This document shows positions 1 through 64,000 of a stretch of DNA of 64,000 nt, piece after piece. A program made the translations under genes and the position numbers. The stretch lies in NCBI GenBank assembly GCA_030068145.1, contig JAPJBO010000214.1:1-64000 (forward strand), given 5' to 3'. The notes beneath the pieces are model-generated. The model did no database searches and was not told the DNA's origin. It was given only the letters and a program-made list of their open reading frames with translations. Position 1 is the stretch's first letter, and every line of letters begins with the position of its first letter. The DNA comes from Diplonema papillatum. Lineage: Eukaryota > Euglenozoa > Diplonemea > Diplonemida > Diplonemidae.

Positions 1-304
1 CACGATGCACAAACAGTCTAGCAGAGGCCGAAAACGTTCGTATGACCATGCCGGAAAACTTGCGGCGAAAAGGTCGGGCAGTTATTCTTTGTACAACAAC
101 TCTCGTCCAGCGCGTTCTCAGGCAGTTTTGGAAACGAGGCGTGAGGACGCGCGTGGTTTCTACAACCCCTCTCAGCGTTCAACACTGCCTGTCGTGCGAT
201 CGAGGAAGTGCGTGGTGGTCCACTCGCCGAGCACGGTCGAACGGTCCTTTTTACAACCAATAGGAGTCAGTTTGGTCTGGAAAGGATAAATTGCGGTCTG
301 CATC
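1..304. other. Gene-free upstream stretch of J-domain gene
   Basis: No ORF here looks coding. All six frames hold only short overlapping ORFs without recognisable motifs. A pyrimidine-rich tract ending in an AG (about 247-263) lies some 40 nt before the first start codon, so it could be a splice or trans-splice acceptor. That is an inference from position and composition only. Confidence 0.4.
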
Positions 305-1623
305 ATGGGCGACTCTGGCTTTGCTTCACGCGTTTTCGGTCTGACCGACAGCACAGCACTTTATGACGTCCTCGAATGTTCTCCGTCAGCAACGCAGGTG
401 TGTGTTACAATTGTACGGTCGCATGATGCGCCGGTGCTGGACAAATGGCAGCCAACTGATACGCGCTGACGGGTTTATTGTCACCTTCGTGCTAGACGGC
501 CGCACCGATGAGGAGTCGACCATCGAGCTGAACATTGTGCGCACATTGCTTCGGGCGCACCCAAGCGTGGTTCGTCCGATGTCTGCCCAGTGTCTAACCC
601 AGATGCCCCCTATAGCGTGCGCCTGCAAACGGGGGGCGCAAGCTACGACAGGTCTTCTTGTTGTAATCCCCTCCACTTAGTTTCACACCCTCTCGGCCAC
701 AGGACGAGATCAAGCGCGCTTTCCGACGACTCGCTGTTCGGTACCACCCGGACAAGAACCCGCATGGGGAGGAGAAATTTCAGGAGCTGTCCTTCGCCTA
801 TCGAATTCTCAGCAACGAAGACGAGCGGCGTTTGTACGATGCCAGCAAACTGAGGCCAAGTGAAGGTCGGGATCCCAGGATGAACCCTGATGTCGAACTA
901 GAAGGAGATGCCCTCAGAGATTTTATAAGCAGCCTCGTCCGCGAAGAAGAGGCTTCCGCCGAGCGACGGAAGAACTTCGCCTCGAGAAAGCAAACCGAGC
1001 TCGACCGTCGGCGGCAGTTCGACAGGGAGAACCCTGGATTTAGGATGCCAAGTATCCCTGCTGCAGCTCAGGTGGAAAGCACCGCTGCAGCGTTGATGCT
1101 GAAGGCCTCGCACACTGATGCGCACGAGACGGCCGGTAGCTTAGCTGCGGGGCGTTCAGCTTCTCAGAACCACAATTTCTTTTTCGCGCGATCGAAGCCA
1201 TCAAGCGTCTACCACGACGCGCCATCCACAGCCAACGGCCAACGCCCATCCCCCTTTCGGCGACAGTACGCAAATGCTTACGGCCCGCACCATTCGGGCA
1301 GTCGACCTGAAACCTCACCAGCACCCCCGCCATACACAACTAGCCCCACGCCTGCTCCCACTGCCAACGCATTTGACGCCTGGTGGAGAACTTCATGTGC
1401 CGCCCAAAAGGCACCTCTGGGTACAAAGGAGGCCTGCGCCAGATCGTTTGAAGCGTTGGTCAAAGCGGAAAAGTGCCGCAAAGTGTACGAAGGCGACGTC
1501 GACAAAATCCACCAAAAAGCGCAAGCCTTCGACTACAAGTCTTACGTCGAGGAGCACAAGCACGCGGATCTGCTCAACGATGCTATTCTTTCCGACGCAC
1601 TGCGTGAGTACACGAAGTGGTAG
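305..1623 (+). CDS. J-domain (DnaJ/Hsp40-like) protein, two exons
   Basis: J-domain co-chaperone, expected to stimulate the ATPase of an Hsp70 partner. I reconstruct exon 1 at 305-397 (ATG to ...SPSATQ), a GT-AG intron at 398-702, and exon 2 at 703-1623, joined in phase 0 to give 337 residues. The junction rebuilds a complete J domain: helix I around [19 protein letters not shown], helix II with [15 protein letters not shown] carrying the catalytic HPD at residues 46-48, then [21 protein letters not shown]. There is no Gly/Phe-rich region with zinc fingers, so this is a type III (class C) J protein. After the J domain comes a charged helical stretch ([14 protein letters not shown]...), a low-complexity Pro/Ser/Ala/His linker (about residues 130-240), and a conserved-looking tail with Trp and Cys residues ending REYTKW. 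No signal peptide or membrane segment is visible. The Hsp70 partner and location are unknown. Confidence 0.88.
398..702 (+). other. Spliceosomal intron of J-domain gene
   Basis: Begins GTGTGT and ends CACAG. It is 305 nt long and inserted in phase 0. Removing it restores the J domain between ...SPSATQ and [10 protein letters not shown], which is the direct support for splicing. Confidence 0.85.
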
Positions 1624-3011
1624 CTGCCCACTGCTCGCCCGTAGTAGCGACGACCTTTGTCTTCACACAACGCCGCGTAATACGATAGCCAGGTTCAAAG
1701 AGTTGGTCGGACGGCAAGCAGTTCCACCCCCCGGGTTAACGACTCCACTGCGAGTTGTTGAGACGTGAAGCTTCAAACAGCTTAGATGGTCTATTTTCAA
1801 ATACCGGCCTTCTCTAAAGGTTTACACTGCGCGCGTGCAACCCCGACAAACGACTTCGCAGAACCCCACGAAGAGGGTCCACCTACGCAGCTGTGAAAGA
1901 GTACGGCGCGCTTACCGACATGTCCTTCGATGACATTGTCAAGACGTGTTCTCTGGCTGCATGTTCTCGTGGAAGATCTGAATCCTCTACCCGAGTACGG
2001 CACAACGAACAAAACGAAGCGCCTGGTTGGAATCCGACCTCTTGCGTACCACTGCGACACGACCTCAAATTCTGTTGCCGAACAGGCAAAGACCGCACAT
2101 CGGGAGCTGGCCCCCAATGTGTTTGGCGGAAGACGCCTGAAGGCGGATGAAGGAGGAAGGCGAGTAACGGCACTGGACTCGACGCACACGACCGAGCGGA
2201 CGAGGTTAAAGCACGTGCTATTCCCGACTTTCTGCCTTCCTTCGTTCCTGTCTCCCTTTTAACCTTTCCTTTTCCGTGCTGATTCAGCAGAGTGAGGAGC
2301 CGAGTTCATTTACACACCCTGGTGTGCCCTCGCTGGCATTTTCAGTTTCTCCCTTTCGTTTCTCTCCGTGTCTGGTACATTTGAAGTCTCTCCATCCTGC
2401 CTCGGCTTTCATTTGCGCGAAGTTACTAGTTGCGATCGGGACGACACACGGCAAGCAGCAGATGTAGCAACCTGTCCTACGAGAATTGTGCATACCTATC
2501 TCCCATCACTTTGTGCGTCTGTCAGCTCGTTGCAACTGTTTGATGACAAGCGTGCTTGCTACCAGTCCTACCACCAGGCTATGAAAATAGGATCGAGTCT
2601 GCAGCCACTCAGGTTTGTCGCAGCACGAGGAGATCGCGTCACACGGATGACACTTTGCGCGATGTCAGAGTTCCGACGTAACTCGCAACACTGTTGCCCC
2701 GGCCACACCACAAGTCTGTGATTCCAAAATCAAATTTAGCTGAACCACCGACGTCTTAGAATACGACTCAGTCTAAAACATGAAGCACGCGTGTAGATAA
2801 TTGGCTCGATGGAGCGAGGGCACACCTTGAAGCTCAAGGCCTTGTCTATGGCATGTTTTGCTTTCAACGGCATCCCCCAGGCTGTTGGTGAACGTGGCGC
2901 AAGTGCCCGGTGTGGGCCCGGTGCCTGGGCAAGCTCATCGATCTCCCCCCCCGTTTCTATTTCTGCAGACTGGAAAGAAGCGCGGCAAGTCGCAGAAAAC
3001 GCGAAATAGTA
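1624..3011. other. Intergenic stretch with a doubtful small spliced ORF
   Basis: No family is recognisable. One speculative model starts at the ATG at 1785, splices a short GT-AG intron (about 1818-1890), and continues in frame as AVKEYGALTDMSFDDIVKT to a stop near 2150. A second overlapping frame at 1930-2262 also looks somewhat protein-like. Neither has homology I can name, so this is recorded as a possibility only. Just before the next gene, a strong pyrimidine tract followed by CAG (acceptor at 2967-2968) lies 43 nt upstream of its ATG, suggesting a 5'-UTR splice or trans-splice acceptor. Confidence 0.3.
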
Positions 3012-4016
3012 ATGGCCGGACACGGCGACGCTCACGAGAAGGATCGCCAGACCGAGAAACCCTTCCCAAAGAAGGGCGGCCCCGAGCCCAAGCATCCCGC
3101 GTCCTCTACGATGAAGACCGCCATGGCGACCACGTTCAACCTGCCCCCGGAGTTCCAGACCGGCAGCGTGCTTGTCGTCGGACTGGGGGGCGGCTGCGAC
3201 GCTATTACTGCTTATGTGGTAGCGCAACAGTTGTTGGCGGGCGTTGCCAGTGGGAAAGTGTTGTGGGGCAATACGAAGCGAACCCGAAAACGCAACGAGA
3301 GCGGTGGTGTCGATAGCTATGAGGGCGCCGTTAGCCTAACGCCCGGCGGGAGAATCTTAAAAGTCGTGCGCTCCGCCCCGATCGAGACGGGGCGAAACTA
3401 CTACGGGACGGTTGGGATTGACCAGTCCATCCCAAAGGGGCCCCACGGCTGCCCATTCATCCTCATCGTGCCCCGCGTTGAACCCGGTGGTACCGTGGAG
3501 GAGAATGAGCTCAAGCACCTGGCCGCAGAAATCAGGGCCCTCCAATTTGTGGATGCCATCATCGGAGTTGACGCTGGGGGTGATAGCCTGACGGGCGGCA
3601 TCGACCACCACGGGGACCCATCAACCGGTGTAGACCAGATGTGCCTGCGGGCCCTCAAGTATACCGGCCTCCCCCTCATCCACTGCGTTCCTGGCTTCGG
3701 CAGTGATGGCGAGAGCACCGTAGATCAGATCGAAGTCGTTCTCAAAGAAAAGACTGCCGACAAGACCTACATGGGATGTCTCTCCATGGCCAACTGGTCA
3801 ACCATGTTCCGGACGATGGCCAGCGGACTTGACGCTACCAGAACTCCGCATATCATGGCCGACGCCATCGACCGCCTTAATAACAACGAGCATTCACATT
3901 CGAGCGTCGACAAAGAGAGGCTGGCATGCCTCGTTGTTCCCCGTGGCATCGAACCTGCCGTTCCTATCGAGCTGCTATCCCGCGCTTACTTCATGTCCTG
4001 CACTCCACACGCGTAG
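3012..4016 (+). CDS. DUF1152-like protein
   Basis: Single-exon ORF of 334 residues. It resembles the DUF1152 family, whose biochemical role is not established. The visible family-like feature is a glycine-rich nucleotide-binding-type motif near residues 54-68 (VLVVGLGGGCDAITAYV). This is followed by an alternating beta/alpha pattern, with DAIIGVDAGGDSL (about residues 178-190) and LIHCVPGFGSDGE (about 220-232). The N-terminal 40 residues are Lys/Pro/Glu-rich and probably disordered. I chose the ATG at 3012 because the reading frame upstream of it carries no other ATG and runs into a pyrimidine tract and CAG. A second start at 3111 (MKTAMATTFN) is possible and would remove the disordered leader. 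No transmembrane segment or clear targeting peptide is seen. The DUF1152 assignment is from motif memory, not a search. Confidence 0.75.
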   Translation: MAGHGDAHEKDRQTEKPFPKKGGPEPKHPASSTMKTAMATTFNLPPEFQTGSVLVVGLGGGCDAITAYVVAQQLLAGVASGKVLWGNTKRTRKRNESGGVDSYEGAVSLTPGGRILKVVRSAPIETGRNYYGTVGIDQSIPKGPHGCPFILIVPRVEPGGTVEENELKHLAAEIRALQFVDAIIGVDAGGDSLTGGIDHHGDPSTGVDQMCLRALKYTGLPLIHCVPGFGSDGESTVDQIEVVLKEKTADKTYMGCLSMANWSTMFRTMASGLDATRTPHIMADAIDRLNNNEHSHSSVDKERLACLVVPRGIEPAVPIELLSRAYFMSCTPHA

Positions 4017-4599
4017 CCCTGCTAAGGTCTTATGACGAAGTGTCAGAGGTCGCACGAAATCACAGGCACCTGGTCCGCGTTCTGGAATCGCAGACAGCGT
4101 GTCTCGGTGGTGTAACCGGAGGGCTCAACTCCCTCGGGTTGAGCCCTCTGTCCTACGATACTAAGCTCCCTTTAGCCTCGACTACCAAACCAGGCGGGAA
4201 TCCGAGGAGATTGTTCGCAATTCGGCCGAAGTGCACCGTTTTGAGAATTCGCGGCGGAAAAGCTCCCCGGGCCAGACCCTGCCAATTGCTTCTGTGATGC
4301 GCGGAATCATGCCACAGGGAAGGGGGGAGGTTCTTTTTTCTACGTTTCCCCGCCAGCGAGCTCAGCTATTCCTCATTCCTGCACCCTTGCTGCTACCTTC
4401 GCTCGTCGCTACTCCTGGTCTGACGGCCAGCGTTTTCTACGCAAAGAATTGAATATCTGCCATAAATAAACCACCCGGAATGCTATGGCAACACAAGAGG
4501 GGTCTCGTGGCTATTTACTGCAGAGCTTAGACCCTGTTGACAGGTCGCGGGGAACCAAACGAGAGGAAGCGAAAGCAACCAAACGCCTGAAACTAAGAG
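4017..4599. other. Intergenic stretch
   Basis: No coding signal. A short GC-rich inverted repeat near 4123-4150 (GGGCTCAACTCCC/GGGTTGAGCCC) could form a stem just downstream of the DUF1152-like gene. A role in 3'-end formation is conceivable but unsupported. Confidence 0.4.
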
Positions 4600-6606
4600 A
4601 TGTCGGACGAGCCAAACGAGGTTGCGTCGCCGATGTCGACGGAGGCCGTGCGGGAGGAGGGAGCCACGGAGGCGGAGATAGTGGAGTTGCAGACGAGGGA
4701 GGCTGAGGTTGCTGCGTTGAAAGAGAAAAACGCGGCGCTGAAGGTGGAGATGGAGCGCATTCAGTCGGAGATGGCCGCCGCCGAAGCGGAGAAAGCCAAG
4801 GTCGCAGAAGGCGTCCAAGAACAGCTCGCAAAGCACCAGGCGGTCGTCCGCACCGTCAGCGCGACGCAGCAAGCTAAGCTGGACGCTATCAACGCAGAGC
4901 TTGCAGAACTCGAGGAGAAGCTCGCCACCGCCAAAGCCGCCCACGCCGAGGCCCACAGCCGCATCAATTTCCTTCGCGAACAATCGGATCTAGTTCTCGC
5001 ACGCTGCCGCGCCGCCGTTGCCGAAGAGACGTGGAAGAACGTGCAACAGGAGCACGCCAACCAAAAGCTTCGCTCGAAGGCAGGAAAGAGGTAGCCTCCC
5101 TCTTCCATTCTTGCAGTCATTTTCTATACATCTTGATGCTAGCATCAAGCATTCATGAAAGGCACAGTACTGCCGAAAGACTGCACGAAAATCGCGTCGA
5201 ACATCGAGAAGGTGGAGGCCGACATCGAAAAGGTCGGCGGCGAGCTGGCCGCCGTCGCTGAAGCCGCGCGCGACGCCAGCGCCACGACAGCCGAGGCGCG
5301 CTCCGCGCGCGTCGCTGAGCTGTGGGCGGAGCTCGGCGAGGTGAAGGACCAACTTGACACAGTCGCCCGCGCCGCGACAGCCGAGGCGCGCTCCGCGCGC
5401 GTCGCTGAGCTGTGGGCGGAGCTCGGCGAGGTGAAGGACCAACTTGACACGGTCGCCCGCGCCGCAGCGGTAGCGGGCGCTCCTGCAAGACGGGCCAACA
5501 TGGCCGAGTGTCGTAAGTCACCCGGTGACTCTAAAACCGCGAGTTTTCACTGCGAAACAGCGCTCAGAAAACGATCTCCCACAACACACAGACACAGGGG
5601 TCCCTCTTTTCATACCCTACCTACTCAAGGACCTACACTCCCTTTTCCCATTCTTGCATTTTCTGTACATCATCTCCTTCGAAGAAAGCTCGGTGCTAGC
5701 ATCAATCATGCATGAAAGGCAGATCCTGCCTGAACATTAAACTACGATTTTCCCCCCACGAAAAGCGATCATTCACTCTGAAAACCACAACACAGGAAGC
5801 ACGAGGAGCTGAGCAAGATCGCGTCAAGCATTGAGAAGGCGGAGGCCGACATCGAAAAGGTCGGTGGCGAGCTGGTTGCCGTCGCGGAAGCCGCGCGCGA
5901 CGCCAGCGCGACGACAGCCGAAGCACGCGACGCCCGCGTCGCGGAGCTGTGGGCGGAGCTCGGCGAGGTGAAGGAGCAGCTCGACACGGTCGCCCGCGCC
6001 GAGGCCGAGGCTCAGCGGGAGCGGGCGCTCCTGCAGGACGCCGCCCAGCAGGCCCTGGCGGCCGCCGGCACCGCGCAGGCCGACCTGCGCGCCGCCGTCG
6101 CCGCCGGCGCGTCCGAGAGACAGGCGTGGCGGGAGCAGTACGTCGGGTTCCTCGGCGGGAAGACGGCGGCAACCTCCGCCGAGCTGCTCGAAGTCACGGT
6201 CGCCCACGCGGCGCAGGCCCGGGAGTGCGCGTCCCTGCGGGCCAAGGTGAACGCCCTCCGGGCCCGGGTGCTCGCCAACAAGGCGGGGCTGCGGTCCGAA
6301 AAAGAGGACGCCGTCCTCGCCGCGATGGAGCAGAACCGCGACGCGCTCCAGCGCGTGACCGGCGCGGTGGGGGAACTTTCGGACGGCCAGAAAGCGCACG
6401 CCGACAGCCTCGCGGAGTTGGTCAACCAGCAGCAGGACCTGGCCGGCCAGCTCGTCGTGCTGCAGGCGGCGCACGCCGACAAAGCGGCGCAGCTGCAGTC
6501 GCTCAAGGCGACGCAGCTCGTCGAAGAAGAGCAAGAGCGGCTCCAGGCGGCGGCCGCCGAAGAAGACCAGCCCGCGCAAAAGAAGCGTCGCGGGAAGAAG
6601 AACTGA
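4600..6606 (+). CDS. Coiled-coil protein with basic C-terminus, two exons
   Basis: Hypothetical coiled-coil protein. Exon 1 is 4600-5090 (ATG at 4600) and exon 2 is 5796-6606. The exon 1 end (phase 2, AG|GTAGCC) joins exactly to the exon 2 start (CACAG|G AAG CAC GAG), giving 433 residues without a stop. Nearly the whole protein is Ala/Glu/Lys/Gln-rich heptad sequence (ELQTREAEVAALKEKNAALK, IEKAEADIEKVGGEL, AELWAELGEVKEQLDTV), and it ends in a basic cluster, QKKRRGKKN. That suggests a structural or DNA/chromatin-associated rod with a nuclear-type signal. Codons are strongly G/C-ending, as in the F-box-like gene. Similar architecture, heptads followed by an RGRK-type basic motif, recurs at 19,791 and 37,249, so these may be members of one family. 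No enzymatic motif is present. Confidence 0.75.
5091..5795 (+). other. Intron containing a duplicated copy of its own exon
   Basis: The 705-nt intron of the coiled-coil gene holds a copy (about 5178-5480) of the start of exon 2 (5815-6000): IEKVEADIEKVGGEL...VAELWAELGEVKDQLDTVARA. Inside the copy a segment of about 90 bp is duplicated in tandem (5277-5372 and 5373-5462). The best AG sites before the copy leave it in phase 1, while exon 1 ends in phase 2. A normal cassette-exon model would therefore break the frame. Two related intron segments (near 5105-5177 and 5650-5742) share CATTCTTGCA...GCTAGCATCA...CATGAAAGGCA, so the whole exon-plus-intron block was probably duplicated. Confidence 0.65.
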
Positions 6607-6905
6607 TGGGTGCATGCCTCCCCCACAGCCCTGTCAAACCAGACTCACACATCGCATGCTGTCTTATCTGCAGACACTCAGGTTCCGCGCTGATGATGAC
6701 GTGGGTCCTTTATGGGTCCTGTGTGGTGTTTGGCGGGACATCCTCGGCCGTCTTTTCAACCCGCACCGATCTAAAGCAAGTTTTCCGAGACTTCCGAGCG
6801 TGTCCTTATATTACATTACTCCTTCCCCCCTCCCCGCGCAGTGCTGCCTAGCGAGTCGCAGTCACAAATCAGGGCGAGTGCTCTGAGTTTTTTAACTGAT
6901 TGCTC

Positions 6906-7160
6906 AGACACGGTTGTAGGGGCCTTCTCCCCGTGACGGATTCACCTCTGCTATAGTAGCACGGGTGGTCTGGCTGTGACGAGCTACGAACAGCCGCCTG
7001 ACAAACCAGGCTCACACCGCTGTCCTGTCAGCAGACACGCAGGTTCCGCGCTGATGATGGTCCGCCTTATGTGTCCGTGGCTTAAAGGGCCGAAACACGG
7101 CGCAGACGGGACCAGTGCGGTGTTGAGCACATACCCATTCCAATCACGTTCTTGCAGGTC
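6906..7160 (+). repeat. SINE-like dispersed repeat, best copy
   Basis: This sequence recurs, with 10-20 percent divergence by eye, at about 6623-6760 (partial), 49482-49600 (5' part), 59224-59395 and 61745-61942. Shared landmarks in order are TGTAGGGGCCTTCTC, GTGACGAGCTACGAACAGCC, GACAAACCAGGCTCACACCG, GGTTCCGCGCTGATGATGG, GTCCGTGGCTTAAAGG, GGACCAGTGCGGTGTTGAGC and CACGTTCTTGCA. The unit is about 200-250 bp and encodes nothing. A weak B-box-like GGTTCC is present, but I cannot make a convincing tRNA-type promoter. Confidence 0.7.
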
Positions 7161-7665
7161 CCCCCTCCCCGCGCTTTTCGGCACTCGTCGCTACTATTTT
7201 AACAAACCCCGCAAGCTAGCGTCCGAGCTTCTTCCCGCCCTGCGATACCGCCGGCAGCGACCGTCGTTGTCTGATGAGACAAGGCCACGCCTTTTCCTTT
7301 TCGCTGACTTGCTACTCGTTCATCGACTGTGGGCAGCTAACGCTATATTGTAGGCGTGACTTTCAGCCCGATCTCGGCCGACTGTTAAAGTTGCTAGTGA
7401 GTTTGAGCTAAATTTACATTGTCTTCCGCTCGATCCGGGGGATGCAGCGAAGGGTTTGACTTTGGCCACGAAGGAACGAATTTTTCCTCCCACCTTGCTG
7501 CGGACTCCACCCAAACATGCACGGGTGAGTGGCGCTGCCGCTCCAGCAGACGAGGAGGTTAGGGAAACAGTCGAACCATCGGTGGTAGTGTGGTGCTCGC
7601 TGGCGTGCTCCTCCCCTCCGATGCGGCGGCAAATAGAGTGAATCCACCCCCCCCTCCCAGCGCTA

Positions 7666-7716
7666 AGCTATGGGCTGGCTCCCCCTTCCCCGCAAAGGGG
7701 GAGCCAACCCATAGCT
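7666..7716. repeat. Long hairpin (inverted repeat)
   Basis: Arms starting AGCTATGGGCTGGCTCCCCC and ending GGGAGCCAACCCATAGCT pair over about 22 bp with one mismatch around a loop of roughly 6 nt. It is free-standing, with no gene next to it. It could be a folded MITE remnant or a transcript-processing structure; the sequence does not decide. Confidence 0.7.
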
Positions 7717-7755
7717 GTTAGAATAAAGGATCGCGCCGGAATGATTTCGCACAGA

Positions 7756-7838
7756 GTTAGGGGGAGAGGATTATTACTATCGCGGAATTTCTTCCCGCAA
7801 ATTTGGCTCAGAGGTGGGTAGGTCCCTCCCCCCCCCCG
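7756..7838 (+). mobile_element. Poly-C-ended palindromic repeat (MITE-like), copy 1
   Basis: One end reads TTAGGGGGAGAGGATTATTACTATCGCGGA (7756-7786, key parts only). The other reads GGTGGGTAGGTCCCTCC followed by a C-run (7813-7837). The same two end modules occur at 16752-16829 with one of them inverted, which is how fold-back MITEs rearrange. No ORF. Confidence 0.45.
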
Positions 7839-8488
7839 ATTTAGGTGGTGAACCCACTCACACACTGAGAGTAGCTGGGCCCGGCTTTCGATTCAAAAAG
7901 CTTTATCTCATTGTGCCCGGTAGCTCGTAAACGGCACGTAAAAGGCACCCCTCGCTGCTATCGATGGTTCGTTACTTCCCCCACGTTCACGCCCACTGGT
8001 ACCTGGTGTTGTGTACTTCCTTACAATGCTGCACTGTTTTCTATAACTGTCCGTATACCAACTGCAATAGCCCTGAGGTGTCCGACTATGTCCGTCTGGG
8101 TCCGCAGCTCCGACTCAGTTCAATAACACGGATTGCTTGTGCTGAACCAAGAGGGTAAGAAGAAACACACAAATCCAAGCTCTGCAACTAGCAACTGGCA
8201 GAACGATAGAAAGACTAGCTGGTTAGGGTATCGGAATCCGCCGCAACGACCTCCTGGTGCGTGTTCACCCGGATTTCAGCAGAAGAAATAGAGAAACAAC
8301 CCTACGAGTAGGCCACGACGACAAAGGAAAACAGAACCAGCGGTTACACGGTATTCTGGTGACGGTCTTGATGTAGAACCCTAGTACTTAAATCACTTGT
8401 TTCAGCCAAGGACTGGCGGTGCGGAATGAACGGAAAACTGACGAGCATACAGAACACGAAGTTGCAGGATTGGGACTGGAGCCAGGGC

Positions 8489-11400
8489 CTACTCACTTTC
8501 TTCGTCCACCTGCTGGCTACTGGTAGGCACATGGTAGCGGTGAGACTTTCCGGTTTCCACCTCTTCCAGAAGTCCATGAACCCGGTCCCATGCGGCAAGC
8601 ACAGATGAGACGAGGAGCCCCTTTGCCGCACTGGTCGCCGAAGGCAGGGGGACGGGTGGGACTGCCTTGCTTGCGAGCGTCCGCAGCTGGGTTACTGTAA
8701 GCAGCTGCACCCGTGCACTCCTTCCTGCTTGCGAATCCGGGTCTTTTTTCGCCACTTTGACGAGATCTTTCCACGTGACTCTCTTTTTCTCTTCACTGGC
8801 TTCGTGTGTGGAGAGGGTCTCGTGGTGCAGGCGAAAGTGCCGGTCTCTGTCGCTGGGGTTCAAACACAGAACCTTACAAGTGGGGCACCTCATGTCGCGC
8901 CCGGCAGCTCGCAGAGAAGGACGGTAGAAGTCGGTGGGAACTTCGATGTGCTTTCTGGACAGCAGCTCTTCCAGGCAAAGAAAGTGCCCGGTTTCTTCAG
9001 GCCGTTCTTGCTGAAACGGCTGGGGGTCATCGTCAGCAGAAAGGTCCTCTTGCGAGTCCTGAGATAGGACAGACCCGTGTTCGCTGTCACTTGCTACTTC
9101 CGGGCTTTCACGGCTTTCTTCGACGGCACTTGCTTGTGACGCGGGAACCTGCTGTTGAAACGGCTCGTCAGGTGTCCCATGTGGAATGGGTGTGTAGAAG
9201 AGGCCGGAAGTTGCCTCCTGCATCTCCCGGTCGAGGAAATGGCGGGCACGGAGTGCCGGGAGGTTCTTGCAGTGCCCGCAAGAAGACGGCTTCGAGCAGC
9301 GTCGGAAGACAACCATGTTCTTCCGCCGATCCATGTGTCGGCTCATCTCCAGGAGCTCTGTATGCAGCTCCCGAAGTTTGGGATCACCACGGATCCGTTT
9401 CTTCGACGAGGAAAGAAGCAGGCGGATGTCGTCGTAGTCGTTGTAGACAATCCCCTTTCTTTGCCACGTCTGCAGACTCCAAACGCACACGGTCAGAGCA
9501 GCGGAAATGCAAGCCGTGGTGAGAGGAAGAAGCGGCGTGTCCACTGCGGCAGTCCAGGCTATGACAAGGACGGCGGACACCAACGCATCAAGCGTCGCAG
9601 GGTTTACCGGCTTTCTTTTTTTCGGCCGTTTGGGAAGGATCGCACTGAGCATCCGTGCACTCGCCAGATCCACGGGCACGCTGTGGAAGCGCAGGGCCCC
9701 TGATGCAGTGTTGAACGTCAGTTTCTCCGCCATAGCCTGCATCGCATCCACATGCATCTTCCGATCCTCTTCCGGATTCCTTTTCTCCGCCGTCCCGAAC
9801 TTGCAGCCCGACATCGCCTTCGACATCCACGACATCGCTCTCTCTACCGGGTTGAATGCGCTGTGTCCGGCGGCGTAGGTCACGCACACCACGGCGTCGA
9901 GCTGGAAGTCTCGGAAGAGCCTCCACAGCGATACGTCGGTTGACAGGACAGCGGGCGAGTAGTCGCTTGCATTGTCCGAAATGCAAACGACAACCGGAGG
10001 GACAGTCTCCCTTTCCAGCAGAACTCTCCGCATATCCCCGACGTTCGTTTGGCTGTTGCAAACACTGTACTTCAGTGAGCGCAAGAAGCACCGCAGAACG
10101 CCATTTCTGGGGAACGGGTAGTGCATTCTGCCCAGTCCATCACGGGCGTTCTGCACAGCAGCGGCGAGCTCACACTTGGCTGCTATGAGCTCCAGAATGC
10201 ACACTGGCTTCACGTTAGCACCCGTCACGAAGCTGTGGTCGTCAACTAACGTAGGCCCCAGGCAGTACGTGCGGGTGTTGCAACCTTTGTGGACCGCAAC
10301 AGTGCCCAAGGGGACCACACACTTTGCGTCCACACTCAGGACGAGGCATTCGGCCTCCGAGGCAAGGGCATTGGCGCGCATTGCGGCCTCGACAACCATT
10401 CTGACCTGAGCCCTGCAGTAATGGTCATCGACATGGTCTTCGCGTTGCGCGTCTGCATGGCCCGAGAGACGAACGTCGAAGAAGTCCTTGTAGCGCACTG
10501 CAACCTTCCGACCAGGATGCGGTGCCTTGAACATCCGACGCAGCGTAGACTCGGAGATGCTGTAACCCTGATTTACTCGCATCTCGTCTAACAGCTCGCG
10601 CAATGTGCACCCAGCCTTTAGCACGGTTTCCCGCCTTCTCGCATGGCTCTTCATGGAATACCGTGAGAGGACGAGCCTTATGCCATCCACCAGGGCGGGG
10701 TATTTCGCAGTTAAAGGCTTGCGACCCTTCTTCACTGCATTCCGGGTTTTGGGTTGCTGCACGGCTTGAGGCTCCCCCGGCAGCACCAGGTGGCTTGCAT
10801 CGTTTAAGATGACATAGTCTGGAGTGCATGCAGCGACGATCGGCCCCAAGGCAGTGAGCTCGACAGCCAGCTTTACGAGAACCTGACGTTCCGTTCCTGG
10901 GAGGAACTCGTTTAGGACCAAGCTGCCATTCCGATGAACGAGGAGCATGATCTCGCGAACCTGGTCGAGCCTTAGCCCTGAAACCAGGATGCACGCTTTG
11001 CGAGCCTTCGTTACGTTTCGCAGACCCTGAAGAGTTACCCCCCAACGCGGAAGAAGCCCACGGTTTTTACAATGAGCCCAGATGGTGGTCTCCCCCTCAT
11101 CGACGTTCATGCTCAGCTCTCTAGAAGCGCGCCCTATGACCTTGCTCCTGTTGTCGCTATGCCGCCTGCCCCTTTTCTCCGTGCACTTCTTAAGAAAGTC
11201 GGTTGTTGACGTAACGGATGCTTTCAGAAAGCTGATCCCCGCTCCCACGTTTTCAACCCACTCCCTGAGCTGATCCTCATCCTCAGCAAGACGTGTGTCG
11301 CGGCGGTTTGTGGTCTCCTCATGAGGAGCCGTCGAAGGCTCCGGACAGCTACAAGAAAATTGGTCGACCTTTTTCTGCAGGTCTCTCATGCGCAACTCTC

Positions 11401-12691
11401 CTTGGCTGCTTAACTTCTTCGAGCCGCCGTACCCGTGCTTGTATTGGGTAAAGGCAGCATCAGTGGACCCCAATGCCTTCTGTATCTCATTAATGCCGGT
11501 GATTGCTGTTTCCTTGTCTTCCGCAGCGCACTGTCTCAGGCACAAGCATACAGCTGCTAGCGAGCTCCAGCGCGATTCTGAGTCTTCGGAAGAGGTTCCA
11601 CTATCCTCCTCTGACCACTCCAACAGTTCCTCGGCAAAAACCTCGTCGACGGCCTCGCGCAGAACATCACCGCCGCTGTCACTCGAGTTGCTGCCCGTCT
11701 CTGGTTCTTCGAGAGCAGGTGCGTCTGCGTGTGCTGCCGATGGTCGGCTAAAGCCAAACTGCAGAAGGGAGGACTGCTGTCGCCGCTTCGCTTCAGCTTG
11801 GGCAAGGATTCTGGCCTCGTCGCTTGAAGGCAGAAGCTTTGCAAGACGCCTGGCGTCGTTGAGCCCCTTGCCAAGAGTAATGTAAGCCGCCGTGAGGGCG
11901 TCGCGCCTGCGAGCCCTTTCTGTCTTAGCTGCATTTCTCTGCAGCTGCTGCTCCTGCGCTTCTTCGTGCGCCTCTTCCTCGAGCTGGCGAAGTTCGCTTT
12001 CCATAGCATCTACCTCCAGGACCTTCCATCTCCGAAACCGAGCCAGTTTCTCTCGTACCGAGAGCCCCAGAACCATACCAAAACTCTGGATTCTGTTCCA
12101 CAGCTCGTTTACGGAGGATCTGTCAGCTTGAAGGGTAGTCCCTGAGGATGCCGGGAGCTCGTTGTCGCCGGGACTGGAGTTGTCTGCTTGATGGATAGTC
12201 CCTGACGATGCAGCAGGGGGCTCGTTGTCAAGGCTGGAGTTGCCTGCTTGATGGGTAGTCCCTAAGGATGCAGCAGGGGGCTCGTTGTCTTCAAGGCTGG
12301 AGTTGCCTGCTTGATGGGTAGTCTCTGAGGATGCAACAAGGGGTTCGTTGTCATGAATCCTGGTGCCTGCTTGGTGGATTGCAGGAGGCTCGTCATCGTC
12401 AAGACTGGGGATGCTTGATGGACCGGTAGTCCCAGGGGGCTCGTTGCCTTCGAGGCTTACCATCTCGATCACACCGTCATCCCAGAACTGGGCGCCGGCC
12501 ACAGCCGTAGATACGGACACCCTCTTCTCCAATACTTGGCTTGCAGCTGTCCAAAAGACGGCGACATAATGCCCGACGTCTCCCGGGCCACGCAGGTAGA
12601 GCACATTGCTGGGAGAAAGAGGCTGCTTTTCCCCGGAGAGCTGCTTCTTCAGCACTGATGCCGAAGGAATGTACCCCAACACCGTTGTCAC
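8489..12691 (-). CDS. Large DDE transposase-like protein with HTH and C2H2 finger (5' end unresolved)
   Basis: Uninterrupted minus-strand frame of 1,400 codons ending TAG at 8489. The first codon of the frame given here is GTG. The first ATG is residue 77, and coding-like sequence lies before it, so the true start is probably on an upstream exon or elsewhere. In order it shows: a Ser/Pro/Asn tandem motif NEPPAASSGTTHQAG (about residues 111-191); a charged coiled coil (about 215-310); an acidic linker; a helix-turn-helix TLRELLDEMR...SISESTLRRMF (about 695-724); and a DDE catalytic core with D788 (VLSVDAK), D906 (VCISDNASDYS) and E950 (GHSAFNPVERAM). The last motif is the NP[IV]E signature of the Tc1/mariner-IS630 fold, with 43 residues between the second D and E. 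A C2H2 finger (C1269-x2-C-x12-H-x3-H1289) and a Ser/Glu tail follow. I infer a transposase, or a domesticated one. No terminal inverted repeats were found around it. Confidence 0.8.
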   Translation of the reverse strand: MTTVLGYIPSASVLKKQLSGEKQPLSPSNVLYLRGPGDVGHYVAVFWTAASQVLEKRVSVSTAVAGAQFWDDGVIEMVSLEGNEPPGTTGPSSIPSLDDDEPPAIHQAGTRIHDNEPLVASSETTHQAGNSSLEDNEPPAASLGTTHQAGNSSLDNEPPAASSGTIHQADNSSPGDNELPASSGTTLQADRSSVNELWNRIQSFGMVLGLSVREKLARFRRWKVLEVDAMESELRQLEEEAHEEAQEQQLQRNAAKTERARRRDALTAAYITLGKGLNDARRLAKLLPSSDEARILAQAEAKRRQQSSLLQFGFSRPSAAHADAPALEEPETGSNSSDSGGDVLREAVDEVFAEELLEWSEEDSGTSSEDSESRWSSLAAVCLCLRQCAAEDKETAITGINEIQKALGSTDAAFTQYKHGYGGSKKLSSQGELRMRDLQKKVDQFSCSCPEPSTAPHEETTNRRDTRLAEDEDQLREWVENVGAGISFLKASVTSTTDFLKKCTEKRGRRHSDNRSKVIGRASRELSMNVDEGETTIWAHCKNRGLLPRWGVTLQGLRNVTKARKACILVSGLRLDQVREIMLLVHRNGSLVLNEFLPGTERQVLVKLAVELTALGPIVAACTPDYVILNDASHLVLPGEPQAVQQPKTRNAVKKGRKPLTAKYPALVDGIRLVLSRYSMKSHARRRETVLKAGCTLRELLDEMRVNQGYSISESTLRRMFKAPHPGRKVAVRYKDFFDVRLSGHADAQREDHVDDHYCRAQVRMVVEAAMRANALASEAECLVLSVDAKCVVPLGTVAVHKGCNTRTYCLGPTLVDDHSFVTGANVKPVCILELIAAKCELAAAVQNARDGLGRMHYPFPRNGVLRCFLRSLKYSVCNSQTNVGDMRRVLLERETVPPVVVCISDNASDYSPAVLSTDVSLWRLFRDFQLDAVVCVTYAAGHSAFNPVERAMSWMSKAMSGCKFGTAEKRNPEEDRKMHVDAMQAMAEKLTFNTASGALRFHSVPVDLASARMLSAILPKRPKKRKPVNPATLDALVSAVLVIAWTAAVDTPLLPLTTACISAALTVCVWSLQTWQRKGIVYNDYDDIRLLLSSSKKRIRGDPKLRELHTELLEMSRHMDRRKNMVVFRRCSKPSSCGHCKNLPALRARHFLDREMQEATSGLFYTPIPHGTPDEPFQQQVPASQASAVEESRESPEVASDSEHGSVLSQDSQEDLSADDDPQPFQQERPEETGHFLCLEELLSRKHIEVPTDFYRPSLRAAGRDMRCPTCKVLCLNPSDRDRHFRLHHETLSTHEASEEKKRVTWKDLVKVAKKDPDSQAGRSARVQLLTVTQLRTLASKAVPPVPLPSATSAAKGLLVSSVLAAWDRVHGLLEEVETGKSHRYHVPTSSQQVDEESE

Positions 12692-12703
12692 GGCACCACT
12701 TCT

Positions 12704-15700
12704 CCGCTCGGATACTCCGTCCGCTACCGTCCGCTAGCTCGGATACTCCGTCCGCTACCGTCCGCTAGCTCGGAAACTCCGTCCGCTACCGTCCGCTAGC
12801 TCGGATACTCCGTCCGCTACCGTCCGCTAGCTCGGATACTCCGTCCGCTACCGTCCGCTAGCTCGGATACTCCGTCCGCTACCGTCCGCTAGCTCGGATA
12901 CTCCGTCCGCTACCGTCCGCTAGCTCGGATACTCCGTCCGCTACCGTCCGCTAGCTCGGATACTCCGTCCGCTACCGTCCGCTAGCTCGGATACTCCGTC
13001 CGCTACCGTCCGCTAGCTCGGATACTCCGTCCGCTACCGTCCGCTAGCTCGGATACTCCGTCCGCTACCGTCCGCTAGCTCGGATACTCCGTCCGCTACC
13101 GTCCGCTAGCTCGGATACTCCGTCCGCTACCGTCCGCTAGCTCGGATACTCCGTCCGCTACCGTCCGCTAGCTCGGATACTCCGTCCGCTACCGTCCGCT
13201 CGCTCGGATACTCCGTCCGCTACCGTCCGCTAGCTCGGATACTCCGTCCGCTACCGTCCGCTAGCTCGGATACTCCGTCCGCTACCGTCCGCTAGCTCGG
13301 ATACTCCGTCCGCTACCGTCCGCTCGCTCGGATACTCCGTCCGCTACCGTCCGCTAGCTCGGATACTCCGTCCGCTACCGTCCGCTAGCTCGGATACTCC
13401 GTCCGCTACCGTCCGCTCGCTCGGATACTCCGTCCGCTACCGTCCGCTAGCTCGGATACTCCGTCCGCTACCGTCCGCTAGCTCGGATACTCCGTCCGCC
13501 ACCGTCCGCTAGCTCGGATACTCCGTCCGCTACCGTCCGCTCGCTCGGATACTCCGTCCGCTACCGTCCGCTAGCTCGGATACTCCGTCCGCTACCGTCC
13601 GCTAGCTCGGATACTCCGTCCGCTACCGTCCGCTAGCTCGGATACTCCGTCCGCTACCGTCCGCTAGCTCGGATACTCCGTCCGCTACCGTCCGCTAGCT
13701 CGGATACTCCGTCCGCTACCGTCCGCTAGCTCGGATACTCCGTCCGCTACCGTCCGCTAGCTCGGATACTCCGTCCGCTACCGTCCGCTAGCTCGGATAC
13801 TCCGTCCGCTACCGTCCGCTAGCTCGGATACTCCGTCCGCTACCGTCCGCTAGCTCGGATACTCCGTCCGCTACCGTCCGCTAGCTCGGATACTCCGTCC
13901 GCTACCGTCCGCTAGCTCGGATACTCCGTCCGCTACCGTCCGCTAGCTCGGATACTCCGTCCGCTACCGTCCGCTAGCTCGGATACTCCGTCCGCTACCG
14001 TCCGCTAGCTCGGATACTCCGTCCGCTACCGTCCGCTAGCTCGGATACTCCGTCCGCTACCGTCCGCTAGCTCGGATACTCCGTCCGCTACCGTCCGCTA
14101 GCTCGGATACTCCGTCCGCTACCGTCCGCTAGCTCGGATACTCCGTCCGCTACCGTCCGCTAGCTCGGATACTCCGTCCGCTACCGTCCGCTAGCTCGGA
14201 TACTCCGTCCGCCACCGTCCGCTAGCTCGGATACTCCGTCCGCCACCGTCCGCTCGCTCGGATACTCCGTCCGCTACCGTCCGCTAGCTCGGATACTCCG
14301 TCCGCTACCGTCCGCTAGCTCGGATACTCCGTCCGCTACCGTCCGCTAGCTCGGATACTCCGTCCGCTACCGTCCGCTAGCTCGGATACTCCGTCCGCTA
14401 CCGTCCGCTAGCTCGGATACTCCGTCCGCTACCGTCCGCTAGCTCGGATACTCCGTCCGCTACCGTCCGCTAGCTCGGATACTCCGTCCGCTACCGTCCG
14501 CTCGCTCGGATACTCCGTCCGCTACCGTCCGCTAGCTCGGATACTCCGTCCGCTACCGTCCGCTAGCTCGGATACTCCGTCCGCTACCGTCCGCTAGCTC
14601 GGATACTCCGTCCGCTACCGTCCGCTCGCTCGGATACTCCGTCCGCTACCGTCCGCTAGCTCGGATACTCCGTCCGCTACCGTCCGCTCGCTCGGATACT
14701 CCGTCCGCCACCGTCCGCTAGCTCGGATACTCCGTCCGCCACCGTCCGCTCGCTCGGATACTCCGTCCGCTACCGTCCGCTAGCTCGGATACTCCGTCCG
14801 CTACCGTCCGCTCGCTCGGATACTCCGTCCGCTACCGTCCGCTAGCTCGGATACTCCGTCCGCTACCGTCCGCTCGCTCGGATACTCCGTCCGCTACCGT
14901 CCGCTAGCTCGGATACTCCGTCCGCTACCGTCCGCTAGCTCGGATACTCCGTCCGCTACCGTCCGCTCGCTCGGATACTCCGTCCGCTACCGTCCGCTAG
15001 CTCGGATACTCCGTCCGCTACCGTCCGCTCGCTCGGATACTCCGTCCGCTACCGTCCGCTAGCTCGGATACTCCGTCCGCTACCGTCCGCTAGCTCGGAT
15101 ACTCCGTCCGCTACCGTCCGCTAGCTCGGATACTCCGTCCGCTACCGTCCGCTCGCTCGGATACTCCGTCCGCTACCGTCCGCTAGCTCGGATACTCCGT
15201 CCGCTACCGTCCGCTAGCTCGGATACTCCGTCCGCTACCGTCCGCTCGCTCGGATACTCCGTCCGCTACCGTCCGCTAGCTCGGATACTCCGTCCGCTAC
15301 CGTCCGCTAGCTCGGATACTCCGTCCGCTACCGTCCGCTAGCTCGGATACTCCGTCCGCTACCGTCCGCTAGCTCGGATACTCCGTCCGCTACCGTCCGC
15401 TCGCTCGGATACTCCGTCCGCTACCGTCCGCTCGCTCGGATACTCCGTCCGCCACCGTCCGCTAGCTCGGAAACTCCGTCCGCTACCGTCCGCTAGCTCG
15501 GATACTCAGTCCGCTACCGTCCGCTAGCTCGGATACTCCGTCCGCTACCGTCCGCTCGCTCGGAAACTCCGTCCGCCACCGTCCGCTAGCTCGGATACTC
15601 CGTCCGCCACCGTCCGCTCGCTCGGATACTCCGTCCGCTACCGTCCGCTAGCTCGGATACTCCGTCCGCTACCGTCCGCTCGCTCGGATACTCCGTCCGC

Positions 15701-16462
15701 TACCGTCCGCTAGCTCGGATACTCCGTCCGCTACCGTCCGCTAGCTCGGATACTCCGTCCGCTACCGTCCGCTAGCTCGGATACTCCGTCCGCTACCGTC
15801 CGCTAGCTCGGATACTCCGTCCGCTACCGTCCGCTAGCTCGGATACTCCGTCCGCTACCGTCCGCTAGCTCGGATACTCCGTCCGCTACCGTCCGCTAGC
15901 TCGGATACTCCGTCCGCTACCGTCCGCTAGCTCGGATACTCCGTCCGCTACCGTCCGCTAGCTCGGATACTCCGTCCGCTACCGTCCGCTAGCTCGGATA
16001 CTCCGTCCGCTACCGTCCGCTCGCTCGGATACTCCGTCCGCTACCGTCCGCTCGCTCGGATACTCCGTCCGCCACCGTCCGCTAGCTCGGAAACTCCGTC
16101 CGCTACCGTCCGCTAGCTCGGATACTCAGTCCGCTACCGTCCGCTAGCTCGGATACTCCGTCCGCTACCGTCCGCTCGCTCGGATACTCCGTCCGCTACC
16201 GTCCGCTAGCTCGGATACTCCGTCCGCTACCGTCCGCTAGCTCGGATACTCCGTCCGCTACCGTCCGCTCGCTCGGATACTCCGTCCGCTACCGTCCGCT
16301 CGCTCGGATACTCCGTCCGCCACCGTCCGCTAGCTCGGAAACTCCGTCCGCTACCGTCCGCTAGCTCGGATACTCCGTCCGCCACCGTCCGCTCGCTCGG
16401 ATACTCCGTCCGCCACCGTCCGGTAGCTCGGAAACTCCGTCCACTACCGTCGGCCAGCTCGG
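12704..16462. repeat. 31-bp minisatellite, 121 units in perfect register
   Basis: The unit is CTCGGATACTCCG followed by a doubled TCCGCTACCG-type half (TCCGCTACCGTCCGCTAG). From the first CTCGG at 12707 to the last at 16458 is 3,751 bases, exactly 121 x 31, so there is no net insertion or deletion in the array. Variation is limited to a few sites: GCTAGC/GCTCGC, ATACT/AAACT, CTACC/CCACC, and a rare CTCAGTCC. The array begins 13 bp beyond the 5' end of the transposase-like frame and ends at a hairpin (16463-16493). Variant units become common towards the right end, the classic pattern of an array homogenised in its middle. Confidence 0.97.
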
Positions 16463-16493
16463 AACTTGCACCAAGATTCTCTTGGTGCAAGTT
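16463..16493. repeat. Perfect hairpin capping the 31-bp array
   Basis: Arms AACTTGCACCAAGA (16463-16476) and its exact reverse complement (16480-16493) flank a 3-nt loop. It sits directly at the last, decaying repeat unit, which suggests it is an element terminus, recombination point or processing stem rather than a chance palindrome. Confidence 0.85.
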
Positions 16494-16751
16494 GTCCGAA
16501 AATCTCTAAGTCGGTTTCCCAGGGGACTTGCCTGGAAAACAGTTTTTGGACTCAGGAATTCTTTGGGAAATGGATAAGTACAAATAGCCAAAATTTCGAG
16601 GATTTGGAATTTTTTGGAAAGTGCGTCGATCAAGTCGTGGCAGCTCGGCAGGTGCCGCCGCGAGTCATCAGGAGCCGGTATCGACGAGTCGGACACGCTG
16701 TGTTGATGGTGCAGCTGTCAACCAGCGTATAGAGACGTTTTTAGGGCCTGG

Positions 16752-16829
16752 GGTGGGTAGGTCCCTCCCCCCCCCCCCCATTTTCGTGGGAAAAAAGTCC
16801 GCTATAGTAAAAATCCTCTCCCCCTTAAT
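16752..16829 (-). mobile_element. Poly-C-ended palindromic repeat (MITE-like), copy 2
   Basis: It shares GGTGGGTAGGTCCCTCC plus a C-run (16752-16780) with 7813-7837. It also has the reverse complement of the GGGGGAGAGGATTATTACTA module (16797-16829). The relative inversion of the two modules between copies implies a fold-back or TIR-type element. Confidence 0.45.
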
Positions 16830-16998
16830 CCCTTGAAAACCACCGACGAAATTAGAGAAGTCCAGTACTGTATTTCAACCACCCAACCGAGGACCTAGAA
16901 GCGTAAACTGACCTTGGGGGGCAGAGTGCAGCCTATACTCATGTGGCTTGCCGAGCAGTGTGAACTTGAAATGCAGGTACCACAAGGGGTAGGCTTGC

Positions 16999-17000
<2 letters not shown>

Positions 17001-17092
<92 letters not shown>
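17001..17092. repeat. (TG)n microsatellite
   Basis: About 45 uninterrupted TG dinucleotides. It creates Val-Cys and His-Thr repeat ORFs on the two strands that are not genes. Confidence 0.98.
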
Positions 17093-18440
17093 TTGCCGAG
17101 CAACAAGGTGCACGGTATCCTCTCTCGTACTCCGTTGACGATACCTGCGTTAAGGGCCTGCGCACCAAAGTACTAGAAAATCAACCTGAAATCTGCTTTC
17201 GCATCCACGCTTTCTTCGGCGCGTCTGCCGCTAAACTGGCAACCTATAGATAGACAAGCGTAGCAGGCATCGGTACCGTCATCTGCTAGCTCGCGCTGCT
17301 CTTTTTCTTTCGAACGTTAGCTGGACCCCTTCCGCAGAATCGTCCGAACCAGTGGTCCGCCCACTACTCCCCGAGTCCTGGTCGGACGATCCTTCGCGTT
17401 CCAGTACTTCTGTTGTGTAGCCACCTTCCTTGAGTATTGAAAGTTCCCCTTTTTGAAAGTTCCCCTTTTCTCCGCCTCGAACGCCATTTCCGCTTCTTCC
17501 CGTTTGCGCACGCGAGATCGCCAGAAGATTGTAGAACCGCGCGTGCTGCCCGTGTCCAGGTACTCCGTAAATAGTGTGCGCTCTCGGGCCATCAAGTCGT
17601 CGGTACCGGTAGGTTGTCCCTACGGGTCCCTACGGGACCCGGCAGGTCCCAACGAACAGCTGCGACTAAACGTACTCCTTCGTGTCAGTTCTTGTGGCGC
17701 CAGAAGAAAGCTACAAAATGCGTAGGCACGAACCGTGACTGATTTGTGAAAAGACCAGCGAAATCGTGCGTGCCCTGCGCGAGCAGGCCAAGAGAAAATG
17801 CGCCGTGTCGTCTCGAACAAGAGGTGCGTGAGTCGTCAGATTGCGGGCGCGCCTTTTGCTGTCTTCGGCCGCTCCGCGTCGACAGTCGGTACAGAGTCGA
17901 AGTATGAGCAGGCCTGGTGAATGTTTCGGTCAAGTACACATTGTTGGAACCCGATGTGGTGAGCTAGGGGTGGATACAACGAGGCCGCGGGGCTCCCCGG
18001 AGAGTCCGTTGCGGTATAGGCGTGCAGTTCGCTCTTCGAGCTGGGCACTTCGAAAACGGGCGAAAAAGCGCAACAATGTTCCGGACTGGGCAATGTTGAT
18101 GCGGACGATCCTGTCAGAGAAGCTTGTTCAGGCGTATTCTTAGTTAGTACTTTCGGCCATCCTGCCGTAGCGTAGCCAGCGATTGAATATCCGAACACTG
18201 TGCGATTCACCTGTGACCACTCAAGGCAACTTGCTTTCAGCACTCACGGTGGTCACTAGAAAGGACCCGTAGTTAGCCCCGGTACTGGACTCTCGTCACT
18301 GAGCAGCTCTGGGTAGTCCGGCAGTCCTCTGCGGGCACCGGCAAACCCCGCGCGGCAATCGCGTGCATTAGTCTGGCGCACTGATCAACCTAACAGGTTC
18401 CCGCAGTCTCGCGCCTCCTTCGTAACAAAAAAAGAAGAAA

Positions 18441-18824
18441 ATGAAGAAGGAAACCTGCTCGTTCTCCGGCCTCCCGATCCACCCGGGCCACGGCAAGCGT
18501 TACGTGCCGACGATGGTTGTGTCGACGAAGCCGGTGTTGCCCTTTGTCACCAAAAAGTCGCGTGCCTTGTTCTTGAAGAAGAAGAACCCGAGGAAGGTCG
18601 GATGGACCGTGTCTTACCGTCGCACGATGAAGAAGGGCACCCAGGAGGAGATGCAGAAGCGCCGTGCCAGGAGGAACAAGAAGAGCATCAACCGTGGCTA
18701 CTCTGCCATGGACTACGATGCTCTGCAGAAGAAGAAGTCCACCAAGCCCGCTGACCGCAGCGCCGCGAAGGCTGCGGCCTTGAGCGAGCTCAAGGAGCGC
18801 AAGGCCAAGGCGAAGAAGAAGTAA
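18441..18824 (+). CDS. RPL24: Cytosolic large-subunit ribosomal protein eL24
   Basis: Component of the cytosolic 60S ribosomal subunit, at the subunit interface. The 127-residue single-exon ORF shows the family signature CSFSG (residues 6-10), PGHGKRY (15-21), NPRKVGWTVSYRR (49-61), and a Lys/Arg/Ala-rich C-terminal helix ending KKK. It is slightly shorter than animal or fungal eL24 (about 135-160), the loss being in the tail. The second conserved Cys position after the beta-hairpin is Ser (KKSRALF), and the segment STKPVLPF between the two signature blocks differs from the usual sequence. This may be lineage-informative. The ATG at 18441 follows a purine-rich leader AAAAAAAGAAGAAA. The presence of an intact housekeeping gene shows the window is not merely dead repeat DNA. 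Confidence 0.97.
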   Translation: MKKETCSFSGLPIHPGHGKRYVPTMVVSTKPVLPFVTKKSRALFLKKKNPRKVGWTVSYRRTMKKGTQEEMQKRRARRNKKSINRGYSAMDYDALQKKKSTKPADRSAAKAAALSELKERKAKAKKK

Positions 18825-19790
18825 GAACGACGAACCATAAAGATGTCACATATAGCTGCGAGACACGAAAAACAAGAATAGGAGGAACATGGAAGGGTGA
18901 TTCGTTCCGCACGCCCGGCACACTTCCCCCCGCCTTCCCGCACGAAAGCGGGGGTGCGCCCGCGGACCTTGTGTCGGCCTCTTCGTTTCTTCTTCTTTCC
19001 CGGGGCAGGGACCTCTTCCTGGTCTCTCCGCCGGCTTTTTTTTTTCTTTCGCCCCTTTTTCATTTGTTTTTGCTTTCAGCCATTTCATGTGTCTTCGCCC
19101 GTCCTCGTTTCCGTTTGTTTGCAGCTGCTTGCGTGGCGCACAGACTCTCCATGACTGCGACGATGCGGAAATATATATGCTGGTTGGGCGGGAGTGTTTC
19201 GGCAGGTTACTTCCGGCAACGAACGATATTTTGACCCATCAATAGATGGGCGCGTCATTGTAGGGAGGCGTTTTTGCACCGCTTCGTCCGAAGACTATCG
19301 TAAGCTGGCTTCCGGTTCGTAGTATCGAGTACGTAGGTCTCAGAATCCACATGAGACAATCCAAACCTGAGACAGTAACACACCCATGGAGTGCCCTTTC
19401 CCGGCGAGCACAAAAGGGCGCAAAAGAAATGGCGCTCCAGTGGCGTCCGGGTGTCCTCCGCAGCCGACCCGTTCGGCGACGACGTGCAGCGGTGCTTCGC
19501 CCCGCTGGAGACCGCGGCGTGCTCGCCGGGCGGGGGGTGGGGGGCCGCGGCGTCTGGTAGCGGTGGTGGCGAGGGGACGACTCCTTCTACACTGTAGTTA
19601 ATTCATCAGATGGGGGAACAGCCCTTGCTAGACGAGAAACGTGCTCACTGCAAAGAGTTTCTGTGAAAGAAGGTTCAACCGAGCCTCGACTTACAGGAGG
19701 AAGAGTGCCGCCACCTCACTCCAAATTTTTAAGAAGGGCAAAACGTGGGAAAACGAAGAACACAGGAGCCGAAAATAATAGGGGGCAACG
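18825..19790. other. Intergenic region with a possible terminal coding exon
   Basis: The only coding-like signal is 19441-19597 on the plus strand: a G/C-ending-codon frame reading SSAADPFGDDVQRCFAPLETAACSPGGG and ending ...TPSTL with a TAG stop. It has no ATG of its own and could be the last exon of a spliced gene. Downstream of eL24 there is a long C/T-rich tract (18900-19080). Confidence 0.35.
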
Positions 19791-20645
19791 ATGACCGAGT
19801 ACCTGACCCGGCTGCAGCACTGCACGGCGGAAACCAACATGCTGTCCGACGATGCTGTGGACCTCGAAAACGAGAAGGAGCAGAAGGCGAAGGCACTCGC
19901 CGTGCTGCAGGCGGAAGTGGCGGAGAGCAAGATCGCGGCGCAAGACAAGGCGGCGAATAACGTGAGCCAGCTGCAGTGCCTGCTGCAGCAGACGCACAGC
20001 GAGTTCCAGGAAAAAGAGAAGGCGCGGCTGGTGATCACGCAGCAGGTCAACGCGCTGGTCGCCGAGATCGAGGCGGCGAAGGAGGTGGAAAAGGCCCTCG
20101 ACAAGGAAATGAGCGAGAAGCAGGCCCGCACCGACGAGGAGCTGTCCCTCATGAAGAGGGACAGCGTCGACGCCGGCGAAGTGTTCAAAGAGACGCAGGC
20201 AGCCATCGAAGACGACGGCATCGTCGCTCGCGGCGAGGAGTCGCTGGACGACGTCAAGGCCGCTTTGCAAGAGCAGCAGGCGCTGCTCGAGTCCGTCCGG
20301 CAGAACGCCCCCGCCGCGGCTGCCGACGCGTCGCCGTCCCCCCGCCGCGGGAGGAAGAAGAAGGTCGAAACGGAAGGTCCGCCAAAAGAGCTACACAATT
20401 GTCTTACGTACGCGCCAGCTATTGGAAGGAAATGCTCGACAAAAGGTCGGTCGCAAGAGCTATGGAGGAAGTGGCAAGACTCATTGGAAATAACAGCGCG
20501 CGCTAAAACAAGTCGAATAGTCGGCAATAGGCAACAAAGATACACGCACAAGTACAAGTGCTGCCACTACAGCAGATCCGATACGCACACTAACATACTA
20601 TACCTTAAAGGAACCTTTACGACAATGGTCACCCGGAGACTTTAG
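19791..20645 (+). CDS. Coiled-coil protein with basic motif
   Basis: The ORF starts at the ATG at 19791. Residues 1-180 are continuous heptad sequence (LEQ-type: QKAKALAVLQAEVAESKIAA, VITQQVNALVAEIEAAKEVEKALDKEM, DDVKAALQEQQALLESV), followed by PSPRRGRKKK. This is the same rod-plus-basic-motif plan as the 4600-6606 and 37,249-41,418 genes. The frame runs on to 20645, but the last 80 or so residues have different composition and overlap a dispersed repeat (20627-20656). A GTACGC donor-like site at 20408, matching donors used in the 37-41 kb gene, suggests the coding exon may really end near 20407. No function can be assigned. Confidence 0.6.
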   Translation: MTEYLTRLQHCTAETNMLSDDAVDLENEKEQKAKALAVLQAEVAESKIAAQDKAANNVSQLQCLLQQTHSEFQEKEKARLVITQQVNALVAEIEAAKEVEKALDKEMSEKQARTDEELSLMKRDSVDAGEVFKETQAAIEDDGIVARGEESLDDVKAALQEQQALLESVRQNAPAAAADASPSPRRGRKKKVETEGPPKELHNCLTYAPAIGRKCSTKGRSQELWRKWQDSLEITARAKTSRIVGNRQQRYTHKYKCCHYSRSDTHTNILYLKGTFTTMVTRRL

Positions 20646-21030
20646 AACCCCGAAGGGAGCCCAAGTGCTGTAGCTACCGAACCACGTGTTGAACGGACGT
20701 GAGGTCATGCGGGTCTACCCCTACACGACAAGACACACAAACACAACAGGTCAAAGTCCTGAGTGAGAAAACAACACACACAGTGGCGTAACCAAAGAAC
20801 AAAAAGACCCTATCCCGTCGAGCCGGACACATATGTCCGGTTCAATCGGGGGTTTCTTCCGGCGGCCAGGGGTCGAGCTGAGTATAGAACCCCACGGCGC
20901 GCGCAGGCACCAGCGATAGTCGGCAAAGTAGGTAACCCCCGTAAAATAAATGCCGAACATGGTAACCCGTGGGACCCAGCCCCATCTTTGCGGGTGTCCC
21001 AGGGGTTACCCGGTTTAACATTAAAGCTAC
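20646..21030. other. Intergenic sequence
   Basis: No gene recognised. The repeated phrases GGTAACCC and AACCCCGTAAAAT, with a palindromic CCGGACACATATGTCCGG at about 20825, are the only structure seen. Confidence 0.4.
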
Positions 21031-21033
21031 CTA

Positions 21034-21140
21034 CCCCCCCCCCCCCCCCCCCCCGTGTTTAAGATCGCGCCCTCCCCCCCCCCCCGTGTATAAGATCGGG
21101 GTCTTTGAGAAGTGAGGGCGATCTTATACACGGGGGGGGG
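21034..21140. mobile_element. Poly-C-terminated fold-back element
   Basis: The inverted repeat at 21078-21140 has arms of a C-run followed by GTGTATAAGATCG (21086-21098), and CGATCTTATACAC (21119-21131) followed by a G-run, with a 20-nt spacer. A further copy of the arm (GTGTTTAAGATCGCGCCCTC, 21055-21074) lies immediately upstream behind a 20-nt C-run. This is typical of a short fold-back MITE or its nested remnant. Confidence 0.65.
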
Positions 21141-21589
21141 AGTGGGGTGGGGTCCCGCGCAGCGGGGGGGTTTTTTTTTTTGGGCGGTTTTACTGTGGGG
21201 GGGGGCGTCCAGGGCCCCGCGCAGCGAAATTCTTTTTTTTTTTTGGGGTGTTTTTTGTCCCCCCCAGGCATCTTGTTAAGAACCATCCATCCATCCATCA
21301 GCCGGCTGACCAAACCCGCAAACCCGCCGTGCCGGAACTGTTTTGCAAATACACACAGCAGATCAAAGAAAGGGGGGCAAGGTGGAAAATGCAGATCAAA
21401 CGGGAGTAGAATGTGCACACGCTTATCCGACTCTTGACTTACTATGCCGTGTTCTGAAAGCTGTCGAGGGGCCCCTCCATAGGTTCTCGCATGATTCGTT
21501 CGCCTTTGTAACACTATCCGTTTGTAGTACGCTTCGCAATTGTGTTCTTGCACTCTAGCCGAATGGCGGGTGGCGGATTTCCGCGCTCG

Positions 21590-22330
21590 TACCTTGTGTC
21601 TTTTTGAAACACTGCCACGGGGCTGGTGGCCCCCAAAAATGGAAAAAAAAAAATTGCTCAACTTCATCAAAAATTACCGCAGTTTTTGTTCCAAAATTTT
21701 AAAATTCAAAAAACCCAATTTTTTTCCGGAATTTCTTTTTTGGCCATTTCCAAAAAGACACAAGGTTTTGACCCTGCATGGTACATCCGTTGTGGAACCT
21801 CTCGTTGTTTTTGGCATCATACACCCGAAATAGTCACTTTGTGGGCCCTATAATAGGCTACGAACTTCATGGTATTTTTACAAATGTGTGAGTGTATGTC
21901 ATTTTGTATAGTACGTTGAAGTACATTCATTGTGGACCCCATATTCTCGCGATGCTGTGTTTGGCGTCAAAAACCCGTCTGAATTCACTTTTGATGGCTT
22001 TAATGAGGCTAAACACTCGAAATAGGCACTTTGGGGGGAATTTTTTTGAAAGGGTCTCCCAACAAGAATTGTGGCATATGCGCGAAAAAACTGTTTTTTA
22101 CAAATATATGCGCGAAAAAACTGTTTTTTACAAATATATGCGCGAAAAACTGTTTTTTGTTACAAATATATGCGCGAAAAAACTAAAACTGACAAACATA
22201 TGCACCGCGCATATATTTGTCAATTTTAGTTTTTTCGCGCATATATTTGTAAAAAAAACAGTTTTTCGCGCATACGTTTCGTATGCACACAGTTTTTTCG
22301 GCAGTTTATCGCGCATATATTTGTAAGTTT
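21590..22330. repeat. AT-rich repeat ending in a large imperfect palindrome
   Basis: The left part (21770-22050) has two diverged copies of a unit sharing CATTGTGGACCC-like and CGAAATAGTCACTTTG-like stretches. The right part (22076-22325) is an inverted repeat built from the module ATATGCGCGAAAAAACTG, with four copies on one arm and about three in reverse complement on the other, meeting near 22205. The ORFs within (FYKYMREK repeats) are by-products. Confidence 0.7.
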
Positions 22331-22394
22331 CCCAAAAATTTTCGACCAAAATTTTGACCACAATTTTTGACCAAAATTTTGGACCCAATTTCTG

Positions 22395-22775
22395 GGTCCA
22401 AATTTTGGACCCAAATTTTGGACCCAAAACCGAACCGAAAACCGAACCGAAAACCGACCCCGAAACGAACCTTCCAGAATTAAATCTGAAAACCGAACCC
22501 AAAACCGACCCCAAAACCGAACCTACCAGAATTAAATCTGAAAACCGAACCCGAAACCGACCCCAAAACCGACCCCAAAACCGAACCTTCCAGAATTAAA
22601 TCTGAAAACCGAACCCAAAACCGACCCCAAAACCGAACCTTCCAGAATTAAATCTGAAACCGAACCCGAAACCGACCCCAAAACCGACCCCAAAACCGAA
22701 CCTTCCAGAATTAGATTTGGAAACCGAACCCGAAACCGACCCCAAAACCGAACCCTTCCAGAAATAAAACACCCC
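22395..22775. repeat. Tandem CCGAACC-type satellite
   Basis: Imperfect tandem repeat of 50-70 bp units. Each has runs of AAAACCGAACC/AAAACCGACCCC followed by TTCCAGAATTAAATCTG. Five to six units are visible. It ends at a 22-nt C-run (22779-22800) and the palindrome CTATATATAG. Confidence 0.8.
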
Positions 22776-22800
22776 ACACCCCCCCCCCCCCCCCCCCCCC

Positions 22801-24462
22801 TATATATAGGGGGTCCAATGGCAAGCCAAAAAAACGTGTTTTGCATTTTTTCGAGCTCTGGCGGCAAAGTCGGTTGACTGCATGAGGTACCACCCCCATA
22901 CCGGCGCCTTCACACCAAAGAAATACCGAAAACTGCATCAAATAGCCACCTACCGCCCGCATTTGGTCGCAAAATCTCTTTTTTAGGGTTTTGAAAGTGT
23001 GGACAAAGTGTGGACACTTTGCACAATATTCTCCTTTCAGCCGCCGGCGACAATAAAGTGCGACTCCGAGCTGAGTTTCAGCCAAGCATACCATCTTGCG
23101 GGTCATGTTGCCACTAAAAGATGTATCCGGGTGCATTTTGGACTCCAGAAGCGTTCAGAGGCTGTGCAGCCTCACGTAAAAAAGGTAGGACCAGCCGGAA
23201 TGCTGCAACTTTTGTGAGAAACCCAGCTCACATGACCGCAGAGAGCTCTTGAACTGACGCAAACTGTGCAGACCTCGGCCTGTGACTGTACCATTGTGTC
23301 AACAGCAGGGTCAGTCGGTCAACAACAGGGCATTTTTTGACCACTAAACCTCATGGATTGATGTGTACAAGGTGTGTACACGGTCTGTACACGGTCTGTA
23401 CACGGCGTGTACACGGTACGCAACTTCGTTTTTTCCAGACTTTCGGGGAGGTTAAGAAGGAAATACGACCTCGGGGGAGCGCCCAAACACCCCCCTGTGT
23501 CATCTTGCCGGACGAGCCGTAGCGGAGTGAACTTAAAACGTGAACAAAAAGCTGAAAGCGACCCCCTGACGAGCGAAACGCGACTCAATGTTGCCGACGA
23601 GACAGTCGGCCCGCGAACGAGCTGAAATTCTGAGCAGACTGGGATTGGTGGACTCTGCGGGCCTGCTCGGAAGGTTGGAAGCCCAGGCAGACTCGTTTGT
23701 ACGGCTCCTTGGCCACATTTTATGGTTCCGACAGTCAGAGCACCGCCTTACAGGATACTGTGCGCAGGCGAAACAGAGAGGCAAACAGCGTGAAGAAGAA
23801 CTCGAGGAGTTTCGAACGCCGAGAAGCGTTTAGTCGGGTCGAGAGTGGTCCCCAACTATAGTACTGCTGGCAGTGACGTTCAGAGGTGCCGGCCTGGGAG
23901 CAGACGGCGGAGAAAGTGGGTTTGTTTGACTTTAAGCTGCTTCCAGACATCGACTGTGAGCCTGCTCTCTCGTCTGCGGTTGAGAAATCAGTTGGCACCG
24001 TCATGACGTGCGGTGCATGTAGTTTCAACATGCAGACCCATGGAATCCGCACCTGTTTGGCCCAAATGCTCCAAATCTCCCTGAATAGCCGCCTTCTGCC
24101 CTCAACACCCTTCATCCTCGTCGTCTCTCTCTCGCTCTTCATTGCATACGGAATGCAGCAATTAAGAACTTTGGAAGCTCGGTCAGCTGCTTGGAAGGAT
24201 ACTTCAGAATACCAATGAATCCGGGCTAGCAAGCCCCAAAGGCAACTTGAGCTACCAATGACTGCCGCTTGAGGTGTTTTGGCAACTTGGCAACGCTGGA
24301 AACAGGCTCGAACCGACGTTCCATCTTCAAAAGTTGACCTCCACAGCAAAACCTGGGTTCGCCGTCGAACAGTGCCGCAACTGGGATGTGAGCTCGAAGC
24401 CGAAAACACGAGTTTTACGAAGGCGAGACAGGAGATGAAGTGGGAATCACGTAAGTCACTTC
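22801..24462. other. Gene-poor stretch
   Basis: It contains a short tandem repeat of GTGTACACGGTCT units (about 23362-23418). A small plus-strand ORF at 23588-23833 (81 residues, MLPTRQSARERAEILSRLG...) has a helical, charged look and a proper ATG but no recognised family. A 224-codon minus frame (23735-24409) has no motif and looks like chance. Confidence 0.35.
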
Positions 24463-25166
24463 TCAGACGGGTCTACAAATATGGATTTTGCAGGAGGTGT
24501 GCGTCAGTTCTGCCGCAAACGACCGCTGAAGAGTCGAAGGAACGTTTTGGTGATTTATTTGGGGCTGCGGGAAACACGCCAAAACGGCCTGAAATCCATG
24601 TATATCTTCTTCGTCTTCCTGCCGCCCGTCAGACTCCATTGGCTGCGGCGCTGGCTGTGCGGTCGCTGACACTGACGCTACCGCGGGCGACGGCTGGTGC
24701 GAAATGCCCATCAGCTGCGTCTGCATCTGCTGCAGCACCTGCATCATGAGCGCTTGTTGCTGTTGTTGCGCCCGCATTTCCCGCTGCTGCGCCTGCATCT
24801 GCTCCTGCTGCTGCATGACCATCCGCTGCAGCTGGTCCTGCATCGATGCGCCCGCGGATGCCGTCACCGGAGGCGCCACCGACGCAGACGGGACCGCTGC
24901 AGAGGGAACAGACGCAGAAGAAACCGGCTGCCCCGCTCCGCTACCCTCGACCGGGGCCTGGATAAGACTCGCCAGTGAAGGCGGGGGTACATCAAATTTT
25001 CCGACAATCTTCTTAACAGCTAGTGACACGCGAGCTTCGTCCTCCTCATACACGAGCATTAGGATCGCCAAGACCCGCTGCAGATCCAAACCCGCCACCT
25101 CAAGTATCGTGGCGCCGATCGCCTCGGCGAGTACCGCGCGGGCCCTGTCTGTGACGGCCTCTTCGC
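24463..25166 (-). CDS. Gln-rich ORF, possible exon or Gag-like protein
   Basis: The open frame runs from just after a stop near 25166 to a stop at 24463, with no ATG before the Gln-rich core. It therefore probably begins by splicing or belongs to a mobile element. It reads ARAVLAEAIGATILEVAGLDLQRVLAILM, then a Pro/Ala/Ser/Val linker, then a Gln/Met-rich coiled coil (QDQLQRMVMQQQEQMQAQQ...) and an acidic patch. It lies head-to-head with the plus-strand reverse transcriptase ORF. A helical N-part plus Gln-rich coil is compatible with Gag-like proteins but is not diagnostic. The antisense ORF on the other strand is a shadow. Confidence 0.4.
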
Positions 25167-25343
25167 ATGTGCCGAATTACGTGGAGCAGAAAGACTCCAT
25201 TTCACGCACGCGGAACTTCCTTTTGGAAGGTGGCTCATAGGCAAAGGATCGAGTCCAGGCCTCGCGGAGCACAGAAGGGAACCTGTAGTCCCACCTGTCG
25301 GCATTCGGCAGCGGCGAAGACATGGAAAAACTTGAACTTTCTT

Positions 25344-25425
25344 TGAACCAACCACACCCTGGAGGCTGTGTGAAGTTCTCTGATCGACTTTTCGTGGTGC
25401 ATCAACTCCCTCAGTGAAACTGTGA
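25344..25425 (+). repeat. Dispersed repeat shared with 54898-54985
   Basis: CTTTGAACCAACCACACCCT, GGCTGTG, GAAGTTCTCT and CATCAACTCCCTCAG recur in the same order and spacing at 54898-54985, with about 10 percent divergence. Here it lies directly before the retroelement ORF, so it may be part of that element's untranslated region, with the second copy a solo remnant. Confidence 0.65.
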
Positions 25426-28181
25426 CCTGTTTTCGGCGTGGTCGGCGTCAGTTCGTGTCGTTGGGAGAGCTGTTGCTGCGGGAACTGCGCATCGAGTTCG
25501 TGTGCGCCCGCGACGGGTTCTCGCGGAAGGAGTTCCGGATGCGGTTGCAGCTGGAGAGCGAGGATGCGCTGGACAGGGCCGTGGCTGAGCTCTGGTTGGA
25601 TCGTCGGAAGATGGGCAGCGCACCGCCGTCCGAGGAGAGGCGGCCCAGGAGGAGGAAGCGCATCCCCCCGGCGATACGGCGCCGGCGCAAGCGCGACCAG
25701 TGCGAGGCAGGGGCGCCTCCGCAGCAGCCGAACCCATCGGGGGCTCCCCTCCTCCCTCCCCGAACAATCAACAACAACCCAACCACCCCCACGGGATTGG
25801 TCAATGACGAGCACCGGCAACGCAACGCCGCATCGTCTGACTCCCGTGGGATCCGTTCAACTACCCGAGCTTCCCCGAACGAAGGGGAACCCCCAGCGCA
25901 GCGACTCAGCCTGGACCCAGGTCCGCAGAGCGACGCAGCGCGAGGCCCCGCAGGCGCAACGACCTGCGGTTACGCAGCGCAAGACGTCGGCCACAGCGGT
26001 CGTGTCGGGTGTGACAACCCATGCCCCGATGTGCTGCGACCCGGTCCGGTTGGTAGTTTCCCGTCAGGGGGACACGTGGCGTGCTCAAGCAATGCGCTGC
26101 GACCCGGCCCGGAGGAGGACCTTTTGGGGGCGAGACGTCTCGCAGTGGGCGGATGGAGTCCTGCCCTCGGGATGGCACCCGGGGTGGTAGATGGGCTAGG
26201 CCCGCTTTTGCCGCCAATCCCTGTGCAACCAGGAGTAACTCAGCTAGGTGTCACGGGGTTCGCTCCTTCTGTTTTTGACATATGGGAGGTCGGCGCTCCT
26301 TTTCCTTCTTCTGAGCTAGCCTTTGCAGAGGGAGCGCCTTCTCCGGAGGGTTTTTTCCCCTTGGCCTCCGCACTTCAGAGCGTCCCGGAGTTCAGGGTTG
26401 CTGATCTGCTGCCCGTCGAGGAGTTGCCCGCTCCGCCAGCCATGCCCGGCGCTGGGTTTACAGCTTTGCCGCCGCACGTGAAGGGGGATTGTCTAGCTCC
26501 GCTGAGCGACGTGGTGGGCCGTCGGGTCCACGGCTTTACCAGACGCGCGCACAACACGCGCATTCCACAGTCGCAGGCGGAAAAGGAGGCACCTCTCCAC
26601 GTGGCGGCGGTGCCGGCCATGGACACCGCAGCGCTCCGGCACAGGATGCGACCCGACGTTCGCGCCAGATTCGACTCAGTCTGGAAAGCCACGTTTTTCC
26701 CCGTCCGGGATGTTCAAGGAGAAAACGCGTCCGAGGGCCAGCAGAGGAGGAGTCACCTCATGCACTCCCACGCTTCCGAGCTCGTGCGGCTAGGCATTGC
26801 GTCACCCTCCGACACGCCGGGCACTTTCCGCAACGTGCCTTTCACGGTCGTGGAGGACAAGGCGGGCCGCCTGCGCCAGCGGTTTATTTTGTGGACGCAG
26901 GAGGCCAACGACTTGCTGAGCCGCCAGGGCTACGTGGCCCAGGTACCATTGGGTCATGTCTCGGAGTATCTTGACGTAGTCGAGTCGGAGTGCGCCACAA
27001 CGCGTGATTTGCGTTGTGGCTTTTATCAAGTAGAGGTCCCGGAGGAGGCTCGAGAGAACTTCGGATTCCTCGATGAACAAGGCAATGCCTACGTCCTAAA
27101 TAGGCTGCCAATGGGACACTCGTGTGCACCAGAGCTGATGCACACGCTAACAGCTGTGTTAGCAAGTCACCCAGACTTCGTTGGGCCTGAATTCACGGCC
27201 GACGGTGTGACAGTCCATGTCTGGGTGGACAATATTCGTTTTTGTGGGTCCCGTGCCGCAGTGCTCTGCCAGACCGAGAAACTCGATCGGCTGGCCGCAC
27301 GGGCACATGCTTCTTGGAAGCCCGAGGATAGTAACGACGCTTCCTCGGGTTATGATTTTATAGGGGTCACTTTTGACCACGGTCGGAAGACCGTCTCTCC
27401 GGCGGCTCGCCTGATCGAAAAGATCCGGGCCGTCGATCTCTCTAGCCCCACCGCCGGCGATTTAGAATCGCTCGGCGGTCGTCTGCTCCATGCGAGCGCA
27501 GTCGTGAATGCGTTCCCCGGCTCGTTCTGGTTCGCCGTCAAGTTCTTGCGACGGATAACGAACAGCCTCAACAAGGGAACTCGCACGCAATCAGAGACTG
27601 TGCCTGTGCCGGCCTCCGTACGGAGAGATCTGCGATCGTGGATCGATTCGGTCGATGTGAGCAGAAAGTTCACGCGCCCGTCCACGAATCGCCCGTACGC
27701 GGTCTACGTAGACGCGTCACTGCAGGGGTGGGGTGCTGTCCTGGTCGACCGGCAGACAGCAGAATTGACTGTGTTGGGTGGTACATGGACCGAGCAGGAA
27801 GCTTGGCACCACATCAACACACTCGAAGCACTGGCTCTGAAGAGAGCGGTGGATGCGCTACCCCCGTCAGTATCAGGGAGCGTGGTCGACGTCCATGTCG
27901 ACAACACGACCGTGGTCGGGGTGGCGCGAAAGAAAAACTGCATGTTGAACAAGTCATTGAATGACGCAGTTGTGCACGCGTTGACCCGACTACGGGATTT
28001 GAAATGTTCCTGGTCCATCTCGTGGATCAGCACGAAGGAAAACCCGGCCGATGTCCCTTCAAGAGTTGCCCTTGCCGCTGACGCCTCGGAAGAGGATCGA
28101 CAGCGACTTTTACTTGCGGTGAGGGCATTCTTTACTCGCGAGGGGGCAGGTGGCGTGACGTCGTCCCGGCGGCGATCATAG
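25374..28181 (+). CDS. Retroelement polyprotein: reverse transcriptase and RNase H
   Basis: Open frame of about 930 codons. No ATG occurs before residue 39 (counting from the GTG at 25422), so the start is uncertain. The first 430 residues are Pro/Arg/Gly-rich with no motif. The reverse transcriptase (about 440-740) shows the TFRNVPFTVVEDKAGRLRQ fingers, the first catalytic Asp in TRDLRCGFYQVEV (D529), LPMGHSCAPE, and a YxDD-box region reading VHVWVDNIRF. D603 is present but the next residue is Asn (N604). RNase H follows with D764 (VYVDASLQGWGAVL), E802 (INTLEALAL), D827 (VHVDNT) and the ending KENPADVPSR (D877). No protease, integrase or tyrosine recombinase is present in the frame. The RT/RNase H layout is closest to DIRS/YR and LTR-type elements. 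The VDN box may mean a dead enzyme or a lineage variant. Confidence 0.85.
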   Translation, partial: SSLIDFSWCINSLSETVTCFRRGRRQFVSLGELLLRELRIEFVCARDGFSRKEFRMRLQLESEDALDRAVAELWLDRRKMGSAPPSEERRPRRRKRIPPAIRRRRKRDQCEAGAPPQQPNPSGAPLLPPRTINNNPTTPTGLVNDEHRQRNAASSDSRGIRSTTRASPNEGEPPAQRLSLDPGPQSDAARGPAGATTCGYAAQDVGHSGRVGCDNPCPDVLRPGPVGSFPSGGHVACSSNALRPGPEEDLLGARRLAVGGWSPALGMAPGVVDGLGPLLPPIPVQPGVTQLGVTGFAPSVFDIWEVGAPFPSSELAFAEGAPSPEGFFPLASALQSVPEFRVADLLPVEELPAPPAMPGAGFTALPPHVKGDCLAPLSDVVGRRVHGFTRRAHNTRIPQSQAEKEAPLHVAAVPAMDTAALRHRMRPDVRARFDSVWKATFFPVRDVQGENASEGQQRRSHLMHSHASELVRLGIASPSDTPGTFRNVPFTVVEDKAGRLRQRFILWTQEANDLLSRQGYVAQVPLGHVSEYLDVVESECATTRDLRCGFYQVEVPEEARENFGFLDEQGNAYVLNRLPMGHSCAPELMHTLTAVLASHPDFVGPEFTADGVTVHVWVDNIRFCGSRAAVLCQTEKLDRLAARAHASWKPEDSNDASSGYDFIGVTFDHGRKTVSPAARLIEKIRAVDLSSPTAGDLESLGGRLLHASAVVNAFPGSFWFAVKFLRRITNSLNKGTRTQSETVPVPASVRRDLRSWIDSVDVSRKFTRPSTNRPYAVYVDASLQGWGAVLVDRQTAELTVLGGTWTEQEAWHHINTLEALALKRAVDALPPSVSGSVVDVHVDNTTVVGVARKKNCMLNKSLNDAVVHALTRLRDLKCSWSISWISTKENPADVPSRVALAADASEEDRQRLLLAVRAFFTREGAGGVTSSRRRS

Positions 28182-28546
28182 CTTGCCTCATGGTCGGTGT
28201 TCCCCTTCGTTTGTTATGTGAGTATCCTGACTGGTGACCTTTTACCGTTCTCTTTCAACTGGAGTGGCCACGGCGGAACCCGTCAAGTGGGAGAACCCAC
28301 CAACAGACGAACGCAGGAAGGAGCTCAGGCCGAAGTTTGTAGAGCATCTGTGAAGTAGGTGCGAGAACAGGCAAACCTTGTGCGCTAGCTTCGTTCAACC
28401 GTGAATCAATAAGCAGGGCCTACCCCACATTCTCACTGTCATTTGAGAGAGAGAGAGCGCTGCCAGAGGAACGCCAGCCGAACAACGGCTGCAGACCCCG
28501 CCTCAGAACGAGTGCGATGATGCCAGAAGAAGCCAGCAACAATTCC

Positions 28547-28735
28547 CTCTAAAAGCTTGTTTTCGAAGTGGGACAACCTCTAAAAGCTTGTTTTCGAGGT
28601 GGGACAGCCTCTAAAAGTTTGTTTTCGAAGTGGGACGACCTCTAAAAGCTTGTTTTCGAGGTGGGACAACCTCTAAAAGCTTGTTTTCGAAGTGGGACAA
28701 CCTCTAAAAGCTTGTTATCGTGGTGGGACAATTGC
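28547..28735 (+). repeat. 31-bp tandem array 1 (TE tail)
   Basis: About six units beginning CTCTAAAAGCTTGTTTTCGA and ending GTGGGACAAC, with AGTG/GGTG alternation. It ends at ATTGCAGTTTAC. The same unit forms the 29687-29965 array. It differs in sequence from the large 31-bp array at 12.7-16.5 kb. Confidence 0.95.
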
Positions 28736-28920
28736 AGTTTACTGAGGGAATAGGAGCAAGACGCATGGCTAGATGAGCACGACCACCTCGAATCGACACC
28801 CGGAGAATTCGGGTGGAGCGGGCTTCTACAACTAGTAATATTCCGGCAAAAGGTAGCACTCCTCAACTAGCCCGAACCAACAGGATCAAAGAATGTCAGC
28901 CACACCTTCCCGATTATTTT

Positions 28921-29097
28921 GAGCGCGTTGGCCCGATTACGGGAGTTGAATTGTTTTTGGTCCATCTCTTGGATCAGCACGAAGGAGAACCCGGCCGATG
29001 TCCCTTCGAGAGTCGCCCTTGCTGCCGATGCCTCGGATGAGGATAGCACAACTGTTACTGGCGGTAAGGGCTTTCTTTACTCGCGAGGGGGCTGGTG
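28921..29097 (+). pseudogene. RNase H C-terminal fragment
   Basis: Diverged copy of the end of the RT/RNase H frame (ARLRELNCFWSISWISTKENPADVPSRVALAADAS...), about 85 percent like 27985-28160. The upstream part is replaced by block X, so it is a truncated fragment. Confidence 0.85.
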
Positions 29098-29686
29098 GCG
29101 TGACGTAGTCCCGGCGGCAGTCATAGCCTCATGGTCGGTGTTGTTCCCCTTCGTTTGTTTGTAAGTATCCGCTTTGGGTTCACCATTTGTTTGAGATGGA
29201 GATGCACGAGCCCTACCGGAGGAAGGGGCCAACAAAAGCCCCACAGAGCCAGCAGTGCGTGAGGCCAGAAGACGCCAGCTCCAATTCTTGCAGTTTACTG
29301 AGGGAATAGGAGCAAGACGCATGGCTAGATGAGCACGACCACCTCGAATCGACACCCGGAGAATTCGGGTGGAGCTGGCTTCTACAACTAGTAATATTCC
29401 GGCAAAAGGTAGCACTCCTCAACTAGCCCGAACCAACAGGATCAAAGAATGTCAGTCACACCTTCCCGATTATTTTTCCCACCCTCCATCCCCCGCGTGA
29501 CGTAGTCCCGGCGGCAGTCATAGCCTCATGGTCGGTGTTGTTCCCCTTCGTTTGTTTGTAAGTATCCGCTTTGGTTTCACCATTTGTTTGAGATGGAGAT
29601 GCACGAGCCCTACCGGAGGAAGGGGCCAACAAAAGCCCCACAGAGCCAGCAGTGCGTGAGGCCAGAAGACGCCAGCTCCAATTCCC

Positions 29687-29965
29687 TCTAAAAGCCTGTT
29701 TTCGAAGTGGGACAACCTCTAACAGTTTGTTTTTGAAGTGGGACAACCTCTAAAAGCTTGTTTTCGAGGTGGGACAACCTCTAAAAGTTTGTTTTCGAAG
29801 TGGGACAACCTCTAAAAGTTTGTTTTTGAAGTGGGACAACCTCTAAAAGCTTGTTTTCGAGGTGGGACAACCTCTAAAAGTTTGTTTTCGAAGTGGGACA
29901 ACCTCTGAAAGTTTGTTTTCGAAGTGGGACAACCTCTAAAACCTTGTTTTTGAAGTGGGACAATT
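29687..29965 (+). repeat. 31-bp tandem array 2 (TE tail)
   Basis: About nine units of the same CTCTAAAAG.TTGTTTT.GA repeat as at 28547-28735. It is also followed by ATTGCAGTTTAC, so array and flank were duplicated together. Confidence 0.95.
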
Positions 29966-29994
29966 GCAGTTTACGATGGGAATAGTCGCCAGCA

Positions 29995-30183
29995 ATGGAG
30001 GCCCAATACGCACACACTACCTACCCCAGGTACTTGTGGGTGGCCTGGGTGGGTGAAGTCTACTCAACATTCTCATGCCCGCCCTCCCTTGCCCCCGGTG
30101 ACGTCGTCGTTGCGGTGGATTCCTATCCCCCAACTGGCGAGTCTTTCTATCCCTTCCGCAAGTTGTACGTTGCAAAATGCTGG
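29995..30183 (+). pseudogene. ORF fragment cut by YR retrotransposon insertion
   Basis: The ATG at 29995 opens a frame MEAQYAHTTYPRYLWVAWVGEVYSTFSC...VVVAVDSYPPTGESFYPFRKLYVAKCW. It is protein-like in composition but of no known family. At 30184 the sequence becomes the 346-bp terminal repeat of the minus-strand YR element, so the frame is interrupted there. The right flank at 36526 does not obviously continue it. Confidence 0.4.
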
Positions 30184-30529
30184 TTAAATTGCCTCCTTGG
30201 AGAGAGTCACTCGGAGCCGTTGTTCCTTCTCCATCCGCCAATTTAACATCCGTTTAATTCATGTCACACCAATCAAAGGATCATTCACGGTTAGCTCTCC
30301 TTAGCTGGCTTGCTGGTACCTTGGGAACGAGCTGACCGGCGAAGTTGGCTGCCCGGCGGCTGCCTCAGTTGGGGAGATCGGTCCTCCTGGCTACCGAATC
30401 AGTCAGCCAAGACTCCAGCTCAACTGGCGAAGGCCCGAGTTGGCTTCAATCTAACACAACTGGCTGCGGCGGGCCGGCTCACGATGCCTGGCTGCTCGCA
30501 TTCGCCTCGCGGGACTCTGGGATTTTCCC
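30184..30529 (-). repeat. Split direct repeat B2 (346 bp), element terminus
   Basis: Identical by eye to 32080-32425. It begins TTAAATTGCCTCCTTGG and ends GGGACTCTGGGATTTTCCC in plus orientation. It forms the 3' terminus of the minus-strand element. Confidence 0.92.
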
Positions 30530-30645
30530 TCCGCCGGTCAAGCTCAGCAAGCCAGGGAGACTAACCTTGATCCACTGCGGGGGAGTGGGGAGAGAGGGAA
30601 GGGTGGGACGCAGGGAGCTTCATACGAACCCCGAGGAGGACCGAC

Positions 30646-32005
30646 CTACGAGGGCGCGGCGTAGCAGTGAGCTAGGCTCACCGGGTTGTAAAACCGGACC
30701 GCCTCCACGCAATACGGATCGCGCGTGAGCTTCTTTCCGTACAACCTCACCATGTCCTCCGACGCCCAGTCCCCCAGCTCGCAAACCTGCATCACCCCCG
30801 TCCCCGCCTTCAGCAGCGTGCAGCAACCACCCTGGCGCTGTGTGTCGTGTACGCGAGCCTGCTCCCTGGACTCCTCCCGGCTGACATCCCGTTAATGTCG
30901 GCGAAGAGACCCCGCCTTGTCCTTGTACCGCAGAGTGCCTCCCTGAATGAGCGGTACCCGCAGTTGGGGCACAGGAGCTGACTTGACCCGGCCAAGCGCT
31001 TCAGGAGGGTGGACACCTCGACTGGGAGCGGATGGAGGACGGTGCTCCCTCCGGCGGGTCGGAAAGCGTAGGCGGAGGCACCAAGTTTATGGCCTCGAAC
31101 GTCAAGGATCTCATGCATTCCCTTTTGCCCTTCGCCATGCGCCACTCGACCCTGAGCCTTCCTCCATTCAGAGTGACGTCCTCCGCCCGGATCACCCGCA
31201 TACTCGAAGTTCTGAGTAGCGTAATAAATTCGCCCAGAATCTGCAGGGCAGCGCCGCAGTCGCCCGTGGTCCGGATGGCATCAAAGATCGCCCTGAACTC
31301 CTTCACGCCCAGCGGCTCCGCCTGCTGTGGGTCCGGCGACTCCAGGACGGCCATCATCCTACCCACGATATTCAGCGGGTCATCAAGAACACACCCCGCG
31401 GCTTTGTTCTCCGCCAGCACGGACGCTATGATGCTCTGGGGCGCCCTATAAGCTGCACCGTCGTCGCCCATCAGCAGCAGGTGACCGCCGAACTCCTCCA
31501 ACCTCTCTACCGTGGTTGGGTAGGGCTCAACGCCCATGCTACCACACCACGACACGTACCCGGCCGTGTTCGAGTCGTATGTGGCCTTCGAGCCGACCGT
31601 CGTGTAACGGGCCCGCATGGCCCTGCGGGCCACCTCGGCCGAGTTCCGACCGAGGGGCCTCTTAAGCGCTGCCCTCTGCGGAGTCCATCTCCTTGCTCGC
31701 TGACCAGGCGGAGACCGGGGCGGTGTGTCCTTGACACCGTCCCCGCCTGGGGCGGGACCCCGTTCGCGGGGCCCCGCTCCTAGCTCTGCCACCATGCTGC
31801 GAAAGCGCTTGTCGACTTCCTCGGCCGGCCGCGGCTCGGGAAGCGCCCAGCACGGCAACACACGGAAGGAGGTCAGGGACATGCCCTCTGGCAGCTCCGC
31901 GACCAGAGCCTCCCACTCGGGGTCCGTGAAACCCGTCCTCATGCCGTCTAACCGTGCAACATCCCATGTCATTATTTTCTTCGGGTGGGCGGGCGGGAGA
32001 AACAA
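30646..32005 (-). pseudogene. Tyrosine recombinase of YR element, frameshifted
   Basis: The N-terminal part (32005-31001) is a clean frame: an SAM-like DNA-binding domain (YDSNTAGYVSWCGSMGVEP...ERLEEFGGHLL), then the catalytic-core start (LGVKEFRAIFDAI...FITLLRTSSMRVIRAEDV), where the box-I Arg is expected. Near 31030 the homology moves to a second frame (PVEVSTLLKRLAGSSQLLCPNCGYR). Near 30835 it moves to a third. The box-II motif THSAR is in one frame and its continuation QGGCCTLLKAGTGVMQVCEL in the next. It then runs LGDWASEDMVRLYGKK, whose Tyr is the likely nucleophile, to a TAG at 30646. The complete R...HxxR...W...Y set is present, so the protein was a real recombinase broken by two frameshifts, or the shifts are sequencing errors. 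Confidence 0.8.
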
Positions 32006-32080
32006 ATGACTGATCCGGTTTGGTGGAGATCCGCGCTCCTGCCGGGGCTTTGCTCGGGATTAGCTGAATTAAACACCTAT
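31998..32080 (-). repeat. Split direct repeat A2 (83 bp)
   Basis: Identical by eye to 36443-36525 (AGAAACAAATGACTGATCCG ... GAATTAAACACCTAT). It abuts B1, sharing the T at 32080. Confidence 0.92.
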
Positions 32081-32425
32081 TAAATTGCCTCCTTGGAGAG
32101 AGTCACTCGGAGCCGTTGTTCCTTCTCCATCCGCCAATTTAACATCCGTTTAATTCATGTCACACCAATCAAAGGATCATTCACGGTTAGCTCTCCTTAG
32201 CTGGCTTGCTGGTACCTTGGGAACGAGCTGACCGGCGAAGTTGGCTGCCCGGCGGCTGCCTCAGTTGGGGAGATCGGTCCTCCTGGCTACCGAATCAGTC
32301 AGCCAAGACTCCAGCTCAACTGGCGAAGGCCCGAGTTGGCTTCAATCTAACACAACTGGCTGCGGCGGGCCGGCTCACGATGCCTGGCTGCTCGCATTCG
32401 CCTCGCGGGACTCTGGGATTTTCCC
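32080..32425 (-). repeat. Split direct repeat B1 (346 bp)
   Basis: Internal copy of the 30184-30529 terminus. It is fused to A2 to give the circular-junction-like B1A2 block of YR retrotransposons. Confidence 0.92.
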
Positions 32426-32581
32426 AATGGCTCTATCCCAATGGACCGACGCAAAAGAGAAGAGAAGCCAAAGATCAGCGCGCAAGAATCAGCCGCCTAC
32501 GGCACGGATGTGCACTGGAGGGTACCCGGGACCAAGAAATCTGCCACCGCCTCATCAATCGTCTGAAGGCTAGGCACCCGC

Positions 32582-34242
32582 CTAACCGGGCACCGCCCAC
32601 GGAACACTGGCCAAGGACTGGGCGAGGCGGCTTGGAAGGTCCGCGATGTTCATCTCGCTTGAAACTCTCTCAAACCATACGCGAGCCTTCGCCCTGGCAA
32701 TGCCTTGCCACAACCTGTGGACAGGGGCAAGCAGCATCCCAGCCCTGGACTGACCCTGGACAACGCCCGTCATCTCTTTGAACCACAGACCGAACGCCAC
32801 CGACACGGCTGCGAACTCCAAAGCGTGAATCGGCAGCCCGGACGCCCTGGCAGGAACCGGGCAAGAGTAGTACTCGACAGACGACACCACGCCGTCCGTA
32901 AGAACAACAAGGACGGCGCCCAGCCCCTTTGGGCAGGCATCCGTGAACAGGACGCACTTGGTCCCCGTATCCGGACTCACCGAGGGGAACCGACTTTTCA
33001 AAGACACGGACCTCACTCCTCAGGACGTCAACCCACCACCGGAGCGATACGCAAAGCTCGCGACCCAGCTTGAAGTCCCGGTACGTGGACGACGCATTGG
33101 CGCGCCTGAATCGAGATTGGAGAGGTGCCCTACCCACCTTGCGGAATAGGGAGGACGAGGCGGACCCTAGTTTCCCGGCGCGACGCCGCCTCGCCCGGTG
33201 CGAGCGAGTCGCGAGCGAGAACGCCCTCCAGAACGAACACCAGTTTCTCCTTCCGTGGTTCCGACAGGGAAACGTGCACACCCTCCCCGTCTATCGAGAA
33301 AATCAAGCCCAGGTGCCGAAAGCTGTTGCCCTGTGAGGTCTTTTCGTCGTTGAAAGAGGTGCGCAAAATGCCGCCCAGCAGCTCTAAGGTGTCAGCGAGC
33401 ACTAGGTTGTCCTCCAGCCGGCAGGGACAGGCGAAGTCGTCGTAGTACTGCAGGAGCGGCAGCGACAGGCCGCGACGGACGACGCGGGCGAGGACCTTCG
33501 CAAGGCGTTGTAGTGTACAACGCTTGCCGCCTCGCCAAACGACAGACGGTCGAGCCTGAAAAATTGCAACAGTCCGTCCGGGTCCTCCGCCACCACGCAC
33601 CTGCAGATTACATCGTTCTGCGCCTTCATCTGCCTGTAGGCGTCACGATGGTCCAAACCTACTGAGTAGAAGGCCGCCCCGGCAAACCTACCGGAGGCCT
33701 GTTGGGCCAGTTGCCGCGCCACCCCCACGGAAACGTCGACGGTGTCCAGCTTGACCTTCGTCGCATGTGGACCGCCTTATTAACCAGGGCCATACGCCCG
33801 TCATCGCACGCGCGGAGCTTCGTCTGCCACCCCGGGGACCCCGCTTCTTCGTCTTGATGATAGGGGTCTGATAAGACCACGATGAGAGAGTCGATGATTA
33901 TGATGACCAGCCTGATACGCTGGCGGGAAAACAGGAAGCTCGGGCGACAGCGCCCTGCCGCCCTCGGTTCATTTTCCACCTCCTGCCGGAGTCGACAAAG
34001 GCTTGTAGTCGTCTCAAGCCCTTCCTTGCCGGCCCGCTGTCAACTCTGTTCCTAAACCCACCGACCTGCGGCCAGCCGGTGGGAGAGAACACCGGACCCT
34101 TCGACGCCACAACTAGGGTGAGCTGGAGCTCGCCGAGGACATCGGTGTCCAGCTTCAGCAGGCGGTCACACGCGGCCCCTAGTGTCACCGGACCCATCAA
34201 GCCAACCTCGGCACGACCATCCCAATACTGAGCGAGCGTCAT
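32582..34242 (-). pseudogene. Reverse transcriptase/RNase H of YR element, frameshifted
   Basis: The ATG at 34242 opens a frame (MTLAQYWDGRAEVGLMGPVT...) to 33898. RT motifs then appear in other frames: GLDHRDAYRQMKAQND with FRLDRLSFGEAASVVHYN (33728-33510), then LSLPLLQYYDDFACPC (33475-33430, an intact YxDD box) and FRHLGLIFSIDGEGVHVS. The RNase H part (FKLGRELCVSLRWWVDVLRSE, then CVLFTDACPKGLGAVLVVLT, ALEFAAVSV, SSEMNIADLPSR) spans 33100-32600 in two frames. At least three frame changes separate intact catalytic motifs. All key acidic residues remain. Together with the recombinase downstream this is the DIRS/PAT/Ngaro gene set. The retained YYDD contrasts with the VDN of the neighbouring retroelement, so the two belong to different lineages. 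Confidence 0.8.
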
Positions 34243-34258
34243 GTCATCTTCCCCCCTT

Positions 34259-34345
34259 TGTCTCCCGTTTCAAGCTGAAGACGAGAGGTTGAAGGCCGTC
34301 TCCCGTTTTAAGCTGAAGACGAGAGGTTGAAGGCCGTCCCGGCGC
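34259..34345 (-). repeat. Tandem duplication of about 40 bp
   Basis: Two copies of GTCTCCCGTTT.AAGCTGAAGA...GGTTGAAGGCC, one base different, within the YR element leader. Confidence 0.85.
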
Positions 34346-34400
34346 CCAGATAAAACAAGTACACACGTCCGCGACGGGCGCCCACCCGCCTGACCAATCT

Positions 34401-34449
34401 GACGCGTCCGCGATCGGGCGCATGCCATGCGCCCGATCGCGGACGCGTC
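34401..34449. repeat. Perfect 24-bp-arm palindrome
   Basis: Left arm 34401-34424 (GACGCGTCCGCGATCGGGCG + CATG), a single C spacer at 34425, then the exact reverse complement at 34426-34449. It sits at the boundary of the 85-bp satellite inside the YR element. A stem this perfect is often an initiation, pausing or recombination structure. Its function here is unknown. Confidence 0.92.
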
Positions 34450-36190
34450 TCCCGGACACATCTCAAACCAAGCGAGCTGCACGCCGTGCACGTGGCACGG
34501 CGGATGGTAGCCGAAGCGAGCTGCACGTCATCGAGGTCAGACGGACCTCAACCAAGCGAGCTGCACGCCGTGCACATGACACGGCGGATCGCAGCCAAAG
34601 CGAGCTGCACGTCATCGAGGCCAGACGGATCTCAAACCAAGCGAGCTGCACGCCATGCACGTGGCACGGCGGATCTCAGCCAAAGCGAGCTGCACGTCAT
34701 CGAGGCCAGACGGATCTCAAACCAAGCGAGCTGCACGCCATGCACATGGCACGGCGGATCTCAGCCAAGCGAGCTGCACGTCATCGAGGCCAGACGGATC
34801 TCAAACCAAGCGAGCTGCACGCCATGCACGTGGCACGGCGGATCTCAGCCAAAGCGAGCTGCACGTCATCGAGGCCAGACGGATCTCAAACCAAGCGAGC
34901 TGCACGCCGTGCACGTGGCACGGCGGATCTCAGCCAAAGCGAGCTGCACGTCATCGAGGCCAGACGGATCTCAAACCAAGCGAGCTGCACGCCATGCACG
35001 TGGCACGGCGGATCTCAGCCAAAGCGAGCTGCACGTCATCGAGGCCAGACGGATCTCAAACCAAGCGAGCTGCACGCCGTGCACATGGCACGGCGGATCT
35101 CAGCCAAAGCGAGCTGCACGTCATCGAGGCCAGACGGATCTCAAACCAAGCGAGCTGCACGCCATGCACGTGGCACGGCGGATCTCAGCCAAAGCGAGCT
35201 GCACGTCATCGAGGCCAGACGGATCTCAAACCAAGCGAGCTGCACGCCATGCACGTGGCACGGCGGATCTCAGCCAAAGCGAGCTGCACGTCATCGAGGC
35301 CAGACGGATCTCAAACCAAGCGAGCTGCACGCCATGCACGTGGCACGGCGGATCTCAGCCAAAGCGAGCTGCACGTCATCGAGGCCAGACGGATCTCAAA
35401 CCAAGCGAGCTGCACGCCATGCACGTGGCACGGCGGATCTCAGCCAAAGCGAGCTGCACGTCATCGAGGCCAGACGGATCTCAAACCAAGCGAGCTGCAC
35501 GCCGTGCACGTGGCACGGCGGATCTCAGCCAAAGCGAGCTGCACGTCATCGAGGCCAGACGGATCTCAAACCAAGCGAGCTGCACGCCATGCACGTGGCA
35601 CGGCGGATCTCAGCCAAAGCGAGCTGCACGTCATCGAGGCCAGACGGATCTCAAACCAAGCGAGCTGCACGCCGTGCACGTGGCACGGCGGATCTCAGCC
35701 AAAGCGAGCTGCACGTCATCGAGGCCAGACGGATCTCAAACCAAGCGAGCTGCACGCCATGCACGTGGCACGGCGGATCTCAGCCAAAGCGAGCTGCACG
35801 TCATCGAGGCCAGACGGATCTCAAACCAAGCGAGCTGCACGCCATGCACGTGGCACGGCGGATCTCAGCCAAGCGAGCTGCACGTCATCGAGGCCAGACG
35901 GATCTCAAACCAAGCGAGCTGCACGCCATGCACGTGGCACGGCGGATCTCAGCCAAAGCGAGCTGCACGTCATCGAGGCCAGACGGATCTCAAACCAAGC
36001 GAGCTGCACGCCGTGCACGTGGCACGGCGGATCTCAGCCAAAGCGAGCTGCACGTCATCGAGGCCAGACGGATCTCAAACCAAGCGAGCTGCACGCCGTG
36101 CACGTGGCACGGCGAATCTCAGCCAAAGCGAGCTGCACGTCAGCGACCAGGCGAGGCGAGCTGCCGCCGAGCGCGGCGGACCTCAGCCAA
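34450..36190. repeat. 85-bp satellite inside the YR element
   Basis: About 20 units of 85 bp built from CAAGCGAGCTGCACGCCATG, CACGTGGCACGGCGGATCTC, and AGCGAGCTGCACGTCATCGA with GGCCAGACGGAT. Units differ mainly at CCATGC/CCGTGC and CACGTGG/CACATGG; two units lack one A (CAAGC for CAAAGC). Because 85 is not a multiple of 3 and the unit has no plus-strand stop, all three plus frames stay open for 600-700 codons, giving spurious proteins. Confidence 0.95.
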
Positions 36191-36442
36191 GCGAGTCTCG
36201 TCATGATAAGGCGCTGGCCAGGCACCACACGAATATCCACGGCTTGCACGTCAAGTACTGGACAGGACGGATCTCAGCTGGAACAGCTGCACCGTCGATC
36301 GGCGTGCGACGACCCCCCCTCAGGTGGGCCGCGCCTCGCACCTCAGGCATCAGCCTGGCATGCCCCCCCTGCATGCTTTGCTACACGGGTATTCAGTCCC
36401 GGCGAGCAGTGGCAGGGCGCTCTCCAGCCAAACGAGTTGAAC

Positions 36443-36525
36443 AGAAACAAATGACTGATCCGGTTTGGTGGAGATCCGCGCTCCTGCCGGGGCTTTGCTC
36501 GGGATTAGCTGAATTAAACACCTAT
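36443..36525 (-). repeat. Split direct repeat A1 (83 bp), element 5' terminus
   Basis: Terminal copy of the 31998-32080 repeat. It defines the right-hand edge of the YR element. Confidence 0.92.
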
Positions 36526-37248
36526 TTTAATAGCTTCCTCTTCCCTTCTTCTTGATTCGGTTCGGCAGAAGCGATCATGCAAGTTGTGCGAAAAAGGCCG
36601 AGGTGCTCAAGCGACAATTCCCTCTAAATCCTGTCTTCCTTCTTCTTTTTTGCACCAGTGTGATGAACTTTCCTGTGCTCCTTTTGGTCTTTCTGAGCCC
36701 AAAACGCCTCAAAAAAATATTTTCGCGCCTGCGGCGCGTTCTATCTCAGTCTACCTGGTAGTACCAGTAGGTCAGGTGAAAAACCGCGCCGTGCGTGGCA
36801 AACTATGCCGTGCGGCCAAGAGGGGGGGGGGGGTCGGTAAACAATGTTTACCAAAATGTTTTTTACACCTTCCCCTGCTTTGTAGGAAATACTTGAGGAG
36901 GCTGCCAGCTGCAAAAGATCAAAGGAGGTAAATGTGCTGTAGCAGTGGCGGGCGTAAGCGTTCAACAAAGACCCATTTTGTAGTTGTATTGTTTCTCCCC
37001 CTTTAGCCTCCTTCGAAGTAAGCACAAGGCAGCCGCTCGAGTATTTTCTAAACCCCCGGGAACAGAGAGACTGGGGACACCCGCGCTCATAGCATCAAGG
37101 ATTGGTCGATTTAGTGGCACCTTTGGTGACTGTATGCGCTGCCATGGGGCGGTCATTCTTGAATGAAACTACTAAATCTACTACCCTTTGCCAAACGCCC
37201 TTTGCAACTAGAGCGACACCGAATCGTAACCACCTGCGACTTACACAG
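36526..37248. other. Region between YR element and coiled-coil/AT-hook gene
   Basis: Contains a small ORF-like stretch with a hydrophobic segment (36552-36761), a G-run (36823-36834), and a copy of a dispersed repeat (36874-36966). No upstream exon of the following gene could be fixed, although its exon at 37249 must be preceded by one ending in phase 1. Confidence 0.4.
36874..36966 (+). repeat. CCTGCTTTGTAGGAAAT dispersed repeat, uninterrupted copy
   Basis: Landmarks are CCTGCTTTGTAGGAAATACT, TGAGGAGGCTGCCAG, AAAGGAGGTAAATGTGCTGT and CAGTGGCGGGCGTAAGCGTT. Related copies are at 57638-57681 (first half), 58415-58658 (interrupted by a 70-bp tandem duplication), and a beginning at 58667. It is non-coding and about 93 bp. 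Confidence 0.75.
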
Positions 37249-40200
37249 GGCCCATTCCCGCGCCGGAAGTGGTGGCGTTGGTTGAAGAGCTCAGCTTGTT
37301 GAAGGAGGAGCTCGCCGCTGCCGAGAAGAGCCTCAAGTCGATTGAAGGGCTGAAGGCTGCGAGCCAAAAGGCTCTCGAAGCCGCGGAGAAGGAGCGGGAC
37401 ACCGTCCAAGACCAGCTGCAAACCGTGTCCTCGGAGCTGGCGGCGGCGCGCGAAGCGTGCACGGCGAAGGCGCTCGAAGCCGAGAAGGAGAGGAACGACG
37501 CGGTCCAGCAGACCGCCGACAAAATCGCGGAGCTGCGCAAGGACATCGCCGCGCAGCAGACGTCCGCCGAGTCCTTCAGCCGTCAGGCGCAGGAGCTCGA
37601 CAGCGAGCTGCAGTCGCTCGCACTCACCGCCGACATGAAGGCCGTCGTCGAAGATCACCTGAACGCGGCCAAACGTACGCTTTGACCAATTTCTGCACAA
37701 GAACAGGATCCAATTCAACGAGCGACGTCCCGGCCACCTTGAGTCTGCTCTCGGTTCAGTCGTCCTGCTATGCAGCTCTGTCCCACTTCTACATCAGCGG
37801 TTTAGCAGCCAGCTGATGCCCGTTTGAAGTTAGAGAAAGCCGATAACGTAGCAGCTTCGGAGAGCGGCTCGGGCCACGCTCGGTTCTGCGAAGAAACGAG
37901 CTATCTCGAATACAGGCGATATCAGCGTCCGTACAGTTTTCGTGCATGCGGGCCTCCATCGTGTTTGCGTGTGTTCGTTGTCGACCGGTGATATTGCTTG
38001 ATCTGAATGGGGGCTGTTCCTTTCCCCGCTGCCCGTCTTCGGCCCGGCTTCCAGCGCCACCCCGCGAATGCATCAACCAAGGGTGACATACGCCGCCTCA
38101 CGTCCCGGAGCCGTCGACATTTTGATGTGAGGAGCCGGCATCGGGGCTGTTGCCCGCTGCATGCTCCGTGTGTATTCGAGTGCCGCCGAAAACACGATAA
38201 CCCCAAACTCCCTCAATACAGTGAGCGAAGCGGAGGCCGACAAGGAGGAAGCCGTCCTCCAGCAGTTGACTGCAAAGTTCGCGGAAGAGGTCGCCAAGGC
38301 GAAGGAAGGCGTCAAGGAACGGTACGCGCGTTTTTTTTTGCGTGCTAGCAATGCAGTTATTGGTACCAGGAGTCGGTAGTTGACAGCGTCTACATGCAAC
38401 TTGCCTGCACAGCCAAGACGTTCCCTGACTGAGGGATGTCCCATGTAGACTGGCTGTTCATGATTGCTGTGTCCAATCGCTTCTTGACCTTTCCACGGGT
38501 TACGCTCTCGCACGGACAAAAAAATACACTTCAGGAAACAAGCCATCACCGCTGAACGAGCCGCCATGAAGAAGGTTGTGGCTCAAATTAAAGCACTCGG
38601 TGGTGGTATGTCTTTGCCTTTCGGTTAGCTGCAGAGTGAAGGATACAATCCATCGACCATGAGGTAGTCTATGCACTAAACCCCCCTCTCGCATATAATT
38701 TACATTTTTGGGGTCCAAAAAATGTAAATTATATACGGTATGTAAATTATACACGAGTTTGGGCCCCTATGTAAATAATACGCGAGATTCACTTCGTGGT
38801 GTATATAATTTACATTACGAGGCGCTTACACAGACCCCTTACAGGGCTAGAACACCGCACAAAGGGGCGGGGATGGCTGAACTAAAGGCACTGCAGACAG
38901 CAGCCTTGGAGGAGCTGCGTCTCCAGAATGAGGCAAGCGAGTTCGTTGTTGTCGGGTCCGAAAGTGGAAGCGAGTTCTCCGAGCTTGAAGACGATCCCGG
39001 GGCTGTAAGCACAGACGGGGGCTCCGACGGTGACGTGGCTTCGTTCGCCGGCGGAGACGACGACGGCACAGACGAGGAAGGTGAAGGCAAGGAAGACGAA
39101 GATGGGAATAAAGCTGAGGAGAGCGACTCTGGTGATGGGGACCCGGAGGAAGAGGGTGGTGCACCGCCTGCTGCAAAGAAGGTGAAGCTGGAACGTGGGG
39201 TTGCTAAGAGGGCGAACAGGAGAACAACATGCCTCGAGTCCAAGGGCAAGATTGTCCGGAAGTTCGACGAACTGGTGGTCGCAGTGGCGGAGAGGGAGGC
39301 GGCAAAGCCAGAGGCAACAAGGAAGAACCCGAATTCGCAGAGTCGTGAGGTGATGAGCTCGCTGCGGAGTTGGGCAAAGGAAAACGTGGACAACGGTGCC
39401 ACAACCATCCACAACCGCAGCCAGGTTGAAAGCTTCCGGAAGGCTGTGACATCGTCCAGGGGTAGCGGCTCTCTACGCGTGAAGCGCAGAATGAGGCACA
39501 GGAAGACGCTCTTCCCGCTTGTTGAGGCATGCCTGAAGGTGTTTGTCGTAGAGAAGCGCAAAGACAATCGGAAAGTGACACTGCAGACGTTGAAGACGCA
39601 AGCGGAGGCTCTCCTCCAGGACGATGAGGTGTCTGCCCTCTGCAGGAACGTGAGGAGTGTCTCCACAACGTACCTGCGAAACTTCCTGAGCAGGAACCGC
39701 TTTCGAGTCAAAGTGGTGCAGAAGCAGACCCCCTTTACGCGGGATGACATCTGTGCGAAAGCACAGGTGTTCCACACACACCTCCACCACGTTCTCCCCC
39801 ATGTCACCCCTTCTTCTATTTTTAAAAAGCGAGAACATCATCATCACCCCTCGTTTTTGAGTCAGCAATGGAAAGTCTTTCTGCAGTGTTCCCCCCTTTG
39901 TTCTGACTTCACTCCGATGCGCATCTTAGAGAGACGTGGAGCTGAAACACGAAGGCACAGCTGCCACACCTGCTGACCTTCCCTGCATGGCTTGTTTGTC
40001 CCCGGGAAAAATGAAAAAACCGTATGTAAATTATAGAAAAATGTAAATTATATGCGAGTTTGGCGTAAAATGTAAATTATATACGGTATGTAAATTATAT
40101 GCGGATGTAAATTATATGCAGGGGGGGGGTTTACGTCGTGGTTACACCATGGAACGATAGCACTGTAGGTGGTCCTGCAGAAATGGCTCGGGATCAGTAG

Positions 40201-41418
40201 TTAGCTTGCGTGTGCAACTTACTCTAGCTCCGTTCAAAGACGTTCAAGAGTTCAGGCGGAGCAGACTTCGCTCTTGTGGAAAACACTTCCGGACGAACCT
40301 CTCCCCTCGGGCTGTCTTCGCTGAACAGGTGAAAACAACCGCCGGGGCAAAAAAGCACTCTTGTTTCCCGGTGAAAGTACGTGCGCTCGCTAAAGACCGG
40401 CGCCCAGCGAGACTAGAGGCAGCAGTTAAAGTTCCGGTACGCCACCCCGATTAGCAGCTATGCTCGGGCGATGCTAAGTTCAAGTAGTGCTAAGTTCGGG
40501 CATTGCTAAGCTATTCATATTGCATATCCATAGGACCTTTTGTCACGACAAAGAGCATCTGATCAGTTCCCACGATTCTTTCTCGCGGCACGTCCTTCCA
40601 TCACAACAGAGGTCGAAGACGAAGAAGAGGAGGAGCCGGAGAAGAAGAAGCGCGCGAAGAAGGCCGGCGGCAAGGCAGGCCGGCCGAAGAAAGCGGACGT
40701 GGAAGATGAGGAAGACGAGGCGGAGGCTGAAGAAGAAGTCGCGCCGAAGACGCCGAAGAAGAGAGGAAGGAAGCCGGCCCCGAAGGCGGAAAAGCGGAAG
40801 AAGCCCGCCGACGACAACGAAGACGAAAACGAAGCCGAAAAAGACGAGGACCCGCCGGCGAAAAAGCCGCGCGGAAAGAAGGCGGGCCCGAAAGCCGGGA
40901 AGAGGAAGAAGACCGACGAAGAAGAGGAGGCGCACGACGACGAAAAGGAGGACGAAGACGACGACGCGCCGCCGGCAAAGAAGCCGCGCGGGAAACCCGC
41001 CAAGAAAAAGCCGGCCGCGAAGCGGGGCAAGAAGGCCGCCGCGGAGGAGGAAGACGAAGGTGAGCCCGACGAAGACGAGGTCGAGGTTGGCGAAGAAGTC
41101 GCGCCGAAGAAGAGAGGGAGGAAGCCGGCGCCGAAGGCGGAAAAGTCGAAGAAGGCCGCCGCGGAGGACGAAGACGACGAAGGCGAGGCCGAAGAAGAAG
41201 AAGCGGGCGGCAAGCGCAAACCGGCCGCCAAACAGTCGCTCCGGTCGCGCGCCCGGCAGCTGCAGCTGGAGGACGAAGCCGCCAGCGACGACGACTCATC
41301 CGAAGACTCGGAAGAAGAACCGGCGACGCCCGTCGCAAAAACCCCGAAGAAGGCCGCGAGGAAGACGCCGGCCAAGAAGACCCCCGCCAAGAAGACCCCC
41401 GCCAAGAAGAAGAAGTGA
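37249..41418 (+). CDS. Coiled-coil protein with long charged KKRGRKP tail, 4 exons found, 5' end missing
   Basis: Exons 37249-37674, 38222-38321, 38535-38605 and 40610-41418 join in matching phases (1, 2, 1) with canonical GT-AG introns (donors GTACGC, GTACGC, GTATGT). The product is continuous. It has a coiled coil (VEELSLLKEELAAAEKSLKSIE...), two short helical exons (LSEAEADKEEAVLQQLTAKF; KQAITAERAAMKKVVAQIKA), then a 270-residue tail of alternating acidic (EDEEEEEPE, DDEKEDEDDD) and basic blocks. The basic blocks carry KKRGRKPAPKAEK twice, KAGRPKK and terminal TPAKKTPAKK repeats. The RGRKP/GRP cores resemble AT-hook minor-groove-binding motifs, and the Lys-Pro-Ala tail resembles linker-histone tails, so nuclear chromatin binding is inferred. 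Exon 1 is not found: the first known exon begins inside a codon and has no early ATG. The last intron carries a DNA transposon. Confidence 0.78.
38679..40131 (+). mobile_element. TA-flanked DNA transposon inside an intron (Tc1/pogo-like, internally truncated)
   Basis: Ends read AACCCCCC...GCATATAATTTACAT (left) and the reverse complement of AACCCCCCCCC.TGCATATAATTTACAT (right). Each is bordered by TA (38677-38678 and 40132-40133), as expected of Tc1/mariner/pogo insertion. Ten copies of the ATGTAAATTATAT core lie subterminally, five per side, probably transposase-binding sites. The element is 1,453 bp. It contains one ORF with the DNA-binding half of a transposase but no DDE domain, so it is non-autonomous. 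It sits in sense orientation within the intron 38606-40609 and leaves the flanking splice sites intact. Confidence 0.87.
38873..39976 (+). CDS. Truncated CENP-B/Tc5-type transposase (DNA-binding part only)
   Basis: 367-residue ORF from the ATG at 38873. It has an acidic Gly/Glu/Asp-rich N-terminus (about residues 25-105) and a basic segment (VKRRMRHRKT). A CENP-B-like helix-turn-helix follows around residues 214-280: FPLVEACLKVFVVEKR, VTLQTLKTQAEALLQDD, VSTTYLRNFLSRNRFRVK. It continues TPFTRDDICAKAQVFH, which in full-length relatives leads into the DDE domain. Here the sequence switches within about 10 codons to low-complexity HHVLPHVTPSS...HHHHPSF and stops at 39976, so the catalytic domain has been deleted. 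The protein could still bind the subterminal ATGTAAATTATAT repeats and act as a repressor. That is inference. Confidence 0.72.
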   Translation: MAELKALQTAALEELRLQNEASEFVVVGSESGSEFSELEDDPGAVSTDGGSDGDVASFAGGDDDGTDEEGEGKEDEDGNKAEESDSGDGDPEEEGGAPPAAKKVKLERGVAKRANRRTTCLESKGKIVRKFDELVVAVAEREAAKPEATRKNPNSQSREVMSSLRSWAKENVDNGATTIHNRSQVESFRKAVTSSRGSGSLRVKRRMRHRKTLFPLVEACLKVFVVEKRKDNRKVTLQTLKTQAEALLQDDEVSALCRNVRSVSTTYLRNFLSRNRFRVKVVQKQTPFTRDDICAKAQVFHTHLHHVLPHVTPSSIFKKREHHHHPSFLSQQWKVFLQCSPLCSDFTPMRILERRGAETRRHSCHTC

Positions 41419-44400
41419 GCAGGCGCGAGCAGTGGCCACACCGAAGGCGTCAACACGGGCTTCCACAAACCCAGTCTCGAAAAACATAACTTACAACCGA
41501 AAGACCCGAGATGCGTTTTAAGTAGTAGACGGGGTTCCCTTCTTTGTCCAGACCGAAATGCGCCCAAGCTCGTGGGACCACCCGCATCCCTGCGTCTGCC
41601 GCCTCCTGCGGCTGCAGGGACAGTTTATGTACATACTAGAAGCACATACATTGCACAGTCAGTTCTCGAAAGCCCCGACACCGAGCCACTCCACCATTTT
41701 GCTACGGCCTTGGTCACCGGTAATCTGGACGTGGTAGACCGTGTGGGGTTGCGGGTTGATCGTGATTTCTAACCCAAAACAAGTGGAAATTCGACCAACC
41801 GGCACGCTCAAACAAAGAAAGCACTAAAACGACTGAGCTGCTGTGAACACGTGCCCCGGATGTCGTTGACTGGGAGGAGGTCAGTCTTGTTGGCTGAGAT
41901 GTGCATAGCATACTACGAACGCGAGCGACGGGTCATCGAATACTTCGAAACACTGGCCCATTGCACCTCAACTTGCTCAGCATTATTCTTATTGTTATCG
42001 CCGGCGTTTGAATACCTCGCCGCAGCAGAGCGCACGCCAATGCGTCGGCATCCGAAACCTTTCCAACGCGCCCCAGGCTCCTACACACAGCGCGGTCAAT
42101 CTGAGCCCGGACCGGCACCAATCCTTTCCCCGAGGTTACGGAGCGAGTTCGACTTTCCTTACCTACATTTGGCCAGACACTTTTGGCCTAGGATGCAAGA
42201 AGTGAGATCTCCCCTGCTTTTTTCCCATGCACATCCGAGACACCCTACTACACGAAAAAGTGCAGCGTTCCAGGACTGTTAGCCTGTCCCCGCGTGAAGC
42301 GTTTCAAGGGTCATTACTTCAAGAAAAGACGACTGGGCATTTTTGGTCAGAAACCCTTGAGCTTTGCCCATGAGAAGTTTTTCTTTACCCCCCTTTTTTT
42401 GAGTTGTCTTTTACTGCTTGTTCGTCTATACAATCTGAAGAGGGGCAGATCCTTTACCACGACGGGCGTTTTGGCCAGCGAAGCTCTTTGGAGAGATCGC
42501 ATATCAAGCAAGCAACCGGCTGTTCGGTAACGATACCTGTCGCTCAGCCACCCAGCACTGCCAGAAACAACCCCCTTCGGGCGTCTTCGTCTCGAGAGCG
42601 AGGCCCCGGGGGTCAGTGGTCTCACCCACTCCGCGCGTGCGTCTCCCGCACCAGTCTGTAGTCTTTCCCCTCCGTTCTCCAAGCTTCTTCTTTCAAAGTG
42701 AACACCTGAGTTTGTAAGAAATACTCGAGGCCGCCAGCACAGACTGACATATACTGGTACTCCTATCAGGATGCCGATGACTCAAACCTCGTCAACACCA
42801 CCCAAAAGCTGTGGCACGCTTGCACAATACCGCTAGAGCGTTCGGCAAGGGCAAAGCATGAAACAGCCGTCTCTGGAAGGTGAGACGAAAGGCATTGCAA
42901 ATTAAAGGACAGCGGCGCAAAGCACTGCGAGGGACATACAAACCTCGCTAAGAAACTTCATGCCACACATTATCCATCAAGATTGCCCCATACCAGCGAA
43001 CAGAAGCAGCAGCCTAAGTTCATCTGGTAGAGGCTGCGATTAATTGGTGGCAATGGGTTGCCTACCATGCACGATACTTTGGGAAGGATTGTGCTTGCAT
43101 GTGCTTTTGCCGCTCGTCGTCGTCGTGTGCAGGTGCGCATTTGGTGAGGCCTCTCCCCTTCTTCGTTTGCCCGCGCCCACGTCGTGATGGACAGGAGACT
43201 GCCGTGGCACTGAGACCATCTGCAGGGGGTTCGATGTCCTTCCGCGAGATGGGGGGGTGAAGCACGGCCGTTGCTCTGAGGGCTACAAAGCTCCTTTTTG
43301 CCCGTAGTCGACAACGAGAAGCATGCGTGAAGTCTGCGTACAGCGGTGTGACATAGAATAGCACTACTAGCGAGGAAAGGGCATCGTGGAGACTTTGGCC
43401 GGCACGCGAAAAGTAGGCTTGCGTGGGTTGTATGTATCGGCAATCCCCGCCTAGAGAGTCTTTTTTCACCAGAAAACCAGCGCTCTAGTGTTCTAGATCT
43501 GCACTGCGAACGTCGTTCTGTTTGTTCTCCTTTCCTTCATGCGTTTTCTTGCTGCCTTGTGCCAGCTCACTGCGACGACTAAAGGGAACGAGATTGCGAC
43601 GACAATCCAGCCTTCACCCTCTTTCCAGATCGCTGGGCCGGACGCAAGGAAGCGAAGGATGGACACTCGGAAGAAACTCAACAGAAAGGCAGGGCGACAG
43701 GAGCAGCCACACCTGGATGGAAGCGGGCAGAGGACCGAATGAAAGCCGGTGAACAGGAAGGTGTCTGCGCAAGAAGGAGTGCGCGCAAGCAGGCCAGTAT
43801 ATTTGTGTCTCTTGATTGTAGTGAACAAGGGAAATCATGAAACGCCCCCTCGTCAGCCCCTCTGGGCGCGACGTTCGACACAGCGGTGCCGTGGCACCGC
43901 GGGATGGCCCTCAAAATACACCGGCGAAGTCCTCCAATGTTTTTGGCCTTCATAGCTGCGAGTTTTTTAAGAGTGCACGTTCACTTCGAGATTTTAGACG
44001 TTGTCTGCATTTTCATCAACACACAGGGTACAGTAGCGAGGAACCGTCGACAGGCGGCGTACAATACACCGCCTTTGACACTCGACCTCGATACCAAAAG
44101 GAAGAACCTGCGCAACACACCAAAGAGAAATAGTCCAAGTAGAAAGAACCACCAGGAAAATATACAGCGGGTCTGACGCCCGAGGGAAACTAGCTGGGCA
44201 AAGGAAGGGAACCCCGAAGTTGTGTGGACTGGGGACAGGCGACTTCCCGAAGCAGAAGCCGTGACGTAGCCCAGCTGCTACCCACTGCTTCATCCGCAGA
44301 ACAAAACAAAGGAGGTCGTCGGAAATCACCCACCCACACACACGTGGGCACACTCTCGCTAAGAGGGGCGCCACGTTAAAACGGACCCGCAACAGACACA

Positions 44401-44711
44401 CACACACACACTGGGCTATACTCCGCGTCAGGTGTTACCCATCATTTGAGTTCCGCACACCACGCACCCTATATTTCCTTTTTTGGTTTGTTTCTTCCGC
44501 GAGATCGAAAAAAGAGAAAACGTAACTCACACTTGTTCATTTTCGCCGGAGCTCGCCGGGGCTCTTTGTCCTTTTTTCCCCCCCGCTTCTCTGTCTCTTT
44601 TTTGTCTTCTCTTCGTCGATTCTTTTTGTGTTCTTCTCTTCCGGATAGAAAGATAAGAAGATAAGATCTATTGGCAAAGCGGAGGAGGGGGCTTTCCCCC
44701 CTTCGCCGTGT
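41419..44711. other. Intergenic region, no confident gene
   Basis: No family recognised over 3.3 kb. Two weak candidates on the plus strand have proper ATGs: 43539-43742 (67 residues, basic) and 43898-44176 (MALKIHRRSPPMFLAFIAASFLRVHVHFEIL..., with one hydrophobic helix and a basic tail). They could be two exons of one small membrane protein, but no junction is compelling. A GC-rich stem (CCCTGC...GCAGGG) occurs at about 41589-41618, and an (AC)n tract at 44397-44411. Confidence 0.35.
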
Positions 44712-47030
44712 ATGATGAAGGTGGCGAGCGTGTCCGAAGAGGTGCCGACCGAGCGGATATGCAAGATCCTGCGGCAGTTGCACCTGCAGCGCGAGGTCGT
44801 CGTCTTCTCGCAGGGCGACCGCGATTACATCGCGAACCACGTCACGCCCCACGGCGCGCCGGTTGCCGCGCTGCTGTCGTCGCACCACGTGATGATCCGC
44901 GTCCTCAGCTTCATCAGCCCCATCGACATCATCCAAACCATCTTCCCCGTCTGCCGCAGCACGTTCGCCCTCATGTTCAGCCCGCTCCTCTGGCGGGTCC
45001 TCTACGTCTCCATGGGCCCCTTGAAGTACTCCTCGAAGCTCCAAGACAGCGCGGCCCTCCTTTTCACCCCTCTTAACGGCACCGGCTTCGCCCTGCAAGA
45101 ACTCGAAGAGAGAGAGCGGTATATGGACCTCGTCGTCGTCCTCATCGTGTGCGGGTATTTCCGGTGCCTGCGGGACAGCGAAGACGTTCACAACGCGCCC
45201 GGCATCGGCGTGCTGCTGGGGAGGGACGGCACCGGGATGAACGTCACCCCGAAGAGGGGCGGAAAGGGCGGGAAGCAGCGGGCAGCCGACCCGATGGAGC
45301 TCTTCTGCTTGGGCGTCGGGCGGGAGGTGGCCGGCCGGTTCTCGAACCTGTGCGTGTTTGGGAGCTTCTTCGACGCGGTCGTGCCGCTGTGGGCGGAGCT
45401 GTTCGCCGGCACCGAGCCGCCGCGCGTTGCGCGCCCGAGCCACGCCACCAGCGCCTCGTACTCCGCGGTCGTGGGGAAGACCCGCTGCCAGCAGCCGCCG
45501 GGGGCAAACGGGTCCTGCGTCGCTTGCGACGCGCCAGCAGTCGATCGCAAGTCGCTCCGCGCGCTGCTCATCTCCGTCGCACACCACTTGTACCAGCGGG
45601 ACGCCCTCCCGGAGAGATACGACTTCATCGTCAAGAAGTCTGCCGGCTGCGAGGTCGAGGTCCGCTTCATCAAACTCGTGAACCCTTGCCACTCCGGCAA
45701 CGGGCTGCAGATCCCGTCCATCTCTCTGATCGGGACCAGTCCGTCGATGGCGCCGCTTTCGCCGAAGGCGAGCGCGCAGCTCGACCGGCCGAAGCTGAGC
45801 GTCAAAACGACGAACCTCTCGTTCCTCGGCTCGCCGTGCACGACGCCCGGCGGCCAGAACCGCGTGTTCCCGCTGGGCAGCGGCGGGCTGGGCACCGCGG
45901 GGCCGGACACGCCGCTGAGCTGCTGCAGAAGCGACTCGGGTGGGTTCGAGTACGGCACGACCAGCTGGGCGAGCGGGCAGACGCTCAACGTGACCAGCAT
46001 GCAGCAGCTCACCGCCGGCGCCGGGAGCGTGTGCGTGCTGCGGCCGAATCTGATGTACTACACTAAGTGCCTGCACCTGCTCGACCTCCTGGTAAACGAA
46101 GGATCTGCCGGGCCAGGAATCCTCGCCGACTTCGTCGAAACCGATATCCTCGACGGCCAGGCCAGCGGCTTGCGGAAAACCCCGGCGGAGAGGAGGGTTG
46201 TGACTTGCTCCTTCTGCGGGTCGGAGGTGACGTCTTTCGAGTACGCGAAGTCGCACGCGGGGTCGCGGTGCTTGAACAGCCCGACGAACAACCTGATGAG
46301 TGCCGCCAGCTGCCTCTCGCAGCACACGGCTTCCAAGCGTGACCGGTCGAAGTCCGTGACGTCGCAGCAGCAAGGCGGCGGTTGCCTCGGGGGCGCCGCG
46401 GTGCTGTCGCACTCGGGCGCGCAGCACCGCACGCCGCTGTCGGACATACCGCTGCCGGCGGCGTGCCTGTCGCCGCTGAGCTCGTCGTCGACGTTCAATA
46501 ACTGCGGTGCGGCGCTGAACGGGTCCGGCGATGCGGCGAGCGTGAAGACCACGGGTTCATCGACTCCTGTGACTCCACACCTGGCCACTCCGCGGTCGCT
46601 GACGAGCACGGCGAGCGCCCAGCACACCGACGCGGAGATGCTGCGGCGGGAGTTCGAGAGTCAGTTGAAGGACAGGAGGCAGCGGTTCTTCGCGTGCATG
46701 CTCGAGACCGCCGAAAACGACTCCATCTCGCTGTCGACGCCGCGGCTGCCGGACGTCAACTTCGGAACGTCGCGCGGGCTCAACGACTCGCTCGGCAACC
46801 TCGCGTCACAGACCGCCTTCCTGCCCACCCAGCCGCAGCAGCTTCCGCTCAACCGGTCCTGCCAGAAGGCCACCCTCGACGAGCCGGTGCCTGTCGTGCA
46901 AACCGTGCGGGTTCCCGAAGCATCCTCTTGCCCTCCCCTCTACCAGTCTGCGTCTTGCAACGCGCGAACCGACTTCCTGACGCACATCAAGCAGAAGCGG
47001 AAGCGGTTCTTCTCGAGTGTCATGAACTGA
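44712..47030 (+). CDS. F-box-like protein with Cys/His-rich centre
   Basis: Intact single-exon ORF of 772 residues (tandem ATGs at 44712 and 44715) with strong G/C-ending codon bias. Residues 61-100 (MIRVLSFISPIDIIQTIFPVCRSTF...LLWRVLYVS) fit the F-box consensus: hydrophobic Leu-rich helix, SP.DI, VCR, then LW. It may therefore bind Skp1 in an SCF-type ubiquitin ligase, which is inferred from motif only. The middle contains RSLRALLISVAHHLYQRDALPERYDF and a CSFCGSEVT...H..SRC cluster (about residues 498-520) that might chelate zinc. The C-terminal third is Ser/Thr/Gln-rich and disordered, ending with two matching basic motifs: EFESQLKDRRQRFFACMLE (about 640) and DFLTHIKQKRKRFFSSVMN at the very end. 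That internal repetition continues after the stop (see 47034-47355). The long antisense ORF (44469-46427) is a composition shadow. Confidence 0.82.
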   Translation: MMKVASVSEEVPTERICKILRQLHLQREVVVFSQGDRDYIANHVTPHGAPVAALLSSHHVMIRVLSFISPIDIIQTIFPVCRSTFALMFSPLLWRVLYVSMGPLKYSSKLQDSAALLFTPLNGTGFALQELEERERYMDLVVVLIVCGYFRCLRDSEDVHNAPGIGVLLGRDGTGMNVTPKRGGKGGKQRAADPMELFCLGVGREVAGRFSNLCVFGSFFDAVVPLWAELFAGTEPPRVARPSHATSASYSAVVGKTRCQQPPGANGSCVACDAPAVDRKSLRALLISVAHHLYQRDALPERYDFIVKKSAGCEVEVRFIKLVNPCHSGNGLQIPSISLIGTSPSMAPLSPKASAQLDRPKLSVKTTNLSFLGSPCTTPGGQNRVFPLGSGGLGTAGPDTPLSCCRSDSGGFEYGTTSWASGQTLNVTSMQQLTAGAGSVCVLRPNLMYYTKCLHLLDLLVNEGSAGPGILADFVETDILDGQASGLRKTPAERRVVTCSFCGSEVTSFEYAKSHAGSRCLNSPTNNLMSAASCLSQHTASKRDRSKSVTSQQQGGGCLGGAAVLSHSGAQHRTPLSDIPLPAACLSPLSSSSTFNNCGAALNGSGDAASVKTTGSSTPVTPHLATPRSLTSTASAQHTDAEMLRREFESQLKDRRQRFFACMLETAENDSISLSTPRLPDVNFGTSRGLNDSLGNLASQTAFLPTQPQQLPLNRSCQKATLDEPVPVVQTVRVPEASSCPPLYQSASCNARTDFLTHIKQKRKRFFSSVMN

Positions 47031-47033
47031 CAC

Positions 47034-47355
47034 CGGCGTGTCGAAGTCGCGTTGGCACCGCCAATGACTCAAGAGCACCCCTGCCATCGCAACGGCCGCA
47101 CCGACTTCCTGACGCACATCAAGAAGAAGCGGAAGCGGTTCTTCTCGAGCGTCATGAACTGACGCCGTCGTGTCGAAGTCTCGTTGGCATCGCCAATGGC
47201 TCAAGAGCACCCCATGCCATCGCAACGCCCTCCACCAACCCGCGTCTTGCAACGCCCGCATCGACTTATTCACGGTTCTTTTCGAGCGCGATGTGCTGCT
47301 ACCGTGTCGAAGTCTCGTTGGCACCGACCCAGAGCACCCTGCTGACCTGGAACGC
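47034..47355 (+). repeat. In-frame tandem duplications of the F-box-like gene's 3' end
   Basis: The last 70 nt of the coding region recur 132 nt (44 codons) downstream, at 47097-47162, encoding RTDFLTHIKKKRKRFFSSVMN and the same TGA, in the same frame. Between the two TGAs there is no other stop. A third, more decayed copy (GTCTTGCAACGCCCGCATCGAC...) follows at 47237-47330, and the frame stays open to yet another TGA at about 47351. Confidence 0.8.
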
Positions 47356-47636
47356 CTCCCGAGGCCTGCGCGTGGCGCAACCGTGCCACAAGCACTCCCA
47401 CACACGCCCGTTATAAACAGCTTTTCCACCCACCGTCCATTTGGTCATCCAGAGGGAGGAAAGGTCCGGGTTCTTCTTCTTCGCAGGCGATTCCCAGCGA
47501 CGCCCATTTTGCTTCGTGCGAAGGAGGGTTCCGATTGCTTGTGCGTCGAGCAGCGTTTGCAACCGTCACGAGTTGCAAGACGACGGGGGGAAAAAAAGGA
47601 GAGAATAGAAGAAGAAAAACATTTGCCGGAAAGTTC
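47356..47636. other. Short unassigned stretch before hAT element
   Basis: No gene recognised. A/G-rich from 47585 to 47630. Confidence 0.4.
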
Positions 47637-47644
47637 GGCGGAAA

Positions 47645-48485
47645 CAGGGATTTATACGCCGGTCTAGATGGGCGGGTCACCCGTCCATCCTCAAAAAAAA
47701 AAAAAAAAAAACCCACGGGCTGGCGGGTGTGGGTAGGCTACCACAGCAGTCATAGGGGGTCATGGGGGGGCCCATAGGGGGTCCCAGGGGGGTCATAGGG
47801 GGGGGGGGGTCATGGAGGCGAGCAAGCGGCCCAACCCGGCGAGACACAGCCGAACTTCCAACCGCAGTGGTGGATTCTATCACGCCCAACTCAGGATGGG
47901 GCCGGGACAATGCCGGGGAAAAGGAAGGACATGCTAGGGCAACATACGTTGTTCAGCTCCTGGAAGAGACAGTGCACGGCAACCCAGCCAGCCTCACGAA
48001 GCGAAACCCCACCGCCTCCATACACGAAGGACTACAGCCTATGGGAAGACTCGAAGGTGGGCAGCATTCCAGAAGCAAACCGCAAGCACGAGAAGGCGTT
48101 GAAGGGCAAACCAGCGAAATCTATGAAAGATTTCCTGACGGTGCAGCTCCTGGCCCGTGGCTTTCAGTGTCACCAGAACTGGCCCCTGCCAGAGAAGCGG
48201 TGGTGTGCTGAAGAATGGGACCGCCTTTCGGATGAGGACGCGGCTCGGCTGTGCACTGTTGAAGTGCTGGTGCAACGCACACGGCAGAACTGGGATGCGA
48301 AAGTGGCGGCAGGAAAACGGGCTGGCTGGGGTGGCGGGCGGCTGGGACAGGCTGGACCACCACTGGGGGGGGGGGGGGGTCTGGGGGGTCGACAAACACG
48401 TGCTCGGCACCCCGGTGCAAAAGACGGGTACCCGTCCATCTACATGGACTATTGCTCTAGGCCGAAATCCCCTTATAAATCCCTG
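47645..48485 (+). mobile_element. Non-autonomous hAT transposon with perfect 8-bp TSD
   Basis: Terminal inverted repeats CAGGGATTTATA (47645-47656) and TATAAATCCCTG (48474-48485) are exact over 12 bp. They are flanked by the identical octamer GGCGGAAA (47637-47644 and 48486-48493). Both the CAGGG-type TIR and the 8-bp target duplication are diagnostic of the hAT superfamily. Each end also has a subterminal palindrome of GACGGGT/ACCCGTC. The length of 841 bp is too short for a full hAT transposase (about 600-700 residues). The interior contains poly-A and poly-G runs and part of one ORF. Confidence 0.93.
47910..48485 (+). pseudogene. ORF remnant inside hAT element
   Basis: The ATG at 47910 opens MPGKRKDMLGQHTLFSSWKRQ..., then DFLTVQLLARGFQCHQNWPLPEKRWCAEEWDRLSDEDAARLCTVEVLVQRTRQNWDAKVAAGK. 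It then degenerates into a Gly run and reads out through the right TIR to a stop at 48734. No BED finger, catalytic triad or hAT dimerisation motif is visible. It could be a remnant of the transposase N-terminus or of captured sequence. Confidence 0.5.
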
Positions 48486-48493
48486 GGCGGAAA

Positions 48494-50427
48494 CACTAAA
48501 AAAAAAAAAAAAGAAAAAAAAGCCTGCCTAAAGAAATCAACTACTTTCGGTGCGCTTCCGGACGCTTGCCGTCGTCGGGGAGAGGGGGAGGAAAAGAAGA
48601 AGGCGCGCCAAAAGAAAATGCGCCCCTTCCGATTCGCCGCGCAGCGAAAGGATTTCATGCGTGAAGGGCGGCTTCTAGCGGTTTACTCGTCGTGCGTGCA
48701 AGCCTTCCCTTCCCGCCCCGCTTTTCCGCCGTGAAAAAGAGAATCCGGGGGGCCAGTCCCTCGGGGCTTCATACCCTACTTTGGGAGCTGTGCACTCCCT
48801 TCTCGTTTTTGAAAACAAAAGGTTTCTTCACTACTGTGGGCGCGTTTGATATCGAGCAAAGTAATTCTATGCCGTTCCAGGGAATAGGTCGACCTGCTTA
48901 TGCTGAAATGTGAGGCGCCGGTTCACTCTGCGGACAAGTCCGAAAGTACGGAAGAGAAAGAGATGCGTTGCAGCCGACGTGAAAGCTTTGCTGCCCATCG
49001 GCATCTGGCAGCCGTTTTGTATTATTCCCGCTGCAGTGCACCGAGTATTTATGTCCCCTTCTTTTTTTTCGCCGCTCCCGCTTGCTTTTCGTTTCTCTAG
49101 CACATTCAAACTGCTCCGACCACTGCGCCGTGTGCCGTCGATGCACACGGCGGCAGCTGCAAATCCTGCGACGCATGCAGTGTGCGCTCAGATCGGCGCC
49201 CATAAGACGGCTGCCTTGAGTTACTCGTTTGCTTGTAGAGTATGCTCCGTCCTTCGCCCAGACGTGCTCTCGAAGTACAACTCATCCAATTACTGTGCTG
49301 TGCAGTCCCAGATAGTTGCTGCATATCAGGTTCGATAGTTGCTAGTACTACTAGTAACTTGTACTGAAGGGAACATTTCCGGAGTAACGGTGCGCATTAA
49401 AACTCAAACGAGGCCACCGAAACCGTGTCAATAGCAACAGAACCTCCGCCAGCCTTTTCCCCCTTCCTAGGGCTCATTCACGGGTGTAGGGGCCTTCTCT
49501 GAGACGGTTTGCCCGTGTTCTCGTAGTCCTGGCTGCGACTAGCTTCGACAGCCGCTCGACAAGCTAGACTCACACCGTTGGTACCCACGGCTGTTGAAAC
49601 ACGAGGTGTTCCGTCCCCCGCTTTAGAACAGGCTTTATTGCACAAAGACTATGGCTCCAAGACGTGCTGGTCAAAACCCGTGGCTGGAGAGGACTGCAGA
49701 AGGGATCACACGTCGTGCTTGTGCTGAATTGACACACGCGAGAATCATTGCTTGTTTTTTCTTCTTCTGATTCGTATGATTGGTTTGCGTCACAGCGAGA
49801 ATCCTCATTAATCGTCTGCTACCTCGATTCTGCAAACCGCAACTTCAGAAATGTTCCCAGTATGTGTCCAGCGCGCTAGCACCGGCCGCATGCATTCCAA
49901 ATTGCAATAAAAAGCCATGCCGACTAGCAGCGTTATGTCGGCGAAAGCACCGCCGCAAACCCCCCACCGACCTCCGAAGCGGCGTCCTGTGTTGAACCCC
50001 TTGCAATCAAACACAGCCCCCTTTTAGTCTAATCGTTTCGCAAGACGCCACTGTGCACACGCGGGAGTGGAGTTGTCGGAAACACGGAAAAGCCCTCTCA
50101 GTCAAAAGAAGAAAGAATAAAATCAACCAACAGAAAACAAAGAAGGCAAAGGTCTTTAAAAAAAAAGAAAAAGCGCAGAAAAGCAAAAAATAAATAAATA
50201 AGGAACCACAATAAACGAGCGCGAAAAAAGAAAGAAAACGGTAGAGCTGTCTCAGCGGCGGGCAGAGGTTTCAACTGCGCCTCATGGTGTTGCTCGCTTG
50301 TCGTTTTGTCGGCAGTTGGCTAGTTCACCGTTGTTGCAGTTGAAGGAAGCCAACACCCTTAGCAGCTGGCAGTAAATATATTTGGCAGTAATTGTCAGTG
50401 AAGGCGGTAGGGTTCACGAGCGCGGCG
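48494..50427. other. Gene-free stretch
   Basis: No confident gene. It contains a 5' part of the SINE-like repeat (49482-49600) and an A-rich segment (50095-50240). Confidence 0.4.
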
Positions 50428-50914
50428 CGCCAAGAGAGTTGCCAGAGTTACCACGAGGAAAGGACAAATAGAGAGTGCCGCACGCCAAGAGAGTTGCCAG
50501 GGTTACCACGAGGTAAGGACAAAATGAGAGTGCCGCACGCCAAGAGAGTTGCCAGGGTAAGGACAAATAGAGAGTGCGCCAAGAGAGTTGCCAGGGTTAC
50601 CACGAGGTAAGGACAAATAGAGAGTGCCGCACGCCAAGAGAGTTGCCAGGGTTACCACGAGGTAAGGACAAATAGAGAGTGCCGCGCGCCAAGAGAGTTG
50701 CCAGGGTTACCACGAGATACGGACAAATAGAGGGTGCCGCGCGCCAAGAGAGTTGCCAGGGTTACCACGAGGTAAGGACAAATAGAGAGTGCCGCACGCC
50801 AAGAGAGTTGCCAGGGTTACCACGAGGTAAGGACAAATAGAGGGTGCCGCGCGCCAAGAGAGTTGCCAGGGTTACCACGAGATACGGACAAATAGAGGGT
50901 GCCGCGCGCCAAGC
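50428..50914 (+). repeat. 55-bp minisatellite
   Basis: About nine units, including two shortened ones: AGTTGCCAGGGTTACCACGA, GGTAAGGACAAATAGAGAGT and GCCGCACGCCAAGAG. One variant block (GAGATACGGACAAATAGAGGGTGCCGCGCG) appears twice, separated by ordinary units, indicating duplication of multi-unit blocks. Confidence 0.93.
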
Positions 50915-50969
50915 TGGTCCACCCATGCAGAATATCTTTAGCGATGGCCTGCATTAGCCACTGAGATGA

Positions 50970-51317
50970 CTACCTCTTCGATCGTACCGTGTCGTGCTTC
51001 TGGCGTTTGCACTCATTCGAATCATCGTCTTCGCGCGGTCGCTTTGCGACTCTTCCCTTCCTTGCCGGTTTGCATGCTTCTGCGGCCTTTGCCTTCGCTT
51101 TCACGCGATAGTTGAGGTTCGAATGCAGAGTATCTGTAGCGATGGCCTGAATTAACCGCGATAGACAACTGCGAGCAATTCTATGATGCTCCAGAGGATA
51201 AGGATGGACCCTGATAGTTTGGGTTAGGATGCAAATAATGTAGCGGTAGTCTGCATCGCCGGCGTCGCGGTTATCTCCACCATAATAGAAAGCGGCAGGC
51301 AATTCGATGCAGTTCAC
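50970..51317 (-). CDS. Possible small exon with nuclear-type basic tail
   Basis: Minus-strand frame of 115 codons without an ATG start. It reads IELPAAFYYGGDNRDAGDADYRYIICILTQTIRVHPY...RIARSCLSRLIQAIATDTLHSN, then KAKAKAAEACKPARKGRVAKRPREDDDSNECKRQKHD and a stop. The tail resembles a bipartite nuclear localisation signal. It could be a last exon, but part of the region (51160-51310) is shared with repeats near 59,450-59,560, so it may equally be mobile-element sequence. Confidence 0.3.
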   Translation of the reverse strand: MNCIELPAAFYYGGDNRDAGDADYRYIICILTQTIRVHPYPLEHHRIARSCLSRLIQAIATDTLHSNLNYRVKAKAKAAEACKPARKGRVAKRPREDDDSNECKRQKHDTVRSKR

Positions 51318-51363
51318 GCTTCATCCCGAGATGCTGCGCGAGCCGAACTGTACTCGCACTTAA

Positions 51364-53532
51364 GAAAATCCACGGTCACAGGAGTCTCCTTGGCTAGCCA
51401 GAAGTACGTACAAATGTGTGCAACTGGCAGAAAAGCAAGAAAATCCACGGTCACAGGAGTCTCCTTGGCTAGCCAGAAGTACGTACAAATGTGTGCAACT
51501 GGCAGAAAAGCAAGAAAATCCACGGTCACAGGAGTCTCCTTGGCTAGCCAGAAGTACGTACAAATGTGTGCAACTGGCAGAAAAGCAAGAAAATCCACGG
51601 TCACAGTCGTCTCCTTGGCTAGCCAGAAGTACGTACAAATGTGTGCAACTGGCAGAAAAGCAAGAAAATCCACGGTCACAGTCGTCTCCTTGGCTTGCCA
51701 GAAGTACGTACAAATGTGTGCAACTGGCAGAAAAGCAAGAAAATCCACGGTCACAGTCGTCTCCTTGGCTTGCCAGAAGTACGTACAAATGTGTGCAACT
51801 GGCAGAAAAGCAAGAAAATCCACGGTCACAGTCGTCTCCTTGGCTTGCCAGAAGTACGTACAAATGTGTGCAACTGGCAGAAAAGCAAGAAAATCCACGG
51901 TCACAGTCGTCTCCTTGGCTTGCCAGAAGTACGTACAAATGTGTGCAACTGGCAGAAAAGCAAGAAAATCCACGGTCACAGTCGTCTCCTTGGCTTGCCA
52001 GAAGTACGTACAAATGTGTGCAACTGGCAGAAAAGCAAGAAAATCCACGGTCACAGTCGTCTCCTTGGCTTGCCAGAAGTACGTACAAATGTGTGCAACT
52101 GGCAGAAAAGCAAGAAAATCCACGGTCACAGTCGTCTCCTTGGCTTGCCAGAAGTACGTACAAATGTGTGCAACTGGCAGAAAAGCAAGAAAATCCACGG
52201 TCACAGTCGTCTCCTTGGCTTGCCAGAAGTACGTACAAATGTGTGCAACTGGCAGAAAAGCAAGAAAATCCACGGTCACAGGAGTCTCCTTGGCTAGCCA
52301 GAAGTACGTACAAATGTGTGCAACTGGCAGAAAAGCAAGAAAATCCACGGTCACAGTCGTCTCCTTGGCTTGCCAGAAGTACGTACAAATGTGTGCAACT
52401 GGCAGAAAAGCAAGAAAATCCACGGTCACAGTCGTCTCCTTGGCTTGCCAGAAGTACGTACAAATGTGTGCAACTGGCAGAAAAGCAAGAAAATCCACGG
52501 TCACAGGAGTCTCCTTGGCTTGCCAGAAGTACGTACAAATGTGTGCAACTGGCAGAAAAGCAAGAAAATCCACGGTCACAGTCGTCTCCTTGGCTTGCCA
52601 GAAGTACGTACAAATGTGTGCAACTGGCAGAAAAGCAAGAAAATCCACGGTCACAGGAGTCTCCTTGGCTAGCCAGAAGTACGTACAAATGTGTGCAACT
52701 GGCAGAAAAGCAAGAAAATCCACGGTCACAGTCGTCTCCTTGGCTAGCCAGAAGTACGTACAAATGTGTGCAACTGGCAGAAAAGCAAGAAAATCCACGG
52801 TCACAGTCGTCTCCTTGGCTTGCCAGAAGTACGTACAAATGTGTGCAACTGGCAGAAAAGCAAGAAAATCCACGGTCACAGTCGTCTCCTTGGCTTGCCA
52901 GAAGTACGTACAAATGTGTGCAACTGGCAGAAAAGCAAGAAAATCCACGGTCACAGTCGTCTCCTTGGCTTGCCAGAAGTACGTACAAATGTGTGCAACT
53001 GGCAGAAAAGCAAGAAAATCCACGGTCACAGTCGTCTCCTTGGCTTGCCAGAAGTACGTACAAATGTGTGCAACTGGCAGAAAAGCAAGAAAATCCACGG
53101 TCACAGTCGTCTCCTTGGCTTGCCAGAAGTACGTACAAATGTGTGCAACTGGCAGAAAAGCAAGAAAATCCACGGTCACAGTCGTCTCCTTGGCTTGCCA
53201 GAAGTACGTACAAATGTGTGCAACTGGCAGAAAAGCAAGAAAATCCACGGTCACAGTCGTCTCCTTGGCTTGCCAGAAGTACGTACAAATGTGTGCAACT
53301 GGCAGAAAAGCAAGAAAATCCACGGTCACAGTCGTCTCCTTGGCTTGCCAGAAGTACGTACAAATGTGTGCAACTGGCAGAAAAGCAAGAAAATCCACGG
53401 TCACAGTCGTCTCCTTGGCTTGCCAGAAGTACGTACAAATGTGTGCAACTGGCAGAAAAGCAAGAAAATCCACGGTCACAGGAGTCTCCTTGGCTTGCCA
53501 GAAGTACGTACAAATGTGTGCAACTGGCAGAA
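51364..53532. repeat. 75-bp minisatellite, about 29 units, open in five frames
   Basis: The unit contains GAAAATCCACGGTCACAG, TCGTCTCCTTGGCTTGCCAG, AAGTACGTACAAATGTGTGC and AACTGGCAGAAAAGCAA. Copies differ almost only at two places: GGAGTC versus TCGTC-type after TCACAG, and GCTAGCC versus GCTTGCC. Since 75 is a multiple of 3, any stop-free frame stays open, giving 25-residue repeat proteins (minus frame LPVAHICTYFWQAKETTVTVDFLAF by key residues). I do not call any of these a gene: none has a convincing ATG, flank or family. Confidence 0.96.
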
Positions 53533-54418
53533 GCAAGCACCACTCAACCGACGAGGTTCCTTGCACTCTCGCCACCGTCATCGCTCCAAGAACCAAACCC
53601 AACCGAAAGACCCGGAATCCCAAGTGAACTCCAAAAAAAAGCCCACCACCCGTCCCCCGCCTCAACGCTCAACCGGAGACTTAAAACACTACCGGCTTCT
53701 TCACATACACGGATCAGTCTAGGAATGGAAAAAAACGAACACCACCCAATACACTCACCAGAAGCGCGTCAGCACCCAGTCTCATGAGCAAAGTATGTTT
53801 ACCGTATGCGGCTCAGTTTGCCTGACGAGGGTCTGACACAGCCTCTGCCAGCGACCTTGATCCTTTACCGACCGGCCCCGGTGGGTGGGGGAGGGGGTGC
53901 ATTGTGCGTACGAGTCGTATTCTCGCCCCAGGTCTTTGCCCAAGCTCGTCAAACGAGTTTGGACGAGAATTTCTTAGCAACGGGGGCTGGAGGAAATGAA
54001 GAAAAAGCGGGCCGTAGGGCGCCGGCGTTGTGGTGAAGGAAAAGTCAAACACAGCTCCTGCATTGAATCCACATGGAAGATAACCCGCACCCGTCTCTTC
54101 TCGTCTATATCTATACCAGAATTAGAGCGAGTAGAGACGAGACTGTCACGAGAATGTGAACCGTATACCAAAATACGAGTGGAGGCAAGAATAAGCCTCG
54201 TATGCACTGTATGCCTGGGGGAGGAGCGTTATCTTGTATTTCAGGCTAGCCTTTGATGTTCCCCCCCGCTACTCCGGAGGAGGCCCTCTGCTCTTTTCGT
54301 CGCTAGTGGCCTAAAAAGGGGAAAAAAAAGATACCTGGAAAAAAAAGATACCTACCCCCCACCCCCCAAAAGGGGGGTGCAACGTGCAACGGGGTCAACG
54401 TCCCTTAGTGCGCACCCT

Positions 54419-54440
54419 GGGGGGGGGGGGGGGGGGGGGG
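54419..54440. repeat. 22-nt G-run followed by TAGGTAGG
   Basis: Homopolymer G tract. The adjacent TAGGTAGG is the complement of the CCTACCT-type sequence seen next to other C-runs (21027-21034, 59155), which hints at element termini. Confidence 0.9.
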
Positions 54441-54897
54441 TAGGTAGGCTGATAAAGTTGTCAAATCGGCTCGTGACGAAAGATGAAGCAGCAAGGGCAC
54501 CCGCCGGGACCTGTCGCATTATTTACGCTTGTCTGCGCATGCCGTCGGTACGGGGTTGTCGGTACGGTAATTGAAGGAGGATACCCCCTTCAGTGCCGTA
54601 GCAGAAAAGAAAATCAGAGAATCTTACAACAGACGAAGAAAGAAGAAACCAGAAAAAAAGGCCGCCCGTGCTGGGAGCGCCGTGAGGAGAGTGCTCTACA
54701 GCCAAGGGGGCGGCTAAGTGGCTGAATCATTCACACGCCACTTGCTGTCGTTGGAAGAGAGAAACCTTTCCGGAGTCGAGGCTTGCACCGGTGAACGAAG
54801 GAGTTTCTGATCTTCGTATTCTGACGAGAACTGCCTAGAAGAAAAGGGAGAAGTGAGAACACGTCTTTGTAACTGATATCACTTGCGCAAGGACTGT

Positions 54898-54985
54898 TTC
54901 TTTGAACCAACCACACCCTGAAGGCTGTGCGAAGTTCTCTAATCGACATTCGTGGCGCATCAACTCCCTCAGGGAAACTGTGATG
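54898..54985 (+). repeat. Second copy of retroelement-leader repeat
   Basis: Matches 25344-25425 (CTTTGAACCAACCACACCCT ... CATCAACTCCCTCAGGGAAACTGTGA). No RT sequence follows, so it is a solo fragment. Confidence 0.65.
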
Positions 54986-55550
54986 ACGCGAAGGTGATGA
55001 AAATAAAACAAGGCGAAACAATTCTTGTTCTTCGCGTTCCTCTTTCGGGGAACCTCTGGACAAGCACTTTGTGGTCGGCTTCGTTTTCTCTCATGTGCAA
55101 CCGTAGTCCCGGAACTGTTCCGTGTCACACGTACTATTGTGCCGTTGAAAAAACAAGAACACAGGGGACTTCACAAGGTTTCACAACGGAGTGACACAAC
55201 ACCCGAAACGAGCTGCACCCTCACTTTTCTCAACCCCCCGCCATACTCAAGCCTCTACGGTCAACCGGAGACTTTAAAATACCGACCTTCTAATCCACAA
55301 CTAACGCTAAGAAAACACAAAATGACCTATTCGACAAGCGACCTGGATCTGATGTCAGGGATCTCAAGCGAACATTCACTCTGAAAGCACGCAACCGTGC
55401 CGGCAAACCTCCTGGGAAGGGGCCGCACGGCCCTGACCAGTGCCGCTGCACGTCTAAAAAAATGCTGCTGTTTCACAGCAGGGCGGCAATCGGGTGACGC
55501 CAACCTTCCCTTGCGAGTTGAGGAGCTCGTTCTTCCACCGAGAGGTGTTG

Positions 55551-55571
55551 CCCCCCCCCCCCCCCCCCCCC
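55551..55571. repeat. 21-nt C-run
   Basis: Uninterrupted homopolymer C tract in otherwise mixed sequence. Confidence 0.95.
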
Positions 55572-58445
55572 TGAAAGGCATACGGGTCATGAGGTAGACG
55601 GCAGTTTCGCCTTCGGGTTGACCTAGTATTGTGGCTGAACGCCTCTAAGCCAGAACCCAGTCTAGAGGAATGCACGACTGCACGACTTACTACGTAGGCC
55701 TTGACGAGCTACTTCAAATCCACCCACATCTCATGTCTCCACTGCACGAATTGACCAACCGTCTTCCGGTTCTCGTCTGCCGATTATGCCTCGCAGCTGC
55801 TCGGAAGTCTGGGGGTTTGCAATGCTTGTTCTGCATGTTGGCGATGGTCGAGCTTCTTTGCGGATCTCCGACCGACTGCGAAGCGCAGACATTCATCCCA
55901 TTCCTTCAGCTGAACCAGCAGTCTTGTCATCGTTCACCCCGTCGCTCACGTGGCGGCTGGCAAATTGGCAACGATTGCTTCGCGTGCTGGCGATGACCAA
56001 ACATACCTGACTTACCGACCGTTAGCGAAGCGCAGAGACGCGTCCATATCCTTCGGCTGCCGTTCGGCTGAGCCGGCAACGTTATCATCTTGTCGTCGTG
56101 GTGTCCGGCGATGACTGTGGCTGGTCATGAATACGCCCACGACAATGTGAGTTCCACTTTGCCGTAAAAGCGATTAGGGAATCGCGTTTAAAAATTGCAC
56201 TATTGCCGCCGTCAACATCATTTTAGAACCTTTTTTTTTGTCGCCGCAGTTTGGCGAGTGACGAGCTCTCATCTGTGTCTACCACATCGACTCAAAATTG
56301 TCCATACAGTAGTAGCGCGCAAATCGAAACTCAACCGTTGCCGTGCAACGAACGCAAATCGAAACTACTGCTTCAGATTGACACAGCCACTGCCGCTAGT
56401 TATCGTGGCAGATGGGCGTGATCGTGTTGTGGAAGCTGTTGGAGAATACAGCAAACAAATACAAGCTTCTTATAACATGTAAGTCTTTCAAAAAGAGGGA
56501 AAATAATTCGGAAAGAAAACATGAGAGAGAGGGGAAGCGAGCTTACCCGTGGCAAAATGGTTTCTCTAATACAGCTGAAGCGTCTCGCCAAGTGTTGTTA
56601 CCAAACATGTTAAAGAAACTGCAGTGCTCGTCCTTCGGGATCCACGGCGGCACAGCAAACAGCTGTAACAACGCGCTGCGAAATAAGAGAAAGTTTAATT
56701 GACGACGCGTATCACCCGGAAATTTTACCCCGGAGTTTCAAGCGAACTATCGCGGTACGACAGATCGATGGCAGGTGCTCCTGTGCGCGCAACGTCTCTG
56801 CGAAGAGACATCATTCTGCGGAGATTATGCTTGCGAAAAAGAATGACTGGTATAGGTAGTTACGTCATCTCCACGGGGGGGGGGGAGACGCCTTGCAAGG
56901 TTGCAGGGGGAAAGAAGAAAATCCCCAACCCTCCAAGGGAAAATGGAAACAGCTAAAAAGAACACGAAAACGTTCATTCAAAAAATACTGGCCGAAACCA
57001 CCAGCGAACACCAGCAAAGGTACCCACCGATACTCTTACCTCGTGCAAACCACCACCCGTACGTACACGCAGACCAGACAGGACATCTTCCCATATTGCC
57101 TAAGGTCACCCGGCGACTTTGGAGTTTCAAGCGAACTTTCACTCTAAAACAGGGCCTGACATTAGTAGTGTTTTTTTTCCCCTGGGGATTTAAGTCGCGG
57201 TAGCCGATCCCCAACCGCCAGCATCATGCACTTGATGCGACGCGGAACAAGTGTTGTCAGCACCGCCCGGCGAATAGAGGGCCACAAAAGTGGCAAATCG
57301 ACCGGTCGGGGGCTTAGCAGCCAATGGCCTGATGGCTGAGTGCACACCTAAGCAGAGCTGCATCCTCGTGTTGTAGCCATGTTGTGTATAAGGCTTCGTG
57401 GGGGCCTGGTCAAGCACCTCATCACAATACGCGCAAACTTTCTCGACAGTGATTGGACAGTCGGGATGCCGGAGGCGGGTTTCCATGAAGAAGAGAAAAG
57501 TAGCAAGACCTGCCCCCTGCGCCTGCTGTCTCCGGCTGCTTCGGCAGACGACACATACTACTACTACTTTGTGCAGTCTATCGTCACAGATTGTTGCTGC
57601 ATAAAAAGTTCAAACTACTACTACTACTTTAGTACAAGCACCTGCTTTGTAGGAAATACTTGAGGAGGGCTGCCAGTTGCGGAGTCTCCGTATTCGTGTC
57701 GTTCTCGGATTAAATGCAGCAGCTTACGAAAGCAGGTGCTGGAATCGGTACAGGACAGCGTGTTAACACCTCACCGGCAGGATCCGCAGCGAGGCTTCGT
57801 CCCCTGCACGCGAAAAATGAGAATCTCCGCTGCCGCGAAAGACTGGCAAATGGCAGACGACTGGTATCCATAACGCAAGAACGCTAGTCACTAGAGTCAG
57901 TCAGTCACAATTAATCAACCAGAGGGGAAACACCGCCCCTGAAAGAACGAGCACCGCAACGCGCAAGGAAAGGTGGCGTCACTCGGAAACGTTCTTGTCT
58001 TGTTTGACGTCCTCTTTCTCTCTCGATCTCCCCAACATTCTTTTCGTTTATACAGTGAAGCGATACCAGTGGAAAACATACTGACTCTTGGGCAGCATTT
58101 CCCCCCTGTATCCCTGAGGGGAGGAATCCCAAGAGAAATGATAAACCACCACCCGGAAACACGTACACAAAAACCTAAAACCCCGGAATTTCAAGCGAAC
58201 TTTAACTCTAAAAAGGAAAGATAGAAGGAACCAAACCAACACTCGCTGGTGGGAAACCCGTCGAACCACCCTCGGGTGGGCTAGTCCGCCGTTGCTGTCG
58301 TTTGGAGGGGAGAAGGCACGAAGTGTAGCGTTATTTGTTGATCATGGCCATGTCGACTATGCTCACCTGATAGTTCTGATTAAGGACCTTTCTTTTTTTT
58401 TTTTTTTTGTGTAAGCACCTGCTTTGTAGGAAATGCTTGAGGAGA

Positions 58446-58585
58446 CTGTTGCGAAATAGTGTGGTACTCCTCAGCATGCCGAGTGACTCTCACTATCGCA
58501 AAAATATTCCAAGATCTGTTGCGAAATAGTGTGGTACTCCTCAGCATGCCGAGTGACTCCCACTATCGCAAAAATATTCCAAGAT
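58446..58585. repeat. 70-bp tandem pair with internal stem, inserted in a dispersed repeat
   Basis: Two copies (58446-58515, 58516-58585) differ at one base. Each contains TTGCGAAATAGTG and its near-complement CACTATCGCAA about 30 nt apart, so each can fold into a stem. The pair splits a copy of the CCTGCTTTGTAGGAAAT repeat, as comparison with 36874-36966 shows. Confidence 0.85.
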
Positions 58586-59101
58586 ATAAGGAGGTAAATG
58601 TGCTGTAGCTCACACGAAACACAGGTAAATCTGGGTTCAGTGGCGGGCGTAAGCGTTCGACGACGAGCACCTGCTTCGCAGGAAACCCTCGAGGAGGCCA
58701 CCACTTGCAAAATCGCAAAGCACTGCAACCGACGCGAATCTCAACGCGACGAAAAAGTGCCACTGAGCAGCAGGCTGGCGTACGATGTCCTCGCTAGCGC
58801 TCCCAACTGAGTCCGGTTTGTGAGGGGCGCTAGCGTCTGGGCAAGAGCAAGCCCAAGATGCAAGATGAGGCGAGAAGCATCGGTCCACTCCAAAGGACAA
58901 TCTACTGCCGCAACAAGAGCCCGATTGCCAAAGGAGGAACTGTGTTGGTCCGCACGAAACACAAGGTCCTTTTGATTTTGGAATGTCGTCCGGAGACCTT
59001 AAAATTCCGGAGTCTCAAGCGAACTTTCCTCTACAACCTGAAGTTTGGAGCGAACCTTCGCTCTGATAAAGTAGAAAATCAGGATGTGCGAACACAACGA
59101 C

Positions 59102-59103
<2 letters not shown>

Positions 59104-59152
<49 letters not shown>
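59104..59152. repeat. 49-nt poly-C tract
   Basis: The longest homopolymer in the window, followed by TTTTTCCCACCTACC. It lies directly before a SINE-like repeat (59224). Confidence 0.97.
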
Positions 59153-59223
59153 TTTTTCCCACCTACCTCTTCCTATTTTGCATCCCATTCCTAGACAACA
59201 TCTTCCTCGAAGAAGACTTGACA

Positions 59224-59395
59224 TGGGTGGTCCGGGCTGTGATGAGCTACGAACCAGCCGCCCGACAAACCAGGCTCACACCGCTGTCCTGTCTGCCGAC
59301 ACTCAGCCTCCGTGCTGATGACGGTCCTTGAGCGTCCGTGGCTTTAAGGACCGAAACGCTGTGCAGATAGGACCAGTGCGACGTTGAGCACGCGG
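59224..59395 (+). repeat. SINE-like dispersed repeat copy
   Basis: Same landmark order as 6906-7160: GAGCTACGAACCAGCCGCC, CAAACCAGGCTCACACCGCT, GCGTCCGTGGCTTTAAGG, GGACCAGTGCGACGTTGAGC. Confidence 0.7.
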
Positions 59396-61744
59396 CTGTG
59401 CCAGGCACGGAGCCAGTCCATCCCCTCTTGAAAGACCGCGATAGACCGAAGAATACAGCAATTCGATGCAGCTCTCGGGACTAGGGATGGACCTGATAGA
59501 CCGTGGTGGACCGTGATTCACTGTGATTAACAGCGGCAGGCACTTCGATGCAGTTTCAAGAGATAGGGACGGACCGGCTCACGTTCGTATGGCTCTCGGC
59601 CAGCTCCCACCTCCCAAATCTTCCGGCGATCGTCGTAAGAAATCACCCCACCCGCCTCCCATTCCTCTCAGTTCCCCTGCGAATTCTCCCCGGACGACAA
59701 CGGGAACACACGTGGACACATCGATCGCCGGCGTCTGATATCATCGACCATCATTCACTCACGCGCATTAGGCACCCAATCCGGCTTCACAAACGGAGTG
59801 AGAAGTTGCCCAGACAGGAGTCACGACCCATCCCCAACCCCACTCACCCGGACGTGAACTCGGCTTCCACGCCTCGATACACACCAGAAAAGTTATCAGG
59901 GAAGCACCCCACACGTGGAAAGACTAGTAGAGAGTGTGGAGCAGCCCCAGTCTGCCCATTAACACACAATAAATGTAATCCCGCAGAGAATTCCACGCGA
60001 GGGGAAACATCCGTAGGGGGCAGCACAAGTCCTGCCAAATTAAAAGGCTGCCGCACACACAGGTAAACGTCCGCAGGAGCAGCCAATGTCTGCCCCACTC
60101 GCGAACAATAGCTGTGTCTTATCCACCCTTAAACGTCTGAGCCCGCTTGCGCCTTTGCTGTCGACAAGAGGTAAGCCGTTGTCGAAGGCCACCCGAAAGT
60201 CGCACGACTTAACTCTACGAGAACCAGTCTGTGCGAGCCTTTTGCTCCGAAAGAAGGCGACAAACGAAATAAGTTGGCAAGAACAAGGAGCATTGTGCCA
60301 AATCACGGCACGATAGGATAGACAAGTTTGAGCCGGTGCATGACCCACCTATCGTTATAAAACGTGTCAAGTGGGAAGTTCTGGATTGTCCCAAGGTCTT
60401 TCTCAAAGGTGAATGCGCCCCCCCTTCTTGCCATATTAAACCTCCGCATCCAAGGGTCAAACCTCTTGATCTTGGAAAACCCTGAATCCTGAAAAGAAGA
60501 AGAAGTTCACTCCGAGCAACCGGCGGAGCAAAACGCAGGCCCCGTCAGCCCCTGTGGCGACAGTCTCTACGAGTTCGTGTCCGGCGCAATCGCCATGCCC
60601 CAAGGCATGCCGCGCCTTTTTTTTCTGTGCGCAAAAACGAATCCCGAAACGGGTGCACCGCCCTCCTAGTCTGCGGGGCCGTCGTGCACACATCCAGGTC
60701 TCGCACTTTATTGTTTTCAGGTCAGGACTCAAACCTGTGACCCAGGCGGCGACGGTGCAAAGACATTCAGCTGTTGCCACGACCGAACCCCCCCGTGCAG
60801 CTAACACCGCAAGATCTTGAGCCGAATGCCGGATGAAGAAGCTGACAACCTCCTACACTCTATCCAAGAATCTGCCCCACCCCTTCCGAAAGGAGTCACA
60901 ACACCAAAGCAGCGTGTAGGAAACTCAAAACCAAATGGTGAAAGTGACAAGTGGGCTAACGTCCATTCAGACGCTACCCACCTAAAGTCATGCATTTAAA
61001 CACTGACCCACACACACGCACCCACATTCTCTCTCGCTCTCTCTCTCCCCCTGCATGAGAGGCAGTGTCCTGCCTAAACATTAAACTAAGATTTTCCCCC
61101 TACCCCCCCAAGAGTTGGAGAGATAGCACAGCAAGCAAGCCCAATCATGAGAGGTCCAACCAAAAAAGAAAGTAGAATAAAAGAGACACCCACCTGTACA
61201 CCCATACGGGATCGTCGGAAACACGAAAAGGAAAAGGAAAACGCATCAAGCAAAAGTCGCGGGAGACTTACGTATAAATGGCGGCAACTGACGAATGTCT
61301 ACCACCGCACTCATCGCATCAGCAGCAGAACAACCAAACAGCGCATCATTTTCTTGCAGTCTTCACAAAAGGAGAGAGTGGAACCACAGAAACGGCTTCC
61401 ACCCCGCAGCGAAGGAAGGCATCGCCGTTTAAGCCTTCCGTTTTTCTTCGCAGGCCATTGCCTTTCCCCGTTCATTGGGACCGCCTTTGCTTTCAATCTG
61501 TCCAGTTTTTTTAAGTTGTCTCTCCGAGATGAATCCAGGCGGAAACTCCATGTGTTTCTGATCATCGCTGTGCAGCTCATGGAAACCACCCTCTCCTTCC
61601 ACGCGTCGTTTATTGCTAATAAGAAATAGTCTATTTGCCAAAGGGTCACCGGGGACACAACACCCGGAGTTTCAAGTGCGACTTTCAATCCGGAAAAGAG
61701 CTTCCAATCTGTCAACACCCCACCCCCCCCCCCCGGGGCTGTGC

Positions 61745-61942
61745 TCTAGTAGCGCGGGTGGTCCTGGCTGTGACGAGCTACGAACAGCCGCCTGACAAAC
61801 CAGACTCACACCGCAGTCCTGTCTGCAGACTCTCAGGTTCCACGGTCCGCCTTATGTGTCCGTGGCTTAAAGGACCGAAACACGGCGCAGACGGGACCAG
61901 TGCGGTGTTGAGCACATACCCATTCCAAGCACGTTCTTGCAA
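61745..61942 (+). repeat. SINE-like dispersed repeat copy, ending at a C-run
   Basis: Closest relative of the 6906-7160 copy, with a short internal deletion (TTCCGCGCTGATGATGG reduced to TTCCAC). It ends at CACGTTCTTGCAA, directly followed by a 19-nt C-run (61943-61961). Confidence 0.72.
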
Positions 61943-62507
61943 CCCCCCCCCCCCCCCCCCCGGGAGGGCTTCATCCCACAAAACCAGCACCAACAACAAC
62001 GACCCCTCGTCGGTAACGAATACTCCTTCATGCGCGAGTCCGTCCGTCTCTCGAAACCAGATCCGTCTTGTCGGCAATCCTTGCACAACGCTTAAAACCC
62101 CTCGCACAATTGGTGTGCACGCCAGCAAAGCTGGCGCAACACAAACCAGGCCCGGGGTTTCGAGAAGCGAACGAATGAAGGCCTGCGTAGTACCGCACAT
62201 TGAGCCACATGACTGCCCATCATCCATCCAAGGGTCCCCGCAAAATGGGCTCGAACTGACAAGCGAGACCATCTCACAAGGAAACAGGCAGGCTCAACAA
62301 AGCTGCTGTGGGGGACCTGTCAGAGACTGTCGGCGTAGGCGGGTGTTCCCACTGTTCCAAATCACACGAGCCAGGCGTCTCTCCCCCCCCCCTCTTGAAT
62401 GGAAAACAAGTCCACGCTCCCTTCGCTGCAGTCGGAATCCACCGGCCTCTCTCTCTCTTCATCAGAACACGGCCTCCAGTGGTGCAAACACGCGCTCTAA
62501 AAAAGCA

Positions 62508-62563
62508 TAGGATAATACAGGGGGTCTTTTGCGCACCTCAAATGCGCAAAAAAAAAAAAAAAT
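62508..62563. repeat. Small hairpin and poly-A
   Basis: TTTTGCGCA...TGCGCAAAA forms a 9-bp stem, running into a 15-nt A tract. Possibly the 3' end of a retroposed transcript. Confidence 0.4.
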
Positions 62564-64000
62564 ATAAAATCGTGTCCAGATCTTGTGTCAAGGTGTACTC
62601 CAGTACACACATGAACTATGGGTGGGGCTCCGGGTGTGCATGGGAGGGAGGGCCGGCGGAAGGTTGCGGAGGGTCGAGGGTGGTTGCGGAGGGTCGAGGA
62701 GGGTCGGCAGAGTACGCACGTTGAAGAGCTCCCGCGTGTGCTCGTCGAACTGGCTCGGATCAAGCCTGTTTCAGCCTCTCCGACCTTTACAGACTGTGCT
62801 GTGAAGTTCGTGGTAGCTCCACAGGCTAGGAAAGTTGTCGTCGCTGTATCCAGAGGCCGTGTGTTCTGCCTTCGTGAACCCTTGCCCGCTGTGAATGCGA
62901 GAGTACTGCCCTCTTCCACCATCTTGGATAGACACGCCTCACGCTCGCACCACCCGAAACCGAAACGACCCATGACCCCAAGAGCTGTGCCTCCCGCTGT
63001 GCCCGAATACACCCCGCTTTCTAATAACTATTGTCCAATCAGGTTTGAAGGCGTATGTAAGCTCTGCCCACAGTCGCAAACTGGGACCAGTCAGAGGTAC
63101 TTTCTAACAAGAACATCCTCCTCTATCGGAAACAAGCATTTGCTTTCGTGTGACAGTTCAAAAATTTCGGCGCCTGCGGCGCAGGCATAATTTGCATCTG
63201 TCTCTGCGGTGGGGCATAGCTAGTTCCCTGTCCCCAAAACGGTCGAGTGCCTGTTCAAGAGCCTGACAAGAAATATTAATTCTGGGCCCTCCAAAAAATC
63301 AAATAATTCGTCCACAAATTGCATGGCCATAAAATAGAATTCCGCAAATTAAAGGGCCAAAAAATGTCAGGGTGTACAAAGCCTTCAGGCCAAAAAACGT
63401 CCAGATGCGCAAAACACCCGTTTGTGGCCAAAATCACGTCTCTGTATTATGCACTGAAAAAAGCAAAAAAAATAAATAAAAAAAATCGGGATTGTCGGAA
63501 AACACAAAAACACAAAAAACAAGCAACCCTTTTCCCCCCTAAACAGGTCTGCTTGTGAAGGCCAGGAAAAAGCCGGCATCGGGCCGGTCCATTTGTTGTG
63601 AGGTGCCCCCGCAGGGGGTACTTCCCCCCAATTCGTGTTTTTTTTTTTTTGTGAAAGTGCACACAACCAAGAAATCGCCAGATCCGGGTGGGGGAAGGTT
63701 TTGTTTTCATTAGGAAGTTGGTCGCTTACGTGCACTCTGGCTGCACGCGCCTTTATTGCGCAGGTTGCTGCCACTGGCCGCCAGCGTGGCCGGCTGTGCC
63801 AGGTCAAGCGGCGAGACGGGGCCCTGTGATGGCTGAGTGCGCACCGAAGCGGGGCTGCAGTCCTCGTGTTGTGGCCGTGTGGTGCAGTGTGGGGGCTGGC
63901 GTGGACTGGAGCTCAGCACCGGAGAGGCCCAGGGGCTCTCCGGGGCTCGGAATGGATCTACTGAATAAACCACAGTAAACGCTAATACATCAGAAACTAC

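Follow-up and report, generated by a model that had tools for sequence, protein, structure and literature searches.

The element at positions 30184-36524 (minus strand) of the window, which comprises positions 1-64,000 of contig JAPJBO010000214.1 from Diplonema papillatum (GCA_030068145.1), is a tyrosine recombinase (YR) retrotransposon with split direct repeats whose own genes are broken; it is very probably non-autonomous and mobilised by unbroken relatives. From the comparison of its copies within the same assembly, we put the probability of this reading at roughly 0.87. All element coordinates below are window positions.

Structure and ends of the element

Read along the minus strand, the order of modules is A1, an array of 85-bp repeats, RT/RNase H, B1A2, YR and B2, with RT and YR in the same orientation:

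36525..36594, minus strand: left target flank, ends GCTATTAAAA
30184-36524, minus strand: element, YR retrotransposon, delimited by repeat identity, A-edge comparison and empty sites
36443..36524, minus strand: A1, the 82-bp left terminal repeat (84 bp in common when the two preceding A are included), from repeat comparison, A edges and empty site
34460..36146, minus strand: tandem array of an 85-bp unit (19.9 copies, 97% matches), separating A1 from the coding region
33181..33847, minus strand: RT remnant, divided among several frames and retaining YYDD, from tblastn with sister proteins
32500..33176, minus strand: RT end plus RNase H remnant (Pfam RT_RNaseH), again in other frames, lacking 15 residues that include VDNN
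32080..32425, minus strand: B1, the internal 346-bp copy of B
31998..32079, minus strand: A2, the internal A, directly adjoining B1; the YR open frame starts within it
30649..32059, minus strand: tyrosine recombinase in three frames, oriented as RT (a single 478-aa frame in sister copies)
30184..30529, minus strand: B2, right terminal repeat, 346 bp, from repeat comparison and empty site
30114..30183, minus strand: right target flank, begins CCAGCATTTTG

The copies of A are identical across 84 bp (31998-32081 and 36443-36526) and those of B across 346 bp (30184-30529 and 32080-32425), with no mismatch or indel in either pair. This bears out the perfect repeats described in an earlier, sequence-only reading of the window, with the A edge refined to 82 bp from the 83 bp noted there. 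Since both repeat pairs are identical, the insertion is likely to be recent, as that reading had also proposed. The A edge proper lies at 36524 and 32079; we place the end of the element at 36524 because 38 of 39 fetched A edges start with TAGGTG or TGGGTG, the remaining one (C663) being degenerate. The repeats are thus situated at element ends in other copies and, as judged from empty sites, also in the window.

The joined flanks matched 15 of 41 rows as empty sites, with 99% identity over 140 bp and equal length, and two of these 15 were read base by base. Because the empty sites equal the joined flanks in length, the element inserted without target-site duplication. Targets are A/T-rich beside the A edge, with A or T at positions -5 to -1 in 35-39 of 40 flanks, and there is a T at +7 in 12/20 flanks and at +8 in 13/20; these counts exclude C2160, whose flank is that of C2007, and C663, which has no edge.

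The genes of the window copy are broken

Comparison by tblastn with the proteins of an unbroken sister copy located changes of frame in RT/RNase H near 33764, 33500, 33180, 32980-32920 and 32600, and in YR near 31030 and 30840. RT, RNase H and YR therefore each change frame, as had been noticed from the sequence alone; of the points given then, 33515, 31030 and 30835 hold, while 33100 lies between two of the changes located here, and the changes near 33764, 32950 and 32600 had been missed. Residues 1-213 of the 682-residue RT/RNase H frame of the sister have no tblastn match in the window copy. By the same comparison, RNase H is devoid of a 15-residue stretch found in the sister that includes VDNN, the D of which we take to be the third acidic residue of RNase H. 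Contrary to the sequence-only reading, then, not all catalytic motifs were kept, although the copy retains YYDD, THSAR and the recombinase Tyr region, in different frames. Introns were considered as a cause of the frame changes and discarded, the sister copies being unbroken at those points.

Identical broken copies and unbroken relatives in the genome

Among 40 scored places, 16 (the window being one) are letter-identical, breaks included, across a 1,201-bp region of RT/RNase H. The A-side flanks were read for 13 of these 16 copies and differ: 12 were fetched and show no mutual BLAST match, and that of the window differs by eye. Around the break near 33180, all 25 window-subfamily loci and all six S1 sequences agree letter for letter, in a stretch that the one S2 copy examined lacks. 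Mean divergence was 0.14% within the window subfamily, 1.4% between it and S1, and 2.6% between it and S2 (24 window-subfamily loci, six S1 sequences from five places, with L070 and L037 both counted although they are the same place, and one S2).

Uninterrupted frames, which the sequence-only reading had proposed to search for among the genome copies, were found in the sister subfamily S2, which is ca. 2.5% diverged from the window copy in the compared RT/RNase H stretch and has nearly identical repeats (98.8-100% for B, 98.8% for A). Open RT frames of 481-717 aa occur in 10 of the S2 matches listed, and YR is unbroken across 478 aa in sister copies at 6 of 30 YR loci; these six loci comprise three with one common flank and three whose flanks are distinct both from it and among themselves. 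RNase H has a frame change in S2 copy L058 and none in the remaining five S2 loci of the set. The dN/dS of RT/RNase H was 0.12 between one S2 copy and one distant-family copy, with dS near saturation. For the window pieces compared with S2 it was 0.35-0.38, and not 1, which speaks against mobilisation of an already defective copy, although the value is based on few substitutions and includes the branch of the sister. One distant-family copy has an open RT/RNase H but an apparently broken YR, so that the donor need not be S2.

Since identical broken copies have differing flanks and the sister genes are unbroken, the breaks are older than the amplification. Mobilisation in trans of an already defective copy, one of the options raised from the sequence alone, is in this way strongly supported.

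Several copies share flanks (C1854, C2552 and C2050; C2007 and C2160; C1724 and C2595), and some contigs may consequently be haplotype duplicates; also, repeat copies could look falsely alike through assembly polishing. Substitutions were more frequent in the terminal B (19/5,882 bases) than elsewhere in the same 17 copies (13/33,723), or 15 versus 9 when shared variants were counted once, by hand (Fisher test); C666, with a truncated B2, was excluded from this count, and the terminal B of C52 is followed by a further A. Polishing that homogenises interior sequence could be a cause of this excess. A control on the A1 side, with only four copies and 908 bases, showed one private difference and one common to two copies; the difference at position 1 of C997 falls in the flank, outside A1. 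An insertion into 18S rDNA, considered for the flank of L058, L062 and L063 (ca. 40 bases 18S-like), was dropped because Rfam gave no match at gathering scores and the 1,056-bp flank, as read, is not rDNA.

Other accounts of the frame changes

Indel errors from sequencing or assembly might be expected in a draft of 2,910 contigs, and repeats are hard to polish. Nevertheless, the same breaks recur in 16 letter-identical copies, of which 13 had their flanks read and shown to differ, longer stretches were lost as well, and the sister copies are unbroken in the same assembly, all of which makes this artefact, contemplated in the sequence-only reading, very improbable. Programmed ribosomal frameshifting linking the RT, RNase H and YR frames, the other option contemplated there, would agree with changes common to the window-subfamily loci examined and with catalytic motifs lying in successive frames; however, it needs seven frame changes, would leave the stretches lost from RT and RNase H unexplained, and is at odds with sister copies that are open without shifts at the corresponding places, so that we give it slightly less credit still. 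Least credible is a functional copy broken after its insertion: both repeat pairs are still identical, which is in its favour, but independent insertions carry the same lesions, which must then be earlier, and only the larger loss at the start of RT is nearly private, having the same extent solely in C19 among 25 window-subfamily RT loci.

Relationship to known elements

In the sister copy, Pfam matches to RT_RNaseH (1.3e-06) and Phage_integrase (1.9e-07) were above the cut-off and that to RVT_1 (0.02) below it. RT/RNase H and a tyrosine recombinase are together in one element, as in YR retrotransposons (order DIRS); the split direct repeats (A1, B1A2, B2) are those of PAT, and the internal repeats lie between the RT-containing ORF and YR, as in the nematode form of PAT. 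In one sister copy, Pfam detected no methyltransferase (MT) domain in the ORFs of RT/RNase H and YR or in the upstream ORF, and no zinc finger in this 434-aa upstream ORF, a putative Gag; in L069 and the distant-family L115, the RT/RNase H frame stops a short way upstream of B. The 85-bp array is also present in L070, an S1 copy, and in the sister copy L069. TOC1 of Chlamydomonas, said to have been described by Day et al. 1988, reportedly has split terminal repeats and an internal tandem array of 76-bp units, compared with 85 bp here; its repeat lengths also differ, the comparison being by description.

The position of the recombinase between A2 and B2, after B1A2, was recognised from the sequence alone as worth comparing with known elements; it is the layout of nematode-form PAT, and likewise of Kangaroo, in the available excerpt of PMC4157794, and is already known, not new. 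The present family shares the RT/RNase H-B1A2-YR order with nematode-form (Pat1-like) PAT and may differ from it in the MT and zinc finger, which Pfam did not detect in the sister copy. According to the same excerpt, PAT elements are defined as having MT, and Toc3 of algae is of PAT type, with a non-inverted YR, as here (a likeness by description only), and a Gag without zinc finger; no MT was found here by Pfam in one sister copy. Ngaro elements, e.g. in Cafeteria burkhardae, likewise have split direct repeats, no MT, and solo AB repeats (excerpts of PMC4157794 and PMC8547959), but their internal repeats are downstream of YR (A1-ORFs-B1A2B2). Kangaroo of Volvox has internal repeats before YR (PMC4157794, excerpt), as here, although with YR inverted, in contrast to the co-orientation with RT that we observed. 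DIRS1-like elements have inverted terminal repeats, and no inverted repeat pairs of at least 25 bp exist in 28000-38500.

Single-module copies

Copies of structure A-RT-B occupy 5 of 30 RT loci, and A-YR-B copies 2 of 30 YR loci. They are fairly likely to be ordinary deletions by homologous recombination (B1xB2 or A1xA2), comparable to solo LTRs and not separately mobile. Such recombination would yield these products; solo AB repeats have been reported in Cafeteria Ngaro (PMC8547959, excerpt), and C792 (A-RT-B) has a deletion and a substitution in common with the two-module C1724, and thus derives from a two-module lineage. On the other hand, in C1724 and C2595, which have the same flank and may be one insertion, B2 abuts a diverged A (by eye), which suggests that a different A edge can serve as the joining point for the B edge. 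It is conceivable, if rather doubtful, that the element consists of two tandem A...B cassettes, A1-RT/RH-B1 and a Crypton-like A2-YR-B2, fused at the B/A recombination site, which the recombinase splits or adds and which each integrate alone, supplied in trans. If so, the split direct repeats would be the visible scar of a co-integrate, which would explain the union of a recombinase transposon with a retroelement.

Probable mobilisation in trans and its implications

For the broken element mobilised by its relatives, we envisage that its RNA would be copied and circularised by the proteins of an unbroken relative, that the internal B1A2 block would serve to rebuild the element ends, and that the YR of the relative would recombine the circle, at its B/A junction, with a target resembling that junction. 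Gene loss in the lineage may have been stepwise, because S1 has one RT break letter for letter and also multiplied. Models for end rebuilding and target choice of split-direct-repeat elements have already been proposed, as the available part of PMC6681497 indicates.

The element represents a lineage of YR retrotransposons that continued to multiply across two or more stages of decay, seen in S1 and in the window subfamily, whereas its close relatives retain their genes. With letter-identical defective copies, relatives whose genes are unbroken, exact empty sites and single-module copies side by side, this genome makes a good natural test case, in which the end rebuilding and target choice of split-direct-repeat elements are testable.

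Organization and affinities of the element

The tyrosine-recombinase (YR) retrotransposon copy lies in a window with an average G+C of ca. 56 % and contains split direct repeats, with no difference between its two copies of repeat A (84 bp) or of repeat B (346 bp).

Features of the window copy
36524–36443, minus strand, A1
36146–34460, minus strand, 85-bp array of 19.9 copies
33847–32500, minus strand, reverse transcriptase (RT) and RNase H remnants
32425–32080, minus strand, B1
32079–31998, minus strand, A2
32059–30649, minus strand, YR frames
30529–30184, minus strand, B2

The A edge was defined from other copies, because the two bases preceding A1 equal those preceding A2; 38 of the 39 fetched A edges start with TAGGTG or TGGGTG, that of contig C663 being degenerate. 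In the array region (34317–36555, plus strand) all three plus-strand frames are open for more than 600 aa, because the array unit has no stops. The array is reminiscent of TOC1 of Chlamydomonas. The word TOC1 is absent from the accessible part of PMC8226300.

According to the accessible part of PMC4157794, the internal repeats of nematode-form PAT elements separate the RT-containing ORF from a YR of the same orientation, the order also found here, whereas YR is inverted in Kangaroo and the internal repeats follow YR in Ngaro, instead of preceding it as in the window element. The same part describes Toc3 as a PAT element with a non-inverted YR and no zinc finger. The window element looks like PAT in build, but we do not count it among the PAT elements because the PAT definition includes a methyltransferase (MT; PMC4157794, in part) and Pfam found no MT domain in the sister copy analyzed. 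That source, in the same part, reports one Pat1 lineage that has lost MT and itself warns that such features are homoplasious.

The window also contains another retroelement (25422–28181, plus strand), a 919-aa open frame with an RT_RNaseH match (2.8e-06) and weak resemblance to the sister RT/RNase H (RT/RH). In its RT core, VWVDN seems to stand in place of the usual motif YxDD, and on its 3′ side there are duplicated blocks and two 31-bp arrays (28546–28731 and 29685–29963). Two further plus-strand open frames matched DUF1152 (2910–4016; 5.9e-12) and HTH_Tnp_Tc5 (38708–39976; 1.1e-05).

Gene breaks are common to many copies

Copy counts in the assembly (271 Mb, 2,910 contigs) are lower bounds, since 40 candidates were scored per DNA search. 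The RT/RH region was letter-identical over 1,201 bp in at least 16 of the 40 scored places, including the window. For 13 of the 16, namely the window and 12 fetched copies, the A flanks were read: no significant BLAST match was found among the 12 fetched flanks, and that of the window, judged by eye, was unlike them. For YR, at least three of 46 rows (40 scored places) were identical over 1,061 bp; two of these, contigs C1724 and C2595, have nearly alike flanks (1,041/1,047 bases) and are possibly one insertion. Mean divergence over ca. 1 kb was 0.14 % inside the window subfamily (24 loci), 1.4 % against the related subfamily S1 (six sequences from five places) and 2.6 % against the sister subfamily S2 (one sequence).

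Substitutions with respect to the window copy in 17 other copies amounted to 19 of 5,882 bases in the terminal B (30184–30529 in the window), and to fewer, 13 of 33,723, in the internal B1 plus the rest of the same copies; this excess may stem from error-prone formation of the ends or, alternatively, from assembly polishing.

The unbroken proteins of L069, an S2 copy, were used as queries against 30 RT loci and 30 YR loci. RT/RH matches were spread over several frames in all 25 window-subfamily loci among the former, and no full 478-residue YR read-through was found outside S2 among the latter. The S2 YR was unbroken in six of the 30 YR loci (C1854, C731, C612, C427, C2552 and C2050); C1854, C2552 and C2050 have one common flank, and the flanks of C1854, C731, C612 and C427 are mutually different. 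The RT/RH end was open in five of these six loci, with a frame change in L058 (C1854). Open RT frames of 481–717 aa occurred in 10 S2 rows, and of ca. 710 aa in many rows of more distant families (58–69 % identity); 12 of the 15 S1 rows had open frames of 353–383 aa. The break near 33180 has the same letters in S1 and the window subfamily: its 41-base stretch is identical in 25/25 window-subfamily loci and 6/6 S1 sequences, and is absent from L069, one S2 copy. Since breaks are common to many copies and to S1, they predate the spread, at two levels.

Fifteen residues of the sister RNase H, VDNN among them, are missing from that of the window copy, and no match to the first 213 residues of the sister RT/RH frame was found in the window copy. 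A loss of the RT start equal in extent occurred only in L024 (C19) among the 25 window-subfamily loci, 20 of which keep matches from residue 44 to 90, 136 or 144; RNase H residues 576–654 are missing in four of the six S1 sequences (L036–L038 and L070). The dN/dS ratio was 0.12 between S2 and a distant family, with synonymous sites near saturation, and 0.38 (RT/RH) and 0.35 (YR) between window pieces and S2, with few changes.

In L115, a single copy from a distant family, RT/RH is open for 712 aa; its YR, apparently broken and short, is flanked by a pair of identical B repeats, each at least 176 bp long, and this element may need YR in trans.

Insertion ends and target site

When the two flanks of the window copy were joined, the resulting 140 bp agreed in length, with 99 % identity, with 15 of the 41 matches listed, and in two of these empty sites (L110 and L111) base-by-base reading continues uninterrupted through the join. 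Insertion therefore added no target duplication and lost no target bases; insertion without target duplication is described for DIRS1-like elements in the accessible part of PMC3266345. The target flanks (30114–30183 and 36525–36594) are repeated, so the element is nested inside another repeat family; several of the empty sites are paired on a single contig at a spacing of 316 bp (C713, C507, C269, C20 and also C762).

In raw counts from 40 left flanks, including copies from all three subfamilies, positions −5 to −1 before A were A or T in 35–39 flanks, with A at −2 in 34; T was found at +7 in 12 and at +8 in 13 of 20 right flanks. The element's own B/A junction reads CAATTTAA on the B side and TAGGTGTTT on the A side. 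The B/A junction of a circle would recombine with a similar target, a step that fits the target and junction sequences. After B2 of L058, the insertion site includes ca. 40 bases with a likeness to the 18S V4 region, and the DNA around them is not rDNA.

Single-module and tandem copies

Five of the 30 RT loci are A-RT-B copies (L015 on C535, L017 on C231, L019 on C195, L028 on C792 and L029 on C501), which run as far as the edge of B, pass directly into other DNA and have no A2-YR; L031 is cut within B, and L035 and L036 reach the contig end. Two of the 30 YR loci (L052 on C528 and L064 on C525) are A-YR-B without B1 ahead of A, and L055, without A and B1, was taken as a truncated YR copy. The C528 copy is inserted in a repeat, other copies of which show the uninterrupted site: all 40 matches listed span the join, covering ca. 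100 of 140 bases at 91–94 %, and the three that were read differ by a single base at the join. Tandem forms include C52, with an additional A-YR after B2, and C1724 and C2595, where B2 adjoins a diverged A, judged by eye.

Single-module copies are undescribed in the titles and abstract openings of the papers listed by searches on split-direct-repeat, solo and non-autonomous elements, and the nearest form in the passages covered is the solo AB repeats of Cafeteria Ngaro (PMC8547959, in its accessible part). Homologous recombination between repeats would also yield single-module and tandem forms, and a deletion common to C792 (A-RT-B) and the two-module C1724 favors it. Because recombination would produce the same forms, independent mobility of the RT and YR cassettes is possible only.
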